From: Acetohalobium arabaticum DSM 5501
Lineage (GTDB): Bacteria; Bacillota; Halanaerobiia; Halobacteroidales; Acetohalobiaceae
Length of the DNA stretch: 64,000 nt
Assembly (NCBI RefSeq): GCF_000144695.1
Contig: NC_014378.1
Location: forward strand, 904,781 to 968,780
Direction: 5' to 3'
The notes beneath the pieces were generated by a model that ran no database searches, was not told the DNA's origin, and worked only from the letters and a program-made list of their open reading frames with translations. Of this stretch, positions 1 to 64,000 are shown one piece after another; position 1 is the stretch's first letter; each line of letters starts with the position of its first letter. Made by a program: the position numbers and the translations under genes.

Positions 1-18
1 ACTGGGAGCCAGTAAAGA

Positions 19-1080
19 ATGAATTTAGCTGTAATAGCTATTACAGATAATGGAATCAAAACAGCTTTTAGAATAGCAGAAGAGATGGAAGCCGGACTTG
101 ATATTTATTTACCTGATAAGTTCAAGGAAAGTACAGAAACAGAGCAGGTGAATTTCTATACCGGTAGACTGAAAGAATTGGTCAGTAGAATTTTTACTGA
201 ATATGATGGATTAATCTTTGTTATGGCTTTGGGAATTGTAATTAGAGTAACGGCTGATTTTTTAACCGATAAACGTCGGGATCCGGCAGTAGTTACAGTT
301 GATGAGACAGAAGAGTTTGTAATCAGTACTCTCTCCGGCCATCTAGGAGGAGCTAATGAGCTGACTGTTCAGCTGGCTAGCTCTCTTGGAGCAGCACCGG
401 TGATTACCACGGCTACCGACCGGCAGGGTAAACTGGCTATTGATATGCTGGCTAAAGAGTTGGATTGTAGAATAGATCCTTTTTCTAATTTGAAGCATAT
501 CAATGCAGCTATTGTAAATGATAAGGAGATTAATATCTTTACTGATTATGAACTGGATCTAGGTTCGGATAAGAATCTTAATTTTTATTCGCTGAATGAG
601 TTAGACCAAGTGAATTCGGCTCCGACGGTTGTTATCTCTAATCAGCCGGTAAAACTGCCGGAGAATCTGGCTCAGAAGCCTTATCTTTATTTACGGCCGA
701 GAAATTTAACTGTTGGTATCGGCTGTCGGCGCGGTGTCAGTAAAGAAAGGATTGCTGCAGCAGTAGATAAGGCTTTAGCAGAAATAGATAGTGATTTAAA
801 CCAGGTTAAATCACTGGCAACTATTGATCTGAAGTCTGATGAAGCAGGTTTAGTTGAATATGCAGAAGATAAAGATTTAGAGTTGAAGATTATTTCCCGT
901 GATAAAATTAAAAATGCAGATCTGGAGTTTACTACTTCAGAATTTGTAAAACAGACGATAGGAGTTGGTGGAGTATGCGAACCAGCAGCATTATTGAGTG
1001 GCAAGAAGATGGAATTACTCTTAAAGAAGACGAAACTGGACGGAGTGACAGTAGCAGTAGCCGAGGAGAGGTTTATGTAG
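19..1080 (+). CDS. cbiG: Cobalt-precorrin-5A hydrolase CbiG
   Basis: Opens the lactone ring of cobalt-precorrin-5A and releases the C2 fragment as acetaldehyde during anaerobic (early cobalt) corrin-ring contraction in the cytoplasm. The 353-residue protein has the usual architecture: an N-terminal CbiG domain with the LSGHLGGAN signature near residues 105-113, a central linker, and a C-terminal domain with GIGCRRG near residue 240 and GVGGVCEPAA near 318. It is first in the visible part of the cobalamin operon. The preceding reading frame ends at base 15 or at 22 (the latter an ATGA overlap), so translation is probably coupled to an upstream cob gene. Its last 106 bases overlap cobJ in another frame. 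Confidence 0.95.
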   Translation: MNLAVIAITDNGIKTAFRIAEEMEAGLDIYLPDKFKESTETEQVNFYTGRLKELVSRIFTEYDGLIFVMALGIVIRVTADFLTDKRRDPAVVTVDETEEFVISTLSGHLGGANELTVQLASSLGAAPVITTATDRQGKLAIDMLAKELDCRIDPFSNLKHINAAIVNDKEINIFTDYELDLGSDKNLNFYSLNELDQVNSAPTVVISNQPVKLPENLAQKPYLYLRPRNLTVGIGCRRGVSKERIAAAVDKALAEIDSDLNQVKSLATIDLKSDEAGLVEYAEDKDLELKIISRDKIKNADLEFTTSEFVKQTIGVGGVCEPAALLSGKKMELLLKKTKLDGVTVAVAEERFM

Positions 1081-1796
1081 TAGGCATCGGTCCTGGAGAT
1101 TTAGAACATTTAAGCATTAAAGCCTTCCAGATTATTAAGGATGTAGATGTGGTAGCCGGATATAATACCTATATTGACCTTGTAGATGAATTAATCAGTA
1201 AGGAGCAAGAAGTTATTTCAACCGGCATGACTAAAGAAATAGATAGAGTGGAGATGGCTTTAGAAGCAGCCCAGAAAGGCAATCGGGTAGCAATAGTCAG
1301 CAGCGGTGATGCCGGAGTCTATGGTATGGCCGGCCTAGTATTGGAGACAGTAGATAAGAAGGATCTGGAGCTAGAAGTTGAGATAATACCGGGGATTACT
1401 GCTGCTAATGCTGCAGCTTCAACTTTGGGAGCGCCATTGATGCATGATTATGCAGTAATTAGCCTCAGTGATCTCTTAACTCCTTGGAAAGTGATTGTAG
1501 ACCGGCTTAAGCGAGCAGCCGGTGGAGATTTTGTAGTTGTGCTCTATAATCCGAAGAGTAAACAGCGCCAGCAGCAGATAGTAAAAGCCAGAGAGATATT
1601 CTTACAGCATAAAGAACCAGCAACCCCGGTAGGAATTGTAAGAAGTGCTAAACGCGGCAGCGAAGAGATGGTGATTACTGATCTGGAGAATATGCTGGAC
1701 GAAGAGATAGGCATGGTTACTACGGTGATTATCGGTAATTCAGAGACATTCAGTTTTGCTGACTCTATGGTGACCCCCAGAGGATATGAAGTATGA
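975..1796 (+). CDS. cobJ: Precorrin-3B/cobalt-factor III C17-methyltransferase
   Basis: SAM-dependent methyltransferase (CbiH/CobJ) that methylates C17 and drives ring contraction. The tetrapyrrole-methylase core begins with VYVVGIGPGDLEHLS at about residue 33, and SSGDAGVYGMAG follows near 112. The family normally starts just before VYVVGIGPG, but no ATG, GTG or TTG lies in frame there. The only canonical start with a good SD (AGGAG at 960-964) is ATG 975. That gives a 35-residue Ser/Asp-rich extension encoded out of frame over the end of cbiG. The alternatives are a non-canonical start or a frameshift fusion with CbiG. The stop overlaps the cobK start by four bases. Confidence 0.9.
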   Translation: MRTSSIIEWQEDGITLKEDETGRSDSSSSRGEVYVVGIGPGDLEHLSIKAFQIIKDVDVVAGYNTYIDLVDELISKEQEVISTGMTKEIDRVEMALEAAQKGNRVAIVSSGDAGVYGMAGLVLETVDKKDLELEVEIIPGITAANAAASTLGAPLMHDYAVISLSDLLTPWKVIVDRLKRAAGGDFVVVLYNPKSKQRQQQIVKAREIFLQHKEPATPVGIVRSAKRGSEEMVITDLENMLDEEIGMVTTVIIGNSETFSFADSMVTPRGYEV

Positions 1797-2551
1797 TCTA
1801 TCTGATAGGAGGAACTAAAGACAGCCGTCAATTAACTAAGAAGCTGCTTGAGGCTGGTTATGAAGTAGTAGTTTCAGTAGCAACAGAGTATGGTGAAAAG
1901 CTGGTAAATGAGATTGAGGGAGTAGAAGTAATTGCTGATAGATTAGATCAGAGCGGGATGGAAGAAGTAATTGAAGAGTATAATGTGGACCGAGTAATTG
2001 ATGCTACCCATCCTTTTGCTGCCTTGGTTTCGCAGACAGCAATTAAGGCAGCTGCAAGTAAAGGAAAGGAGTATCTTAGATTCGAAAGACCGCCGATTGA
2101 ATTACCAGAAAGTGAACTGATAATTGAAAAGGCCGGCTTTGAGGCAGCTTTAGACTATCTTAAGGGAACTACAGGCCGAATTCTACTGACTATCGGCAGT
2201 AAAGAGCTAGATCGGTTTGTAACAGTGATCCCTGATTTTAATCAGCGGGTGGTGGCTAGAGTCTTACCGACGGCTGGAGTATTACAGAAGTGTCAACAGG
2301 AACTGGGAATTCCTCCGGCTAATTTGATTGCTATCCAGGGACCTTTCAGTCAAAAACTGAATCAGCAGTTATTGATTGATTATGGAATTGATCTGTTGGT
2401 AACTAAAGCCAGCGGTAAAACCGGCGGTCTGGATACTAAATTACAAGCAGCATTGGACTTAAAACTTCCGGTTTTAGTTATCAGGCGTCCGGAAATTGAT
2501 TATCCTCAGTTAGTTACTAATATGGAGGAACTAGTGGATCAGTTAAATTAG
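1793..2551 (+). CDS. cobK: Precorrin-6A/cobalt-precorrin-6A reductase
   Basis: NAD(P)H-dependent reductase (CbiJ/CobK) that reduces the macrocycle of (cobalt-)precorrin-6A. Length (252 aa) is typical. Family features are IYLIGGTKDSRQL at the N-terminus, the DATHPFA motif near residue 70, and AIQGPFS followed by TKASGKTGG in the C-terminal half. The ATG overlaps the cobJ stop (ATGA), so the two are translationally coupled. Annotation rests on motif recognition and operon context. Confidence 0.93.
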   Translation: MIYLIGGTKDSRQLTKKLLEAGYEVVVSVATEYGEKLVNEIEGVEVIADRLDQSGMEEVIEEYNVDRVIDATHPFAALVSQTAIKAAASKGKEYLRFERPPIELPESELIIEKAGFEAALDYLKGTTGRILLTIGSKELDRFVTVIPDFNQRVVARVLPTAGVLQKCQQELGIPPANLIAIQGPFSQKLNQQLLIDYGIDLLVTKASGKTGGLDTKLQAALDLKLPVLVIRRPEIDYPQLVTNMEELVDQLN

Positions 2552-2569
2552 ATAAAGGAGTGGCAAATA

Positions 2570-3193
2570 ATGACAGATGAATTCAAGAAGGTTTTAATTT
2601 TGGGAGGAGCTCGTAGCGGCAAAAGCTCTTTTGCTGAAGATATGGCCTATACTTTAGGCCGGAAAGATGTAACCTATATTGCAACTGCTAAGCCGGATGA
2701 TGAGGAGATGCAAGAACGGATCAAGCATCACAAAGAGCAGCGTCCTGACAGCTGGAGAACAGTTGAGGAGCCAGAGAAGGTAGCTGAGAGAATACCTAAA
2801 TTGGCCGGTGAGGCTGAAGTAATTCTGCTGGATTGTCTAACAGTCCTAGTTTCCAATCTTTTACTGCAGGGAGAAGAGCTGGGAACAGAGGATTATCATT
2901 TCAAGGAGGGAGAACAGAAGTCTCAGGAGACTTTAGCCGAGCTTGAAAAATTAGCAACAGCTATCGAAGAAGCCGAGGCCAATATAATTGTAGTTTCTAA
3001 TGAGGTAGGCCAGGGTTTAGTGCCTCCTTACCCTTTAAGCCGTATTTATCGGGATACTGTAGGTCGGGCTAATCAACTTTTAGCTCAGGCGGTTACAGAA
3101 GTATATATCAGCTATGCTGGACTGCCAGTGGAGATTAAAGAGTTAGGAGAGAGAACTAGAGAGAAATTTGGAGGTTATAACAATGACTGCTAA
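2570..3193 (+). CDS. cobU: Adenosylcobinamide kinase / GTP:cobinamide-phosphate guanylyltransferase
   Basis: Bifunctional CobU/CobP enzyme. It phosphorylates adenosylcobinamide and transfers GMP to give AdoCbi-GDP, the substrate for CobS. A P-loop GGARSGKS lies at residues 11-18. The kinase/guanylyl region HHKEQRPDSW, which carries the catalytic histidine, follows near residue 52, and VVSNEVGQGLVPPYPLSR near 143. Its 207 residues are slightly longer than the usual 180-190, with an acidic insertion around residues 95-120. The SD AAAGGAG precedes ATG 2570. The 3' end overlaps cobQ1 by 11 bases. Confidence 0.94.
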   Translation: MTDEFKKVLILGGARSGKSSFAEDMAYTLGRKDVTYIATAKPDDEEMQERIKHHKEQRPDSWRTVEEPEKVAERIPKLAGEAEVILLDCLTVLVSNLLLQGEELGTEDYHFKEGEQKSQETLAELEKLATAIEEAEANIIVVSNEVGQGLVPPYPLSRIYRDTVGRANQLLAQAVTEVYISYAGLPVEIKELGERTREKFGGYNNDC

Positions 3194-4700
3194 GACGATT
3201 ATGCTGCAGGGAACTGCCTCTAATGTAGGTAAGAGCATTCTAACTACTGCTCTATGCCGTATCTTTGCCGAAGACGGCTATCAGACTACTCCTTTTAAGG
3301 GCTGGAATATGGCCCTGAATTCCTATGTAACTAAGGACGGCGGAGAGATCGGAATAGCCCAGGCGATTCAGGCCCAGGCGGCAGGAATAGATATTACTGT
3401 AGATATGCAGCCGTTTCTGTTGAAGCCGAAGGGCAAAGGGGAATCACAAGTTATCAAACACGGTCGGCCGATGGCTGATTTAGGGCTTAAAGAGCAGGAC
3501 AGCCAGTACCGCCAATTTGCCCTGCAGGAAATTGAGCAGTCTTTAGATAGACTTTGTGAAGAATTTGAGATGGTAGTTATGGAAGGAGCAGGCAGCCCGG
3601 CGGAGATAAATATTAAAGAACGGGACTTAGCAAATATGAATGTAGCTAAGCTAAAAGAGACACCGGTGCTGTTGGTAGCAGATGTGGACCGGGGTGGGGC
3701 CTTGGCTTCAGTAGTAGGAACTATTGAACTTCTTCCACCAGAAGAAAAAGAACTGGTAGCAGGAATTATCCTCAATAAATTCCGTGGCGATAGAGAACTG
3801 TTAGAGCCTGGAATTGAGACTGTAGAGGAAGAAACAGGAATTCCAGTAGTAGGGGTTATCCCCTATTTTCAGGGGTTTAGAATTCCGGCTGAGGATTCGG
3901 TAGCCTTGACTGATCTGCAGGATGAAGATGTAGAAGTTGAGATTGCAGTAATCAAACTGCCTCATATCTCTAACTTTACTGACTTAGAGCCTTTTGAGCA
4001 GGAGCCGAAGACCGGCGTAAGGTATATAACTCAAAGAGATCAACTAGGTAATCCTGATTTGATTATTATTCCCGGTAGTAAGAATACCATCGATGATCTC
4101 TTATATTTACAGGAGACCGGATTGGCAGCTGAGATTGAGCAGGCAGCAGAGAAATCAGTACCGGTTATAGGAGTCTGTGGGGGTTATCAGATGCTGGGGC
4201 AAAAGGTCTATGATCCAGAAGGAACTGAATCTAACTGGCAGGAACTTGATGGATTGGGGCTGCTGCCGATTGAGACTACTTTCAGTCCTAATAAGCTCAC
4301 CTTTCAGGCAGAGGCTGTAGTTAAGGGCAGCGGTGAATTCTTTGCTGACCTAACTGGTAGTGAAGTAGCAGGTTATGAGATTCATATGGGTACTAGCCAG
4401 TTGATCAGTGATAATTCGCCGGCCTTTAGAATTAAAAAACGCGGGCAGGAAGAGGTTAATATTGCTGATGGGGCCGTCAGTCAGGACGGTTTAGTCTTTG
4501 GTACTTATCTTCACGGTATCTTTGCTAATGATAACTTCCGCCGCAATTTGATTAATAGGCTGCGTGAAAGAAAAGGTTTAGAACGTTTAAAAGCCGATAC
4601 AGTTTCTCATCAGGTTAAATTAGAGGAAAGTTATGAGCAATTAGCTGCTATTGTTAGAGATAATCTGGATTTAGATCAAATCTATAGAATTATGGAATAA
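3183..4700 (+). CDS. CobQ/CbiP-type amidotransferase, diverged first copy
   Basis: Glutamine-dependent amidotransferase of the cobyric acid synthase family. The N-terminal P-loop domain (GTASNVGKS) is followed by a class I glutaminase domain with the nucleophile in GVCGGYQMLG and the histidine in GTYLHGIF. Start ATG 3183 is preceded by GGAGG (3170-3174). It is a tandem paralog of the next gene but departs from family-conserved positions. The motif KSQNMALN reads KGWNMALN, EIGRAQ reads EIGIAQ, and DMNPILLKP reads DMQPFLLKP; the DTTSQVI loop is also changed. Both catalytic centres remain, so it is probably an active amidotransferase with altered corrinoid specificity. That last point is inference. 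Confidence 0.8.
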   Translation: MTAKTIMLQGTASNVGKSILTTALCRIFAEDGYQTTPFKGWNMALNSYVTKDGGEIGIAQAIQAQAAGIDITVDMQPFLLKPKGKGESQVIKHGRPMADLGLKEQDSQYRQFALQEIEQSLDRLCEEFEMVVMEGAGSPAEINIKERDLANMNVAKLKETPVLLVADVDRGGALASVVGTIELLPPEEKELVAGIILNKFRGDRELLEPGIETVEEETGIPVVGVIPYFQGFRIPAEDSVALTDLQDEDVEVEIAVIKLPHISNFTDLEPFEQEPKTGVRYITQRDQLGNPDLIIIPGSKNTIDDLLYLQETGLAAEIEQAAEKSVPVIGVCGGYQMLGQKVYDPEGTESNWQELDGLGLLPIETTFSPNKLTFQAEAVVKGSGEFFADLTGSEVAGYEIHMGTSQLISDNSPAFRIKKRGQEEVNIADGAVSQDGLVFGTYLHGIFANDNFRRNLINRLRERKGLERLKADTVSHQVKLEESYEQLAAIVRDNLDLDQIYRIME

Positions 4701-4726
4701 TCAATTTAGTAAGTGAGGTGGAAAGA

Positions 4727-6247
4727 ATGACAGCTAAAACGCTTATGTTTCAGGGGACAGGTTCTGATGTCGGTAAGAGTGTAATGACTGCAGCCTTCTG
4801 TAGAATTCTTGCTCAAGATGGTTATCATGTAGCTCCTTTTAAATCACAGAATATGGCGCTAAACTCCTATGTAACTAAAGAAGGAGGAGAGATCGGCCGG
4901 GCTCAGGCGGTGCAGGCTGAAGCAGCCCAGGTTGAGGCAACAGTAGATATGAATCCGATTCTCCTAAAGCCTAAGGAGGATACTACTTCCCAGGTGATTA
5001 TTCATGGGCGACCGCACCGGAATATGGGCGCTCAGGAGTATTTCAACCATCGTGAGGAAGGATTAAGCTATATTCAGGAGTCACTGAATAGATTAAAAGA
5101 GGATTATCAGGGCGTAGTCTTAGAAGGAGCCGGCAGTCCTGCCGAGGTTAACTTAAGAGAGTATGATTTAGTGAATATGAAAGCGGCTGAACTGGCCCAG
5201 GCACCGGTAATTTTGGTAGCCAGCATTGAGCGGGGCGGAGTCTTTGCTTCGATTGTCGGTACCTTTAAGTTGTTAAATGAGAGTGAATTGGAGAGAATTA
5301 AAGGGATTATTATCAATAAATTCAGAGGTGATGTCAGTAGATTAAAGCCGGGGCTTGAGTTTATAGAGGAATATACAGGAGTTCCGGTTTTAGGAGTAAT
5401 TCCTTACTTTACTGATTTTAAAATACCAGAAGAGGATTCACTGCCGGCTGATAGATTAGAAGGCAGCCAATATGGAGATATAGAGATTGCTATTCTATAT
5501 TTACCCCATATTTCAAACTTTACTGACTTTGCTCCGCTAGAAGATGAGGCTGATGTTAAAGTCCGGTATATCAAAGATGGAGAGCAATTAGGAGAGCCGG
5601 ATGCAGTTATAATTCCGGGCAGTAAGAATACTATTGAAGATCTGGAGTATTTACAAGAGGTAGGCTATGTTGATCAGATACAGGAGTTAGCTGAGAAGGG
5701 AACAATGGTAGTCGGTATCTGCGGTGGTTACCAGATGCTGGGTACTAAGATAACTGATCCGCACCGGATGGAGACTGATGGTAAGGAGATTGCAGGCCTG
5801 GAACTGTTGAAGGTGGAGACTACTTTTAATCCCGAAAAGGTAACTAAACAGGTAACAGGGGAGATTATCAATAATCAGAATCTATTTAGTAGTTTAGCCG
5901 ATAGATCTATAGCTGGCTATGAGATACATATGGGTGAAAGCAGGTTGGGTAAAGGAGTTGAACCTTTGATTGAAGTCTCTGCGGAAGATGAAAAGAAGAC
6001 TAGACTGGATGGAGCAGTTAGTGAAGACGGTCTGGTATTTGGCACCTATCTCCATGGTATCTTTGATAATGATACCTTTCGTCGCAGTTTTATCAATTAT
6101 CTACGCCAGCAGAAAGGGCTGCCTAAGTTGGACTGTAGTGCAGAAGTATCTACTGCAGAAAAGAGAGAAAAAGCCTATGAACAGCTGGCAGAAATAGTAA
6201 GAGAGAATGTGGATCTGGAGCAAGTCTATCAAATTCTGAATTTATAA
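4727..6247 (+). CDS. cobQ: Cobyric acid synthase (canonical copy)
   Basis: Amidates side chains b, d, e and g of adenosylcobyrinic acid a,c-diamide using glutamine and ATP. It has P-loop GTGSDVGKS, intact KSQNMALNSYVT, GEIGRAQAVQAEA and DMNPILLKP motifs, RGGVFAS in the middle, then the glutaminase domain with GICGGYQMLG and GTYLHGIF. ATG 4727 is chosen over the in-frame GTG 4718 because GTGAGGTGG at 4713-4721 is a proper SD for it. Of the two tandem cobQ-type genes, this one matches the family consensus and is presumably the true CobQ/CbiP. Confidence 0.94.
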   Translation: MTAKTLMFQGTGSDVGKSVMTAAFCRILAQDGYHVAPFKSQNMALNSYVTKEGGEIGRAQAVQAEAAQVEATVDMNPILLKPKEDTTSQVIIHGRPHRNMGAQEYFNHREEGLSYIQESLNRLKEDYQGVVLEGAGSPAEVNLREYDLVNMKAAELAQAPVILVASIERGGVFASIVGTFKLLNESELERIKGIIINKFRGDVSRLKPGLEFIEEYTGVPVLGVIPYFTDFKIPEEDSLPADRLEGSQYGDIEIAILYLPHISNFTDFAPLEDEADVKVRYIKDGEQLGEPDAVIIPGSKNTIEDLEYLQEVGYVDQIQELAEKGTMVVGICGGYQMLGTKITDPHRMETDGKEIAGLELLKVETTFNPEKVTKQVTGEIINNQNLFSSLADRSIAGYEIHMGESRLGKGVEPLIEVSAEDEKKTRLDGAVSEDGLVFGTYLHGIFDNDTFRRSFINYLRQQKGLPKLDCSAEVSTAEKREKAYEQLAEIVRENVDLEQVYQILNL

Positions 6248-6276
6248 ATTTTACTCAGGGAAGAGGAATTAAAGCT

Positions 6277-7230
6277 ATGTTTGAACAAATTAGTATTATA
6301 GTTATAGCAGCAGTAATCCTGGATTTAGTTATAGGAGAGATAGATAGGATTACTCATCCGGTAGTGATTATCGGTAATTTCATTGACTGGGGAGAGGAAA
6401 GATTAAGACAGCTTGCTGGCAGTAGCTTGGCAGAAAAGGCTGCCGGATTGATTCTGGCTGTAGTGACAATTGGGCTGACCTGGTCTATAACTTACTTTTT
6501 GGTGATGGCGGCTGTTAAAGTAAATATTATTTTAGGATTAATAATTAAAGTATTATTGATATCTATAACACTTTCTATCAGCGGTTTAGCTGAGGCAGCC
6601 AAGGGAATTTACCAACCTTTAGTGAATGATGATTTAGACCAGGCCCGCCAGAAGTTGGACTGGATTGTAGGCCGGGATACTGATGAGTTAGCAGAAAACG
6701 AGATAGTCCGGGCTACAGTAGAGACAGTAGCTGAGAATACTGTTGACGGAATTCTTTCTCCATTATTTTATGCTTTCTTGGGCGGAGCGCCTCTGGCCAT
6801 GGCCTATAAGGCCGTTAATACTCTGGATTCAATGTTGGGCTATAAGAATGAACGCTACCGCTACTTCGGTTGGGCTCCGGCCCGCATAGATGATCTGGCT
6901 AACTTAGTTCCAGCCCGCATCAGTGGTCTCTTATTTCCATTGGCAGCCTTATTGTTAGGCAAGAATAGTCTACAGTCATTTAAGATAGTACTCCGTGATG
7001 CCCGCAAGCATCCCAGTCCCAACGGAGGCTACTCAGAAGCAGCAGTAGCAGGAGCTTTGGGAGTGAGATTAGGCGGCCTTAATTATTATCATGGAGAGCC
7101 CAGCTTCAGAGAGCATTTGGGAGATGAAACCAGAAAGCTAGTAGCTGCTGATATTAAGGCGGCAATTCATTTGATGTACTTAACTACGGGGTTATTCTTG
7201 ATTAGTGAGATATTGTTTGTGATTATTTAA
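6277..7230 (+). CDS. cbiB: Adenosylcobinamide-phosphate synthase CbiB (CobD-type)
   Basis: Integral membrane enzyme that attaches the (R)-1-aminopropan-2-ol (phosphate) arm to adenosylcobyric acid. It has 317 residues with several hydrophobic helices and the family signature DLVIGEIDRITHPVVIIG near the N-terminus. The sequences ENTVDGILSPLFYAFLGG, YKAVNTLDSMLGYKN and HPSPNGGYSEAA follow in the expected order. The SD GGGAAGAGG precedes ATG 6277. Its stop is at the junction with the cbiA leader. Confidence 0.95.
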   Translation: MFEQISIIVIAAVILDLVIGEIDRITHPVVIIGNFIDWGEERLRQLAGSSLAEKAAGLILAVVTIGLTWSITYFLVMAAVKVNIILGLIIKVLLISITLSISGLAEAAKGIYQPLVNDDLDQARQKLDWIVGRDTDELAENEIVRATVETVAENTVDGILSPLFYAFLGGAPLAMAYKAVNTLDSMLGYKNERYRYFGWAPARIDDLANLVPARISGLLFPLAALLLGKNSLQSFKIVLRDARKHPSPNGGYSEAAVAGALGVRLGGLNYYHGEPSFREHLGDETRKLVAADIKAAIHLMYLTTGLFLISEILFVII

Positions 7231-7247
7231 TGGAAGGAGCCAATAAA

Positions 7248-8636
7248 ATGCAACCAAGAGTCGTGATTGCCGGTACCCAAAGTGGAGTTGGTAAAACAAC
7301 ACTGGCTACCGGACTGATGGCTGCCATGACCAAGAAAGGTTATGATGTTCAGCCTTATAAAGTAGGGCCTGATTATATAGATCCAGGCTTTCATACTGCA
7401 GCTACCGAACGGATTTCGCGTAATTTAGATAGCTGGATGGTATCTTCAGATAAGTTAATAGAGCTATTTGATAGGAATAGTCAGGGAGCCGATATTTCAA
7501 TTATTGAGGGAGTGATGGGCCTATTTGACGGACATCGCGTCGATGAAGGAGACGGGAGTACTGCGGAAGTGGCCAAGATTCTATCTGCTCCAGTAATTTT
7601 GATCATCGATGCAGGTAAGATGGCTCAGAGCGGAGCAGCTTTGGCTTACGGGTATAAGCATTATGATTCCGAATTGAACCTGGCCGGTGTGATTTTAAAC
7701 CGCGTCAGCAGTGACAGCCATTATCAGATATTGAAGGAACCGATTGAAGAACTAGGGATTTCTGTGCTGGGATATATTCCGCGGCAGGAGAGTTTAGAGC
7801 TGCCGGAACGACATTTAGGCTTAGTACCGACCTCTGAAACCTCTCAGATGGATGATTATATAGATGATTTAGCAGAGGTTATTCTTCAGAATCTGGATTT
7901 AAAGGAGCTATATAATCTAGCTGCTGAAACTGAAGAAGTTGAAGTAAAGAAGAAAACTCTATTTTCACAAACCGGACCAGTATCAGAAGTGAAACTGGCA
8001 GTAGCCAGAGATGAAGCCTTTAACTTTTATTATGAGGATAATCTTGATTTATTGGAGGAAAACGGCGTTGAATTAGAATATTTTAGCCCTGTTTTTGATA
8101 CTGCTCTACCTGAAGATATAGCAGGGCTTTATATCGGCGGTGGTTTTCCTGAAAGCTTTCTTGCTGAGTTAAGTGATAATCAGTCTATGCAGAAGAGTAT
8201 TAAAGAAGCTATTGTAGCCGGAATGCCTGTTTATGCCGAATGCGGCGGTTTAATGTATCTGACAGAAGCAATTACTGACTTCGAGGGAGAGACTCATTCG
8301 ATGGTTGGATCAATTTCGGGTCGAATAGAGATGACAGATCGGCTGCAGGCGATGGGATATGCTGAGGCTGAAGTTAAAGAGGATAATATTCTATTGAATC
8401 AGGGAGATAAGGTACGGGGACATGAGTTCCATTATTCTCGATTAGTAAGTTTACCAGAAGATACTACTTATGCCTATCGATTAACAGGAGGTAAAGGAAG
8501 GGATAACCGGGCGGGCGGTATTCTTAAAGATAATCTGTTGGCTTCTTATCTCCATCTCCATTTTGCCAGCAATCCGGCTGTGATTGATAACTTAATTGAT
8601 AGCTGTCTAAAATTCATAGAAGGGAGCAGTTATTAA
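7248..8636 (+). CDS. cbiA: Cobyrinate a,c-diamide synthase
   Basis: Glutamine- and ATP-dependent amidation of the a and c carboxylates of (hydrogeno)cobyrinate. P-loop GTQSGVGKTTL is at the N-terminus, followed by KVGPDYIDPGFH, EGVMGLFDG, and a C-terminal glutaminase domain with AECGGLMYL and ASYLHLHF. ATG 7248 follows the SD GGAAGGAG (7232-7239). The in-frame ATG at 7230 overlaps the cbiB stop but lacks an SD. The end is one base from cobA. Confidence 0.94.
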   Translation: MQPRVVIAGTQSGVGKTTLATGLMAAMTKKGYDVQPYKVGPDYIDPGFHTAATERISRNLDSWMVSSDKLIELFDRNSQGADISIIEGVMGLFDGHRVDEGDGSTAEVAKILSAPVILIIDAGKMAQSGAALAYGYKHYDSELNLAGVILNRVSSDSHYQILKEPIEELGISVLGYIPRQESLELPERHLGLVPTSETSQMDDYIDDLAEVILQNLDLKELYNLAAETEEVEVKKKTLFSQTGPVSEVKLAVARDEAFNFYYEDNLDLLEENGVELEYFSPVFDTALPEDIAGLYIGGGFPESFLAELSDNQSMQKSIKEAIVAGMPVYAECGGLMYLTEAITDFEGETHSMVGSISGRIEMTDRLQAMGYAEAEVKEDNILLNQGDKVRGHEFHYSRLVSLPEDTTYAYRLTGGKGRDNRAGGILKDNLLASYLHLHFASNPAVIDNLIDSCLKFIEGSSY

Positions 8637-8637
8637 A

Positions 8638-9237
8638 ATGAACTCAGAATTAGAACAGGGACTAGTTCAGGTCTATACCGGAAAGGGTAAAGGAAAGACT
8701 ACAGCATCTTTAGGATTGGCACTGCGAGCAGTCGGCCATGGATTTAAGGTAGTTATGATTCAATTTATGAAGGGAAGTGCTTATTCAGGAGAGCTTTTTT
8801 CAACCGAGCGGCTACCTAATTTAAGTATAAAGCAGTTTGGGAGAGGATGTCCCTATGCTGCTTTAATTAGAGAAGGTCTACGTAAATGTGACGGCTGTGG
8901 AGAATGCTTTCTAAAAGGTGAAGAGGATGAAGCTAAAGAGGAATTTAAAGAATATGTTGATGAAGCCTATAGTTATGCTCAGAAAGTCTTACAGAATTCA
9001 GAGATAGATATTGTTATTTTAGATGAGATCAATAATGCTTTACGGTATGATTTATTGGCTGTAGATGATGTATTGGACTTAATCTCTTTAAAAGGAGATA
9101 AGACAGAGCTGATCATGACAGGACGCGGATTTGATGATGATATCTTAGAAGCAGCGGATCTGGTAACAGAGATGAAGGCCCAAAAGCATCCTTATGCTGA
9201 CCAGGGAATCAGCAGTAGAAGAGGGATTGAATATTGA
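8638..9237 (+). CDS. cobA: Corrinoid ATP adenosyltransferase (CobA/CobO type)
   Basis: Transfers the adenosyl group of ATP to Co(I) corrinoid. The P-loop YTGKGKGKTT is at residues 13-22 and LDEINNALRY near 127, both diagnostic for CobA/CobO/BtuR. Its 199 residues fit the family. It has an unusual cysteine set: C71, then C84-x2-C87-x2-C90 (KCDGCGEC), which resembles a zinc or Fe-S ligand cluster inserted after the FGRGC segment. It lies inside the operon, between cbiA and cobS. Confidence 0.93.
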   Translation: MNSELEQGLVQVYTGKGKGKTTASLGLALRAVGHGFKVVMIQFMKGSAYSGELFSTERLPNLSIKQFGRGCPYAALIREGLRKCDGCGECFLKGEEDEAKEEFKEYVDEAYSYAQKVLQNSEIDIVILDEINNALRYDLLAVDDVLDLISLKGDKTELIMTGRGFDDDILEAADLVTEMKAQKHPYADQGISSRRGIEY

Positions 9238-9262
9238 TAATGAACAAGGAAGTGATAAGCCA

Positions 9263-10018
9263 ATGTTGATCAGAAGATTAGTTACTCGCTTGATTATTTC
9301 ACTGCAGTTTTTGACTAGAATTCCGATTAATGCTGATATAAATTATACTTCTCGTAATGTTGGTAAGTCTATGATTTATTATCCAATTATCGGTAGTCTA
9401 ATTGGAGCTATATTAGTAGGGCTGAATGTAGGTTTCAGCTTCTTATGGTCTGATTTAGCAGTTAAAGCTTTGCTTTTAATTGCCTGGATTATGATTACCG
9501 GCGGATTACATTTAGATGGTTATATGGATACTATTGATGGTATCTTCAGCGGTCGCTCTAAACAGCGAATGCTAGAGATTATGCATGATAGCCGAGTAGG
9601 GGCCCATGGGGTAACAGGTCTTATGTCATTATTGTTATTGAAGTTTGTCTTTTTAACTGAGCTTACTGCTCAGATTGAAGTAGAGGTTCTATTGTTGGTA
9701 CCCACTTTAAGTAGATGGGCTATGGTCTATGCTGCTGCTTTCTATCCTTATGCTAGAGAGGAAGCAGGTTTGGGTACAGCATATGCTGAGTTTGTTGAGA
9801 CTAAAGAACTTTTAATTGCTTCTTTATGGACAGCAGTCTTAGCAGGCTTATTATTAGGAGTCTATGGTTTGGCAGCCTTTATTCTAGTCTGGATTATAAC
9901 AGTAGTAATTATTAGAATTATTACTAAGCGAATTGACGGCTTAACAGGTGACTGTTATGGAGCAATTAATGAATTAATAGAGGTATTTGCATTATTAGCA
10001 TTAACATTAATCTATTAA
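9263..10018 (+). CDS. cobS: Cobalamin (5'-phosphate) synthase CobS
   Basis: Membrane enzyme joining AdoCbi-GDP with alpha-ribazole(-phosphate), the last step of nucleotide-loop assembly. It is a multi-span protein of about 250 residues with the metal-binding signature GGLHLDGYMDTIDG near residue 75 and HDSRVGAHG near 110. The start ATG 9263 is preceded by AAGGA (9246-9250). An in-frame ATG at 9194 would overlap cobA and give a hydrophilic tail unlike the family. Confidence 0.93.
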   Translation: MLIRRLVTRLIISLQFLTRIPINADINYTSRNVGKSMIYYPIIGSLIGAILVGLNVGFSFLWSDLAVKALLLIAWIMITGGLHLDGYMDTIDGIFSGRSKQRMLEIMHDSRVGAHGVTGLMSLLLLKFVFLTELTAQIEVEVLLLVPTLSRWAMVYAAAFYPYAREEAGLGTAYAEFVETKELLIASLWTAVLAGLLLGVYGLAAFILVWIITVVIIRIITKRIDGLTGDCYGAINELIEVFALLALTLIY

Positions 10019-10036
10019 TAGAAAGAGGTGGGTAAA

Positions 10037-10945
10037 GTGAAAGCAACGGTTAGAGCTCCAGGAACCTGTGGTGAGTTAGTCCAGGGAACAATTAATGGTG
10101 ATAACTTCCATGTTACTTGTCCGATTAATTGTTATTCATATGTAACAGTAGAATTAACTACAGAGCTGAAAAGAAGTATCTGTAACTGTAATCTATCGAA
10201 GACAATTAAGGCTGTCGATAAGACCTTGGATTATCTGGGTAATGATAGCTTAAAGGCCAGGATTGAAGTTGATTCTAATCTAATATCTGAGAAAGGAATG
10301 GCCAGCAGTACAGCTGATATTACAGCAGCAATTCTGGCTACAGCCGTTGCTTCAGGAGAAAGGATCACCTCTGATGAAATAGCTAACTTAGCCCTTAGTA
10401 TTGAACCAACAGATGGTCTTTTTTATGAAGGGATTGTTCTTTTTGATCATGTGCAGGGCAAGCGGTATAGGTATCTGGGTGAGGTGGCAGGAATAGATAT
10501 TTTGATGCTGGATCTAGGGGGTAAAGTGGATACCTTGGATTTCAATAATAGAAAAGATTTGGCTGAATTAAATCGAAAGAATGAACCAGAGACCAACCGG
10601 GCTTTAAAATTGGCAGTAGAAGGGATTAAAGAACAGAATTCAAAGCTGATTGGTAGGGGAGCTACTCTAAGTAGTCAGGCTAATCAGAGGATTTTGGCTA
10701 AACCTCACTTTAATAAGCTACTTCAGCTGACTGAATTACAGGGAGTCTGGGGAATAAATGTAGCTCACAGCGGAACGTTGCTCGGAATTTTACATGATTC
10801 GAAGAGGATTGAGACTGAAGCTTTAAAAACAGAGGTTCAGAATATGAAAGATGATTTATCTATATATAATGTAAAGCTGATCAATGGCGGATTGGAGATA
10901 ATTGAGAGCAGTTTCAATCAGGAAAGGAAGTATCAATATGGCTAG
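10037..10945 (+). CDS. L-threonine kinase (PduX-like GHMP kinase)
   Basis: GHMP-superfamily kinase that most likely makes L-threonine-O-3-phosphate, the substrate of the CobD decarboxylase encoded next. The N-terminal VRAPGTCGELVQG is followed by the GHMP ATP-binding motif in KGMASSTADITAA near residue 92 and by a C-terminal glycine-rich INVAHSGTLLGI. GTG 10037 is preferred over GTG 10028 because AGAGGTG (10024-10030) is spaced correctly for it. PduX-type kinases next to cobD are common in Firmicute cobalamin operons. Confidence 0.85.
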   Translation: MKATVRAPGTCGELVQGTINGDNFHVTCPINCYSYVTVELTTELKRSICNCNLSKTIKAVDKTLDYLGNDSLKARIEVDSNLISEKGMASSTADITAAILATAVASGERITSDEIANLALSIEPTDGLFYEGIVLFDHVQGKRYRYLGEVAGIDILMLDLGGKVDTLDFNNRKDLAELNRKNEPETNRALKLAVEGIKEQNSKLIGRGATLSSQANQRILAKPHFNKLLQLTELQGVWGINVAHSGTLLGILHDSKRIETEALKTEVQNMKDDLSIYNVKLINGGLEIIESSFNQERKYQYG

Positions 10946-12044
10946 TAATAAACGAATCCACGGCGGCAATATTAAGGCAGCAGCAGATAAGTATGGTTTA
11001 AAGCCGGATAAGATTATTGATTTTAGTGCCAATATAAACTTTTTGGGTCCTCCGGCTGTAGTAGAGGATGTAATCAAGGATAATTTAGATGATATAGTTA
11101 ATTATCCAGAGCCGAATGCTCAAAGTCTATCTTTAGCTCTGGCTGAGTACCATGGAGTAGAAGCAGAGAATCTAATTGTTGGTAATGGAGCAGTAGAATT
11201 AATATATCTGGTCAGTAAGGTGATTTCACCTGAGCAGGCATTGGTGCTGGCTCCAACCTTTTCAGAGTATGAAGCAGCCGTTGAGAGTGTGGGAGGAGAA
11301 GTGAATCTGTTTGAACTGAATCGGGCCAATAAGTTCAGTTTGGAGATTGATGAGTTAATTGTTGAGTTGAATAATTCTCAGCTGGATTTATTATTCTTAT
11401 GTAATCCGAATAATCCGACAGGAGATTTAATAAGTAAGGATGATTTGTTGAAATTATTGGCTACAGCTGAGAAGAATGATGTTTTTGTAATAGTTGATGA
11501 AGCTTTTCTGGATTTTTTATGGGCTGAAGCTGATTATACATTAATCTCTAAAGCAGCAGCTGTTGATAATCTACTGGTGCTGCGGTCTATGACTAAATTC
11601 TTTGCTATTCCCGGTTTAAGGGTCGGTTATGCTGTTACTAATCGTCAGCTGGTAACAAAACTGGAAGAAAATAAAGATCCCTGGAATGTGAACCTATTTG
11701 CTCAAAGAGTAGGAACTGAGGTTGTAGCTGAAGATAAATATATTCAAAAGACTAAAGAGGCGATTAATCGAGAAAAGAAGTTTCTGTATCAGTCTCTAGA
11801 GAAACTGACAGGATGTGAGCCTTATCAGCCGGCAGCTAATTATATTTTAATCGATATTTCTAAAACAGAGTATACTTCGACAGAATTGAAGGATAGATTA
11901 GCCAGTAAGGGTATCTTAATTAGAGACTGCAGCAGTTATCATTTATTGGGAAGTAATTTTATTCGGGTAGCAGTTAAGGGTAGAGAAGATAACCAACAAT
12001 TAATTGCTGCTTTAAAGTCATTGCTAGAAGCAGGGGGAGAATAA
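10938..12044 (+). CDS. cobD: Threonine-phosphate decarboxylase CobD
   Basis: PLP enzyme that decarboxylates L-threonine phosphate to (R)-1-amino-2-propanol phosphate for the corrinoid side arm. It has an aminotransferase class I/II fold: HGGNIKAAADKYG at the start, NPNNPTG near residue 155, DEAFLDF near 185 and the PLP lysine in SMTKFFAIPGLRVGYA near 220. ATG 10938 has the SD GGAAAGGAAG just upstream and overlaps the kinase stop by eight bases. A longer in-frame start at 10902 lies inside the kinase gene and lacks an SD. Confidence 0.93.
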   Translation: MASNKRIHGGNIKAAADKYGLKPDKIIDFSANINFLGPPAVVEDVIKDNLDDIVNYPEPNAQSLSLALAEYHGVEAENLIVGNGAVELIYLVSKVISPEQALVLAPTFSEYEAAVESVGGEVNLFELNRANKFSLEIDELIVELNNSQLDLLFLCNPNNPTGDLISKDDLLKLLATAEKNDVFVIVDEAFLDFLWAEADYTLISKAAAVDNLLVLRSMTKFFAIPGLRVGYAVTNRQLVTKLEENKDPWNVNLFAQRVGTEVVAEDKYIQKTKEAINREKKFLYQSLEKLTGCEPYQPAANYILIDISKTEYTSTELKDRLASKGILIRDCSSYHLLGSNFIRVAVKGREDNQQLIAALKSLLEAGGE

Positions 12045-12047
12045 AAG

Positions 12048-12659
12048 ATGGCTACTGAGATTATCTTAGTTCGACATGGTGAGACGTTGTGGAATAAGGA
12101 GTCCCGGTTTCAGGGTTCAGCCGATGTAAAGTTGAGTTCAGATGGTGTTAAGCAGGCTGAAAGACTGGCGGAAAGATTTGCCGACTTTAGGCTGGATATG
12201 GTTTATGCTAGTGATCTACAGCGGGCAGCAAAGACAGCAGAGATAGTAGCAGATCAGCACGGAATTAATATTAATACGGAAGCTAAACTTAGAGAAGCCA
12301 ATTTTGGTGTCTGGGAAGGTTTAACATTTGAAGAGATCAAAGAACGTGATGGAGAGAAATTAGATGCCTGGCTTAAGGATCCGGTAACAGTTCAGACACC
12401 GGAAGGAGAGAACTTTGAAGAGGTACAGAAGAGAGCAAAAGAAGGTTTAAATAGAATAAAGACTAAACATGAAGATGAACAAGTATTAGTTGTAGCCCAC
12501 GGCGGTACAATTCGGGCACTGTTAGTTGATCTCTTGGGAATGCCGCTAAGTAACTTCTGGCGGATTCAACAGGATAACACTGCGGTAAATATAGTTAAAT
12601 TCTACGATGGAGATCCGATTGTATCCTTAATTAACTGTACGCAACATTTAAGAGAATAA
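12048..12659 (+). CDS. cobC: Alpha-ribazole phosphatase-like histidine phosphatase
   Basis: Phosphoglycerate-mutase-like phosphatase expected to dephosphorylate alpha-ribazole 5'-phosphate or cobalamin 5'-phosphate. The catalytic histidine is in LVRHGETLWN (residues 7-16), with ASDLQRAAKTAE near 55 and the second histidine in VVAHGGTIRALL near 148. Last gene of the cobalamin operon, three bases after cobD. The family is functionally broad, so the role rests on context. Confidence 0.85.
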   Translation: MATEIILVRHGETLWNKESRFQGSADVKLSSDGVKQAERLAERFADFRLDMVYASDLQRAAKTAEIVADQHGININTEAKLREANFGVWEGLTFEEIKERDGEKLDAWLKDPVTVQTPEGENFEEVQKRAKEGLNRIKTKHEDEQVLVVAHGGTIRALLVDLLGMPLSNFWRIQQDNTAVNIVKFYDGDPIVSLINCTQHLRE

Positions 12660-12672
12660 AAAATAGAACCTC

Positions 12673-12906
12673 CTTGTTGCTGACTATCTACATAAAGCTA
12701 GTAAGAAGATAGTTGAATTAGCAACTAAAAATAATGTAGATACTATAGTAATTGGTGATATAGCAGGTATTAAGCAAAATAATTCAAATAATAAACATTT
12801 TGTAGCTATTCCTATACAAAGATTTAAGGATTTGATAGAATACAAGGCTAAATTAAAAGGGATTAAAATTGTTTTTGTTAATGAAGCTTACATTATATAT
12901 AGATAG
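12673..12906 (+). pseudogene. TnpB relic (IS605/IS1341 type)
   Basis: An internal TnpB fragment of about 77 codons, with no start. It matches residues ~272-340 of the two intact TnpB proteins in this window: DYLHKAS, TIVIGD, VAIPIQRFKDLIEYKAKL and VNEAY. It ends abruptly in TAG immediately after the NEAY motif. Neither IS end is recognisable around it. It sits between cobC and the terminator, so an element has decayed inside the transcription unit. Confidence 0.85.
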
Positions 12907-12914
12907 ATGTTATT

Positions 12915-12948
12915 GCATCAGTATCTTTTTAGATACTGGTGTTTTTTT
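12915..12948 (+). terminator. Rho-independent terminator after the cobalamin operon
   Basis: The arms CAGTATC and GATACTG pair perfectly around a TTTTTA loop (12919-12938), with wobble pairs extending the base, followed by seven Ts. It ends the cob operon including the tnpB relic. Confidence 0.8.
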
Positions 12949-12971
12949 ATTAAGTATTGCAAAAATTACAT

Positions 12972-13001
12972 GTATAAATCTTGAAGTACCCGGCAATAAT
13001 G
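12972..13001 (+). promoter_or_regulatory. Sigma-F-type promoter for sigG-spoIIR
   Basis: GTATA, 15 bases, then GGCAATAATG. This matches at every defined position the B. subtilis sigma-F consensus as I recall it (GYATA, about 15 nt, GGNNANAHTR). It lies 43 bases before the sigG start codon. SigG is a known sigma-F target, which fits. No sigma-A promoter is evident in the gap. Confidence 0.7.
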
Positions 13002-13043
13002 ATAATAGAAGGTATCAACTGGTAAAAACTGGGAGGGTCAGCC

Positions 13044-13826
13044 TTGGGAAATAAAGTAGATATTTCTGGGGTAAATACTTCAGAATTACCTGTTCTATCC
13101 AATGAAGAAATGCGAGAGTTATTCAAGAAGATGCAGAATGGAGATAGAGAAGCACGCCAGACGATAGTAGGCGGTAATTTAAAATTAGTACTTAGTGTGT
13201 TGCAGCGATTTAATAACCGTGGTGAGCCTATTGATGATTTATTTCAGGTAGGATGTATCGGATTGATGAAAGCAATTGACAATTTTGATCTCAGCAGGAA
13301 TGTTAAGTTTTCTACTTATGCTGTCCCGATGATTATTGGCGAGATTAGACGCCACCTTAGAGATCATAATCCTATTAGAGTCAGCCGTTCATTGCGTGAT
13401 ACCGCCTATAAAGCTTTACAGATGAAAGAAAGCCTAGAGAATAAAACTTCGGAAGAACCAACATTGACTGAAATTGCTCAGGAATTAGGTATACCCCGGG
13501 AAGAGATAGTACAAGCACTTGATGCAATTCAAGATCCTATTTCTCTCTTTGAGCCTATCTATCAAGATGGTGGAGATCCTATTTATGTAATGGATCAGGT
13601 TAGCGATGATGATAGTGAAGATGAATCCTGGCTAGAAGGAATTGCTGTTAGAGAAGCACTGCGCCAGCTAGAGGATAGAGAGAAGTTGATTCTAAGTATG
13701 AGGTTTTATAAAGGAAAGACACAGATGGAAGTTGCAGATAATATCGGTATTTCCCAGGCTCAAGTATCTCGTTTAGAAAAAGCAGCTTTAGAGAATCTTG
13801 AAAAGTATGTAAGTGAGGAACGATAA
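13044..13826 (+). CDS. sigG: Sporulation sigma factor SigG
   Basis: Late forespore RNA polymerase sigma factor. It has 260 residues with sigma-70 regions 2, 3 and 4 in order. Near-diagnostic blocks are LSVLQRFNNRGEPIDDLFQ, KFSTYAVPMIIGEIRRHL, NPIRVSRSLRD, DPISLFEPIYQDGGDPIYVM and the helix-turn-helix ISQAQVSRLEK. The start is TTG 13044, preceded by GGGAGGG (13031-13037). It is followed by spoIIR. In B. subtilis sigG lies next to sigE instead, so the locus is rearranged. Confidence 0.95.
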   Translation: MGNKVDISGVNTSELPVLSNEEMRELFKKMQNGDREARQTIVGGNLKLVLSVLQRFNNRGEPIDDLFQVGCIGLMKAIDNFDLSRNVKFSTYAVPMIIGEIRRHLRDHNPIRVSRSLRDTAYKALQMKESLENKTSEEPTLTEIAQELGIPREEIVQALDAIQDPISLFEPIYQDGGDPIYVMDQVSDDDSEDESWLEGIAVREALRQLEDREKLILSMRFYKGKTQMEVADNIGISQAQVSRLEKAALENLEKYVSEER

Positions 13827-13827
13827 T

Positions 13828-14514
13828 ATGAAAAAAATTAGATTAATGGCTATTACAGTAATTGCTTTAGTTATTTTAGTCGGGTTTGGTACTTCTTCAG
13901 CAGTGGTGTTTACACCTGAGCAGGATACCACTGCTTATAAACATAAAAATTTACTGCGGTTACATGTGATAGCCAATAGTAATTCTGTAAATGATCAAAA
14001 GATAAAGCGAAAGGTTCGGAACAGAATTATGAATCAAACAAAGAAATTATTTATTGGAGTGACTGATGCTGATAAAGCCCAGGAAGTAGTAAAGGAAAAC
14101 TTGGGCTACATAGAAAGTGTTGCTGAAGCAGAATTAGCTAGCCTGGATAGTAATTGTCAGGTTAAAGTTAAGTTAGGTAACTTTCATTTTCCAAAGCGAA
14201 CTTATGGTAGCAAAACCTTGCCGGCTGGAGACTATAATGCTTTAAGAATAATTATTGGTCAAGGGCAGGGTCAGAATTGGTGGTGTGTCTTATTCCCTCC
14301 TTTCTGTTATATAGATTCGGTTAATAAAAAGGAAGCTAAGAAGAATTTTGAAGCGTTAGAAAAGGAAGAAGTGAATATCAAGGTTAAATCAAAGTTTATG
14401 GAGTATGTAAAATCCAATCCTCAGCTAACCCAAAAGAAAAAGGAAATAACGAATTTGTTAAGAACTTCAGTTACTGATTTAGATAATTTAATTAGCAATT
14501 TGACTAGTGATTAA
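13828..14514 (+). CDS. spoIIR: Stage II sporulation protein R
   Basis: Secreted forespore signal that triggers SpoIIGA-dependent processing of pro-sigma-E in the mother cell. It starts with an N-terminal hydrophobic segment (residues ~5-25). The SpoIIR core follows: LLRLHVIANSNSVNDQKIK, then PAGDYNALRIIIGQGQGQNW and WCVLFPPFCY. ATG 13828 follows the SD GTGAGGA, which overlaps the sigG stop region. Co-transcription with sigG would place it under sigma-F control, as in B. subtilis. Confidence 0.93.
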   Translation: MKKIRLMAITVIALVILVGFGTSSAVVFTPEQDTTAYKHKNLLRLHVIANSNSVNDQKIKRKVRNRIMNQTKKLFIGVTDADKAQEVVKENLGYIESVAEAELASLDSNCQVKVKLGNFHFPKRTYGSKTLPAGDYNALRIIIGQGQGQNWWCVLFPPFCYIDSVNKKEAKKNFEALEKEEVNIKVKSKFMEYVKSNPQLTQKKKEITNLLRTSVTDLDNLISNLTSD

Positions 14515-14531
14515 TTAATATTAGTTTAGTT

Positions 14532-14563
14532 AAAGGCTCCCTTGTAGGGAGCTTTTATTATTT
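14532..14563 (+). terminator. Terminator after spoIIR
   Basis: The arms GCTCCCT and AGGGAGC flank a TGT loop (14536-14552), extended by A/T pairs and followed by a T-rich run. Confidence 0.85.
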
Positions 14564-14651
14564 TTGGTAACATATCCGGAATGGGATTCATATATATAAT
14601 TGAGATTAAATACATAATATATAAATAAGCTGGGGAAGAGGAGGGATAAAG

Positions 14652-14921
14652 GTGATTAAGACCTCTGAATTGAAGAAAAAAGAGGTGATTAGTGTTAACG
14701 GCGAAAGATTAGGCTTGATTAAGGATATTGAGTTAGATTTAAACAAGGGAAAGATAAAGGCAGTAGTAGTTCCGGGAGAAAAGAAATTATTTGGAGTTTT
14801 ATCAGACCCTGATGATTTAGTTATTAACTGGAACCAGATTCAGAAGATAGGTGAAGATGTGATTTTGGTAAATTTAGATGAGTTTGCTAACTTTGAAAAT
14901 GATATTACTGAGGTAAAATAA
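14652..14921 (+). CDS. YlmC/YmxH family PRC-barrel sporulation protein
   Basis: Small (89 aa) single-domain PRC-barrel protein of the YlmC/YmxH family, found in nearly all endospore formers with unproven molecular role. Recognisable features are the opening MIKTSELKKKEVISVNGERL, the GKIKAVVVPG turn and DDLVINWNQIQKIG. GTG 14652 follows GAGGAGGG. It is monocistronic between two intergenic regions, next to spoIIR. Confidence 0.85.
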   Translation: MIKTSELKKKEVISVNGERLGLIKDIELDLNKGKIKAVVVPGEKKLFGVLSDPDDLVINWNQIQKIGEDVILVNLDEFANFENDITEVK

Positions 14922-15014
14922 TTTAAATTAATACAGGAATTTTCTTCTGTTTTATCGAAATTTATAAATAAAGTTTGAATTTATTTACAAAATAAAGGGT
15001 TAGGTGATGCTAAT

Positions 15015-15434
15015 ATGGATGAATTAGTAAGATTCGGCATATCAATGAAGGAAAGCTTGCTTAATAAGTTTGATGATTTAATTGCAAATAAAGGATATTC
15101 CAATCGTTCTGAGGCTATTAGAGATTTGATTAGAAATAGATTAGTAGAGAATGAATGGGAGGATGAAAAAAAAGAGGTTGCTGGAACTGTTACTTTAATT
15201 TATGACCATCATTCTTCCGGTTTAAGTGATAAGTTAAATACTATTCAGCATGATGCTCATCACCTTTTTTTGTCAACTACTCATGTGCATTTGGATCATC
15301 ATAACTGTTTAGAAGTATTAGTAGTTAAAGGAAAAGCCGGAGAAGTACGAAGCATAGCTGAGAGATTAATTGGGGTCAAAGGCGTTAAACATGGTAAATT
15401 GACTATTACTTCTACAGGAAAAAATTTGGATTAA
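15015..15434 (+). CDS. nikR: Nickel-responsive regulator NikR
   Basis: Ribbon-helix-helix DNA-binding domain (residues 1-48; [15 protein letters not shown] and [13 protein letters not shown]) fused to a C-terminal ACT-like nickel domain. The high-affinity nickel ligands are all present as H79, H90, H92 and C98 ([10 protein letters not shown]). Length (139 aa) is standard. No nickel transporter is nearby, so its targets lie elsewhere. Confidence 0.94.
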
Positions 15435-15478
15435 TAACTAAACCAGACATATATATGTCTGGTTTAGTTATTTTAATC
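15435..15478 (+). terminator. Perfect-palindrome terminator after nikR
   Basis: An 18-bp arm beginning TAACTAAACCAGACATAT is followed directly by its exact complement (15435-15470), then TTTTAATCTG. The symmetry would let it work in both directions. Confidence 0.8.
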
Positions 15479-15515
15479 TGTTGAAATAGTATAATATATT
15501 AGAGGTGTGAATTTT

Positions 15516-16328
15516 ATGTTCAAATTGATTGAAGGTAAGAAAGTAAAGTATTATACTATAGAGGAGTTTGCTGATACTGATTTGGTAACTCATGCTTTTT
15601 CTACTAGATTGGGTGGGATTAGTAAAGGTGACTTTGCTGAGCTGAATTTAGGCTTTCATACCGGAGATAGAACAGAGAATGTACTCAAAAATCGCCAGAG
15701 GCTCTGTGATGAGTTGGAGATAGATTATCGTCAGTTAGTAGCTGGAGAGCAGGTTCATTCTGATAATATTGAGATAGTAACTGAAGCTGACCGAGGTAAA
15801 GGGGCAGTTGAGTATCGAGATTCGATTCCTGAAACCGATGCTTTAATTACTAATCAAAGAGATGTAGTTTTGACTTCTTATTATGCTGACTGTGTACCGG
15901 TAATTATTTTAGATCCGGTTAAAGAGGTAGCTGCCCTAGCCCACGGCGGATGGAAGGGAACAGTAAAGAAGATAGGACAGAAGACTGTTCTTAAAATGAA
16001 GCAGGAGTTTGGTTCAGAGCCTGAAGATATCTTAGTCGGTATCGGTCCTTCTATTGGTTCCTGTTGTTATGAAGTAGATGATTATGTAATTAAGCCGCTT
16101 AGCCAATCAGTTGATTATTGGGAAGAATTAGTGATTAAGACTGGCGATAATAGCTGGAAGCTTGATTTATGGCAGGCTAATAGCCGACAGTTGCAGGATA
16201 TAGGGGTTTTAAAAGAGAATATTATAGTTAGTGAAATCTGTACTGCCTGTAATACTGATAAGCTATACTCCTATCGAGCGGAATCTGGTACTACTGGGAG
16301 AATGGCCAGCTTAATTAAATTAAAATAA
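15516..16328 (+). CDS. pgeF: Purine nucleoside phosphorylase / YfiH-family multicopper oxidase-like protein
   Basis: YfiH/PgeF (DUF152) family enzyme, reported in other bacteria to act on adenosine/inosine and to correct peptidoglycan precursor errors. It has FSTRLGGISKG near the N-terminus, EQVHSDNI near 75, and the metal-site motifs YYADCVPVII and ALAHGGWKGTV. GIGPSIGSCCYEV and a C-terminal CNTDKLYSYR follow. ATG 15516 is chosen over GTG 15507 because AGAGGTG lies at proper distance. Confidence 0.9.
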   Translation: MFKLIEGKKVKYYTIEEFADTDLVTHAFSTRLGGISKGDFAELNLGFHTGDRTENVLKNRQRLCDELEIDYRQLVAGEQVHSDNIEIVTEADRGKGAVEYRDSIPETDALITNQRDVVLTSYYADCVPVIILDPVKEVAALAHGGWKGTVKKIGQKTVLKMKQEFGSEPEDILVGIGPSIGSCCYEVDDYVIKPLSQSVDYWEELVIKTGDNSWKLDLWQANSRQLQDIGVLKENIIVSEICTACNTDKLYSYRAESGTTGRMASLIKLK

Positions 16329-16347
16329 ACCATAATGAGGTGTTCTT

Positions 16348-17055
16348 ATGAAGGAAAAGAAGATTTTAGTTGTTGATGATGAAGAAAATATAGTTGAATT
16401 AGTTAAATTTAATCTAGAAAAAGAAGGGTACCAAGTCTTTGTAACTTATGATGGTCAGGCTGCTCTTGATAAATTACAGGAAGAAGATATTGATTTATTG
16501 GTTCTGGATTTAATGTTGCCTGAAATTGGCGGGCTGGATATCTGTAGACAGATTAGAAATGACGATGAGTTGAGTGATTTACCGATTATTATGTTAACGG
16601 CAAAAGAGAAGGAAGTAGATAGAATTTTAGGATTAGAATTAGGGGCTGATGATTATGTAACTAAGCCTTTCAGTCCTCGGGAATTGGTAGCTAGAGTTAA
16701 AGCAATCTTAAGAAGGACAGGCTCTTCTGGTCAAAAAACAGATGAAGATTGTATCAAGCTGGGTGAGATAGTAATTGATTTAAATAAATATGAGGTACTG
16801 CTTGATGATAAACAGGTTAACTTTACTCCTAAAGAGTTTGAATTATTGATGTTATTGGCTAAAAATGCGGGTAAGGTGCTTACTAGAAATTTTCTTCTTA
16901 AAGAGATCTGGGGTTATGGCTATAATGGCGATACTCGAACGGTGGATGTTCATATTCGTAGAACAAGACAGAAATTAAATAATAATCTTGCGGAAGATGT
17001 TGAGTATATAGAAACAGTAAGAGGAGTCGGATATCGCTTTAAGGAGTTGGAGTAA
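16348..17055 (+). CDS. phoP: Response regulator, OmpR/PhoP family
   Basis: Two-component regulator. The receiver domain (residues ~5-120) has acidic pocket VDDEEN, phosphoacceptor Asp in VLDLMLPE and the lysine in DDYVTKPFSPREL. It is followed by a winged-helix DNA-binding domain (NFTPKEFELL; TRTVDVHIRRTRQKL). It is paired with the histidine kinase four bases downstream and lies at the edge of the pst/phoU locus, so it is the likely phosphate regulator that binds the Pho boxes described below. Confidence 0.9.
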   Translation: MKEKKILVVDDEENIVELVKFNLEKEGYQVFVTYDGQAALDKLQEEDIDLLVLDLMLPEIGGLDICRQIRNDDELSDLPIIMLTAKEKEVDRILGLELGADDYVTKPFSPRELVARVKAILRRTGSSGQKTDEDCIKLGEIVIDLNKYEVLLDDKQVNFTPKEFELLMLLAKNAGKVLTRNFLLKEIWGYGYNGDTRTVDVHIRRTRQKLNNNLAEDVEYIETVRGVGYRFKELE

Positions 17056-17058
17056 AAT

Positions 17059-18837
17059 ATGTTCTTCAAAAGCATTAGATGGAAGATAATGGCACTCTGG
17101 TTAGTATTAATTATTTCTGTTTTAATCATTTCGGGATTGATTTTGAATGATAGGTTGAAACATCATTTTACAACCCAGCTAGAGGAGGATTTAATTAAAG
17201 AAACAAAGCTGATTAGGACTCTGTTGCAGGATAGGATAAGCAGTAGCCAGCGGCAAGTTGAAGAGATAGATAAACTGGTTACTGAGTATGGTGATAAGAT
17301 AGATGCCAGGATTACCATTATTGATGCTGATGGTTTAGTATTAGGTGATTCAGAAGAGGTCCCTACTGATATGGATAATCATCTTCACCGGCCAGAAGTA
17401 CAGCAGGCATTAGAATCAGAAGTAGGTAAGTCTACTCGGTACAGCAAGACATTACAGATGAATATGAAGTATATAGCACTTGCAGTAAAAAGTGAGAACG
17501 AAATAACCGGAATAGTTAGACTAGCCTTACCTTTAACGCAGGTTGAAAATTCGTTATTTGATATTTTTTGGCGGTTAATATTTTCTGGCGTAGTAGCTAT
17601 TATTATTTCTTTGATATTGGGATTGAAGTTAACTAAACGAATTACTGACCCTATTGATCGTATGACTCAGGTAGCTGCTCGAATGGCCCAGGGGAATTTA
17701 GATCAGCGATTAAGTTTTAACTTTCAAGATGAGTTAGGACGATTAAGTAGGGCTTTTAACAATATGGCTGATAAATTAGAAGCTAAAATTAATGAAATTT
17801 CTGGAGAAAAGAATAAGATTGAGGCTATTTTGCGGGGGATGGGCGATGGAGTAATTGCAGTTGATGAAGATGGTAAAATAATTCTTTTAAATCCAGCAGC
17901 TGAAGAAATTTTTCAGCTTAAAGAAGAGAAGACTTTAGGCAAATATACTATGGAAGTAACCCGCAGCCATAAATTGGATGATGCTATAATGGCTTCGTTG
18001 AAAAATGGTGAAGACATTACAGAAGAAATAGAGACTATCTATCCTGTAGAAAGGATGATTAGAGTCCATGTTACTCCTATTAAAAATGATAAAACAACTG
18101 AACGGGGAGCAGTAGCTGTTCTACGGGATGTGACAGAGTTAAGGCGGTTAGAACAGATTAGAACTGAATTTGTAAGCAATGTTTCTCATGAATTACGGAC
18201 TCCATTAACTTCTATAAAGGGTTATGTGGAGACCTTATTGGATGAAAGAGATTGTGAACCAGGGGTTCGGGAGCGCTTTTTACAGGTTATTAAAGACGAA
18301 ACTGATCGTTTAGAGCGGTTGATAACTGATTTATTGAATCTATCCCAGTTAGAATCGGCATCTGATAGCTTTGATCAAGAATTGGTTAATTTAAATCAGG
18401 TGATCGAAAATGTTTTAACTACTGTAATGCCTAAGGCGGATAATAAGGGGATAGATCTTAAAGTTGATGTTCCGGTTGATATAACTGGGATTAAAGGTAG
18501 TCGAGGCCAGTTAGAAAGATTATATATTAACTTAGTGGATAATGGTATTAAGTATACTTCGGAAGGCGGTCAGGTTAAGATTAAAGTCTATGAGGATGAG
18601 GATAGAGTCTGGAGTGAAATCATTGATACGGGAATGGGTATTCCAGAAGAAGATCTACCTAGAATTTTTGAAAGGTTCTATCGTGTAGATAAGACTAGAT
18701 CCCGCAAATTAGGGGGGACGGGTTTAGGTCTATCGATAGTTAAACATATTTTGGAGAGACATAATGGCGGAATAGAAGTAGAAAGTAAAGTAGAAGAAGG
18801 AACTAAATTTATTTTCTGGTTACCTAAGCCGAAGTAG
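17059..18837 (+). CDS. phoR: Phosphate-type sensor histidine kinase
   Basis: PhoR-like membrane kinase of 592 residues. It has a TM helix at ~10-28, an extracytoplasmic sensor (~30-165), a second TM helix (~170-190), HAMP (TKRITDPIDRMTQ) and a PAS domain (~250-340). HisKA has phosphoacceptor His in NVSHELRTPLTSIKG, and the HATPase has N, G1 and G2 boxes (NLVDNGIKYT, DTGMGIPEEDLP, GGTGLGLSIVK). The stop is six bases before the left end of an IS605-type element, which separates it from pstS1. Confidence 0.9.
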   Translation: MFFKSIRWKIMALWLVLIISVLIISGLILNDRLKHHFTTQLEEDLIKETKLIRTLLQDRISSSQRQVEEIDKLVTEYGDKIDARITIIDADGLVLGDSEEVPTDMDNHLHRPEVQQALESEVGKSTRYSKTLQMNMKYIALAVKSENEITGIVRLALPLTQVENSLFDIFWRLIFSGVVAIIISLILGLKLTKRITDPIDRMTQVAARMAQGNLDQRLSFNFQDELGRLSRAFNNMADKLEAKINEISGEKNKIEAILRGMGDGVIAVDEDGKIILLNPAAEEIFQLKEEKTLGKYTMEVTRSHKLDDAIMASLKNGEDITEEIETIYPVERMIRVHVTPIKNDKTTERGAVAVLRDVTELRRLEQIRTEFVSNVSHELRTPLTSIKGYVETLLDERDCEPGVRERFLQVIKDETDRLERLITDLLNLSQLESASDSFDQELVNLNQVIENVLTTVMPKADNKGIDLKVDVPVDITGIKGSRGQLERLYINLVDNGIKYTSEGGQVKIKVYEDEDRVWSEIIDTGMGIPEEDLPRIFERFYRVDKTRSRKLGGTGLGLSIVKHILERHNGGIEVESKVEEGTKFIFWLPKPK

Positions 18838-18921
18838 TTTTATAAAATTCAGCTCAGAAAACCCCTATGCTTGTCGTAGGGGCTGAATGAGCCTTTAATT
18901 TTAAAGTTCGATATCTTGAAA

Positions 18922-19074
18922 TTAAACATTCTTTTGGTTTTCATACTTGTTAATAATATACTCCATGCCTTCTTCAATTAAATCATTAGCATTTTTGTCT
19001 AATTCAATAGCTAAAACTTTAATTTTTTTGTATAAATCCTCATCTAATGTAGTATTAATATTTTTTCTAGCCAT
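18922..19074 (-). CDS. Small ribbon-helix-helix (CopG/Arc-like) protein inside the IS
   Basis: A 50-residue protein, MARKNINTTLDEDLYKKIKV at the start, then a helix ending in NDLIEEGMEYIIN. This is a typical RHH DNA-binding fold: one beta-strand and two helices. A strong SD GGAGGTG (19082-19088, minus strand) precedes ATG 19074. It is transcribed away from tnpB from an overlapping divergent promoter whose -35 elements form one palindrome, so it probably represses both genes. Copy 2 of the element keeps only its C-terminal 23 codons. Confidence 0.8.
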   Translation of the reverse strand: MARKNINTTLDEDLYKKIKVLAIELDKNANDLIEEGMEYIINKYENQKNV

Positions 19075-19094
19075 ATTAAGCACCTCCATAATTA

Positions 19095-19137
19095 ATTATA
19101 ATACATAGTTGACAATGTGTCAATGATATGCTATAAT
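19095..19137. promoter_or_regulatory. Back-to-back promoters sharing a -35 palindrome (RHH / tnpB)
   Basis: Plus strand: TTGACA (19109-19114), 17 bases, TATAAT (19132-19137), driving tnpB. Minus strand: TTGACA (complement of 19118-19123), 17 bases, TATAAT (complement of 19095-19100), driving the RHH gene. The two -35 boxes form the inverted repeat TTGACAATGTGTCAA, an obvious operator candidate. Confidence 0.8.
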
Positions 19138-19170
19138 TAACATAGATAACAATGTAAAGGAGGTGAAAAT

Positions 19171-20436
19171 ATGAAACTGTCTTTTAAATTCAAACCTAAT
19201 TTCAGCCATAAACAATTAGAAATAATTAAAGAATTATCTTGGCATTGTTCAAAATTATACAATACAGTTAATTATCAAATAAAAAATAATGAAGATGTTA
19301 AACCTGTCTATACTAAATTAGAAAAACAATTTAAATCTAATTGGCACACAGACTATTTACACAGCCATAATAGACAACAATTATTTAAACAACTAGCTCA
19401 AGATTGGAAGTCTTATTTTAACTCAATTAAAGATTACAATAACAACCTGAGCAAGTATCAAGGTCAACCAAAACCACCTAATTTCAAGTATTTAGATAGC
19501 AATCCAAGTGAGATTATATTTACTAATTTAGCTACTAGAGTTAGAGAGAATAATCTTCTTTTGTCCCTGTCTAAAGAGATTAAAAATCAATATCAGGTGG
19601 ACAGTCTTAAATTTGAATTGCCACCAGCAGTTCAAAGCCTGATTAACTTAGATAACCTCCAACAAGTAAGAATAAAAAAAGATAACCTCTCTAGCGATTG
19701 GTATTTAATCATCATTCACAAAGTAAATGAAAAAGAAAATGCTTCAGGAGATAATTTAATGAGCATAGATTTAGGTTTGGATAATCTTGCTACCTTAACA
19801 TTTAAGGACGATATTGATTCTTATATTATTAATGGTAAACCGCTCAAAAGTAAGAATAAGTATTTTAACCAGGAAATAAATAGATTGCAATCTATTAGAA
19901 TGAAACAAACCAGTAGTAAAAAGTTTAAAGATACCAAACAAATTAAGAAGTTAAGAATAAAACGCCAAAACTATATCTCGAACTATCTCCACCAAGCTAG
20001 CAGAAAAATAATTAATTTAGCTAAAAATAATAATGTATCTAAAATAGTAATTGGAGATTTAAAACAAATCAAGCAAAATATGAACTATAATAAATCTTTT
20101 GTTCAAGTGCCAATTCAACGATTAAAAGATTTAATTGAATATAAAGCTAAATTAGCTGGTATAAAGGTATATATTATCAATGAAGCCTATACTAGTGGCT
20201 GTAGTGCATTAGACAAAGAAAAGTTAAATAAAGTTAATTACAATAAATTTCGCAGAGTTGAAAGAGGACTATTCTTTACCGAAGATAGTATACCAATCAA
20301 TGCTGATGTTAATGGCAGTTTGAATATAATGAGAAAGTTTCTTAAAGATAAATGTATTCCTGAAATGGTAGATAAGTTCCATAGTAGGGATAATGGGGCT
20401 GTGAACTCTCCAGAACGAATAAGAGTTGCCCGATAA
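19171..20436 (+). CDS. tnpB: TnpB RNA-guided nuclease, copy 1
   Basis: A 421-residue TnpB (OrfB) of the IS605/IS1341 group, the ancestor family of Cas12. RuvC-I Asp is D200 (SIDLGLDN) and RuvC-III Asp is D379 (NADVNGSLN). The usual RuvC-II Glu is absent: the motif reads IVIGDL with G295. A glutamate is instead present at E338 in INEAYTSGCS, which fits the rearranged-active-site TnpBs described in the literature. The CxxC zinc-finger pairs usual before RuvC-III are missing. Excellent SD AAAGGAGGTG. Full length and probably functional. Confidence 0.92.
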   Translation: MKLSFKFKPNFSHKQLEIIKELSWHCSKLYNTVNYQIKNNEDVKPVYTKLEKQFKSNWHTDYLHSHNRQQLFKQLAQDWKSYFNSIKDYNNNLSKYQGQPKPPNFKYLDSNPSEIIFTNLATRVRENNLLLSLSKEIKNQYQVDSLKFELPPAVQSLINLDNLQQVRIKKDNLSSDWYLIIIHKVNEKENASGDNLMSIDLGLDNLATLTFKDDIDSYIINGKPLKSKNKYFNQEINRLQSIRMKQTSSKKFKDTKQIKKLRIKRQNYISNYLHQASRKIINLAKNNNVSKIVIGDLKQIKQNMNYNKSFVQVPIQRLKDLIEYKAKLAGIKVYIINEAYTSGCSALDKEKLNKVNYNKFRRVERGLFFTEDSIPINADVNGSLNIMRKFLKDKCIPEMVDKFHSRDNGAVNSPERIRVAR

Positions 20437-20550
20437 TAGGTGCAAAAACTTAATTACTAAACTTCGTTCAAATCTCTCTAGTAACACATTGCTTTTTTAG
20501 GATGTGCGAAGTAAGAGAAGCTTCCGCTGCTTGTCTCGGAGGTGGTTCAC
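20437..20550 (+). ncRNA. Candidate omega RNA (reRNA) of tnpB copy 1
   Basis: The tnpB 3' region and right end are conserved between both copies with base changes that keep pairing. CACAT/ATGTG becomes CGCAT/ATGTG, and CTTCCG/CGGAGG becomes CCTCCG/CGGAGG. The conserved core runs from CAAATCTCTCTAGTAAC to GGTGGTTCAC. In IS605-family systems the omega RNA overlaps the 3' end of tnpB and its guide begins at the element's right boundary, here ATGGCTTCTTTC. The 5' limit is not defined by sequence. Confidence 0.6.
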
Positions 20551-20697
20551 ATGGCTTCTTTCTTTAAATTAACTACAATAACTAAGAATCCGATTACTTC
20601 AATAGTAATCTTACATATTACGGCTACAGTCTATGGAATAGTTATGGGCTATCTATTATATTATTTTTACCAGAGATGGGGGCCGGTTTTGGAATGA
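20551..20697 (+). CDS. Small membrane protein, function unknown
   Basis: A 48-residue reading frame starting at the first base after the IS right end. It has a short basic N-terminus (MASFFKLTTITKNP), one hydrophobic helix (ITSIVILHITATVYGIVMGY) and a YYFYQRWGPVLE tail. I do not recognise the family. Its SD (GGAGGTG, 20538-20544) belongs to the IS terminal hairpin, so the insertion replaced the native leader. It lies between phoR and pstS1 and may be a phosphate-locus accessory or the rest of a longer gene. Confidence 0.5.
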   Translation: MASFFKLTTITKNPITSIVILHITATVYGIVMGYLLYYFYQRWGPVLE

Positions 20698-20702
20698 AAG
20701 TT

Positions 20703-20756
20703 TTTACATAAATTTAATAATCATTTAATTTCTTTTCAAAGTGCGGATGTTATACT
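20703..20756 (+). promoter_or_regulatory. Pho-box array and promoter of pstS1
   Basis: Hexamers TTTACA (20703), TTAATA (20714) and TTAATT (20725) are spaced 11 bp apart, as in B. subtilis PhoP direct repeats (TT[A/C/T]ACA). A -10-like TATACT lies at 20751-20756. No -35 box is seen, as expected for an activator-dependent promoter. Confidence 0.6.
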
Positions 20757-20811
20757 TCAGTTGAAGTTAAAAAATAGTTAGCATCTAGATAATAATAAAG
20801 GAGGAAATTAA

Positions 20812-21723
20812 ATGATTAACAGAAAAGTAGTTGCTTTATCTTTAGTATTACTTATGACAGTAGGTGTTCTATTTACGGCTACAGGCCAGGCAGAGGCTTG
20901 GGGGATTTTTGGAGATGACGAGGAGAAGCAAGAAGAAAAGGTTGAAGAGAATGGTAATCAAGGATCTGATGAGAAGGCAAAGAATTTAAGTATCCAGGGA
21001 TCTTCTACTGTACTACCGATTGCACAACGGGCTGCCGAAGTCTACATGGAGAAGAATCCAGAGGTAAATATTACAGTTAGAGGCGGCGGTTCTGGTAATG
21101 GTATTGCTGCCTTAGTCGATGGAGCTGTTGATATTGCGGATGCATCGCGGTTTATTAAAGAAGGAGAGTATGACCAGGCTAGAGATAATGGAATCTATCC
21201 TGTACCACATAGAGTAGCAATGGACGGTATTGCTGTAGTTTTACATCCAAGCAATTCTGTTGATGGATTAACATTGGATGAGATCAAGGCTATCTATACT
21301 GGTGAAATTACTAACTGGAAAGAGTTAGGCGGCGAAGATGAAGAGATAGTTGTTGTTTCTCGTGATTCCAGTTCTGGAACCTTTGAAGTCTTTGGAGAGA
21401 TTGCTCTTGAAGGAGAAAAAGTAGCACCTAGTGCTTTAATGCAGGCATCCAATGGAGCAGTATCCGGCACTGTTTCAGAGACTGAAGGAGCTATTGGTTA
21501 TGTAGGATTGGGATACTTATCAGATGATCTTAAAGCTGTTAAAGTTAACGGCGTTAAACCGAGCAATGCTACAGTAGCTAGCGGTGCTTTCCCAATTGCT
21601 CGTCCGTTATTTATGTTTACTGACGGTTGGCCAGAAGGATTAACTGCTAAGTTCATTAACTTTGTTTTAAGCGCTGAAGGACAGGAAATTGCTGAAGAAC
21701 AGGGCTATGTCCCGCTTCATTAA
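20812..21723 (+). CDS. pstS: Phosphate-binding protein PstS, first copy
   Basis: Extracytoplasmic phosphate receptor of the PstSCAB transporter. It has a Sec signal peptide with likely cleavage after GQAEA, no lipobox, then an acidic linker (residues ~30-60). The PBP fold follows: LSIQGSSTVLPIAQR, VRGGGSGNGIAALVDG, SRDSSSGTFEVF and AIGYVGLGY, the phosphate-contact segments of PstS. It stands alone with its own Pho-box promoter and terminator, away from pstCAB. The missing lipobox differs from the second PstS. Confidence 0.93.
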   Translation: MINRKVVALSLVLLMTVGVLFTATGQAEAWGIFGDDEEKQEEKVEENGNQGSDEKAKNLSIQGSSTVLPIAQRAAEVYMEKNPEVNITVRGGGSGNGIAALVDGAVDIADASRFIKEGEYDQARDNGIYPVPHRVAMDGIAVVLHPSNSVDGLTLDEIKAIYTGEITNWKELGGEDEEIVVVSRDSSSGTFEVFGEIALEGEKVAPSALMQASNGAVSGTVSETEGAIGYVGLGYLSDDLKAVKVNGVKPSNATVASGAFPIARPLFMFTDGWPEGLTAKFINFVLSAEGQEIAEEQGYVPLH

Positions 21724-21756
21724 TTTAAAATTAAGTAGTGAGTAGTTGAGTAATAG

Positions 21757-21790
21757 ACCCAGCTTGTCAATAGGATAAGCTGGGTTTTAA
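21757..21790 (+). terminator. Terminator after pstS1
   Basis: ACCCAGCTT (21757-21765) pairs with AAGCTGGGT (21777-21785) around an 11-base loop, then TTTAA. It isolates pstS1 from the downstream signalling gene. Confidence 0.8.
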
Positions 21791-21813
21791 TATTATAAAA
21801 AGGAGGTGGAATA

Positions 21814-23988
21814 ATGTTGGAAAATATCAAAAATTCCATAAAAGGTTTATTGGATTATGGGATGAATGGGTATATTCGGGAAAACTTAACTGATACTTTA
21901 ACTGACTTGCCGATAATTCCTGTTTTTCATGATAAACTACATAAGTATTTAAAGATAGAGGGTAAGAATGTAGGAGTAGTCTGTTTGGATATTGTTAATT
22001 TTAGCCATATTGAAAAAGAGTATGGCTATAAAGCTTGTGAAAAAATCCTACTTGGCTTGACTGATATCTTGGATGATATCTGTGATAATTTAGTCCGGGC
22101 TGAGGATAAGATCGGCATCAGTAACCGCGGCGGCGATGATTTCATTATCTTTTTAGCCGGTCTGGAGGATACTATAACTGAAGCAGAAAAGTCTTTACAG
22201 ATAGTAGCCAATCGGATCAAATCACAAGCAGTAGATAGATTAAATAAAAGAGATTATATTGAAAAAAGTTTGAACTTATATGTAGGTTATACTGTAATCA
22301 GCGGTAAGAATGTAAAACGAGTAGAGAGTGCTGTCTATAAAGCAATAAAAGAAGCAGATAAGAGAGCCAAAGACGAAGAATATCAAAAATGGATCAAAAA
22401 GAAGAATAGATTAGCAGAAATAATTGATCAGGAACAGATTCAAATTCTCTATCAGCCGTTAATTTCTTTACAATCAGGAGAGAAGATGGGATATGAAGCC
22501 TTAACTAGGGGACCTGAGGGAAGCGAGTTTGAAAGGCCTGATTACTTATTTGGATTTGCTAAGGAGACAGATCTATTATTGGATCTTGAGCATTTATGTC
22601 GGCGGAAATCCATAATTGATGCTACTGACTTTTTGGACGGAGAGAGGTTATCTATTAATGTCAGCCCCGAGGTTATTGAGGTTGATGATTTTAAAAAAGG
22701 CGTTACAGAGCAGTTAATCTCTGATCTGGAGATGAATAAAAAGAATATAATCTTTGAGATTACTGAAAAGACTGCTATCAATAACTTTGATATCTTTCGT
22801 AAGACATTGAAGCATTATTATGGACAGGGATATCAGATTGCGGTTGATGATGTAGGTGCCGGCTATGCCAATTTGCAGACGATTTCTGAACTCCATCCCC
22901 AGTATATTAAACTGGATATGTCTTTAGTAAGAAAAGTGAATATCGATACTACTAAAGAAGCATTACTGGAGGCATTAATCAATTTTGCGCATCGGATTGA
23001 TGCTAAAGTAATTGCTGAGGGAATTGAAGATTATGATGAATTAGAGAAGTTGATAGAATTAGGAGTGGATTATGGACAGGGCTATCTAATTCAGCATCCA
23101 TTGTCTACTCCTAAGCCTATTGATCAGAGCTTAAAGCAGTTTATACTCAAAAAGAATGAAGAATTAGAGAAATCAATTACTATCAATACTTTAAAAATAG
23201 AGAAGATAGCCCGCCAGGATATTACTTTACATCAAGATGACCTGGTAGAAAAAGCGGTAAATTACTTTGAACAGAATCATTATTTAACTGGGATAGTAGT
23301 AGTTAATGATGAGGAAACCCCAGTAGGCTTAATTATGAAGGATGAATTATATTATAGATTGGGAAAACGGTTTGGAGTGTCGCTATTTAAACAGCGGTCA
23401 GTAGAATTAATAATGGAGAAGCATCCTTTAATTGTTGATGGCGAGGAGACAATTAAGGAAGTATCCAGGCAGGCTATGAGTCGGGAGCATGATAGAATCT
23501 ATAATTATATAGTAGTAACTAAAGAAGATAAGTATTATGGTTCAGTATCTATCCGCAGCTTATTGGAGCATATAACTAAGATGCAGGTGGATGTAGCCCA
23601 GAACTTAAATCCATTGACCGGACTACCCGGCAATTCTTTAATCGAACAGCAGTTAGATAAAGCTATAAATAATAATTCTGATTTAGCAATTATGTATATT
23701 GATCTCGATAACTTTAAGGCTTTCAATGACAATTATGGGTTTGAAAATGGAGATCGGGTTATTAAGTTAACTGCTGATATTTTAGTTAATCTGACTAGAC
23801 AGGGTGATTTTGTAGGACATATCGGTGGAGATGACTTTATAGTTATTACTGAAGCCAAAGGAGCTAAGGCAGTATCCCAAAGAATAATTAATCGGTATGA
23901 AGATGAAGTTAAAGAAATAGTTAATGATAAAACCTGCTTTTTATATCAGCCAACTATTTCGATATCGGTAGAACAGCTGCTCAGCTAA
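21814..23988 (+). CDS. GGDEF-EAL-CBS-GGDEF c-di-GMP protein, 3' end damaged
   Basis: A 724-residue cytoplasmic protein. It has an N-terminal GGDEF-like domain (RGGDDF near residue 109) and a complete EAL phosphodiesterase domain. The EAL motifs present are YEALTRGP, LSINVSPE, FEITEKT, VDDVGAGYANL, YIKLD, AEGIE and GQGYLIQHP. A CBS pair (~455-600) and a second GGDEF-like domain (IGGDDF) follow. The catalytic EAL set is intact, so c-di-GMP hydrolysis is likely. The last domain is cut short: after PTISIS the frame runs into TAA, while its expected ending (DIGRTAAQLKDKVKKLEGSN) continues in another frame at 23958-24038. It sits between the two pstS genes. Confidence 0.88.
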   Translation: MLENIKNSIKGLLDYGMNGYIRENLTDTLTDLPIIPVFHDKLHKYLKIEGKNVGVVCLDIVNFSHIEKEYGYKACEKILLGLTDILDDICDNLVRAEDKIGISNRGGDDFIIFLAGLEDTITEAEKSLQIVANRIKSQAVDRLNKRDYIEKSLNLYVGYTVISGKNVKRVESAVYKAIKEADKRAKDEEYQKWIKKKNRLAEIIDQEQIQILYQPLISLQSGEKMGYEALTRGPEGSEFERPDYLFGFAKETDLLLDLEHLCRRKSIIDATDFLDGERLSINVSPEVIEVDDFKKGVTEQLISDLEMNKKNIIFEITEKTAINNFDIFRKTLKHYYGQGYQIAVDDVGAGYANLQTISELHPQYIKLDMSLVRKVNIDTTKEALLEALINFAHRIDAKVIAEGIEDYDELEKLIELGVDYGQGYLIQHPLSTPKPIDQSLKQFILKKNEELEKSITINTLKIEKIARQDITLHQDDLVEKAVNYFEQNHYLTGIVVVNDEETPVGLIMKDELYYRLGKRFGVSLFKQRSVELIMEKHPLIVDGEETIKEVSRQAMSREHDRIYNYIVVTKEDKYYGSVSIRSLLEHITKMQVDVAQNLNPLTGLPGNSLIEQQLDKAINNNSDLAIMYIDLDNFKAFNDNYGFENGDRVIKLTADILVNLTRQGDFVGHIGGDDFIVITEAKGAKAVSQRIINRYEDEVKEIVNDKTCFLYQPTISISVEQLLS

Positions 23989-24040
23989 AGGATAAGGTTA
24001 AGAAATTAGAAGGAAGTAATTACTTAATTAATGATTAATT

Positions 24041-24090
24041 TTAACAGACTGTTAACTTTAATCTAAAGTCTTTGTAACATAAATTTGAGA
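24041..24090 (+). promoter_or_regulatory. Pho-box array before the orphan regulator
   Basis: Hexamers at exact 11-bp steps: TTAACA (24041), TTAACT (24052), CTAAAG (24063), GTAACA (24074) and TTGAGA (24085). The periodicity and the TTAACA core match PhoP-type direct repeats. It lies 41-90 bases before the response-regulator gene. Confidence 0.6.
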
Positions 24091-24130
24091 TAATTAGATT
24101 AAAGTTGATAGATATCGGGAGGGGAAACTG

Positions 24131-24832
24131 ATGGGGGAAGATCATATATTAGTAGTAGATGATGAAAAGAATATCCTAGAACTGGTTAAGTATAACCTTA
24201 TTCAGGAGGGGTATGAGGTTTCTCTAGCTATTAATGGAGAGAAAGCTTTAAAAAAAGTAGATGATATTGCTCCGGATTTAATTATTCTGGATATTATGCT
24301 GCCTGGACTTGATGGATTTGAGGTCTGCCACTGTTTACAGGAAATGGAGAAGACTGAAGGAATTCCAATTATTTTTTTGAGTGCTAAAAGCGAAGTTGAA
24401 GATAAAGTAAAAGGATTGAACTTGGGAGCTACTGATTATTTGACTAAACCCTTTAGTCCTCGAGAGTTGGCTTCTAGAGTTAAAGCAGTTTCACGGAGGA
24501 TTAATCAGAATCCTTATCACAAGAAAGAGACTTTAAGGTATGGTAAACTAACTATGGACTTAAAGGGATATCGGGTATTAATTAATAAAGAAGAGATTGA
24601 TCTGACTAATAAGGAGTTTAATCTTCTAGCCTATTTAATTGATAAGTTAGGTAAAGTCTGTTCTAGGGATGAACTGTTGGCTAATGTCTGGGGGTATGAA
24701 AATGTAAGTGGAATCAGGACAGTAGATGTACATATCCGTATGCTGCGTAAAAAGTTTACTCAGTATAATATAGAAAGCCTCTTAATTAAGACAGTACAGG
24801 GAGTAGGTTATAAGCTAGTTAAGAATAATTAA
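24131..24832 (+). CDS. Orphan PhoP/PhoB-type response regulator
   Basis: OmpR-family regulator of 233 residues. The receiver has VDDEKN, phosphoacceptor in ILDIMLPGLDG and TDYLTKPFSPREL. The winged helix has DLTNKEFNLLAYL and RTVDVHIRMLRKKF. No histidine kinase is adjacent. It resembles the PhoP encoded at 16348 and is preceded by a Pho-box array and followed by pstS2. It may therefore be a second phosphate regulator that shares the PhoR kinase or is itself PhoP-controlled (inference). Confidence 0.88.
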   Translation: MGEDHILVVDDEKNILELVKYNLIQEGYEVSLAINGEKALKKVDDIAPDLIILDIMLPGLDGFEVCHCLQEMEKTEGIPIIFLSAKSEVEDKVKGLNLGATDYLTKPFSPRELASRVKAVSRRINQNPYHKKETLRYGKLTMDLKGYRVLINKEEIDLTNKEFNLLAYLIDKLGKVCSRDELLANVWGYENVSGIRTVDVHIRMLRKKFTQYNIESLLIKTVQGVGYKLVKNN

Positions 24833-24851
24833 ACAGCAGTTTCTTTTTTTA

Positions 24852-24905
24852 TTAACATAAATTTAACATTACTGTAATCTAGCTTTAATATTCATCTGCT
24901 ATAAT
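24852..24905 (+). promoter_or_regulatory. Pho-box array and promoter of the pst operon
   Basis: Two exact TTAACA boxes at 24852 and 24863, with TTAATA at 24885, all on one 11-bp phase. They are followed by TATAAT at 24900-24905. This is the clearest Pho-box array in the window, placed for activation of pstS2 and the downstream transporter genes. Confidence 0.75.
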
Positions 24906-24948
24906 TCATATTAGAATAGAACTAATAAATCATTTAGGAGGCTGAGAA

Positions 24949-25869
24949 ATGAAAAAGTTATTTAACAAGAAATTGGTGGTCTTAGTAAGTCTTGTAGCAT
25001 TAGTAGGAATAGTTGCAGTAGGATGTGGTGGAAATCAGCAGAGTCAGGGAGATTATGTACAGGTTAAAGGTTCTGATACAATGGTAAATATGGTACAGGT
25101 TCTATCAGAGAAGTATATGGGTGAAAAAGAAGATGCTTCTATTTCAGTAACCGGCGGCGGTTCCGGAACAGGAATTGCAGCTTTGATTAATGATAAAGTG
25201 GATATAGCCAATGCTTCACGAATAATGAAGGATGAAGAGATTCAACAGGCTAAGGATAATGGAGTTGAGCCTAAGCGATTTGTTATTGGAATGGATGGCT
25301 TAGCAGTAGTGGTTAATGGAGAGAACTCTATTAAAGATTTAACAGTTGAAGAGATAGGTAAGATCTTTAGAGGCGATATTACTAACTGGAAAGAAATCGG
25401 CGGTCCGGATAAGGAAATTTCATTATATGGTCGTCAGAGTAATTCCGGTACTTTTGTTTATTTCAAGGATAATGTTTTAGAAAGTGATTATTCTGCAGAC
25501 ATGAAGCGGATGAATGGTAATGCTCAGATTGTAGAAGCAATTAAAGAAGATAAGGCTGGAATCGGTTATGTTGGAATCGGCTATGTTGTAAAGGATGGTG
25601 AAGTTATAGACGGCTTAAATGTCTTAAATGTAGCCAAGGATGCTGATGCAAAGGCGGCTAGTCCTCTGAAACCGGAGAATGTAAAGACAGGAGCTTATCC
25701 ACTGGCTAGACCTTTAAATCAATATACTAACGGAAAGCCGACAGGGGCTATACTGGACTTTATTAAGTATGAATTGAGCGAAGAAGGACAGAAGATAGCA
25801 GTTGAAGAAGGCTTCTATCCTGTAAGCCCTGAGTTCAAAAAGATTAATCAGAAGAATTTAACTGACTAA
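24949..25869 (+). CDS. pstS: Phosphate-binding lipoprotein PstS, second copy
   Basis: High-affinity phosphate receptor anchored as a lipoprotein: signal peptide with lipobox VAVGC (C26). The mature part has VKGSDTMVNMVQVLSEKY, VTGGGSGTGIAALIND, YGRQSNSGTFVYF and KAGIGYVGIGYV. It is the first gene of the pstSCAB-phoU operon, although a 408-bp MITE-like repeat now separates it from pstC. Confidence 0.95.
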   Translation: MKKLFNKKLVVLVSLVALVGIVAVGCGGNQQSQGDYVQVKGSDTMVNMVQVLSEKYMGEKEDASISVTGGGSGTGIAALINDKVDIANASRIMKDEEIQQAKDNGVEPKRFVIGMDGLAVVVNGENSIKDLTVEEIGKIFRGDITNWKEIGGPDKEISLYGRQSNSGTFVYFKDNVLESDYSADMKRMNGNAQIVEAIKEDKAGIGYVGIGYVVKDGEVIDGLNVLNVAKDADAKAASPLKPENVKTGAYPLARPLNQYTNGKPTGAILDFIKYELSEEGQKIAVEEGFYPVSPEFKKINQKNLTD

Positions 25870-25897
25870 TCATGAATGAGTATCAACTTAAGCTAAA

Positions 25898-26305
25898 TTG
25901 ATATAATGTTGCAGTTTTGTACTTTTATGATATTGCAAGAATAGTCAATATGTATCCGCCGCTTGCCGTTCGTTCGACATCCTGTCTCACTCACTCTCAA
26001 AAACTGACTCTCCACCATCCGTGGTTTCGAGTCAGTTTTAAGAGTCGCTCTGGACACATATTGACTATTTGTAGCACAGAAATTTCATTAATTTGGTTTT
26101 AAACGCTTCTTCAGATAATTTTGCACAATGTAGTTGATATCTTGCAACAAGCGACTTTAAAGCAGCCCCATAAGAGAAAATAATTAACATATAAAGTAGG
26201 TTCTTTTTTTAATTGTATCTCTAAGATTAGTTTATTGCTAGTTGATTAGGGCTGATTTTCGGAGCGTTTGCAAGATATCAACTTTAAACTGCAACAATAT
26301 ATCAA
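25898..26305. mobile_element. MITE-like palindromic repeat, copy 1
   Basis: A 408-bp non-coding element, virtually identical to 54481-54888; only a dinucleotide near base 42 differs. The ends are inverted repeats: TTGATATAATGTTGCAGTTT against TTGATATATTGTTGCAGTTT (19/20). Three internal inverted repeats are nested: 25940-25957 with 26052-26069 (17/18), 26000-26010 with 26029-26039 (11/11), and 26132-26147 with 26268-26283 (16/16). A 61-codon frame inside looks spurious. No target duplication is clear. It sits within the pst operon. Confidence 0.8.
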
Positions 26306-26389
26306 ATTTATGTAAAACAAAGTTGATCTGAAGCCTGATGAAATATCTTCAGTTATTTGCTGGTGAGTTTGTAAGGAGGAGTGGTTTAA

Positions 26390-27280
26390 TTGAAGAAAAA
26401 GGGAAGTTTATCCAGACTGAAGGAAAAGGGGATTGAATTATTTTTTTTTGGTAATGGTATTTTAGCTATTATTATTCTGATTGGTATCTTTTATCTGTTA
26501 GTAAGTGAAGGACTTCCTATGTTTGAAGAAGTCGGTTTTAAAGAATTTCTAACTTCGACTCGCTGGAATCCAACATCTTCTAATCCAGGTTATGGAATAC
26601 TTAGTTTAATAGTAAGTACTCTGTTGGTAACTATCGGATCATTGATTTTTTCTGTTCCTTTAGGAATAGCCTGTGCTGCCTATTTGGCTGAGGTGGCTGA
26701 TTCCAGAGTTAGAGAAGCTTTAAAGCCAGTAATTGAAATTTTAGCCGGGATTCCATCAGTAGTAATTGGATTTTTGGGGATTGTATTAGTAGGTCCAATG
26801 ATTGCTGATCTATTTAATCTAAGTAATGGTCTAAATGCTATTAATGGTTCTATTTTACTGGGGATTATGGCTTTACCGACGATTATCAGTATTTCAGAGG
26901 ATGCAATTTCGGCAGTACCGGAAGAGTATAAAGAGGCTTCACTGGCTTTAGGTGCCAACAGATGGCATACATTGATTAAGGTTGTTCTTCCGGCGGCATT
27001 ATCCGGAATAACAGCAGCAGTTATGCTGGGAATGGGACGGGCTATCGGTGAGACAATGGCAGTTTTAATGGCTACCGGTAATGCTCCTGCTCTACCAGGG
27101 AGTATATTCGATTCTGTTCGGACCATGACTGCTACTATTGCTGTGGAATTAGGAGAAGTGCCTTACAACACTACCCATTATTATTCGTTATTTGCTATTG
27201 GATTAGTCTTATTTGTAATGACTTTCATTGTTAATCTAGTATCTGATATAGTCCTCCATAAATACGGGGAGGGTCAGTAA
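26390..27280 (+). CDS. pstC: Phosphate ABC transporter permease PstC
   Basis: Inner-membrane permease of the Pst system: 296 residues, six predicted TM helices. It has the permease signature ALGANRWHTLIKVVLPAALSG near residue 185 and AGIPSVVIGFLG near 120. The start is TTG 26390 after the strong SD AAGGAGGAG. It overlaps pstA by one base. Confidence 0.94.
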   Translation: MKKKGSLSRLKEKGIELFFFGNGILAIIILIGIFYLLVSEGLPMFEEVGFKEFLTSTRWNPTSSNPGYGILSLIVSTLLVTIGSLIFSVPLGIACAAYLAEVADSRVREALKPVIEILAGIPSVVIGFLGIVLVGPMIADLFNLSNGLNAINGSILLGIMALPTIISISEDAISAVPEEYKEASLALGANRWHTLIKVVLPAALSGITAAVMLGMGRAIGETMAVLMATGNAPALPGSIFDSVRTMTATIAVELGEVPYNTTHYYSLFAIGLVLFVMTFIVNLVSDIVLHKYGEGQ

Positions 27281-28131
27281 TGAAAACAAATGAATTGAAG
27301 CAGAAGATAGGATTTGGGATTTTGAGGCTATCTGCACTGGTGATTTTATTGATTTTAGGTACTATATTATATGATATTATAAGTAAGGGTATTGGTGTTA
27401 TAAATTGGGGATTTATTACTGAGGCCCCTAAACAGGGTATGACAGCAGGCGGTATCTGGCCGGCTATTGTAGGTACCTTTTTGGTAACTTTAATTACTGC
27501 TGCTGTAGCTATTCCGTTAGGTATTTTTGCTGCTATTTACTTAAATGAATATGCTAATCAGGGAAAGATAACTAGATTGATTAGAATGTCTATTAGGAAT
27601 CTAGCCGGAGTACCGTCTATAGTTTATGGCCTCTTTGGTTTAGCTTTTTTTGTAAATATCTTAGGTTTAGGAACTTCAGTCTTATCTGCGGGATTGACTT
27701 TAGGATTAATGACACTGCCCGTAACAATTACTGCCAGTGAAGAAGCACTTAAAGCAGTACCTGATGCTTACCGTCAAGGAGCTTTGGCACTAGGGGCTTC
27801 TAAATGGTATAGCATTAGAACCAATGTATTGCCCCATGCGATTCCTGGAATCTTGACGGGAACGATCTTAGGTTTAGCCAGAGCAGCCGGCGAAACAGCA
27901 CCTATTCTATTTACTGGTGCAGCCTTCTTTTTACCATTTCTACCGAAGTCGCTTTCAAGCCAGTTTATGGCTCTACCGTATCATCTCTATATTATGGCTA
28001 CCCAACACCATGATATAGCCCAGGTAAGGCCTTTAGCCTATGGTACTGCTTTGGTATTAATTACATTAGTTTTAGCTATGAATTTAATTGCTATTTTGTT
28101 ACGATTCTGGCTGCGTAAAAAGAAAGAATAG
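27280..28131 (+). CDS. pstA: Phosphate ABC transporter permease PstA
   Basis: Partner permease of PstC: 283 residues with about six TM helices, AGVPSIVYGLFGLAFF near 110 and the coupling-loop signature ALGASKWYSIRTNVLPHA near 170. The ATG overlaps the pstC stop (TAATG), so the pair is translationally coupled. Confidence 0.94.
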   Translation: MKTNELKQKIGFGILRLSALVILLILGTILYDIISKGIGVINWGFITEAPKQGMTAGGIWPAIVGTFLVTLITAAVAIPLGIFAAIYLNEYANQGKITRLIRMSIRNLAGVPSIVYGLFGLAFFVNILGLGTSVLSAGLTLGLMTLPVTITASEEALKAVPDAYRQGALALGASKWYSIRTNVLPHAIPGILTGTILGLARAAGETAPILFTGAAFFLPFLPKSLSSQFMALPYHLYIMATQHHDIAQVRPLAYGTALVLITLVLAMNLIAILLRFWLRKKKE

Positions 28132-28158
28132 CCTTTAATGTAGAGGAGGAAAGAATAA

Positions 28159-28935
28159 ATGGTTGAGGAAGTAAATAATAATTCAGAAAAGATTGTAGTT
28201 GAAGATCTAGATTTTTATTATGATGACTTTCAGGCTTTAGAGGATGTTACATTAAGAGTTCCGCCTAATCAGGTAACTGCTTTAATTGGACCGTCCGGCT
28301 GTGGAAAGTCGACCTTTTTAAGGACTCTAAACCGGATGAATGATTTAATTGAAGGTACCAAAGTAGAAGGAACTGTCTTAATTGACGGAAAAGATATATA
28401 TCAAGAGGACCTGGATGTAGTTAGTCTCCGCAAGAGAGTAGGAATGGTCTTTCAGGAGCCCAATCCCTTTCCAAAATCAATCTATAATAATGTAGCTTAT
28501 GGACCTAAAGCCCATGGTATTAAAGATAAGGCTGAATTGGATGAGATAGTAGAGGAAAGTTTAAAGCGGGCTGCTCTATGGGATGAAGTTAATGATAGAC
28601 TGGATAAGTCAGCCATTGGTATCTCAGGCGGACAGCAGCAGCGGTTATGTATCGCCCGGGCATTAGCAGTCAATCCTGATATACTCCTAATGGATGAGCC
28701 TACTTCAGCTTTAGACCCAGTAGCGACAGCCAAGATTGAAGAATTGGTTGAGGAGTTAAAGAAGAACTATACAGTAGTGATTGTAACTCACAGTATGCAG
28801 CAGGCAGCCAGAATCTCAGATCATACAGCCTTCTTCTTGACAGGAGAGGTAGTGGAGACTGGACCAACAGAGAAGATATTCGAAAGACCAGAAGACCAGC
28901 GGACTGAGGATTATATTACTGGACGATTTGGTTAA
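28159..28935 (+). CDS. pstB: Phosphate ABC transporter ATP-binding protein PstB
   Basis: ATPase of the Pst transporter, 258 residues. Walker A is GPSGCGKST, the Q-loop is [16 protein letters not shown] (a PstB hallmark), the signature is [16 protein letters not shown], Walker B is [13 protein letters not shown] and the H-loop is [17 protein letters not shown]. Follows pstA by 27 bases. Confidence 0.96.
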
Positions 28936-28965
28936 TTAATATTTATACTAAAGAGGGGGTAAAAT

Positions 28966-29616
28966 ATGGTGAGATCTAATTTCAATCAGGAGTTAGAAGA
29001 ATTAAACCAGAAACTTTTAAAGATGGGAAGTATGGTAGAGGAAGCAATCCATAAATCAGTAACTTCTTTAGCAGAAAAGGATGTAGAGTTAGCCGAAGAA
29101 GTAATGGAGAATGATGATCTGATTGATGAGGCTGAAGTTGAGATCGAAAAGAGATGTATTAAGTTAATTGCTCTTCAGCAGCCAGTGGCCAAAGATTTGA
29201 GAACTATCGGTATGATTTCAAAGATCATTACTGATTTAGAGAGAATGGGTGATTTGGCTTATAATATTGCTCGCATTACTACTGAAATAGCTGGGGAGAG
29301 TTTAATCAAACCATTGGTTGATATTCCTCATATGACGAGAATTACTCAGGATATGGTTCGGGAATCTTTAGATGCATTTGTTAATCTTGATTCAGAGAAG
29401 GCCTATGAAGTAGCTGAAATGGATGATGAAGTGGATCGAATTAATGAGCAGATTTTGCGTGAATTATTAACTTATATGATGGAGGATGCATCAACTATCA
29501 GTCAGGCTACTCGTTTAATGTTTGTAGGTAGATATTTAGAAAGAATTGCTGACCATGCTACTAATATCTGTGAACGGATTATCTATATGGTAACTGGAGA
29601 ACGAGAAGAGCTATAG
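28966..29616 (+). CDS. phoU: Phosphate signalling protein PhoU
   Basis: Regulator linking PstB activity to PhoR. It has 216 residues forming two three-helix bundles, each with the PhoU metal motif: ERMGDLAYNIA near residue 88 and ERIADHATNICE near 193. SD AAGAGGGGG precedes ATG 28966. Last gene of the pst operon, with a terminator directly after. Confidence 0.95.
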   Translation: MVRSNFNQELEELNQKLLKMGSMVEEAIHKSVTSLAEKDVELAEEVMENDDLIDEAEVEIEKRCIKLIALQQPVAKDLRTIGMISKIITDLERMGDLAYNIARITTEIAGESLIKPLVDIPHMTRITQDMVRESLDAFVNLDSEKAYEVAEMDDEVDRINEQILRELLTYMMEDASTISQATRLMFVGRYLERIADHATNICERIIYMVTGEREEL

Positions 29617-29639
29617 TTTAATATTATTAATCTAGTAAG

Positions 29640-29672
29640 CCTCCCTGAAATTAATAGGGAGGTTTATTGTTT
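29640..29672 (+). terminator. Terminator of the pst operon
   Basis: CCTCCCT (29640-29646) pairs with AGGGAGG (29656-29662), followed by TTTATTGTTT. Confidence 0.85.
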
Positions 29673-29738
29673 AAAATAAAGGATTCATTTTCTTGATAAA
29701 GAAATATTATAATAGCTAATATATAAGGAATGATATTG

Positions 29739-30650
29739 GTGACAAGAAAGAGAATTAGAAGTAAGGCTGACTCCCAAAAGAATAAATTTGGTGTAACTAA
29801 AATTTTAATGGCTATTATTGCTTTTATTATAGCGCTGTCTGTGGTATTAAATCTATTTTTTCATACTACAGATAAGACAGTACTATCAAAGTATGGTAAG
29901 ATTAGAGATGAATTTAAGACTGAGGGATTATTTGTAAGGAGAGAATCGGTAACGATAGCTCCTATATCAGGAAGGCTGAATTTAAAAGTGGAAGCAAGAA
30001 CTAAGGTACAGGCCAGCACTTTAGTAGCCCAGATTAAGAATAATCGAAGCAAATATAATCTATATAGCTATAACAGCGGCCTTGTAAGTTACCACACCGA
30101 TGGGTTGGAGTCTACTTTACAGCCGGAAAATATAGATGAGCTAACCTATAAACAGTTTCAGAAGCTAGGATATAAGATCCACCGAATACATAATGGAACC
30201 AATGTAAATAACGGTCGACCGATTTTTAAAATTGTTGATAATTTCTTACTTTATTTAGTAACGCCGATTTCTAAAGATAAGAGCCAATTATTTAAGCCTG
30301 GTATGGAAGTAGAGTTTGAACTGCCTCAGAAAACAGAAGATAGATATACAGCCCGGGTGGATAGAATTATTAACAGCCAGAATAAAGATATGTTGGTTCT
30401 GGATGTAAAGAGGTTTATTTCTCTCTTTATGAAATTAAGAAAAACAGAGGTGAATTTAATAAAGTCATCATATAATGGTATTGTAGTCCCTATTACTGCT
30501 TTAGTAAGTAAAGAAGGAAAGACTGGAGTAATGGTAGTTAAAAATGAGCAAGCATCCTTTAAAGAGGTTAAGATTGTAGGTAAGAATCAAAATCAAGCAG
30601 TAATTAAAGGGATAGATGTAGGAGTCAAGATTTTTAAAGATCCAGAATAG
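29739..30650 (+). CDS. HlyD-like membrane-anchored protein, function unknown
   Basis: About 303 residues: a basic N-terminus, one TM helix (~20-40) and an extracytoplasmic part. It resembles the HlyD-like accessory proteins common in Firmicutes near ylm/sep genes, with barrel-like beta segments (VTIAPISGRLNLKVEART; NGIVVPITALV) but no long coiled-coil hairpin. AAGGA (29725-29729) best fits GTG 29739 or TTG 29736; ATG 29730 is too close. It may be co-transcribed with the PhoH gene 12 bases downstream. No specific export partner is seen. Confidence 0.6.
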   Translation: MTRKRIRSKADSQKNKFGVTKILMAIIAFIIALSVVLNLFFHTTDKTVLSKYGKIRDEFKTEGLFVRRESVTIAPISGRLNLKVEARTKVQASTLVAQIKNNRSKYNLYSYNSGLVSYHTDGLESTLQPENIDELTYKQFQKLGYKIHRIHNGTNVNNGRPIFKIVDNFLLYLVTPISKDKSQLFKPGMEVEFELPQKTEDRYTARVDRIINSQNKDMLVLDVKRFISLFMKLRKTEVNLIKSSYNGIVVPITALVSKEGKTGVMVVKNEQASFKEVKIVGKNQNQAVIKGIDVGVKIFKDPE

Positions 30651-30662
30651 GAGGATGGTTAA

Positions 30663-31973
30663 ATGAAAAAGACTTATGTGTTAGATACTAATGTTTTACT
30701 TCATGATCCGGGTGCTCTCTTCGCTTTTGATGATAATGATATAATCATTCCTATTGTAGTGATTGAAGAGATAGATGCACAGAAGAAGCGCCAGAATTCT
30801 ATTGGAAGAAGTGCTAGGCAGGTGTCCCGTTATTTGGATGATTTGCGGGAAAAAGGAGAGCTGTATAAAGGAGTTGAGCTCCGACAAGGCGGTACTTTAA
30901 AGATTGAACTGAATCATCAGATGCTTGATCAGCTTCCTTTGAGTTTAAGTGAAGAAAAGGCTGATAATAGAATTCTGTCTACTGCTATGGGCTTGGATGA
31001 AGACAGTGAAGTAAACAAACCAATTATTCTGGTAACTAAAGATATAAATATGCGGGTTAAGTCCGATGCTTTAGGGATTAAGGCTGAAGATTATGAAACC
31101 AATAAAATTAATATTGAGGAGCTGTATTCTGGATTATCTACTGTAAAAGTAGATCCTGAGTTAATAGATCAGTTCTATTCGGAAGAAGAGCTGGAGCTTG
31201 AACAGGACTTCTATCCTAATCAATTCATCTTACTGGAGGATAATGTAGGAGGTTCTCAGTCTGCTCTCTGTAGATATGATGATGAAAGGAATCTGCTGCG
31301 TCCGTTGATCTTCCAGGGAACAGATACTTGGGGTATAACTCCTCGGAATAAAGAACAGCAGTGTGCTTTTGATATGTTATTGAATGATGAAATTAAGTTA
31401 ATTACCCTAGTAGGTAAGGCCGGAACCGGTAAGACGCTGCTTGCTTTGGCAGTAGGATTAGAAAAAGTAGTAGAGTTAAAAGACTTTAATCGGCTGTTAG
31501 TTACGCGGCCGATTGTGCCGATGGGTAATGATTTAGGTTACCTACCTGGAGATAAAAAAGAAAAACTGCGGCCCTGGATGCAGCCGATCTATGATAATAT
31601 GGAGCTTTTAGTCGGCAGCAGGGACGGCGATGCTGCTGATATGATTCAGAACCTGCAGGATATGAATCTAATTGAGATGGAGGCTCTGACCTATATTCGA
31701 GGCCGGAGTATTCCGCAGCAGTTTATCATAGTTGATGAGGCCCAGAATCTAACGCCGCATGAGATTAAGACAATAATTACGAGAGTAGGCGAAGGAACCA
31801 AAATCATCTTAACCGGTGATCCTTATCAGATAGATAATCCTTATCTGGATAGCAATAGTAATGGTTTGACTTATTTAGCAGAAAGATTTAAGGACCAAAA
31901 GATTGCTGGACATATTACTTTACGCAGTGGAGAACGGTCAGAACTGGCAGAATTGGCTGCTTCAGTTTTATAG
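30663..31973 (+). CDS. PhoH-family PIN-ATPase protein
   Basis: A two-domain protein of 436 residues. The N-terminal PIN-like nuclease domain has acidic motifs VLDTNVLLHDP, VIEEID and LVTKDINMR. The C-terminal PhoH ATPase domain has Walker A GKAGTGKTLLALAVGLE and Walker B FIIVDEAQNLTPHEIK, followed by LTGDPYQIDNPYLD. This architecture (YlaK/PhoH2 type) is linked to RNA unwinding and cleavage in other bacteria. Followed by a strong terminator. Confidence 0.9.
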   Translation: MKKTYVLDTNVLLHDPGALFAFDDNDIIIPIVVIEEIDAQKKRQNSIGRSARQVSRYLDDLREKGELYKGVELRQGGTLKIELNHQMLDQLPLSLSEEKADNRILSTAMGLDEDSEVNKPIILVTKDINMRVKSDALGIKAEDYETNKINIEELYSGLSTVKVDPELIDQFYSEEELELEQDFYPNQFILLEDNVGGSQSALCRYDDERNLLRPLIFQGTDTWGITPRNKEQQCAFDMLLNDEIKLITLVGKAGTGKTLLALAVGLEKVVELKDFNRLLVTRPIVPMGNDLGYLPGDKKEKLRPWMQPIYDNMELLVGSRDGDAADMIQNLQDMNLIEMEALTYIRGRSIPQQFIIVDEAQNLTPHEIKTIITRVGEGTKIILTGDPYQIDNPYLDSNSNGLTYLAERFKDQKIAGHITLRSGERSELAELAASVL

Positions 31974-31975
31974 AA

Positions 31976-32013
31976 AGAAAGCTCCTACTTAAAATTTTAA
32001 GTAGGAGCTTTCT
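31976..32013 (+). terminator. Terminator after the PhoH gene
   Basis: A perfect 19-bp palindrome with no unpaired loop (arm AGAAAGCTCCTACTTAAAA), partly T-rich downstream. It may act in both directions. Confidence 0.75.
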
Positions 32014-32115
32014 GGTTTATTTTGCAGGAATTATTATTAATTTTGTTAAAAATAAATAATAACCAAAAATATTTCACTTTATAATATTTTTAATAAAATA
32101 TAGGGGGAGAAGAAA

Positions 32116-34011
32116 ATTAGATATAAAAAAACATTAATCAAAGAGGCCATAATATTATTCTGTTTAGTAATAGGAGCTATTTATATAAGTTTTAAGAATT
32201 TTTTACTTTTTCATGTTAGTATAGAATTATTCAGTATTATTATTGCCTTTAATATCTTTGTTATTGCTGTAAATGCTTCTGAAATTACTGAGAATAGTAA
32301 TTTCATTTTTTTAGGATTAACTTATGGATTTGTAGGTTTTTTTGATCTGCTTCATACTCTTGCTTATCCAGGAATGGATATCTTAGCAAAAGGTGGTATT
32401 GATTTATCAGCTCAATTATGGATTATTGCTAGGTATATTGAATCTTTTTCTTTATTAGGTTTTGTGTTGTTTTGGTATAAAGATTTTAAAAAGAGTAATA
32501 AAGTAATTTATATTTACATTTTAGTTACAGCTATATTGTTATTGAATATTTTTTATTTGCATACATTTCCTGCTTGTTTTATAGAAAGAATAGGATTAAC
32601 TTCATTTAAAATAATTAGTGAATATATAGTTTCTGGAATATTATTGATAGGAATTATATTATTAGTTACTAACAAACAGAAATTAAATTCAAAAATCTAT
32701 TGGTTTATGTTAGGAGGACTAGGAACAACAATTGGATCTACAATATCTTTAACTTTTTATACAAACCCTTATGATTTTTCAATTATAGTAGGCCATCTTC
32801 TTAAATTAATTTCTTTTTACTTTATTTATAAAGCTATAACTAAAACTAGTTTACAAAAACCTTATCAATCATTATTTTATGAATTAAATAAGACTAAAAA
32901 GAAGTTAGAACAAAAACAGAATAAATTACTTAATGTAGCTAAAGTATTATTTGTAATTGTTAATACCGAAGGAAAAGTGACGTCAATTAATCAGTATGGA
33001 TGTGAAGTTTTAGGATATCAAGAAGAAGAGATTATCGGTAAGGATTGGTGCGATAATTTTGTTGCCATAGAAGATAAGAAAAGAAGTAGAGAAATTGGAA
33101 AGAAATTGGTTGCTGAAAATTTAGAGTCAGTTGAATGTATTGAAAATAATATTATTACCAAAGAAGAAGAAAAAAGAACAATTGCCTGGCGGAACACTAT
33201 ATTAAGAGATGAAGTAGGAAATATTAAAGAAGTATTGGGGGCTGGAATAGATATTACTGACCGAAAAAAATTACAGGAACAGTTAGTGCGTTCTGAAAAA
33301 TTAGCTGAATTAGGTAAACTTGCTTCAGGAATATGTCATGAATTTAATAATCAACTTGCTGGTATGATGGGGCAAATTGATATATTATTATTGAAGAATA
33401 AACAGGATAAAATTAGTTTAACAGCAGATGCAATTGATAGACTTAAGCAGATAAAGTCAAATGGACAACAGGCTAAAAAAATTGCCTATGATCTTATGAA
33501 TATATCTAAACCTAAAAGCGAGAGTATTTCAGCTCATGATATTAAAGAGATAATAGATGAAATATTAAGCATCCAGCAAAGAAAATTAGAGGTAGAAAAT
33601 ATAGAAGTAATTAGAAAATACTCTTCTGTGCCAAAAGTAAAGATGAATTCAGATGAATTGAAACAAATTTTCTTAAATCTAATAATAAATGCTCGCGATG
33701 CTATGGGACCTTATAATGGAGGACAATTAAAAATATCTGTCCAAGAAGTAGATAATGACGAAATTGAAGTAGAGGTTAGTGATACAGGAATAGGCATGGA
33801 TGAGGAAACTAAAAATCAAATATTTAAACCTTTCTTCACTACTAAAGCAGATTTGATTCAAGATAAATTTGATCAGAAAGGAAATGGCTTGGGATTATCA
33901 ATAACAGCAAAGATTATTGAAAAATATAATGGCAGTATTGAGGTGAAGAGTGAAAAAGGAACAGGAACAACTTTTACAATAAGAATACCGACTGTGAACC
34001 TCTCCACCTAA
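32116..34011 (+). CDS. MASE3-PAS histidine kinase with apparent ATT start
   Basis: Membrane sensor kinase. A complete MASE3 sensor (about seven TM helices, motif GFFDLLHTLAYPGM near residue 81) lies in one open frame with the kinase. However, the first ATG (32374) lies inside MASE3. Upstream, GGGGGAG (32103-32109) is correctly spaced for ATT 32116, directly after an in-frame TAG. No ATG, GTG or TTG fits. PAS (~285-390), NtrB-type HisKA with GICHEFNNQLAG, and HATPase (NLIINARDAMG; GIGMDEETK; GNGLGLSI) follow. No response regulator is adjacent. Its sensor is paralogous to the next gene's. Confidence 0.82.
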   Translation: MRYKKTLIKEAIILFCLVIGAIYISFKNFLLFHVSIELFSIIIAFNIFVIAVNASEITENSNFIFLGLTYGFVGFFDLLHTLAYPGMDILAKGGIDLSAQLWIIARYIESFSLLGFVLFWYKDFKKSNKVIYIYILVTAILLLNIFYLHTFPACFIERIGLTSFKIISEYIVSGILLIGIILLVTNKQKLNSKIYWFMLGGLGTTIGSTISLTFYTNPYDFSIIVGHLLKLISFYFIYKAITKTSLQKPYQSLFYELNKTKKKLEQKQNKLLNVAKVLFVIVNTEGKVTSINQYGCEVLGYQEEEIIGKDWCDNFVAIEDKKRSREIGKKLVAENLESVECIENNIITKEEEKRTIAWRNTILRDEVGNIKEVLGAGIDITDRKKLQEQLVRSEKLAELGKLASGICHEFNNQLAGMMGQIDILLLKNKQDKISLTADAIDRLKQIKSNGQQAKKIAYDLMNISKPKSESISAHDIKEIIDEILSIQQRKLEVENIEVIRKYSSVPKVKMNSDELKQIFLNLIINARDAMGPYNGGQLKISVQEVDNDEIEVEVSDTGIGMDEETKNQIFKPFFTTKADLIQDKFDQKGNGLGLSITAKIIEKYNGSIEVKSEKGTGTTFTIRIPTVNLST

Positions 34012-34038
34012 ATCTGTGATTTAGGTGGAGAGGTTCAC
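33994..34038. repeat. Perfect 21-bp inverted repeat at the kinase 3' end
   Basis: GTGAACCTCTCCACCTAAAT plus C, a TGT loop, then the exact complement ending in GGTTCAC. The kinase stop codon lies inside the left arm. No T-run follows, so it is a poor intrinsic terminator. The GGTTCAC end matches the last seven bases of the tnpB elements in this window, hinting at a REP/PATE-like derivative; this is inference. Confidence 0.7.
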
Positions 34039-34103
34039 TCAATGTTTCAAAATATATTTAAGCATAATTAATAAATTTTTTTGATAACTAAGGAGGAAGA
34101 TTA

Positions 34104-35891
34104 TTGGGAGAAAATCATCAATATAAAAGTAATAGCTTAATTATTTTGGTTATAACCTGTTTAGTACTATCATTTATTAGTTTTAAAAATTACCTGCTTT
34201 TTCACAATATTGTTGAATTATATAGTGTTATTATTGCTTGTGGTATTTTTATAATTGCTGTTAACACCAGTCATCTTTCTAGTAATAGTTATTTATTATT
34301 TATAGGCGTCTCCTATGGATTTATTGCTTTTTTTGATCTATTCCATACCCTTTCCTATAAAGGAATGGGAGTTTTTTTCATTAGAACAGCGAATTTACCA
34401 ACTCAATTGTGGATTATAGCTCGTTATCTAGAGGCAATATCATTATTAATAGCTTTTAAATTTATCAATACTGACATTAGTACTAAGAAATTATATTTTA
34501 GCTATTTTATCTTTTCTTTAGTTTTATTATCAGGGGTGTTCTGGGCAGAATGGTTCCCTAATTGTTATCAACCAGATAGTGGCCTTACTATTTTTAAAAT
34601 ATATAGTGAATATGTAATTATAGCTATTTTAATTTTAAATATTATGCTTCTTATTAAAAAAAGAGATAAATTTCATTCTCAATTTTATAAATATATGATG
34701 TATTCAATAGGTTTTACTATTCTATCCGAATTACTTTTTACCATGTATAGTGATGTTCAGGGACTATTTAATATATTAGGACATATTGTAAAATTAATTT
34801 CTTTTTATTATATCTATAAATCAGTTATTCAAATTAATCTCTTAGATCCTTATAATGCTTTATTTCGTAATATAAATAAAAAAAACAAAAAGATGAAACA
34901 ATTAAATAATACCTTACTTGTAATTACTAAAGTCAAGGGTTTAATTGCTACTGAAGAAGATATTGAAACTTTCTTTGATAAATCCTTAGATGTTTTATTA
35001 GAAAAAAGAGATTATGCAATGGCTTGGATTGGAAAAGCAATAGAAGAGGATAAGAAAGTAATTCCTATGGCCCAAGCAGGAATGACTAAAGGATACTTAG
35101 ATAATATCACTATTACTTGGGATGATAAGGAATCAAGCATGGGGCCAACTGGAAGGGCTATTAAAGAAAGAAAACACATTATTGAAAAAAATAATGTTAA
35201 CTTTGCTTCCTGTCAAGAAGAGGCGTCTAGAAAAAATTATGTAACTAGTATTGCTCTACCTATTATTCATGATGATCAAGTTTATGGTGCTTTAAATATT
35301 TATTCTAAATCCAAGAATACTTTTATAAAACCAGAAATTGATTTATTACAAGATTTAGCTAGAAATATCGGTTTTGCCATTAATAAATTACGAAATAAAG
35401 AAAAAATAAAATATTTATCCTTTCATGACCAGTTAACTGGGTTGTATAATCGCATGTTTTTTAATAAAGAATTAGAAAGATTAAATGTGAAACGTAATCT
35501 TCCTTTAAGTATTGTTGTAACTGATTTAAATGGGTTAAAAAAAGTTAATGATAATTATGGACATAAAATGGGAGATAAGTTATTAATTGCTTTTGCTAAA
35601 TTATTAAGAGAATATTGTCGTCAGGATGATATTATTTGTCGTTGGGGTGGTGATGAATTTGCTTTATTATTTCCTAAGACTCCATCTTCAAAAACTAAAG
35701 AAATAATTTCTAGAATTAAAGAGAAGGTAAATCAGACTACATGTGAAGGAATTCAGTTAAGTAGTGCTTTTGGTTATGCAGTTAAAACTAATACTGAAGA
35801 TGACATTCAGCAAATATTTAAGCAAGCAGATAATAATATGTATCAAGATAAAAGACAACAAAAGCAGTCATCAGATATAAATAATTGTTAA
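34104..35891 (+). CDS. MASE3-GAF diguanylate cyclase
   Basis: Membrane c-di-GMP synthase of 595 residues. The MASE3 sensor (about seven TM helices) has GFIAFFDLFHTLSYKGMG, a GAF domain spans ~270-420, and the GGDEF domain has SFHDQLTGLYNRMFF and an intact catalytic RWGGDEF. The start is TTG 34104 after SD AAGGAGGAAG. Its sensor closely parallels that of the histidine kinase just upstream, so the two probably arose by duplication and domain swapping and may sense the same signal. Confidence 0.88.
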   Translation: MGENHQYKSNSLIILVITCLVLSFISFKNYLLFHNIVELYSVIIACGIFIIAVNTSHLSSNSYLLFIGVSYGFIAFFDLFHTLSYKGMGVFFIRTANLPTQLWIIARYLEAISLLIAFKFINTDISTKKLYFSYFIFSLVLLSGVFWAEWFPNCYQPDSGLTIFKIYSEYVIIAILILNIMLLIKKRDKFHSQFYKYMMYSIGFTILSELLFTMYSDVQGLFNILGHIVKLISFYYIYKSVIQINLLDPYNALFRNINKKNKKMKQLNNTLLVITKVKGLIATEEDIETFFDKSLDVLLEKRDYAMAWIGKAIEEDKKVIPMAQAGMTKGYLDNITITWDDKESSMGPTGRAIKERKHIIEKNNVNFASCQEEASRKNYVTSIALPIIHDDQVYGALNIYSKSKNTFIKPEIDLLQDLARNIGFAINKLRNKEKIKYLSFHDQLTGLYNRMFFNKELERLNVKRNLPLSIVVTDLNGLKKVNDNYGHKMGDKLLIAFAKLLREYCRQDDIICRWGGDEFALLFPKTPSSKTKEIISRIKEKVNQTTCEGIQLSSAFGYAVKTNTEDDIQQIFKQADNNMYQDKRQQKQSSDINNC

Positions 35892-36080
35892 CAATAAAAC
35901 TAAATTTATAGTATTTTGTTATATTATAGGTAAAAAAAGGGATTTTTATATAAGTATCCAATTACTAAGATATGATAATGCCATTGAGGATAATTTAGCT
36001 TACATTTAGTAGATAGCAGCAGTTTAGGGTTTAACCAATAACTTTATTTAAATATAGTTAATTTATTGAAAGGGGAGTCT

Positions 36081-38198
36081 ATGAATTATTTGATATGGGA
36101 AAATGAAAAATTAGAAATTAAAACTAAAAAAAGAAAAGTACCCGAAAATACTATTGAAAAATGGCAAAACATAGTTGATATTATGGTCAAAAAAATTGGA
36201 GTAACAGATGCTTTAATCACTCGAGTGACTCCACCTTATATTGAAGTTTTTCAAGCTAGTCAGAATAAAGAAAATCCTTTCAATAGAAGGGATAAGGTAA
36301 AACTGACAGGACATTATTGTGAAGTGGTAGTCAAAAACAGGAAAAAACTTTTAGTTTCCAACGCTTTAGAAAATGATAACTGGAAAGATTCTATTGAGGT
36401 AGAAAAAGGAATGATCTCCTATCTGGGATTTCCTCTAAAATGGCCTGATGGTGATATTTTTGGTACTATATGTGTACATGATACAGAGGAAAATGAATTC
36501 AGTAAAGATGCCGAAGAATTAATAAAGCAATTTCAGGAACTTGTTGAGTCTCACTTGAAAATACTCTATCAGAAAGAACAGCTAGACCAACAGATTGAAA
36601 AAGAACAGAAAATAAAAGAAAGATTAGAACTTGTCATGGATGCTAGTGAACATGGTTTTTGGGATTGGGATTTGGATACAGGTGAGGTATATTTCAGTCC
36701 TAGATATTATACAATGCTCGGTTATAAACCAGGAGAATTACCTATGAAAACAGAAACCTGGATTAATTTAATACACCCAAATGATAGAAAGAAAATCATT
36801 CTCAAAATTGAAGAATACATAGAAAATGCTCAACCTTTTGAAGAAGAATTTCGGATGAAGTGTAAAGATTGTAGCTATAAATGGATATCAGGAAGAATTA
36901 AAAGTTTTGAAATAGATAAAGAGGGAAATCCACATCGAGCAGTTGGCGTTCATGTGGATATTACTAAACATAAAAAAGATGAAAGAAAGTTACGGAATCA
37001 AAAAGAAGAACTTAAAGACCAGAAAGAAGAACTTCAGGCGTTAAATGAACAATTGACTGCTTATAGTGAAGAAGTAGCAACTATAAATCAAGAATTAAAT
37101 GAACTTAATAACCGATTTATTAACATGATAAATGTCATTTCTAATTTGAATGAAGGTTCTAAAAGTGATGAAAAGGGTTTTTTAGCTGATTTATTACATA
37201 GAGCAGTAAATATTATTCCTGAAGCGGATTATGGTAAAATATATATAGTTGATGAAGATGGTTATTGTAACTTTATTGATGCAATTGGACATGATATTGA
37301 TATATTAAAGAAAAGCAAAATGCGTGAAGAGATATTCTTCTGTGATAGTGGTCAAAGTATCTATATTTTAGATGAATACTCACTTAATATCGATAAAATC
37401 CCTGATGGTATTAAACAGAATTTCATAAGTGCTTTAAAACCTGTAAGTCAATCTATATACATCAATATAACTGTAAATGATGAAGTTGTAGGTAAGATTA
37501 TTCTTGATATAGCTGAAGATAGTAATCAAGAATTTAGTAACAATACAAAAGAAATTTTGAGCTCACTTGCTACTTTAGCTTCAGTTTTCTTTTCTTTTCA
37601 ACGTTATAATAAATTACAGGGGCAGTTTACTAAAGATTTGATTACTTCTATTATTCAGATGTTAGAAATATATGATAGATATACTAGCGGACATTCGGAG
37701 AATGTAGCCCAAATAGCTTCAAAAATAGCTGAAGAGATGGGTTTATCACAACGAAAGATAACAGATGCTTACTGGGCTGGTATGGTTCATGATATTGGTA
37801 AACTGCTTATTCCTCTTAATATTTTAAATAAGAAGGGAACCTTAAGTGATAGTGAATATGAATTAATAAAAAAACATCCGTATTGGGGTTATAAGTCATT
37901 AAGTAAGTCAGAATCTTTGAGTCATATTGCTAAATATGTATTGCATCATCATGAGCGTTGGGATGGTGAGGGGTATCCAGATGGACTTAAAGACAGTGAA
38001 ATTCCTTTAATATCACAGATATTAGCAGTATCTGATAGTTGGGATGCAATGACATCAGACAGAGCCTATAGAGAAGTCTTATCTAAAGATGAAGCAATCC
38101 AAGAAATTAGAGATAATAAAAGGAGTCAATTTTCTCCTAGAGTAGTAGATGCTTTTATTAATTTATTGGAAGGTAATCTTGAATTTGAAGTAGTTTAG
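36081..38198 (+). CDS. GAF-PAS-GAF-HD-GYP signalling protein
   Basis: Cytoplasmic c-di-GMP phosphodiesterase candidate of about 705 residues. It has a GAF domain (~15-165), a PAS_3 domain (GFWDWDLDTGEVYFS to GVHVDITKH) and a coiled coil (~305-345, KEELKDQKEEL repeats). A second GAF-like region (~350-505) and a C-terminal HD-GYP domain follow. The catalytic motifs are intact: GHSENVAQIA, MVHDIGKLLIP, HHHERWDGEGYPDGL and DSWDAMTSDRAYR. ATG 36081 follows AAGGGGAG; the TTG at 36066 lies before the SD. No membrane segment is seen. Confidence 0.88.
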   Translation: MNYLIWENEKLEIKTKKRKVPENTIEKWQNIVDIMVKKIGVTDALITRVTPPYIEVFQASQNKENPFNRRDKVKLTGHYCEVVVKNRKKLLVSNALENDNWKDSIEVEKGMISYLGFPLKWPDGDIFGTICVHDTEENEFSKDAEELIKQFQELVESHLKILYQKEQLDQQIEKEQKIKERLELVMDASEHGFWDWDLDTGEVYFSPRYYTMLGYKPGELPMKTETWINLIHPNDRKKIILKIEEYIENAQPFEEEFRMKCKDCSYKWISGRIKSFEIDKEGNPHRAVGVHVDITKHKKDERKLRNQKEELKDQKEELQALNEQLTAYSEEVATINQELNELNNRFINMINVISNLNEGSKSDEKGFLADLLHRAVNIIPEADYGKIYIVDEDGYCNFIDAIGHDIDILKKSKMREEIFFCDSGQSIYILDEYSLNIDKIPDGIKQNFISALKPVSQSIYINITVNDEVVGKIILDIAEDSNQEFSNNTKEILSSLATLASVFFSFQRYNKLQGQFTKDLITSIIQMLEIYDRYTSGHSENVAQIASKIAEEMGLSQRKITDAYWAGMVHDIGKLLIPLNILNKKGTLSDSEYELIKKHPYWGYKSLSKSESLSHIAKYVLHHHERWDGEGYPDGLKDSEIPLISQILAVSDSWDAMTSDRAYREVLSKDEAIQEIRDNKRSQFSPRVVDAFINLLEGNLEFEVV

Positions 38199-38347
38199 AA
38201 ATCAAATTAAAAGTTTGAATAATAAAATTATCTTTATATGAAATTTAATACTTTTATAAAATTCAGCTCAGAAAACCCCTATGCTTGTCGTAGGGGCTGA
38301 ATGAGCCTTTAATTTTAAAGTTCGATACTTTAAAATTAAATATTTGT

Positions 38348-38419
38348 TTAGTCTTGGTTTTCATCATTATATTTGTTAAGTACCATTTCCATACCTTCTT
38401 CAATTAAATCATTAGCATT
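38348..38419 (-). pseudogene. Truncated RHH gene of IS copy 2
   Basis: The minus strand reads NANDLIEEGMEMVLNKYNDE and then NQD before the stop, the C-terminal 23 codons of the RHH protein of copy 1. The start, ribbon strand and promoter are deleted, so no DNA-binding protein can be made. Confidence 0.85.
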
Positions 38420-38466
38420 TATGTTATAATATACCTAGATAACAAGGTGCGAGAGGGGGTGAGAAA

Positions 38467-39756
38467 ATGAAATTATCTTTTAAATTTAAGCCCGATTTTA
38501 GTCATAAGCAACTAGAAATAGTTAAAGAGTTAAGTTGGCACTGTTCTAAGCTGTATAATATTACTAATTATGCAATCAAAAATAACAAAGATATTAAACC
38601 AGTCTATACTAGGTTAGAAAATAACTTTAAGGATAATTGGCATACCGACTATCTACATAGTCACAATAGGCAACAACTTTTTAAACAATTAGTTCAAGAT
38701 TGGAAAAGTTACTTTAATAGCATTGAAGATTACAATAACAATCCTAGCAAGTATCAAGGTCAACCAAGACCACCTAAATTTAAGTATTTAGACAATAATC
38801 CAAGTGAAGTGATATTCACTAATTTAGCTACTAGAATTAGGGAGGGCAACTTGTTATTATCCTTATCCAAAGAGATTAAAAACCGATATCAGGTGGACAG
38901 TCTTAAATTTCGATTACCTACAGTAATTGAAAGCCTTATAGACGAGGATAATCTCTCCATGTCCAAAGGACATTCCGTGGAAAACTCCCTCCAACAAGTT
39001 AGGATAAAACAAGATAACCTAACTAACCAATGGTATCTATTAATAATATATAAACAACAGCCGAAAGAAAATTCTCCAGGTGATAATATAATGTCAATAG
39101 ATTTAGGATTAGATAATTTAGCTACTTTAACCTTTAAAGATAATACTGAAAACTACATTATTAATGGTAAACCGCTCAAAAGTAAGAATAAGTATTTTAA
39201 CCAGGAAATAAATAGATTGCAATCTATTAGAATGAAGCAAACTGGTAGCAAAAAATTTAAAGATACCAAACAAATTAAGAAACTTCGTACTAAACGTAGA
39301 AATTATGTATTTGATTACCTTCATAAAGCAAGTAGAAAAATAGTTAATTTGGCTAAAAAGCATAATGTGTCTAAAATAGTAATCGGTGATTTAAAAGAAA
39401 TCAAGCAAGGTATGGATTATAATAAATCTTTCGTGCAAGTGCCAATTCAACGATTAAAAGATTTAATAGAATATAAGGCTAAACTAGAAGGTATAGAGGT
39501 TAATATCATTAATGAAGCCTATACTAGTGGATGCTCGGCAATTGATTTAGAGAAGTTAAATAAAGATAATTACAATAAGTCTCGCAGAGTTGAAAGAGGG
39601 CTTTTTCAATCTAATTTTGGATTAACTATAAATGCTGATGTAAATGGTAGTCTGAATATAATGCGTAAATTTCTAGATAAATGTATTCCCGAACTTATTA
39701 ACCGAGCTAGGGATAATGGAGTCGTGAACCCTCCAAAAAGATTAAGGGTGGCTTAG
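38467..39756 (+). CDS. tnpB: TnpB RNA-guided nuclease, copy 2
   Basis: A 429-residue TnpB closely related to copy 1. RuvC-I is SIDLGLDN, the RuvC-II position reads IVIGDL (no Glu), the alternative Glu is in INEAYTSGCS, and RuvC-III is NADVNGSLN. There are no zinc-finger CxxC pairs. A short insertion around residues 160-170 (DEDNLSMSKGHSVEN) is absent from copy 1. SD GAGGGGGTG. The full frame is intact, but its -35 box was lost with the RHH deletion, so expression may be weak. Confidence 0.92.
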   Translation: MKLSFKFKPDFSHKQLEIVKELSWHCSKLYNITNYAIKNNKDIKPVYTRLENNFKDNWHTDYLHSHNRQQLFKQLVQDWKSYFNSIEDYNNNPSKYQGQPRPPKFKYLDNNPSEVIFTNLATRIREGNLLLSLSKEIKNRYQVDSLKFRLPTVIESLIDEDNLSMSKGHSVENSLQQVRIKQDNLTNQWYLLIIYKQQPKENSPGDNIMSIDLGLDNLATLTFKDNTENYIINGKPLKSKNKYFNQEINRLQSIRMKQTGSKKFKDTKQIKKLRTKRRNYVFDYLHKASRKIVNLAKKHNVSKIVIGDLKEIKQGMDYNKSFVQVPIQRLKDLIEYKAKLEGIEVNIINEAYTSGCSAIDLEKLNKDNYNKSRRVERGLFQSNFGLTINADVNGSLNIMRKFLDKCIPELINRARDNGVVNPPKRLRVA

Positions 39757-39853
39757 ATACCAAACATCTTTCAAATCTCTCTAGTAACGCATTGCTTTTT
39801 TAGGATGTGTGAAGTAAGAGAAGCCTCCGTTGCTTGTCTCGGAGGTGGTTCAC
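39757..39853 (+). ncRNA. Candidate omega RNA of tnpB copy 2
   Basis: Homologous to the candidate at 20437-20550. The conserved core CAAATCTCTCTAGTAAC is followed by the CGCAT/ATGTG hairpin and the terminal CCTCCG/CGGAGG hairpin with loop TTGCTTGTCT, ending in GGTGGTTCAC. The guide would start at TAAACATCAGTAAAA. Confidence 0.6.
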
Positions 39854-40689
39854 TAAACATCAGTAAAAAAGAAATAAATAATAAAAAAATTCATGAGGTA
39901 TTTATTACTGATGCTGAAGATTTAGAGTCCACATTTTTACTAAAAGAAGGTTCTTATAAAGAAATTCATCTTAAATTTTGCAATTCATTACTTGAAAAGG
40001 ATAATTATATTTTTGTCAGTTATATTTTCAAATTAGATAATAATTATTGTCTTATAGGAGAAAGAAAGAATGTAGAAGATAAAGAAGCTTTAGAAAAAAT
40101 ATCTCTTTTAAATAATGAATTAGCAAATAAAACTCGAAAATTGACCAAAAAAAATAAAAAACTTCAACAAGCAAAGGATGAAATTGAAAAACTATCTAAA
40201 ACTGATGAACTAACTGGGCTTGCTAATCGGAGACACTTTATGAATTATTTACAGAAAATATTCTCTCAGGCTCAAAGATATTCCCAATCATTATCCCTGG
40301 TAATGATTGATCTGGATAAATTTAAAAATATTAATGATACTTATGGTCATGATGCAGGGGATAAGGTTTTATCAGCTCTTGGAGATCTTCTCAATAATGA
40401 AACTAGAAACGAAGACTTAGCTGCTAGAATTGGCGGAGAAGAGTTTATTGTTATTTTAACTCAAACTGATTTAAATGATGCTAGAAATTATGCAGAAAGA
40501 ATACGAAAAAAAATTTCTAAACTTAATATAGAATCAATACCAGTTAAAATAACAGCAAGTTTAGGAGTTGCTACAATGAAGAATAATGATGATTATGAAT
40601 CAATTTTTAATCGGGCAGATGAAGCTCTATATAAAGCAAAAAATAGTGGGAGAGATAAGGTCTGTAAATATAAAGGATATAAATTATAG
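39805..40689 (+). CDS. Diguanylate cyclase with 5' end replaced by the IS
   Basis: Bases from 39854 encode a PAS-like remnant (~50-95), a Lys-rich coiled coil (~100-130) and a complete GGDEF domain with TDELTGLANRRHFM and active RIGGEEF. The first ATG in frame (39805) lies inside the right end of the tnpB element, so the first 16 residues are IS-derived and no SD precedes that ATG. The original N-terminus is missing. It is either a chimeric short cyclase or a pseudogene. Confidence 0.7.
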   Translation: MCEVREASVACLGGGSLNISKKEINNKKIHEVFITDAEDLESTFLLKEGSYKEIHLKFCNSLLEKDNYIFVSYIFKLDNNYCLIGERKNVEDKEALEKISLLNNELANKTRKLTKKNKKLQQAKDEIEKLSKTDELTGLANRRHFMNYLQKIFSQAQRYSQSLSLVMIDLDKFKNINDTYGHDAGDKVLSALGDLLNNETRNEDLAARIGGEEFIVILTQTDLNDARNYAERIRKKISKLNIESIPVKITASLGVATMKNNDDYESIFNRADEALYKAKNSGRDKVCKYKGYKL

Positions 40690-40824
40690 AAATGCAGATT
40701 CTATTGATGATTTTACTGATAAATGTAGAATAGAAAATGGAATCTATTTTAACTCTAATTGCTAATTAAGCAATTTATTAAACTAATTATTCAACAACCT
40801 AAAAACCAAAAAAGTTTCCTTTAA

Positions 40825-40866
40825 GTGATGCATATCACAGAAAGTAATTAACATAATGGATATAAT
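40825..40866 (+). promoter_or_regulatory. CRP/FNR-family site and promoter of hcp
   Basis: GTGATGCATATCAC (40825-40838), an inverted repeat of the CRP/FNR type, is followed by TATAAT at 40861-40866. With a start point about 7 bases after the -10, the site is centred near -41.5, the class II activator position. An HcpR-like or other nitrosative/redox CRP-family regulator is the likely ligand (inference). Confidence 0.65.
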
Positions 40867-40960
40867 ATGAATAACGAATTAAATAAGTAAGAAATGCAGC
40901 AAAAGGAGTCTTTAAATGTTTAAAAGGATTTTATCATCTCACTTAAAGGAGGAGATTAAT

Positions 40961-42262
40961 ATGACAGAGATGAATATGTTCTGTAATCAATGTGAACAGA
41001 CACCATCTGGAGGATGTACGAAAGTAGGAGTCTGTGGTAAGAATGAAGATATTGCTAGCCTACAAGATACAGTTATCTATGGTTTAAAGGGAGTAGCTGC
41101 TTATGCTAATCATGCCCGAGAATTAGGCTATACTGATCCGGAAGTTAATGAAACTATCGAGCGGGGGCTGTACTCGACTTTAACCAATGTTAATTTTAAT
41201 TTGGAAGAAAATATCGAGATGGCGATGGAAGTAGGAGAAGCAACAGTTAAAGTTATGGATTTATTGGATGAGGCACATACAGATGAATTTGGCATTCCGG
41301 AACCTGTAGAGGTACCACAGAATCAGGCTGAAGGAAAGGCAATTTTAGTTACCGGCCATAATCTTCATGCTCTTAAAGAATTATTAGAACAGAGTGAGGG
41401 TAAGGGAATTAATATTTATACTCATTCGGAGATGTTACCGGCCCACGGCTATCCGGAATTAAATAAGTATGACCATCTAAAAGGAAATATCGGCGGTTCC
41501 TGGACTGATCAGCGGGAATTATTTGAGGAATTTCCCGGAGCAATTTTAGGAACTACTAACTGTGTAATGCCGATTAGAGGCGGCTATGCTGACCGATTCT
41601 TCTCTTATGATGTAACCGGTCTAGAAGATGTAACTAAGATTGAAGATGATGACTTCACGCCTGTAATTGAAAAGGCTTTAGACTTACCAGAGGCTAATAT
41701 GGAATCAGATGAAACATTAACAACCGGCTTCCACCATCAGAATGTTTTGGAATTAGCTCCGAATATTGTAGAAGCAGTTAAAGAGGGCAAGATCAGCCGC
41801 TTCTTTGTTATTGCCGGCTGTGACTCTCCAGGTTCAGGCAATGAATACTACCGTGAGTTAGCTAAATCTGTTCCAGAGGACTGTGTAATATTAACTACAG
41901 CCTGTGGAAAGTTTAGATTTAATGATCTAGATTATGGTACTGTGCCCGGGACTGAAATTCCTCGATTCATCGATTTAGGCCAGTGTAATAACTCAATTTC
42001 GGCAGTCAAGATTGCCTTGGCTCTAGCAGATGCCTTTGATTGTGAAGTTAATGAATTACCATTAAGCATTGTTCTATCCTGGTTTGAACAGAAAGCATGT
42101 GCAATTTTATTAGGACTCTTTAATTTAGGAATTCAGGATATCTATCTTGGTGCTACTCCGCCGGACTTCTTAACTGAAAATGTTGTAGGAGTTTTGCAGG
42201 ATAACTTTAACTTACAGCTAACAGGAGATTCCCAAGAGGATTTAGAAAAGATGTTAGGCTAA
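40961..42262 (+). CDS. hcp: Hybrid-cluster protein (hydroxylamine/NO reductase), short class
   Basis: Oxygen-sensitive Fe-S enzyme protecting anaerobes from nitric oxide and hydroxylamine. N-terminal 4Fe-4S cysteines are C8, C11, C19 and C25. The hybrid-cluster ligands are all recognisable in GHNLHALKE, THSEM, TTNCVMP, AGCDSPG, TACGKFRF, GQCNN and WFEQKA. At 433 residues it is about 110 shorter than the classic protein, lacking the extra N-terminal bundle, as in the short class III Hcps. ATG 40961 follows AAAGGAGGAG; the ATG at 40916 has no good SD. Confidence 0.93.
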   Translation: MTEMNMFCNQCEQTPSGGCTKVGVCGKNEDIASLQDTVIYGLKGVAAYANHARELGYTDPEVNETIERGLYSTLTNVNFNLEENIEMAMEVGEATVKVMDLLDEAHTDEFGIPEPVEVPQNQAEGKAILVTGHNLHALKELLEQSEGKGINIYTHSEMLPAHGYPELNKYDHLKGNIGGSWTDQRELFEEFPGAILGTTNCVMPIRGGYADRFFSYDVTGLEDVTKIEDDDFTPVIEKALDLPEANMESDETLTTGFHHQNVLELAPNIVEAVKEGKISRFFVIAGCDSPGSGNEYYRELAKSVPEDCVILTTACGKFRFNDLDYGTVPGTEIPRFIDLGQCNNSISAVKIALALADAFDCEVNELPLSIVLSWFEQKACAILLGLFNLGIQDIYLGATPPDFLTENVVGVLQDNFNLQLTGDSQEDLEKMLG

Positions 42263-42289
42263 TTAAACAATAGAATCAGCTTAAAAATG

Positions 42290-42322
42290 AGTCCCTACCT
42301 AAATAAGTAGGGGCTTCTTTTA
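42290..42322. terminator. Terminator between hcp and the convergent antiporter
   Basis: AGTCCCTAC (42290-42298) pairs with GTAGGGGCT (42307-42315), with one wobble, followed by TCTTTTAATT. Confidence 0.8.
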
Positions 42323-42386
42323 ATTAAATAAGAGGAAGAAGCTATATTATTTGTGATATTGGGTTGGTTAGTATATCCCTTTGTAT

Positions 42387-43595
42387 TTATAATTTTGCTT
42401 CTTCTGGATTATTTTCTGGTTTTGATAGCCAGTTTTCACCGGCTAGTTTGATACCTGCCGCACCGAGCGGTGCAGTGATAATAATTGCCAAGACTGCCAT
42501 TGCCAGGATTAGCTCTCCTGACTCTACGCCTGCAGATAAAGGTACAGCACCGATGGCGGCCTGGACGGTAGCTTTAGGCGAGTAAGCAATTACACTAAAG
42601 ATTCGTTCCTTCCAGTTTAGCTCAGTTCCAGCAACTGAGATTAGGACTCCGGTTCCCCGGGCAATTAGTCCAATAAAGATAATTACAAGACCTATCAGCC
42701 CTGAATTAATTGCTAAATAGATATTCACCTCAGCTCCCACTAAAACAAATAACATTATTTCAGCAAAGACCCAGATCTTATTGAACTTAGAGGCCAATCT
42801 TTTGGCGACTAGATTATATCTTTCCTGCAGAATAAAGCCGATAGCCATTACTCCCAGCAGGGCTGCAATCGGAATTATATTTTTGAGAAGATCTTTTAAT
42901 CCGGTCAGAATTATGGCTGAACTGAGGATTAATAGGGCTTTTTTGGTATCCCGGATATGGTATTTTTTAAAGAGATAAAGGAGAATGAAGCCAGTAATAA
43001 TTCCTAGTAGTACTCCCATAAGAATTGAAATAGGGACATTTAATAACTTTTTAGCAATATTTAGCTGAGAACCTCCATAGAAGCCTAGAAAGGTGGAGAA
43101 GATAGTAATAGCAATTACATCATCTATCGAGGCTCCTGTCAGAATTAAAGTAGGAATTCCTTTATCTGCTCCTCGATTATTATCTATTAAATTTAACATC
43201 TGCGGAACTACAACTGCCGGAGAAACAGCAGCTATAATAAAGCCCAAGATTCCTCCTTCTATAAATGATAGCCCAAAAAGCTGCATAGATACAAATAATA
43301 CTGTAAAGCCTTCTAAGAAACTGGGGATAAAGCTCAATTTAACTGCTGGTACTCCTACTTTTTTTAGAGTTTCTTTTTCTATACCTAGACCTGCCCTTAA
43401 AAGAATTACAATTAAGGCAATCTTACGCAGATCAGGCGAGATAGTTAAGATTTCTTCACTGATTAGATTAAAGCCGTAAGGGCCGATTAAGATACCGAGG
43501 ATTAACATGCCTAATAGCCCCGGTAGTTTCATCTTCTTAAAGGCTCTATTAAAGATCAATCCTAATAAGATAATAACTGCAAGACTTAAAGCCAT
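42387..43595 (-). CDS. Na+(K+)/H+ antiporter, CPA/KefB-type
   Basis: Membrane cation:proton exchanger of 402 residues with about 12 hydrophobic helices. Family motifs are LPGLLGMLILGILIGP near the N-terminus, AAVSPAVVVPQML and GASIDDVIAITIFSTFLG, which contains the ion-binding Asp pair. The start is ATG 43595 with SD AAGGGAGGG. A longer frame to 43715 reads through a riboswitch and terminator and is not coding. The leader suggests control by Na+, fitting sodium export in a salt-exposed cell. Confidence 0.85.
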   Translation of the reverse strand: MALSLAVIILLGLIFNRAFKKMKLPGLLGMLILGILIGPYGFNLISEEILTISPDLRKIALIVILLRAGLGIEKETLKKVGVPAVKLSFIPSFLEGFTVLFVSMQLFGLSFIEGGILGFIIAAVSPAVVVPQMLNLIDNNRGADKGIPTLILTGASIDDVIAITIFSTFLGFYGGSQLNIAKKLLNVPISILMGVLLGIITGFILLYLFKKYHIRDTKKALLILSSAIILTGLKDLLKNIIPIAALLGVMAIGFILQERYNLVAKRLASKFNKIWVFAEIMLFVLVGAEVNIYLAINSGLIGLVIIFIGLIARGTGVLISVAGTELNWKERIFSVIAYSPKATVQAAIGAVPLSAGVESGELILAMAVLAIIITAPLGAAGIKLAGENWLSKPENNPEEAKL

Positions 43596-43628
43596 TGTTT
43601 GATTATCCCTCCCTTTTATTATAGAATA

Positions 43629-43714
43629 TAAAAAGCTCCTATTTAGGTTAAGAGAACCCAAATAGGAGCCATCAATTGCAAGAATGCAATAGTTAACGGC
43701 GAGCTCCATCACCA
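43629..43714 (-). promoter_or_regulatory. Candidate Na+-sensing riboswitch with intrinsic terminator
   Basis: Read on the minus strand: GGTGA-TGGAGC-TCGCC forms a hairpin (43698-43713 in plus coordinates). A second hairpin TTGCA/TGCAA follows, then GCTCC, which can pair with the GGAGC loop as a pseudoknot. The same GCTCC begins a strong terminator (43635-43669) ending in Ts. Ligand-stabilised aptamer would therefore block termination and turn the gene on. The conserved-looking GCCGTTAACT joint and the antiporter target suggest the Na+-I (DUF1646) class. That class assignment is from memory. Confidence 0.65.
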
Positions 43715-43745
43715 TAATATGTATTCACTTTATGTTACTTCTTTA

Positions 43746-43774
43746 AATATATCATAATTTTAAATCAGAGTCAA
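43746..43774 (-). promoter_or_regulatory. Sigma-A promoter of the riboswitch-antiporter unit
   Basis: Minus strand TTGACT (complement of 43769-43774), 17-base spacer, TATATT (complement of 43746-43751). It places the transcript start about 25-30 bases before the aptamer. Confidence 0.75.
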
Positions 43775-43838
43775 TGAAAAAATAAAAGAAGGATAGTAAG
43801 TCTAAATCACGAAATAAATAGAGTGAGGAGGTAGCGGT

Positions 43839-44537
43839 ATGTCAGAGATAAAAGACAATCTAAAACAGGTACAGAAGCGTATTGCAGCAGCTGCCAAAAG
43901 AGCTGGCAGAGATAGCGATGAAATAAAATTAGTTGCTGTGACAAAAACAAGAGGTATTGAAGAGATCAAAGAAGTAATAGAAGCAGATGTAGTTGATTTA
44001 GGTGAGAGTAGAGTTCAGGAACTGAGAGATAAGTATGATAATATAAGCCAGAAGATTAACTGGCATATGATAGGTCACTTACAGAGGAATAAAGTTAAGT
44101 ATATAATGAGAATGGAGCGGTGTAATCTGATCCATTCTATGGATAGCATGCGATTAGCCAAGAAGATAAATAAGAGGGCTGGAATGGCAGATAGAGTGAT
44201 GAATGTTCTAGTCCAGATTAATGTTGCCGGTGATGAGAATAAGTTCGGCTTAGAACCGGAAGAGACTATCGATTATCTAAGAAAGGTAGCAGAGTTTGAG
44301 AATCTGCAGGTTAAGGGTTTGATGACTATGGTACCTTATGTAGATGATACTGAGCAGGTAAGGCCTTACTTTAGAGAGTTAAAAGAACTATTTGAAGAAG
44401 TTAAAAGGGCTGAGATTCCTAATATAGAAATGCAGGAGCTGTCAATGGGAATTACTAATGATTTTGAAGTAGCTATTGAAGAAGGAGCAACTATTGTTAG
44501 AGTTGGTTCGGCTATCTTTGGACCGCGGGAGTATTAA
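43839..44537 (+). CDS. YggS/YlmE-family PLP homeostasis protein
   Basis: Single-domain alanine-racemase-fold PLP protein (COG0325) that buffers pyridoxal phosphate. It has 232 residues with PLP lysine in [21 protein letters not shown] near 60, [11 protein letters not shown] and [16 protein letters not shown]. It begins the ylmE-proC-ylmG-ylmH-divIVA run conserved downstream of ftsZ in Firmicutes. SD GAGGAGG. Confidence 0.92.
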
Positions 44538-44569
44538 TACTGTTTAATAAGTAATGAGGTGAAGTCTTT

Positions 44570-45367
44570 ATGAATAAAATAGGAATTATAGGTGCAGGCT
44601 CGATGGCAGAAGCATTAATTAATGGATTGATTAATGAAAATCAGGTTGATAAGGAAGCAGTGATTGCTAGTGATATTTCTGATCAGCGTAGAGAAGTGAT
44701 GACAGATAAGTATGGAATTGAAATAGTGGCAGATAATCATAAAGTTGTTACAGAGAGTGATTATATTTTCTTAGCTGTTAAGCCACAGGTGATTGGTGAT
44801 GTAATTGAAGAAGTTGCCGATCTCTTTACTACTGAACAGAAGGTAATATCTATTGCAGCTGGAGTAAGTACGGAGCAATTAGAAGAGATGATTTCGGCTA
44901 AAGTACCGGTAGTTAGGATTATGCCCAATACTCCAGCTTTAGTACAGGAGGGGGTCTTGGCTTATTCTCTCGGTAGACAGGCTACAGAAGAGTTTGGAAG
45001 AGAGCTTGAGGATTTATTAAGTCCTGTAGGGAAAGTAATCAAAGTGAAGGAAGCTTTAATGCCGGCAGTGACAGGATTAAGCGGCAGCGGTCCGGCTTAT
45101 GTGGCTTTGATTTTAGAAGCCCTAGTAGCAGGAGGGGTTAAATTAGGTTTATCCCACAGTGATTCTAAGGATTTAGCTATTCAGACTTTGGCTGGAACGG
45201 CTAAGCTGGCTGCCGAAAGTGATGAACACCTAGCCGTATTACGCGATCAGGTTACTTCGCCGGGAGGAACTACTGCCGAAGCATTATATAGACTGGAGAA
45301 GTCAGGAATTCGGTCTGGTTTAATTGAGGCTGTAGCTGCCTCGGCTGAAAAGGCGCAGGAATTATAA
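44570..45367 (+). CDS. proC: Pyrroline-5-carboxylate reductase
   Basis: NAD(P)H-dependent last step of proline synthesis. It has a Rossmann GIIGAGSMAEALI at the N-terminus, FLAVKPQVIGDV near 65, RIMPNTPALVQEG near 118 and the C-terminal signature SGSGPAYVALILEALVAGG. 265 residues. It lies in the ylm cluster, as in several clostridia. Confidence 0.95.
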   Translation: MNKIGIIGAGSMAEALINGLINENQVDKEAVIASDISDQRREVMTDKYGIEIVADNHKVVTESDYIFLAVKPQVIGDVIEEVADLFTTEQKVISIAAGVSTEQLEEMISAKVPVVRIMPNTPALVQEGVLAYSLGRQATEEFGRELEDLLSPVGKVIKVKEALMPAVTGLSGSGPAYVALILEALVAGGVKLGLSHSDSKDLAIQTLAGTAKLAAESDEHLAVLRDQVTSPGGTTAEALYRLEKSGIRSGLIEAVAASAEKAQEL

Positions 45368-45390
45368 ATTATTTTGGGGAGTGAAGATAA

Positions 45391-45675
45391 ATGTATGCTT
45401 TAATTAGATTAATTGATTTGTCATTTACTATTTATACCTGGATTCTGATTGCCCGGGTAATATCTTCCTGGGTTAGTCCTCCGATGCATAATTCTAATGT
45501 AAGAAAGATTATGAAATTTATTTATGAAGTTACAGAACCTGTACTGGCTCCAATCAGAAGAATGCTGCCTACAGGAAATATAGGTATTGATCTTTCTCCA
45601 TTGATTGCTTTTATTGCTATCAATATTATTCATAATTCTCTGCTTAGAATCTTAAGGCGGCTATTATTATATTAA
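45391..45675 (+). CDS. YggT/YlmG family membrane protein
   Basis: A 94-residue protein with two hydrophobic helices and the YggT signature: WILIARVISSWVSPP, then EPVLAPIRRMLP and DLSPLIAFIAI. It belongs to the divisome-adjacent ylm cluster; the role is linked to envelope or septum organisation in other organisms but is not defined. Confidence 0.88.
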   Translation: MYALIRLIDLSFTIYTWILIARVISSWVSPPMHNSNVRKIMKFIYEVTEPVLAPIRRMLPTGNIGIDLSPLIAFIAINIIHNSLLRILRRLLLY

Positions 45676-45703
45676 TTTTGGCTGTAATCTGGAGGGGTAA
45701 AGT

Positions 45704-46498
45704 TTGTTTAATAGGGAAAAGTTCTTAAGATATATTAAAGCCAAGGATGAAGAAGAAGAGTTAACGGCAGCTAAAGTATTGGATAAGGCTAGAGAAGCTT
45801 TACAAAAACATGAACCTACATTTACTAACTTTTTAAATCCTTATCAGCGAGAGCTGTTAACTTCAATTTTGGATCAGATTTATGACTTGAAGTATCTTCT
45901 CTACGGTGGTTTTGAACGGGCTGAACGAAAGAGAATTGGCCTGATGCCGGATTATTATATGAGAGAGATAGTAGATAATCCGTTGACTATCTTTGAGATC
46001 AGCGGTAACTTTAATTTTGCTTCGGTAAGCCACCGTGATTTTCTGGGAGCTATTCTAGGCACCGGAATCAAACGGGAAGTAGTAGGAGATTTAATAGTTA
46101 GCAGTGATAAGTGTCAAGTGATTGTAGCAGAAGAGATTAAAGATTATTTGTTGTTTAACTTAAAGCGGGTTCATAATGTGCCTGTTGAGGTTGAAGAGAT
46201 AGATGCTGAGAAGCTAGAAGTAGAGCCGGAACATGTTAAAGAGATTAAAAGCACTGTAGCTTCTTTACGGTTGGATTCAGTTGCCAGTTCCGGTTTTTCA
46301 ACATCGCGGACTAAGATGGCTAGAGAGATTGAAGCCGGAAATGTAAAGTTAAACTGGAAGATAGAAGATGATCCGGCTCAAACAGTAGAATTAGATGATA
46401 TTATTTCTATTCGCGGCCGCGGCCGGGTAGAGATAGACCAGCATCTGGGAAGATCACGGAAGGATAGAATTAAGTTGATTTTAAAGCGCTATACTTAA
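45704..46498 (+). CDS. S4-domain RNA-binding protein YlmH
   Basis: A 264-residue cytoplasmic protein, recently linked to ribosome quality control in Firmicutes. The N-terminal part has FLNPYQRELL and YGGFERAERKRIGLMPDYY. The C-terminal S4 domain (~185-255) has LDSVASSGFSTSRTKMAREI and GNVKLNW. The start is TTG 45704 after SD GGAGGGG. Confidence 0.9.
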   Translation: MFNREKFLRYIKAKDEEEELTAAKVLDKAREALQKHEPTFTNFLNPYQRELLTSILDQIYDLKYLLYGGFERAERKRIGLMPDYYMREIVDNPLTIFEISGNFNFASVSHRDFLGAILGTGIKREVVGDLIVSSDKCQVIVAEEIKDYLLFNLKRVHNVPVEVEEIDAEKLEVEPEHVKEIKSTVASLRLDSVASSGFSTSRTKMAREIEAGNVKLNWKIEDDPAQTVELDDIISIRGRGRVEIDQHLGRSRKDRIKLILKRYT

Positions 46499-46522
46499 CC
46501 TGTTAAGAGAGGTGAGAAAAGA

Positions 46523-47200
46523 ATGGACGAGTTATTGACTCCACTTGATATCTATAATAAGGAATTTAATAAGACTTTTTCTGTTTGGGCCTATAATACT
46601 AAAGAGGTAGAGGAATTTCTGGATTTGGTAGCGGAATGTTATGAAGAAATATATCTGGAGAATGAAGAATTACGGGATAGAATAGCAGATTTAGAGGAAA
46701 GGCTACAGGAGTATAAAGAGAGAGAAGAGACATTGAATAAAACAATAGATACTGTCAAGGAAACGGCTGATAAGCAGCAGCGGACAGCTGAGCAGAGAGC
46801 AGAATCAATAATTGAAAATGCTAAACAGAAGGCAGCTAATATCAAGGAACGGGCTAAAACACAGGCTGAGTTAATAATTGATAAAGCAGAGATGAAGACT
46901 GAAAAGATGGTAAATCAGACTAATGAGCAGTTAGAAGAGGAAAGAAGGAAGTATAAAAATTTAGTGGAGAGTAAAGAATTATTTGAAGCTAAATTCAAAA
47001 GCCTACTTAAAACTTATTTAGTTATGTTAAATGAAAGTGACGGTTTAGAAGAGTTAGAACTGGAACAGTTGGATAATTTAGAAAAACAGAATATCGAGGA
47101 ATTAAAGGATAAATTTAACAGCGATATCAGTGATGAACTGTCTACCATAAAATTCAGTCAGGATAAGGTAGCAGCTATAGAAAAGGATAAGACAGAGTAG
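46523..47200 (+). CDS. divIVA: DivIVA-type cell-pole/septum protein
   Basis: The N-terminal DivIVA membrane-binding domain (LTPLDIYNKEFNKTFSVW; EVEEFLDLVAECYE) is followed by a long Glu/Lys-rich coiled coil (~45-150) and a second helical segment, 225 residues in all. It recognises curved membrane at poles and septa. Its place after ylmH is the conserved Firmicutes position. Confidence 0.93.
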   Translation: MDELLTPLDIYNKEFNKTFSVWAYNTKEVEEFLDLVAECYEEIYLENEELRDRIADLEERLQEYKEREETLNKTIDTVKETADKQQRTAEQRAESIIENAKQKAANIKERAKTQAELIIDKAEMKTEKMVNQTNEQLEEERRKYKNLVESKELFEAKFKSLLKTYLVMLNESDGLEELELEQLDNLEKQNIEELKDKFNSDISDELSTIKFSQDKVAAIEKDKTE

Positions 47201-47212
47201 GAGGTACCGGGG

Positions 47213-47458
47213 ATGGAGGATAGAATAGCAGTTGTTGGAATCTTAATTGAAGATAGAGAGGGTATAGCCCAGCAGGTTAATAAAGTGCTGGGAGAGTTTG
47301 GAAATATAATCGTAGGTAGAATGGGAATTCCTTATCGTGAAAAAGAAGTTAGTGTTATTTCATTGATTGTTAACGGAACTACAGATCAGTTAAGTGCAAT
47401 GTCCGGTCAGTTAGGTAATTTAGAAGGGGTTAAAGTTAAATCTGCAGTTACTGCTTAA
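47213..47458 (+). CDS. TM1266-type ACT-domain protein (iron-hydrogenase regulator family)
   Basis: A single ACT domain of 81 residues: RIAVVGILIEDREGIAQQVN, NIIVGRMGIPYREKEVSVIS, then NLEGVKVKSAV. It matches the small TM1266 family, annotated as a putative iron-only hydrogenase system regulator and related to NikR's C-terminal domain. It has no DNA-binding domain. No hydrogenase gene is in the window, so the name is by family only. Confidence 0.8.
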   Translation: MEDRIAVVGILIEDREGIAQQVNKVLGEFGNIIVGRMGIPYREKEVSVISLIVNGTTDQLSAMSGQLGNLEGVKVKSAVTA

Positions 47459-47483
47459 AAATTTTCTGGAGTGTGATGAAGAA

Positions 47484-48188
47484 ATGATTGGCATTATAGG
47501 TGCTATGGATGTAGAGATTAAACTTTTGAAGTCGGATTTAGATCTAAAGGAGAAGAAAGAACGGGCTCAGATGGTCTTTTATCAAGGAGAATTAAAAGGA
47601 AAGGATGTAGTGTTGGTCAAAAGCGGAATTGGAAAGGTCAATGCTGCAGTCTGTACTCAGATTCTGGTTGATGATTTCAGTGTTGATAAAGTAATCTTTA
47701 CGGGGGTAGCTGGAGCAGTAGATGAAGAGTTAGATGTAGGGGATATTGTGATTTCTACGGATACTATTCAACATGATGTTAATTCTACAGCTATGGGTTA
47801 TGAGTTAGGTGAGATTGCTGAAATGAATAAGGTTAGATTTGAAGCTGATCAGGATTTAATTGCTATAGCTAAAGATGCTGGCGAAAAGTTGATAGAAGAT
47901 GGAGCAGGTATTGAAGTGGTAGCCGGTAGAGTCTTATCCGGTGATGAATTTATCGCTGATGATGAGAAGGTAGAGTGGCTAAAAGAAGTCTTTAATGGTT
48001 ATTGTGCAGAGATGGAAGGTGCAGCAGTAGGACAGGCCTGTTTTTTAAATGATATTCCTTTTGTAATTATTAGATCTATGTCTGATAAGGCCGACGGCAG
48101 TGCTGAGGTTGATTATTCTGCCTTTATGAAGAAAGCGGCCAACCGTTCTTACAGAATTGTTGAAGAGATGCTGGAACATCTTAAATGA
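47484..48188 (+). CDS. mtnN: 5'-methylthioadenosine/S-adenosylhomocysteine nucleosidase
   Basis: Cleaves MTA and SAH to adenine plus thioribose derivatives. It has 234 residues with IGIIGAMDVEIKLL at the start (catalytic acid in AMDVE), GKVNAAVCTQIL, FTGVAGAVDEEL, ASGEQF-equivalent LSGDEFIADD, and AEMEGAAVGQACF with catalytic Glu. IIRSMSDKADG carries the catalytic Asp. Confidence 0.94.
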   Translation: MIGIIGAMDVEIKLLKSDLDLKEKKERAQMVFYQGELKGKDVVLVKSGIGKVNAAVCTQILVDDFSVDKVIFTGVAGAVDEELDVGDIVISTDTIQHDVNSTAMGYELGEIAEMNKVRFEADQDLIAIAKDAGEKLIEDGAGIEVVAGRVLSGDEFIADDEKVEWLKEVFNGYCAEMEGAAVGQACFLNDIPFVIIRSMSDKADGSAEVDYSAFMKKAANRSYRIVEEMLEHLK

Positions 48189-48208
48189 GGAAAATATTTT
48201 GGTTTAGC

Positions 48209-48237
48209 TTGACGAGGGTTAAATATTGTACTATAAT
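48209..48237 (+). promoter_or_regulatory. Promoter of the T-box-ileS unit
   Basis: TTGACG (48209-48214), 17 bases, TATAAT (48232-48237). Confidence 0.85.
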
Positions 48238-48287
48238 GAGGTATTGAGTAAAGTAAGTCTTTAAATTAAAATTCAATTACGAATTTA

Positions 48288-48526
48288 ACTACTATGATAG
48301 AGAAGAGTAGATAGATATAAATGTTACAGCGAGTCAGGGATGGTGAAAGCCTGATACCTACGATCTATTGAAGATCATCTCTTAGTAGTCGGCCTGAAGA
48401 ATCAGTAGGGTTGACCGGTAGCAGCCGTTATTTGTCTGGAGATAGGGATATTGAAGATCAGTATCTCTAACTAGGGTGGTACCGCAAGCTATGCCTTGCC
48501 CCTGATTGGGGTGAGGCTTTTTTTAT
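48288..48526 (+). promoter_or_regulatory. T-box leader (isoleucine) with terminator
   Basis: Stem I is closed by ACTACT (48288) with AGTAGT (48384-48389). The specifier loop GAAGATCATC carries an ATC (Ile) codon at 48374-48376. The T-box AGGGTGGTACCGC lies at 48473-48485. The intrinsic terminator GCCTTGCCCC/GGGGTGAGGC (48493-48517) has a T run. Uncharged tRNA-Ile should stabilise the antiterminator and induce ileS. The 357-base gap after mtnN is fully explained by promoter plus leader. Confidence 0.93.
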
Positions 48527-48563
48527 ATTTAAAATATTATATTTAATGGAGGTGCAGAAGTTA

Positions 48564-51347
48564 ATGGATTACAAGGAAACATTGAATTTACCGGAAACTG
48601 AGTTTCAAATGCGTGCTAATCTATCTGAACGAGAAGAGGAATTTCAAGAGTATTGGGAAGAAAATGAAATTTATGATGAAGCACTTAAGAATCGTGAAGG
48701 AGCTGAAAAGTTTATACTCCATGACGGTCCGCCGTATGCTAATGGAGATATTCATATCGGCCATGCTCTAAATCAGGTATTGAAGGATATCTTAACGAGA
48801 TATAAAACACTGCAGGGGTACCAATCTCCCTATATTCCTGGTTGGGATACACATGGACTACCTATTGAACATCAGATAACGAAGGAATTAGGGGATAAGA
48901 TAGAAGAATTGAGTACAGCGGAATTGAGAGAAGAGTGTAAGAATTATGCCTTGAAATATATTGACCGTCAACGAGAACAGTTTAAGCGGTTAGGTGCCTG
49001 GGGAGAATGGGATAATCCGTATGTTACACTTGACCCGGAATATGAAGCTAAACAGATTGAAGTCTTTGGAGAGATAATCAAAAACGGTTATCTTTCTAAA
49101 GGAATGAAACCGGTTTATTGGTGTCCCCACTGTAATACAGCCTTAGCGGAGGCAGAAGTGGAGTATGAGGAGGCTAGAGCGCCGTCTATTTATGTTAAGT
49201 TTCCAGTACAAGAAGGTATAACTGTTGGAGATACAGAATTGACTGCCGAAGATAGCTATGTTGTTATCTGGACCACTACTCCGTGGACAATTCCATCCAA
49301 TATGGCAATTACAGTCCATCCTGATTTTGATTACGTAGTAGCTGAAGCTGAGGGGGATTTGTTGGTAGTTGCTAAGGAATTAGTAGATGAAATGATGGAG
49401 ATTGTAGGAATTGATGAGTATGAGATTGTAGAAGAAATTGAGGGGGATGCTTTAGAAGGATTAGTAACTACTCATCCTTTCTTCGATCGTGAATCTCCAA
49501 TTATTTTTGGTGATCATGTTACATTAGAACAGGGTACCGGCTGTGTTCATACAGCACCGGGACATGGTCATGAGGACTATGTAATTGGTGTAGAGTATGA
49601 TCTACCGGTCTTTGCACCGATGGATAATGATGGTGTCTTTACTGAGGAAGCAGGACCTTTTGCCGGCATGTATTACGATGATGCCAATATCAAGGTTACT
49701 GATATGTTAGAAGATGATGATTTATTAATGAACTTAGATTTTATCGATCATTCTTATCCTAACTGTTGGCGTTGTAAGAATCCGATTATCTTCCGCGCTA
49801 CTGAACAGTGGTTTGCCTCAGTAGATGCTATTAAAGATGATGCCTTAGAGACCATCAAAGATGTTGACTGGTATCCCGAGTGGGGCGAAGAGAGAATGGC
49901 CAATATGATTGAAGATCGCTCTGATTGGTGTATTTCCCGTCAAAAGTCCTGGGGAGTACCAATTCCGATCTTTTACTGTCAAGACTGTGGTGCAGATATT
50001 GCTACTGATGAGACAATTAAAGCAGTAAAAGAGTTATTTGCTGAGGAAGGTTCAAATGCCTGGTTTGAAAAGACAGCTGAGGAGATTCTGCCTGCTGGGT
50101 TTGAATGTCCAGAATGCGGAGAAATAGAATTCGAAAAGGAATCTGACATCATGGATGTCTGGTTTGATTCCGGTTCTAGCCACGCGTCAGTATTAGAAAT
50201 TAGGGAAGAGTTAGAGCGCCCGGCCGATATCTATCTGGAAGGTACAGACCAGTACCGCGGTTGGTTTAATTCTTCACTGTTGACTTCTATTGCCTATAAA
50301 GGCGAAGCGCCTTATAAAGGTGTAGTTACCAACGGATTTACTGTTGATGCCAACGGTAAGAAAATGTCCAAATCACAGGGCAATGTGGTATCGCCGCATG
50401 AAGTAATTGATCAGTACGGTGCAGATATTTTAAGACTCTGGGTTGCTTCTTCTGACTTCAAAGAGGATGTCAGAGTTTCTGATAAGATTCTGCAGCAGAA
50501 TGCTGAAGTCTACCGCAGAATCAGAAATACATTCCGCTATATTCTCGGTAATATGGATAACTTCGATCCTGTAGAGAATACTGTTGAATATGATGAACTG
50601 CTTGAAATCGACAAATGGGCGCTTCATAAACTACAGAAGCTAGTAGATGAAATTACTGAAGCTTACGAAGAGTATGATTATCATAAATTATACCATAAGG
50701 TCCATAATTTTTGTGCTACAGAAATGAGTTCCTTCTATATGGATGTCTTGAAAGATAGATTATATACTTCAGTAACTGACTCAACAAAGCGGCGTGCAGC
50801 CCAGACAGCTATGTATGAGATTTTGACGACATTAATTAAAGTATTATCACCGGTCTTAGTCCATACTGCTGAGGAAGCATGGCAGCATCTGCCAGAAAGT
50901 GGTAAAGAAGCAGAGAGTGTCTTCTTAACGGATTGGCCGGAAGTAAAAGAGGATTATATAAATGAAGAATTGGAAGCTAAGTGGGATAGATTGCTGACTA
51001 TTCGAGAGGATGTCTCTAAAGCCCTAGAATTAGCTAGAAATGAAGATATTGTAGGCCATTCTTTGGATGCTGGAATAGAGATTTATGCATCTGAAGAGGT
51101 TAATGATTTTCTAAAGCAGTTTGATAACTTAGCTGACCTCTTTATTGTATCCAAGGTAGAGTTAGCTGCAAAAGAGAATGCTGATGTAACTACCTATACT
51201 GGAGAGGAAACAGATATTGAAGTAGTAGTCGAAGCAGCACCAGGTGAGAAGTGTGACCGCTGCTGGAAGTACCGTACCAGCGTTGGTGATAATGAAGACC
51301 ATCCTGAGATCTGTGCTGAATGTTTAGAGGTTGTTAATCAATTGTAA
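48564..51347 (+). CDS. ileS: Isoleucyl-tRNA synthetase
   Basis: Class Ia synthetase of 927 residues. It has HIGH motif in [17 protein letters not shown]1 editing domain (~200-400; [21 protein letters not shown]), KMSKS motif in [11 protein letters not shown], the anticodon-binding domain and a C-terminal zinc knuckle (CDRCWKYR then CAEC). ATG 48564 follows GGAGGTG; the ATG at 48546 lies before that SD. It is controlled by the T-box leader. Confidence 0.97.
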
Positions 51348-51356
51348 ATGCATAAT

Positions 51357-51393
51357 AAAAATCCTCCAGATTCCCGCTCTGGAGGATTTTTTA
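51357..51393. terminator. Terminator between ileS and the selenium-type cluster
   Basis: AAAATCCTCCAGA pairs with TCTGGAGGATTTT around TTCCCGC. T and A runs on both sides make it bidirectional between converging genes. Confidence 0.88.
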
Positions 51394-51394
51394 T

Positions 51395-51655
51395 TTATGC
51401 TAATTCTTCAGGTTCTTTCGTTTTATCCTGATAAACCCTATAAATCTGTTCAAAATCTATATCATATTTCCGGCAGATATCTTTTATCTCTTCCAATTTT
51501 TCTTCCTCAAATCTACCGGCTATTCCGCAGGAAGAGCTAATTTGTCTCGGAACAGGAATAGATTTAGCCTTTATTTCTTCTTTCTTGACAACTCGTTCAA
51601 ATTCTAAAGCTAAATGGGTAGAGTGAAAAGTTATAACACAGAAAGTATCTTTAAT
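51395..51655 (-). CDS. DUF3343 (putative Se/S carrier-like) protein, no canonical start
   Basis: About 86 residues: FCVITFHSTHLALEFERVVK at the N-terminus and PVPRQISSSCGIAG (the conserved cysteine) in the middle, diagnostic for DUF3343. No ATG, GTG or TTG precedes KDTFCVITF. The frame continues unbroken from the TGA of the upstream TusA-like gene, separated only by two codons. ATT 51655 has AGAGGTG at ideal spacing and is my best start; TGA readthrough is the alternative. Last gene of the yedE-tusA-DUF3343 operon. Confidence 0.75.
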   Translation of the reverse strand: MKDTFCVITFHSTHLALEFERVVKKEEIKAKSIPVPRQISSSCGIAGRFEEEKLEEIKDICRKYDIDFEQIYRVYQDKTKEPEELA

Positions 51656-51661
51656 TTTTAA

Positions 51662-51880
51662 TCACCTCTTTGTAATCAGTAGTCGATAGCCGTCCTCACT
51701 ATCTTCTACTTCTACACTACAGCCTGAATTCCTTGCCATGCGGCTTACATTTTCTTTAGCTACTTCTTCATTAATTAAGACTGTAATTTCTCCTTCAGAA
51801 ATTTCTTGGATTGCCTGTTTAGTCATAATTACTGGTTCAGGACAGGACCGTCCTCTAGTGTCTACTTCTTTATTGGCCAT
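51662..51880 (-). CDS. TusA/SirA-like sulfur (selenium) carrier protein
   Basis: A 72-residue TusA-fold protein with active cysteine in DTRGRSCPEPVIMTK (residue 13). It relays persulfide or selenide sulfur-type groups in related systems. It overlaps the yedE stop by 11 bases and is followed by DUF3343. With YedE and a class V desulfurase divergently encoded, a selenium-handling role is likely but inferred. Confidence 0.88.
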   Translation of the reverse strand: MANKEVDTRGRSCPEPVIMTKQAIQEISEGEITVLINEEVAKENVSRMARNSGCSVEVEDSEDGYRLLITKR

Positions 51881-52949
51881 GGCTAATTCCTCCTTTAGTT
51901 AAGGTGAAGTTTTTAGCTTTAGAGAAACCGATGCCAGCAACGATGATAATACCGACGATTACAGCTATCTTACCATTTATGCTAACTCCCTTTGGTGTAG
52001 CTGCTAGTCCGAAGTTGTGGGCAATAGCTGCTCCAAATAAATAGCCCATAAAAGTAATAGCTGAATCAATATTTCCTTCTCCGGCTAAGATGGTTTGTCT
52101 TAGTGGACAGCCGCCTAATAGGACTGATCCAAAACCGGTAAGTAACATACCTAAGAAGTTCCAGAGTCCATCAGTATGAGCGGCAGGCTGACCAACAAAA
52201 CCCAATTGGAAGTTTCCAAATCCTAAATTAACTAGTAAGGTGAAAACAAAGACTGAGATAAAACCGATAATTAAATGTGGATCTTTGATTAAATAAAGAT
52301 CTCGAATGCCGCCTACCATACAGATTCTACTTCTCTGTGCTAGACCACCAATGATTAAGCCTGCAAGTAAAGAAATCATAATCGGTGCGTACATAGCTCC
52401 TGGACCTTTTGAACTAAATAAGATAAAGCTTGGTTTTGTAATTACAAAAACTAATAAAATAAGTGCAACGATAGGCAGGATATAGCCGTTAGTTTGATTC
52501 TGCTGGTAAGCTCTACCGAGAGTAAAGCCTTTCTTAATAAATTGGGCCCCGATGATAATTCCAGCAGCAAAGCCTAAAATTCCTATAATAGCATTTAAGT
52601 CTCCTCCAGCCAAGCGGAGTACCATTCTTAACGGACAGCCTAAAAAGACTAAAGCTCCAATCATAACGAACATTGCCAGTACAAAACGCATGAAAGGAGA
52701 AGAACCACCTTTAGCGTCAAATTCTTTAGTAACTAACGAGATAATAAATGCTCCGAGAATAAAGCCTATGATTTCTGGACGAATATATTGAACTACTCCA
52801 GCTCTATGTAGTCCCATCCCTCCTGCAATATCTCGAATAAAGCAGGCAACACAGATTCCCATATTTACTGGATTGCCGAATTTAACAAGTAATCCTGCTA
52901 AAACACCGATGACTGCACCGGTAAAGATAATTCCTTTTCTGTTATTCAT
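51870..52949 (-). CDS. YedE-family selenium/sulfur membrane transporter
   Basis: An integral membrane protein of 359 residues with about ten TM helices. YeeE/YedE repeats each carry a conserved cysteine: GICVACFIRD near residue 33, FLGCPLRMVLRLAGG near 105, RSRICMVGGIRD near 207 and LLGGCPLRQTILAGEG near 278. Proteins of this family adjacent to TusA/DUF3343 are annotated as selenium-metabolism membrane proteins. The start is ATG 52949 with SD AAGGAG. Confidence 0.88.
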   Translation of the reverse strand: MNNRKGIIFTGAVIGVLAGLLVKFGNPVNMGICVACFIRDIAGGMGLHRAGVVQYIRPEIIGFILGAFIISLVTKEFDAKGGSSPFMRFVLAMFVMIGALVFLGCPLRMVLRLAGGDLNAIIGILGFAAGIIIGAQFIKKGFTLGRAYQQNQTNGYILPIVALILLVFVITKPSFILFSSKGPGAMYAPIMISLLAGLIIGGLAQRSRICMVGGIRDLYLIKDPHLIIGFISVFVFTLLVNLGFGNFQLGFVGQPAAHTDGLWNFLGMLLTGFGSVLLGGCPLRQTILAGEGNIDSAITFMGYLFGAAIAHNFGLAATPKGVSINGKIAVIVGIIIVAGIGFSKAKNFTLTKGGISHGQ

Positions 52950-53213
52950 TTTTTGTTCACTCCTTGTTAAAGATAGTAGTTTATTATTAAAAAGGTAAAT
53001 TAATCATTATATGTTGTATTTAATTTAATCACCACCTTTCATTATTAATCTAATCATGATTATTATAACATAGATAAGTTAAAAAGTTAAGTAATTATGA
53101 TATTAAATATAAGATTTATTTATATATATTTGGTATTATATAGAATTATAAGCATATATTTGTTGCGAAAATAAGTTTCATTTATTAAAATTATAATAAA
53201 TAATAATATGTTG

Positions 53214-53242
53214 TTGACGTAAGTTGTGAAAAAAGATATAAT
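53214..53242 (+). promoter_or_regulatory. Promoter of the class V desulfurase gene
   Basis: TTGACG (53214-53219), 17 bases, TATAAT (53237-53242). The rest of the 355-base gap (52950-53304) is very AT-rich. It holds a weaker minus-strand promoter (TTAACT-17-TATAAT, about 53062-53090) for yedE and an AATCATGATT palindrome at 53052-53061. Confidence 0.75.
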
Positions 53243-53304
53243 TATTTCTAGAATTATCTTAAGAACATTCGCTCAAAAATATTAAGTGAGGAGATGTATA
53301 AATT

Positions 53305-54462
53305 ATGAAAGAAGTCTATCTAGATAATGCTGCTACTTCTCGCGTTAAACCGGATAACGTATTAGAAGCTATGAATAACTACTTAACTAACATTGGCTGC
53401 AGTCCTGGCCGCGGCGGCTATGAATGTTCACTTCAGGCAAGTCGGATAGTGCTGAATACTAGGCTTGCTTTTGCTGATTTTTTTAATGTAAACTCATCAG
53501 AACAGATTATCTTTAGCCATAATATTACTCATGGTCTTAATTATGCTCTTAAGGGTTTATTAAGTGAGGGCGATCATGTGATTACTACTTCTATTGAACA
53601 TAATGCAGTAGTTAGACCGCTTAAGGGATTAGAAGAAGCCGGAATTATTGAAGTAGATTATATCTCCTGTGATGAAGCAGGGATTTTAGATCCAGAGGAT
53701 GTAGAAAAAGCAGTATGCGATAATACTAAGCTGTTAGTTACAACTCATGCTTCTAATATAATAGGGACTTTAACTCCAGTACAGCAGCTAGGAAAGATTG
53801 CTGATAAACATGGTTTATACTTTATTTTGGATACAGCACAGACAGCAGGGATTTATGATCTTGATTTTGCTGATTTAAAGCTGGATGTCTTAGCTTTTAC
53901 CGGTCATAAAGGTTTGCTGGGACCGACAGGAACTGGTGGACTTGCTGTTAGTAAAGAAGTAGCTCAAGAGATGGAGCCGTTGATTGAAGGTGGTACTGGC
54001 AGCATCTCTGATAAAGAATATCAGCCTGACTTTTTACCGGATAAATTTGAAAGCGGTACGATGAATACTGTAGGATTAGCAGGATTAAAAGCTGGGATTG
54101 AATTTATTAAAGAGCAAGGGTTAAAGAAGATAAGAGAGCACGAACTGGAATTGACTGATAGACTTTTACAGGGTTTAGATGCAATTGAGGGAATTAAGAT
54201 ATATGGACCTAAAGATACTAAACTGCAGACTTCAACAGTTTCTATAGATGTAGCTGATTTCGATTTAGGTCAGTTAAGCTTTAGACTGGATGATGAATAC
54301 GGTATTATGACTCGTTCCGGGCTGCATTGTGCTCCTTTAGCCCATAAGACTATCGGCAGCTTTCCTGAAGGAACTCTACGCTTCAGTATCGGTTACTTCA
54401 ACACCGCCGAAGAGATTGATTATACTTTAGAGACATTAGAGGAGCTTATGCGGACTAACTAA
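53305..54462 (+). CDS. Class V aminotransferase / cysteine desulfurase-like protein
   Basis: A PLP enzyme of 385 residues of the SufS/CsdA-like group (EF2568-type subfamily). It has YLDNAATSRVKPDNVL at the start, FSHNITHGLNYAL near 75, TTSIEHNAV, DTAQTAGIYDLDF, PLP Lys in AFTGHKGLLGPTGTGG (~210) and the catalytic Cys in RSGLHCAPLAH (~345). It is divergent from yedE-tusA-DUF3343, a common arrangement in selenium-using anaerobes. It may supply Se or S to that pathway (inference). Confidence 0.88.
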   Translation: MKEVYLDNAATSRVKPDNVLEAMNNYLTNIGCSPGRGGYECSLQASRIVLNTRLAFADFFNVNSSEQIIFSHNITHGLNYALKGLLSEGDHVITTSIEHNAVVRPLKGLEEAGIIEVDYISCDEAGILDPEDVEKAVCDNTKLLVTTHASNIIGTLTPVQQLGKIADKHGLYFILDTAQTAGIYDLDFADLKLDVLAFTGHKGLLGPTGTGGLAVSKEVAQEMEPLIEGGTGSISDKEYQPDFLPDKFESGTMNTVGLAGLKAGIEFIKEQGLKKIREHELELTDRLLQGLDAIEGIKIYGPKDTKLQTSTVSIDVADFDLGQLSFRLDDEYGIMTRSGLHCAPLAHKTIGSFPEGTLRFSIGYFNTAEEIDYTLETLEELMRTN

Positions 54463-54480
54463 TTATAATGTAGAATTAAA

Positions 54481-54888
54481 TTGATATAATGTTGCAGTTT
54501 TGTACTTTTATGATATTGCAGTAATAGTCAATATGTATCCGCCGCTTGCCGTTCGTTCGACATCCTGTCTCACTCACTCTCAAAAACTGACTCTCCACCA
54601 TCCGTGGTTTCGAGTCAGTTTTAAGAGTCGCTCTGGACACATATTGACTATTTGTAGCACAGAAATTTCATTAATTTGGTTTTAAACGCTTCTTCAGATA
54701 ATTTTGCACAATGTAGTTGATATCTTGCAACAAGCGACTTTAAAGCAGCCCCATAAGAGAAAATAATTAACATATAAAGTAGGTTCTTTTTTTAATTGTA
54801 TCTCTAAGATTAGTTTATTGCTAGTTGATTAGGGCTGATTTTCGGAGCGTTTGCAAGATATCAACTTTAAACTGCAACAATATATCAA
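54481..54888. mobile_element. MITE-like palindromic repeat, copy 2
   Basis: A 408-bp copy of the element at 25898-26305, differing by only two adjacent bases. It has the same terminal inverted repeats and nested internal hairpins. It is inserted between the desulfurase stop and what looks like that gene's terminator at 54931. The internal 61-codon frame has no SD and no recognisable domain. Confidence 0.8.
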
Positions 54889-54930
54889 TATTACTGCAAA
54901 AAATAGCATAGAGTTAAATCAATAGAAGAG

Positions 54931-54956
54931 TGGCCGCTAGGCCATTTTTTTCTTTT
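54931..54956 (+). terminator. Terminator downstream of the MITE
   Basis: TGGCC-GCTA-GGCCA followed by a long T run. Probably the original desulfurase terminator, displaced by the insertion. Confidence 0.8.
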
Positions 54957-55028
54957 GTAAATTAGAATAGACATTATTTAAGTTAATATAATAAGAATAG
55001 ATAGGCTGGTTGATAAGGAGGAAAAATT

Positions 55029-55358
55029 ATGAGCAATAAGCAATGGGAAGAGGATGATGAGGTTGAAGAGGAGTTGGATAAAGAGACAATTATAGAGCTT
55101 AAAGAGAGTTTAATGAAATTAATTGGAGATTTTCATAAAATGGGAGTAGCTGAATATATTGAAATGGTTAGATCGCCGAAAAGAATGCTCTATGTAAATT
55201 TTTTAGCCGGGCTGGCTCGCGGATTGGGAGTGGTAGTAGGTGCAACTTTATTAGGTGCAATCTTTCTTTCTATTTTATTTAAGATGGCTGATTTAAATTT
55301 ACCGCTGATCGGTGAATATATTGCTCGCTTGGTCAGGATTGTAAAGCAGAATTTATAA
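55029..55358 (+). CDS. DUF5665-family small membrane protein
   Basis: 109 residues: an acidic N-terminus (WEEDDEVEEELDKE), an amphipathic stretch with YIEMVRSPKRMLYVNFLAG, then one or two hydrophobic helices (GLGVVVGATLLGAIFLSIL) and a short basic tail. The pattern matches the small DUF5665 proteins of spore-forming Firmicutes, whose function is unknown. SD AAGGAGG. Confidence 0.75.
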   Translation: MSNKQWEEDDEVEEELDKETIIELKESLMKLIGDFHKMGVAEYIEMVRSPKRMLYVNFLAGLARGLGVVVGATLLGAIFLSILFKMADLNLPLIGEYIARLVRIVKQNL

Positions 55359-55426
55359 TGAATAAATTCAGAAAAGCTACAAAGACTAGTTAGTGAATTC
55401 CAATAATCTAACTAGGAGGATAAACG

Positions 55427-56140
55427 ATGACAGAGTATAATGAAGAATACTATAGAGAAAAGCTGCTGCAGGAAAGAGAAAGAATAATAGAGCAGATTGA
55501 AAGCTTCGATGATAAGAATTATACCGGGTTACATCACAGTTTAAAAGACTCAACTAGTGAGCTATCGACTTATGATAACCATCCTAGTGATCAGGCGCCT
55601 AATACTTTTGAGCGGGAAAAGGATTTAGGCTTAAAGGATAATGCCTATCGCCTATTACAGAAGATAGATGATGCCCTGGAAAGAATAGAAACCGGTGATT
55701 ATGGTATCTGTGATATCTGCCAGGAAGAAATAAATAGAGAGCGCCTGGATTTTATTCCTTATACGACTAGGTGTGTTGAATGTAATCGGGCCCAAGCAGA
55801 GGAAGAAGAGGAGACTACTAATCGACCAGTAGCTGAAGATCCTTTAGGGCATCCTTTTGGACGAACCTTCAATGATGATACAGAAAGCATTAGTTTCGAC
55901 GGGGAGGACAGCTGGCAGTCAGTAGCCCAGTATGGAACTGTAAATACTCCTTCGGATATCAGTGAGGCAGTTAAGCAGGCAGAGGCTTATATAGATGCTG
56001 ATGAGAATCAAGGCAGTGTTGAGTGGGGAGATAGGGTGACAGACCAAGGCTTTACAACTGGAGATGAAGAATACAATGATGAGAATCTCTTAAGCGAGCA
56101 GCCGACAGTTGATGGAGAAGTAGAAGATAGTGAGGAATAA
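55427..56140 (+). CDS. YteA-like TraR/DksA zinc-finger protein
   Basis: 237 residues. The N-terminal coiled segment (YREKLLQERERIIEQI), STYDNHPSDQAPNTFEREKD, and the C4 zinc finger CDICQ...TRCVEC (~100-125) match the YteA sporulation-associated branch of the TraR/DksA family. The acidic C-terminal half (SVEWGDRVTDQ, GEVEDSEE) is typical of that branch. SD AGGAGG. It lies upstream of lspA. Confidence 0.85.
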   Translation: MTEYNEEYYREKLLQERERIIEQIESFDDKNYTGLHHSLKDSTSELSTYDNHPSDQAPNTFEREKDLGLKDNAYRLLQKIDDALERIETGDYGICDICQEEINRERLDFIPYTTRCVECNRAQAEEEEETTNRPVAEDPLGHPFGRTFNDDTESISFDGEDSWQSVAQYGTVNTPSDISEAVKQAEAYIDADENQGSVEWGDRVTDQGFTTGDEEYNDENLLSEQPTVDGEVEDSEE

Positions 56141-56236
56141 TTAATAACTACAATATACTTTTCCTCTCTTGTTTTTATTACTCAATTGTGTTAAAATGAA
56201 TGCGGATTTTTTCATAAGAGGCCAAAGGAGGAGAAT

Positions 56237-56680
56237 ATGATAGCGGCTTTTATTATTGTTGTAGTAGTAATTATTTTAGATCAGGCAAGTAAATTGGTCA
56301 TAGTTCAGAATTTTTCACTACATGAATCCATACCGATTATTGAAGATATATTCTATTTGACTTATGTTAGGAATTATGGAGCTGCTTTTGGTTTATTAAA
56401 TAATCAGCGTCTTTTCTTTATTATTATTACACTAGTAATTATTTTAGGACTATTATTTTTTTATAAACAAGCACAGAAAGAAGGAATTATTCTTCAGATT
56501 GCCTGGGGATTAGGTTTAGGCGGAGCGGCTGGTAATCTGATTGATAGAGTAAGATTAGGTTATGTAATTGATTTTTTGGATTTTAGAGTCTGGCCTGTCT
56601 TTAATCTTGCTGATTCAGCAATAGTGATTGCAGTAAGTCTATTTTTTTATTGGGCGATTATACTTGATGGATTGGAGTGA
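56237..56680 (+). CDS. lspA: Lipoprotein signal peptidase II
   Basis: Membrane aspartyl protease removing lipoprotein signal peptides (for example from PstS2). 147 residues, four TM helices, YVRNYGAAFGLL, and the catalytic aspartates in GYVIDFLDF and FNLADSAIV. SD AAAGGAGGAG. It lies six bases from rluD, the conserved lspA-rluD pair of Firmicutes. Confidence 0.95.
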   Translation: MIAAFIIVVVVIILDQASKLVIVQNFSLHESIPIIEDIFYLTYVRNYGAAFGLLNNQRLFFIIITLVIILGLLFFYKQAQKEGIILQIAWGLGLGGAAGNLIDRVRLGYVIDFLDFRVWPVFNLADSAIVIAVSLFFYWAIILDGLE

Positions 56681-56685
56681 TTATA

Positions 56686-57612
56686 ATGTCTGAAGAAAGA
56701 GAATATATAATTGATGATAATGATGTAGATCAACGGTTAGATAAATTTTTGGCCTACCAGAATGAAGAGCTGTCTCGCAGTTATATTCAAAAATTAATAG
56801 ATAATGGAGAAGTAACTGTTAATAAGGAGGAAAAGAAGAATAGTTATCGTCTGCAGGTTGGGGATGAAGTTAAGTTAATTATTCCCCAGCCAGAAGAGGT
56901 TGAGATAAAGCCAGAATCGATACCGCTTGAGGTTATTGCTGAAGATGAGGATATAGTTGTTATTAATAAACAGGCTGATTTAGTTGTTCATCCGGCTCCC
57001 GGCCATAAACAGGGAACGCTGGTAAATGCTTTATTGTACCATTGTGATAATCTGTCTGGAATTAATGGAGAGATTAGACCAGGAATCGTACATAGACTGG
57101 ATAAGGATACTTCCGGAGCTATAGTAGCAGCTAAGAATGACCAGGCCCATCGTAATCTTGTTAAGCAGTTTAAAGAACGCCGGACAGAGAAGATATACTT
57201 AGCCTTAGTTGAGGGGAATATTAAACATAATAAAGCCAAGATAGATGCTGCCATCGGTAGAGATCCCTATAATCGTAAAAGGATGGCGGTTACTAAACGG
57301 AATAGTAAACAAGCAGTAACTAGATTTGAAGTTTTAGAGCGGTTTGGTAATTATACCTGGGTAAAGCTGAAGCTTGAGACAGGCAGGACCCATCAGATTA
57401 GAGTTCATATGAGTTATATTGATAATCCTGTTGTGGGAGATAGACTTTACGGTTATAATAAACAACAGTTAAATGTGCATCGTCAATTATTACATGCTTA
57501 TCAATTAGGCTTTAATCATCCGCGGCGTAATAAATGGGTTGAGTTTACTGCAGAAATGCCTTCGGATATAAAGCAGATATTAGAAAAACTGCGGAGTGAG
57601 AAAAACAGATAA
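56686..57612 (+). CDS. rluD: RluD-type 23S rRNA pseudouridine synthase
   Basis: An N-terminal S4 domain (DQRLDKFLAYQNEELSRSYI) is followed by the RluA-family catalytic domain with Asp in GIVHRLDKDTSGAIVAAK. Then come KIYLALVEG and TGRTHQIRVHM. 308 residues. ATG 56686 is used; the GTG at 56677 overlaps the lspA stop and precedes the GGAG motif. Confidence 0.94.
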   Translation: MSEEREYIIDDNDVDQRLDKFLAYQNEELSRSYIQKLIDNGEVTVNKEEKKNSYRLQVGDEVKLIIPQPEEVEIKPESIPLEVIAEDEDIVVINKQADLVVHPAPGHKQGTLVNALLYHCDNLSGINGEIRPGIVHRLDKDTSGAIVAAKNDQAHRNLVKQFKERRTEKIYLALVEGNIKHNKAKIDAAIGRDPYNRKRMAVTKRNSKQAVTRFEVLERFGNYTWVKLKLETGRTHQIRVHMSYIDNPVVGDRLYGYNKQQLNVHRQLLHAYQLGFNHPRRNKWVEFTAEMPSDIKQILEKLRSEKNR

Positions 57613-57617
57613 ATTAT

Positions 57618-57648
57618 AAGGAGCCCGGCTGTCGGACTCCTTTTTTAG
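57618..57648. terminator. Terminator between rluD and ferredoxin
   Basis: AAGGAGCCCG pairs with CGGACTCCTT (one bulge) around GCTGT, then a T run, shared by converging genes. Confidence 0.8.
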
Positions 57649-57649
57649 T

Positions 57650-57853
57650 TTATGCATCTTTGATTGCATCAGTAGGACAGCCTTCTTGAGCAGCAATGGC
57701 ATCTCCTTGGACTTTTTCTGGTATTGTATCTACTATAGCTACTGCTTTATCGTCATCTCCCCAATCAAAGACAGCAGGACATTCTTCAATACATAAACCG
57801 CAGCTAATACAGAGTTCAGGGTCTACTTCTAGAACTATAGTATCAGTAGGCAT
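57650..57853 (-). CDS. Single-cluster 4Fe-4S ferredoxin
   Basis: A 67-residue acidic ferredoxin with one cluster: CISCGLCIEEC near residue 15 and a distal cysteine in EGCPTDAI near 59. The second CxxCxxC motif of clostridial 2[4Fe-4S] ferredoxins is absent, so it is the one-cluster type. SD AAGGAGTG precedes ATG 57853. An electron carrier; its partner is not evident. Confidence 0.92.
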   Translation of the reverse strand: MPTDTIVLEVDPELCISCGLCIEECPAVFDWGDDDKAVAIVDTIPEKVQGDAIAAQEGCPTDAIKDA

Positions 57854-57966
57854 TTATTAATCACTCCTTTATCTATTAGTATCAACAAATTTTATATTTT
57901 TATTAATAAAAGCTGTAGTTTAATATTGATTATCTAAATAAGATTAAGTTAATTAAGACTTAAGTG

Positions 57967-57995
57967 TTGACATAAAGATTAAGTTATGGTAGACT
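57967..57995 (+). promoter_or_regulatory. Promoter of the pyr operon
   Basis: TTGACA (57967-57972), 17 bases, TAGACT (57990-57995), about 30 bases upstream of the first PyrR-binding hairpin. Confidence 0.8.
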
Positions 57996-58023
57996 CTATA
58001 TGAGCTAAGTAAAAAAGTTAAAT

Positions 58024-58693
<670 letters not shown>

Positions 58694-58716
58694 CTGGAAT
58701 ACAATAGAATATTGGG

Positions 58717-58820
58717 AACCCTTTTAAATTAGTCCTGTGAGGCTAGTAAGGGGTTTAAATGTAACTTCTATAGATAATTTAAACCTCCTTATGCCTGACA
58801 CGGCTGTAAGGAGGTTTTTT
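58717..58820 (+). promoter_or_regulatory. PyrR attenuator 2 (between pyrR and uraA)
   Basis: AACCCTTTTAAATTAGTCCT at 58717 opens a hairpin with loop TCCTGTGAGGC, closing at about 58755. The terminator AACCTCCTTA/TAAGGAGGTT (58782-58816) with a T run follows. It repeats the first attenuator's design. Confidence 0.87.
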
Positions 58821-58852
58821 CTATAGTAATTAAAAAAATTGGGGGTATAATA

Positions 58853-60133
58853 ATGGAAAAGGAAAGCTTACGAGCAGAGAAGTTAGCACTGCCGCAGAAA
58901 GTAATTTTAGGAATTCAGCATATGTTTGCTATGTTTGGAGCGACAGTTTTAGTTCCTAAGTTAACAGGATTGAATCCTTCGGTAGCACTCTTTACTTCAG
59001 CAGTAGGTACAATTATATTCCATTTTATTACTAAAGGAAAGGTTCCGGCTTATCTAGGTTCATCTTTTGCCTTTATTGCTCCGATTATTGCCGCTAAAGA
59101 ATCATTTGGTATTCCCGGGGCAATGTTGGGCTGTCTTACTGCTGGCTTAATCTACATAATCATGTCAGCAGTGATTAAAGCAGTAGGTTCCGATTTCTTA
59201 GAAAAGTTTTTACCGCCGGTAGTGGTAGGACCTGTAATTATGACTATCGGTTTAGGTCTCGCTCCGACAGCTAAGGATATGGCAACTGCTCATTTACCGA
59301 CAGCCATCTTCACCTTAGCAGTAGCCATTGTAATCAGTATCTTCGGCAAAGGATTAATTAAAGTAATTCCTATCTTAATCGGAGTTGTTTCCGGATATAT
59401 CTTTGCTTACTTGGCTGGAATTGTGGATTTAGCTCCAGTCCAAGAGGCAGCCTGGTTGGCACTGCCTAATTTTTCACTACCCAGCATCAGTGAATTTTCG
59501 GCCAGCCTACCGGCAGTTTTGATTATAGCACCGATTGCAGTAGTAACGATGGTAGAGCATTTAGGTGATGTTCTGGCCTTAAGCAAGACAGTAGATCGGG
59601 AGTTTATTGAAGAGCCGGGGCTGCACCGGACTCTGTTAGGCGACGGAATAGCAACAGCTTTTGCAGCCTTACTGGGAGGTCCGCCGAATACGACTTATGG
59701 TGAGAATATCGGAGTTTTAGCAATTACCAAGGTTCATAATCCGGTCGTAATTGAAATAGCAGCAGTCTTTGTCTTCGGTATGAGCTTTGTTCAGAAGTTA
59801 GGGGCTTTGATTAGAACAATTCCAGCGGCGGTAATGGGCGGAATAGTTATTCTGCTCTTTGGAATGATTGCTTCTATTGGTCTTAGAACATTAATTGAGA
59901 ATGAAGTGGACTTAAGCAATAATCGCAATTTGGTAATTGTCTCTACAGTATTAGTTATCGGGATTAGCAATCTGGCATTTACAATTCCCGGTTTAGGTAC
60001 TGATCTTAAAGGAATGGGGCTGGCAGCCATTGTAGGAATTGGTTTAAATATTTTACTGCCGGAATCTGCAGAAGCTGAATCTGATACGGAAGCTAATGAA
60101 GTACAAGCGGAGGAAGCAGTACAGAAGGCTTAA
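58853..60133 (+). CDS. uraA: Uracil permease (UraA/NCS2 family)
   Basis: Uracil:H+ (or Na+) symporter with about 14 TM segments, 426 residues. It has QHMFAMFGATVLVPKLTGL at the start, YLGSSFAFIAPI near 65, VEHLGDVLALSKTVDRE near 235 and GDGIATAFAALLGGPPNTTY with GENIGVLAITKV. The acidic C-terminal tail is unusual and fits a halophile. Controlled by the attenuator just upstream. Confidence 0.94.
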   Translation: MEKESLRAEKLALPQKVILGIQHMFAMFGATVLVPKLTGLNPSVALFTSAVGTIIFHFITKGKVPAYLGSSFAFIAPIIAAKESFGIPGAMLGCLTAGLIYIIMSAVIKAVGSDFLEKFLPPVVVGPVIMTIGLGLAPTAKDMATAHLPTAIFTLAVAIVISIFGKGLIKVIPILIGVVSGYIFAYLAGIVDLAPVQEAAWLALPNFSLPSISEFSASLPAVLIIAPIAVVTMVEHLGDVLALSKTVDREFIEEPGLHRTLLGDGIATAFAALLGGPPNTTYGENIGVLAITKVHNPVVIEIAAVFVFGMSFVQKLGALIRTIPAAVMGGIVILLFGMIASIGLRTLIENEVDLSNNRNLVIVSTVLVIGISNLAFTIPGLGTDLKGMGLAAIVGIGLNILLPESAEAESDTEANEVQAEEAVQKA

Positions 60134-60169
60134 GCAGAAAGGTCGTTTATTATCTAGGGAGGGATGAAT

Positions 60170-61111
60170 GTGAGTTTTAAGCATAAACATCTTCTCGATT
60201 TGATGGATTTAAGCAGAGAAGAGATTCAGTTAATTCTGGATACAGCTGAATCAATGAAAGAGATCTTTACCCGATCAATTAAGAAGGTGCCGACATTAAG
60301 AGGGAAGACGATTATTAGCCTCTTTTATGAACCCAGTACTCGAACAAAGTCATCATTTGATCTGGCCGGCAAGCGGCTGAGTGCTGATATGATGAGTCTG
60401 TCGGTATCAACAAGTAGTGTTGTAAAAGGAGAGAGCTTGGTCGATACAGCCAAGACGATGGAGGCTATGGGGGCAGATGCTGTTATTATGCGCCATAGTA
60501 TGCCTGGAGCGCCGCATCTACTAGCAGAAAGTATTGATGCATCGGTTCTGAATGCTGGCGATGGAGCTCATGCCCATCCTACTCAAGCTCTGTTGGATAT
60601 GTATAGTATTCGCGAAGAACGGGGAAAAATAGCAGGAGAGACTATTGCTATTGTAGGTGATATCAAACACAGTAGAGTAGCCCGTTCGAATATCTGGGCT
60701 TTGAATAAATTAGGAGCTAAGGTAAGAGTGGTTGGACCGCCGACTCTGATTCCGGCCAACTTGGAGGAGATGGATGTTGAGGTTTATTATGATTTAGAAG
60801 AGGGCTTAGAAGGAATAGATGTAGTCAATATTCTCCGGATTCAATTAGAACGACAAGAAGCAGGATACCTACCTAATCTGCGGGAGTATACTAAATTCTA
60901 CGGTGTAGATGAGAAAATATTGGAATTGGTTGGTGACGAGGTTACTGTGATGCATCCCGGGCCGACCAATCGTGGAGTAGAGATTACACCGGAAGTAGCT
61001 TATGGAGACCAATCAGTAATTAATGAACAGGTAACCAATGGAGTAGCTATCAGAATGGCACTCCTATATCTCTTAACTGGGGGTGAGAAGATTGAAGAGA
61101 CTGCTAATTAA
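60170..61111 (+). CDS. pyrB: Aspartate carbamoyltransferase catalytic chain
   Basis: Forms N-carbamoyl-aspartate. It has about 313 residues with carbamoyl-phosphate motif [13 protein letters not shown] (~50), [23 protein letters not shown] and [15 protein letters not shown] 60170 has GGGAGGG at six-base spacing; the ATG at 60164 directly abuts that SD. No regulatory chain PyrI follows, as in Gram-positive bacteria. The end overlaps pyrC. Confidence 0.95.
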
Positions 61112-62381
61112 GAACGGGAAGGTAGTCAGTCCGGCCGATGGTTTAAATGAAGAACTGGATATCTTAGTAGCTGAGGGAAGGATAGAGAAGATTGGTTCTG
61201 GGCTTGAGGATAAAGAAGCAGAAGTAATTGATGCGATCGGTAAGGTAGTAACGCCGGGACTTATCGATATGCATGTTCATTTACGGGAACCGGGCTTTGA
61301 ACATAAGGAGACAATTAAGACAGGAACTGAAGCTGCTGCTGCCGGCGGTTTTACTTCCGTAGCCTGTATGCCGAATACTAATCCTGTGATAGATAATTCT
61401 TCGATAGTTGATTCAGTTATAAAGAAAGCTGAATTTGAAGGTAAGGTTAATCTCTTTCCTATTGGCAGTATTACTAAGGGCTTAGAAGGAGAAGAGCTAT
61501 CTGAAATTGGATCTATGAAGGAAGCCGGCATTGTCGGTATCTCTGATGACGGAGAGACGGTGATGAATTCGGAATTGATGAGGTTGGCTTTGGAGTATGT
61601 AACAGCTTTTGATCTACCAGTGATTTCACATGCTGAAGACCAGGTGTTAAGCGGTGATGGCGTTGTTAATGAAGGCTATTATTCTACAGTAACCGGTCTG
61701 GATCCGATTCCTGCTGCGGCTGAGGATATAATTGTAGCCCGCGATATTAGACTGGCTGAATTAACAGGTGCTCCGCTCCATATTGCCCATGTCAGCACGA
61801 AGCGGGCAGTAGAGCTAGTACGGGATGCTAAAGAACGCGGCCTAGAGGTAACGGCTGAAGCTACTCCTCACCACTTCACTTTAACTGATGAAGCAGTTAT
61901 TAGTTTTGATACCAATACCAAAGTAAATCCCCCCTTAAGAAGTGAAGAAGATGTAGCTGCTATTAAAGAAGGATTGGCTGATGGAACAATCGATGTAATT
62001 GCTACTGATCATGCTCCCCATGCCTTCGAAGAAAAGAATGTAGAATATGATGATGCTCCCTTCGGAATCTCCGGTCTAGAGACGGCACTGCCGCTGGTAA
62101 TTACGGAATTGGTTAAACCGGGGATTATCAGTCTGGAGGAAGCTGTGGAGAAGTTAACGAGCAATCCGGCCGAGGTTCTGAATTCAGACGTCGGGAGACT
62201 CAAGGAAGGCAGCAGAGCAGATATTACAGTTTTAGATTTGGATGAAGAGTATGAGGTTGATGTAGATAAGTTCTATTCAAAGGGAAAGAACAGTCCCTTT
62301 GATGGGTTTAGATTATCAGGTAGACCGAAGGTTACTATTGTTGATGGAAAAGTAGTGATGAAGGATAATAAGGTATTATAA
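61092..62381 (+). CDS. pyrC: Dihydroorotase
   Basis: Cyclises carbamoyl-aspartate to dihydroorotate. It is a class I amidohydrolase of about 429 residues: metal motif [10 protein letters not shown] near 58, [30 protein letters not shown] and catalytic ATDHAPH near 300. TTG 61092 has SD GGGGGTG (61079-61085) at proper distance; GTG 61083 is inside the SD. It overlaps pyrB by 20 bases. Confidence 0.94.
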
Positions 62382-62394
62382 AGGAGAGGATTTT

Positions 62395-63351
62395 GTGTCT
62401 AACTTTACAACAAGATTGAAAGCAAAGATTGAAGAGAAGAAAAGCTTTGTCTGCGTAGGACTGGACCCGCGCTTAAATAGGATTCCGGAGCAGATAAAGG
62501 AAGAGATTGTGGCTGAATATGGTAAGACTAAGGAAGCAGTAGGGAAAATATTTCTTGAGTTCAACCAGGGCATTATAGATGCAGTAGCTGATTATGCTGC
62601 GGCTGTTAAGCCCCAGATTGCTTTTTATGAACAGTACGGCCATCAAGGGATTAAGGCCTATGAAGAGACAATTGAATATGCCAAGAAGAAAGATCTATTA
62701 GTAATCGGCGATGCTAAACGGAATGATATCGGCTCTACGGCCAAGGCTTATGCCGACGGACATCTCGGTGAAGTGGACTTTTGGGAAGAAGCAGAGGTCG
62801 GCTACGGGGCTGATGCGCTGACAGTCAACGGCTATCTCGGCAGCGATGGAATTGACCCCTTTGTTGAGGCTTGTAACCAGCAGGGAAAAGGAATCTTTGT
62901 TCTGGTTAGAACTTCTAACCCATCGGCCGGTGAACTGCAGGATTTGGAAGCGGATAACAAGAGGATATATGAAGTGATGGCTGAATTAGTAAATGACTGG
63001 GGTGAAGATATAAAGGATGAAGACGGCTTCTCTGCTGTAGGGGCAGTTATCGGTGCTACTTATCCTGAGGAAGCTGAAGAGCTGCGAGAAATAATGGGGA
63101 ATGCTTATTTCTTAGTACCGGGTTATGGTGCTCAGGGTGCTGGAGCTAAAGAGGTAGTTCCTTCTTTTAAAGATGGCGGTTATGGAGCTATAGTTAATTC
63201 GGCCCGGGGAATTATCTTTGCCTATCAACGGGAACCCTGGAAGGATAGATTTTCGGCTGACGAATATCAAGAAGCAGCCCAGGCAGCAGTGGAGTATATG
63301 AGAGAAGATATTAATACTGCTTTAAATGAAGCAGGAAAACTACCCTGGTAG
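62395..63351 (+). CDS. pyrF: Orotidine 5'-phosphate decarboxylase (type 2)
   Basis: Converts OMP to UMP. The 318-residue length and DAKRNDIGSTAKAYADG (catalytic Lys-Asp set) mark the longer type 2 subfamily. VCVGLDPRLNRIP, AVKPQIAFYEQYG, VPGYGAQGAG and NSARGIIFAY are present. GTG 62395 follows AAGGAGAGG. Confidence 0.95.
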   Translation: MSNFTTRLKAKIEEKKSFVCVGLDPRLNRIPEQIKEEIVAEYGKTKEAVGKIFLEFNQGIIDAVADYAAAVKPQIAFYEQYGHQGIKAYEETIEYAKKKDLLVIGDAKRNDIGSTAKAYADGHLGEVDFWEEAEVGYGADALTVNGYLGSDGIDPFVEACNQQGKGIFVLVRTSNPSAGELQDLEADNKRIYEVMAELVNDWGEDIKDEDGFSAVGAVIGATYPEEAEELREIMGNAYFLVPGYGAQGAGAKEVVPSFKDGGYGAIVNSARGIIFAYQREPWKDRFSADEYQEAAQAAVEYMREDINTALNEAGKLPW

Positions 63352-63376
63352 TAGACTGAAAGGAGGCGGAAAAATT

Positions 63377-64000
63377 ATGGAAGCAAAATTAGTTTTAGAG
63401 GATGGAACTATATTTACTGGTAAGGCCTTTGGGGCTGTGGAAGAAGGCGCTGAGGGAGAGATAGTCTTCAATACCAGTATGACTGGCTATCAAGAGATCT
63501 TAACTGATGCATCATATAAAGGTGAGATAGTAACAATGACCTATCCGTTGATTGGGAATTATGGTATTAATGAGGATGATATAGAGTCCTATACCTCCCA
63601 TGTCAACGGCTTTATTGTGAAAGAATTCTGTGCTCAGCCCAGTAACTGGCGGGCTTTGGATAAATTAGAGAATTATCTAAAGGAACACGGTATTATGGGA
63701 ATTAGTGATATCGATACTCGGGCCTTAACTAAGAAGCTTAGAATCCATGGTACGATGAAGGGGATTATTACTACTAATGAAGCCGATAGAGAAGAACTGA
63801 TTGGACAGGCTAAGGAGGCGCCTGGACTTTCGGGTCGTGATCTAGTCAGTAAAGTAACGACAGATGAGACTTACCGGTTAGACGGTGACGACTACCGAGT
63901 AGTATTGATGGACTTTGGAGCCAAAAAGAATATCGGCCGTTCGCTGAGAGAGGAAGGCTGTGAAGTAATAGTAGTGCCGGCTGATACTTCGGCTGAGGGA
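63377..64000 (+). CDS. carA: Carbamoyl-phosphate synthase small chain, 5' part
   Basis: The first 208 codons lie in the window; the gene runs past its end. EDGTIFTGKAFGA, FNTSMTGYQEILTDASYKG and GISDIDTRALTKKLR are CarA N-terminal-domain signatures. The glutaminase domain is just beginning (VVLMDFGAKKNIGRSLREEG). SD AAGGAGGCGG. It supplies carbamoyl phosphate to PyrB. Confidence 0.95.
   Translation, partial: MEAKLVLEDGTIFTGKAFGAVEEGAEGEIVFNTSMTGYQEILTDASYKGEIVTMTYPLIGNYGINEDDIESYTSHVNGFIVKEFCAQPSNWRALDKLENYLKEHGIMGISDIDTRALTKKLRIHGTMKGIITTNEADREELIGQAKEAPGLSGRDLVSKVTTDETYRLDGDDYRVVLMDFGAKKNIGRSLREEGCEVIVVPADTSAEG

Follow-up and report, generated by a model that had tools for sequence, protein, structure and literature searches.

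The leader of an antiporter gene in Acetohalobium arabaticum DSM 5501 is, by its sequence, a new member of a known RNA class, the fluoride riboswitch. It very probably works as an ON switch for an NHA-clade cation/proton exchanger that would be a main fluoride-tolerance determinant of this organism. As a member of the class the leader RNA would bind fluoride, and the antiporter gene would be induced by it. Both the class and its association with antiporters are already known; the RNA itself is an ordinary member, and antiporters under fluoride riboswitches have been counted before. More useful than the RNA is the pattern of exporter replacement across genomes. Across Halanaerobiia, and in many Clostridia too, a fluoride riboswitch stands mostly over one stand-alone NHA-clade antiporter, rarely or never accompanied by Fluc or a signature-complete CLC-F. 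With this pattern an old puzzle, the presence of antiporters under fluoride switches, can be put to a direct test. Does the gene alone confer resistance, and does it do so through H+ and Na+ or through F-?

The window, the whole stretch of 64,000 nucleotides analysed, was compared with all Rfam families, and RF01734 matched the leader over all 64 positions of the model (Table 1). The proposed mechanism has two states. Without fluoride, the GCTCC strand would form the 5' arm of an intrinsic terminator and transcription would stop. With Mg2+-bound fluoride in the cytoplasm, GGAGC in the P1 loop would pair with GCTCC, the terminator would be blocked and the antiporter gene would be transcribed. 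The product, a member of the NHA clade, would exchange Na+(Li+) for H+, probably electroneutrally, and would act as a main fluoride-tolerance gene, most likely by dealing with what HF entry does to protons and Na+.

Table 1. Elements of the riboswitch and antiporter locus (window coordinates)
Feature	Position	Strand	Basis
Promoter-like element TTGACT-17-TATATT, TG before second hexamer	43746..43774	-	Consensus scan 10/12; predicted function
Fluoride riboswitch aptamer RF01734	43656..43722	-	cmscan 40.9 bits (gathering cut-off 34), E 6.7e-8, model 1-64
P1 hairpin GGTG (43713-43710)/CGCC (43701-43698), 8-nt loop	43698..43713	-	Sequence, Rfam alignment, homologues 78/78
Pseudoknot 5' strand GGAGC, inside P1 loop	43703..43707	-	Covariation with 43669-43665 in homologues
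Second, variable aptamer stem	43675..43690	-	MFE fold, Rfam alignment
Pseudoknot 3' strand GCTCC, also terminator 5' arm	43665..43669	-	Covariation and terminator scan
Intrinsic terminator, 16-bp stem, 5-nt loop, T run	43629..43670	-	Terminator scan; stem 43670-43634, then TTTTT
NHA-clade (SLC9B2-like) cation/proton antiporter gene, 402 aa	42387..43595	-	PF00999; start conserved in relatives

The antiporter and its likely chemistry

A Na+/H+ antiporter had been named as the target in the preliminary description, and the protein is of that type (PF00999, E 9.2e-43). Its gene is apparently monocistronic, with GGGAGG 5' of the ATG at 43595. A longer open reading frame, extending to 43715, reads through the riboswitch and was rejected as an artefact. 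Among solved structures, NHA2 (SLC9B2) of bison and of human is closest by sequence (E 6e-47 and 2.5e-46), with NhaP a long way behind, and identity to NHA2 in the structural match is 31–33%. NHA2 is also the best match of an AlphaFold2 model (pLDDT 86; TM 0.85). The modelled protein starts at a core helix; an extra N-terminal helix (14 TM) has been described for mammalian NHA2.

NHA2 is electroneutral and has an NHA-specific Glu214-Arg431 pair, Lys459, Thr461 and the Asp277-Asp278 pair (PMC8850199). The corresponding residues of the window protein are E95 and R313, K341, T343, and D158 and D159, which are constant or almost constant among short-form homologues; over 34 homologues the one exception is a D159N. 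Because these ion-site residues of NHA2 are kept, electroneutral exchange of Na+ (or Li+) for H+ is the likely chemistry of the antiporter. Some relatives have a long form, extended at the C terminus by about 140 residues, in which Ser replaces D158 (S158) and D159 and K341 are kept. The long-form loci L118–L123 (in genomes G042, G034, G036, G022, G044 and G018) accordingly read SD for DD in the ion site, and the extra C-terminal domain is putatively of the universal-stress type, which it resembles.

Three further PF00999 proteins of the host genome score above the cut-off, all of them distant from the riboswitch-linked antiporter. The gene convergent with that of the antiporter (40916-42262, plus strand) was assigned by eye as hydroxylamine reductase (prismane)-like. 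Elsewhere, plasmid records such as NZ_CP101223.1 (L203) carry beside rmtB and IS26 a related antiporter (about 52% identity) that is truncated to its C-terminal half. Pieces of it recur on resistance plasmids of Klebsiella and E. coli, which number in the hundreds, apparently as a mobilised fragment.

Fluoride exporters and the role of the antiporter

Neither CrcB/Fluc nor CLC is present in the complete host genome (a single contig of 2,469,596 bp, 99.6% complete). An orthologue of the antiporter, defined by at least 39% identity where paralogues fall below 30%, is found in 33 of 61 related genomes, and in 31 of the 33 a riboswitch match lies upstream. The 31 include two matches below the cut-off (G003 and G012) and one locus where a dynamin-like gene intervenes between riboswitch and antiporter (G029). 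The two orthologues that lack a match are those of G023, with a remnant of P1 only, and G009, with nothing. Fluc is present in none of the 33 antiporter genomes and in 9 of the other 28 (Fisher P 4e-4; within families P 8e-4), counts of co-occurrence that shared ancestry inflates. Six families hold both Fluc genomes and antiporter genomes, and a congener of the host (G001) has Fluc and lacks the orthologue.

The exclusion extends beyond these relatives. Among 148 Clostridia there are 30 riboswitch loci, 17 of which lie directly before this antiporter, 7 before CrcB and 2 before a signature-complete CLC-F. Fluc occurs in 28 of the 148, a background rate of only 19%, and in none of the 17 with a riboswitch-linked antiporter (P 0.04). 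Across many other lineages, 3 of 50 antiporter genomes have Fluc (G061, G062 and G070).

Could the CLC proteins of the related genomes be hidden CLC-F exporters? None of the 45 CLC loci examined from them has GREGT/V, GEVTP or GNNLI/GMGLI, the CLC-F signatures (PMC11139923), and this explanation was rejected. Among the better-scoring CLC matches in 78 antiporter genomes no signature-complete CLC-F was found, with two positive controls detected. Three of these genomes have borderline CLC-F relatives that may transport fluoride: G158 and G145 (GREGA), and G075 (GNDLI, GREGA, 49% identity), whose CLC is the closest to CLC-F among antiporter genomes. G075 also has a tandem pair of antiporters (L140), of which only the second copy is preceded by a riboswitch match.

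The exclusion of Fluc, which apart from three exceptions holds in Clostridia and further phyla as well, means that the antiporter behaves like a third, stand-alone fluoride-resistance gene. It suggests that the antiporter, once switched on, stands in for the proteins that usually export fluoride. How it would do so is the weakest part of the explanation, because it is not obvious that pH homeostasis by itself would bring down fluoride in the cytoplasm. According to a review, Na+/H+ antiporters come next in frequency to exporters among the genes that fluoride riboswitches control, and they are linked there to pH homeostasis (PMC11139923). That link does not explain the replacement of Fluc, because more F- would be trapped if the internal pH rose. 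The exchanger could run in either direction, and it would either reduce fluoride entry or its cost through the balance of Na+ and H+, or move fluoride itself.

If the antiporter did export fluoride, for example by F-/H+ or F--coupled cation transport, it would form a third exporter family beside Fluc and CLC-F, and the riboswitch would be as described. The distribution of Fluc in all three genome sets fits such an exporter, including its absence beside the antiporter in families that have both, and so do the missing CLC-F signatures and the long forms, in which the DD pair lacks its first Asp and D159 and K341 are retained. Against it, the short form keeps every residue of an NHA2-type Na+/H+ exchanger, and Fluc accompanies the antiporter in the three exceptional genomes. 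We know of no anion transport documented for the NHA clade, and we regard fluoride export by the antiporter as improbable. The broader proposal, that this subfamily is a third, independent primary fluoride-resistance transporter replacing both Fluc and CLC-F and possibly moving fluoride itself, is tentative and on balance doubtful. We prefer a Na+/H+ exchanger that confers tolerance through the consequences of HF entry.

Structure and class of the leader

Between 43713 and 43634 of the minus strand lie all of the elements that the preliminary description had listed, namely a GGTG(A)/(T)CGCC hairpin, a GGAGC loop, a downstream GCTCC and a strong terminator overlapping it. GCTCC is common to the pseudoknot and the terminator, so that the two pairings are mutually exclusive. 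The folded leader has a minimum free energy of -35.9 kcal/mol compared with -17.7 +/- 3.1 in dinucleotide shuffles (z -5.9), and the terminator tail folds with -23.8 kcal/mol. One terminator was found in the stretch where 0.1 would be expected by chance. The promoter-like element is immediately upstream of the aptamer. The extent first given, 43629-43714, holds these elements and needs a small correction, as the aptamer match begins at 43722 and runs to 43656. Conserved nucleotides of the Rfam alignment are present, including the GAUGG loop and the UGAUG ahead of the pseudoknot strand, and the loop-to-3' pseudoknot of RF01734 is found as GGAGC/GCTCC.

The RF01734 search took in the 61 related genomes, together with 79 homologous loci drawn from a larger set of genomes. 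P1 is paired in all 78 homologous leaders, a few of which precede crcB or another gene and not this antiporter. The pseudoknot, which the RF01734 model leaves unpaired, is fully paired in 72 of the 78, whereas shuffling the partners between leaders gives 40 on average and 52 at most; leaders were chosen by a consensus-scoring model and the best-pairing position taken where there were several, so these counts lean somewhat towards pairing. Compensatory types are GGAGC/GCTCC, GGAGT/ACTCC, GAAGC/GCTTC and GGTGT/ACACC. In 61 of the 78 a terminator-like hairpin starts with the pseudoknot strand. Anatomy and comparison thus support a riboswitch with the ON logic first proposed, in which pseudoknot and terminator exclude each other.

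The association with the antiporter is a property of the subfamily and not of this organism. Of the 79 homologues, nearly all from other lineages, 49 have a riboswitch within 500 bp upstream. In a tree of 109 homologues the riboswitch-bearing antiporters occur on most branches and in most phyla; the riboswitch is missing here and there, and a few groups lack it entirely, such as a Lentisphaerota/Bacteroidota branch.

Might the leader be a fossil, an inherited aptamer structure whose switching has been lost in this genome? Decay of this kind is seen in the clade, where G009 has no trace of the switch and G023 (L098) retains upstream of its antiporter only the P1 remnant GGTGATGAAGCTGCACC, having lost the terminator and all other parts of the aptamer. 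We consider it very improbable here, where pseudoknot, terminator, T run, promoter-like site and ribosome-binding site are all intact. The decayed leader of G023 is itself a natural candidate for constitutive expression. Least credible of all is the ligand class first proposed, a Na+ riboswitch (Na+-I, DUF1646) or a variant of it, which would suit an antiporter target, a probable halophile and the terminator through which Na+-I switches likewise act (PMC9337991): the search with the Rfam DUF1646/Na+-I model that had been advised gave no match, no Na+ or Li+ model appeared even up to E 10 when the leader by itself was scanned permissively, and RF01734 matches from end to end. We therefore retain the fluoride riboswitch as the class of the leader.

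Other observations concern fluoride riboswitches and the window more generally. A second RF01734 match in the host genome (C1:2296050, 24.8 bits, below the cut-off) is antisense within a KpsF/KdsD-like sugar-phosphate isomerase gene and was taken as chance. Dynamin-like GTPase genes (PF00350) stand directly under fluoride riboswitches at L179:1099-2940, L173:2322-2975, L154:523-2433 (-), L029:3-1431 (-) and L226:2-1465 (-), in several cases between riboswitch and antiporter or divergent from the antiporter. Such loci occur in Halanaerobiia, Thermodesulfobacteriota/Deltaproteobacteria and Clostridia, and in G033 (L026) seemingly only a fragment of the gene is left. Among the papers searched, none mentions dynamin together with the fluoride riboswitch. 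At L216:1678-2814 (+), in a Clostridia genome with four riboswitch matches, a fluoride riboswitch precedes an octopine/opine-dehydrogenase-like gene (PF02317). The window also contains a T-box leader (48285-48506, plus strand, 123 bits) and two PyrR-binding-site leaders (58025-58118 and 58717-58824, plus strand), probably of a pyrimidine operon.

Comparison with known systems

The leader shares with the crcB motif (RF01734) its P1, second stem, loop pseudoknot, ON logic and overlapping terminator, the last of these already known for that motif (PMC2864571), in addition to a full-length match above the cut-off. It differs by no more than ordinary sequence variation, with GGAGC/GCTCC where the consensus is GGAGU/ACUCC. 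With the Na+-I riboswitch it has in common that an ion-sensing ON switch acts through a terminator, often near antiporter genes. The fold is different, and Na+-I, unlike this leader, is built of two extended stems, and the competitor of its terminator is P2 rather than a loop pseudoknot (PMC9337991).

In C. difficile the CD0656-7 operon also places an antiporter gene under a fluoride riboswitch (PMC11477304). There a CLC and an NhaP-type antiporter are encoded together, whereas here the antiporter stands alone in a genome without CLC or Fluc. The closest known relative of the protein is NHA2/SLC9B2, with which it shares the fold (TM up to 0.85), the DD pair and the equivalents of E214, R431, K459 and T461. 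Unlike NHA2 it is bacterial, known from its sequence and a model, has Tyr or Phe for W456 in the short form, and lies under a fluoride riboswitch. The genome pattern also ties a bacterial antiporter subfamily to the mammalian exchanger NHA2.
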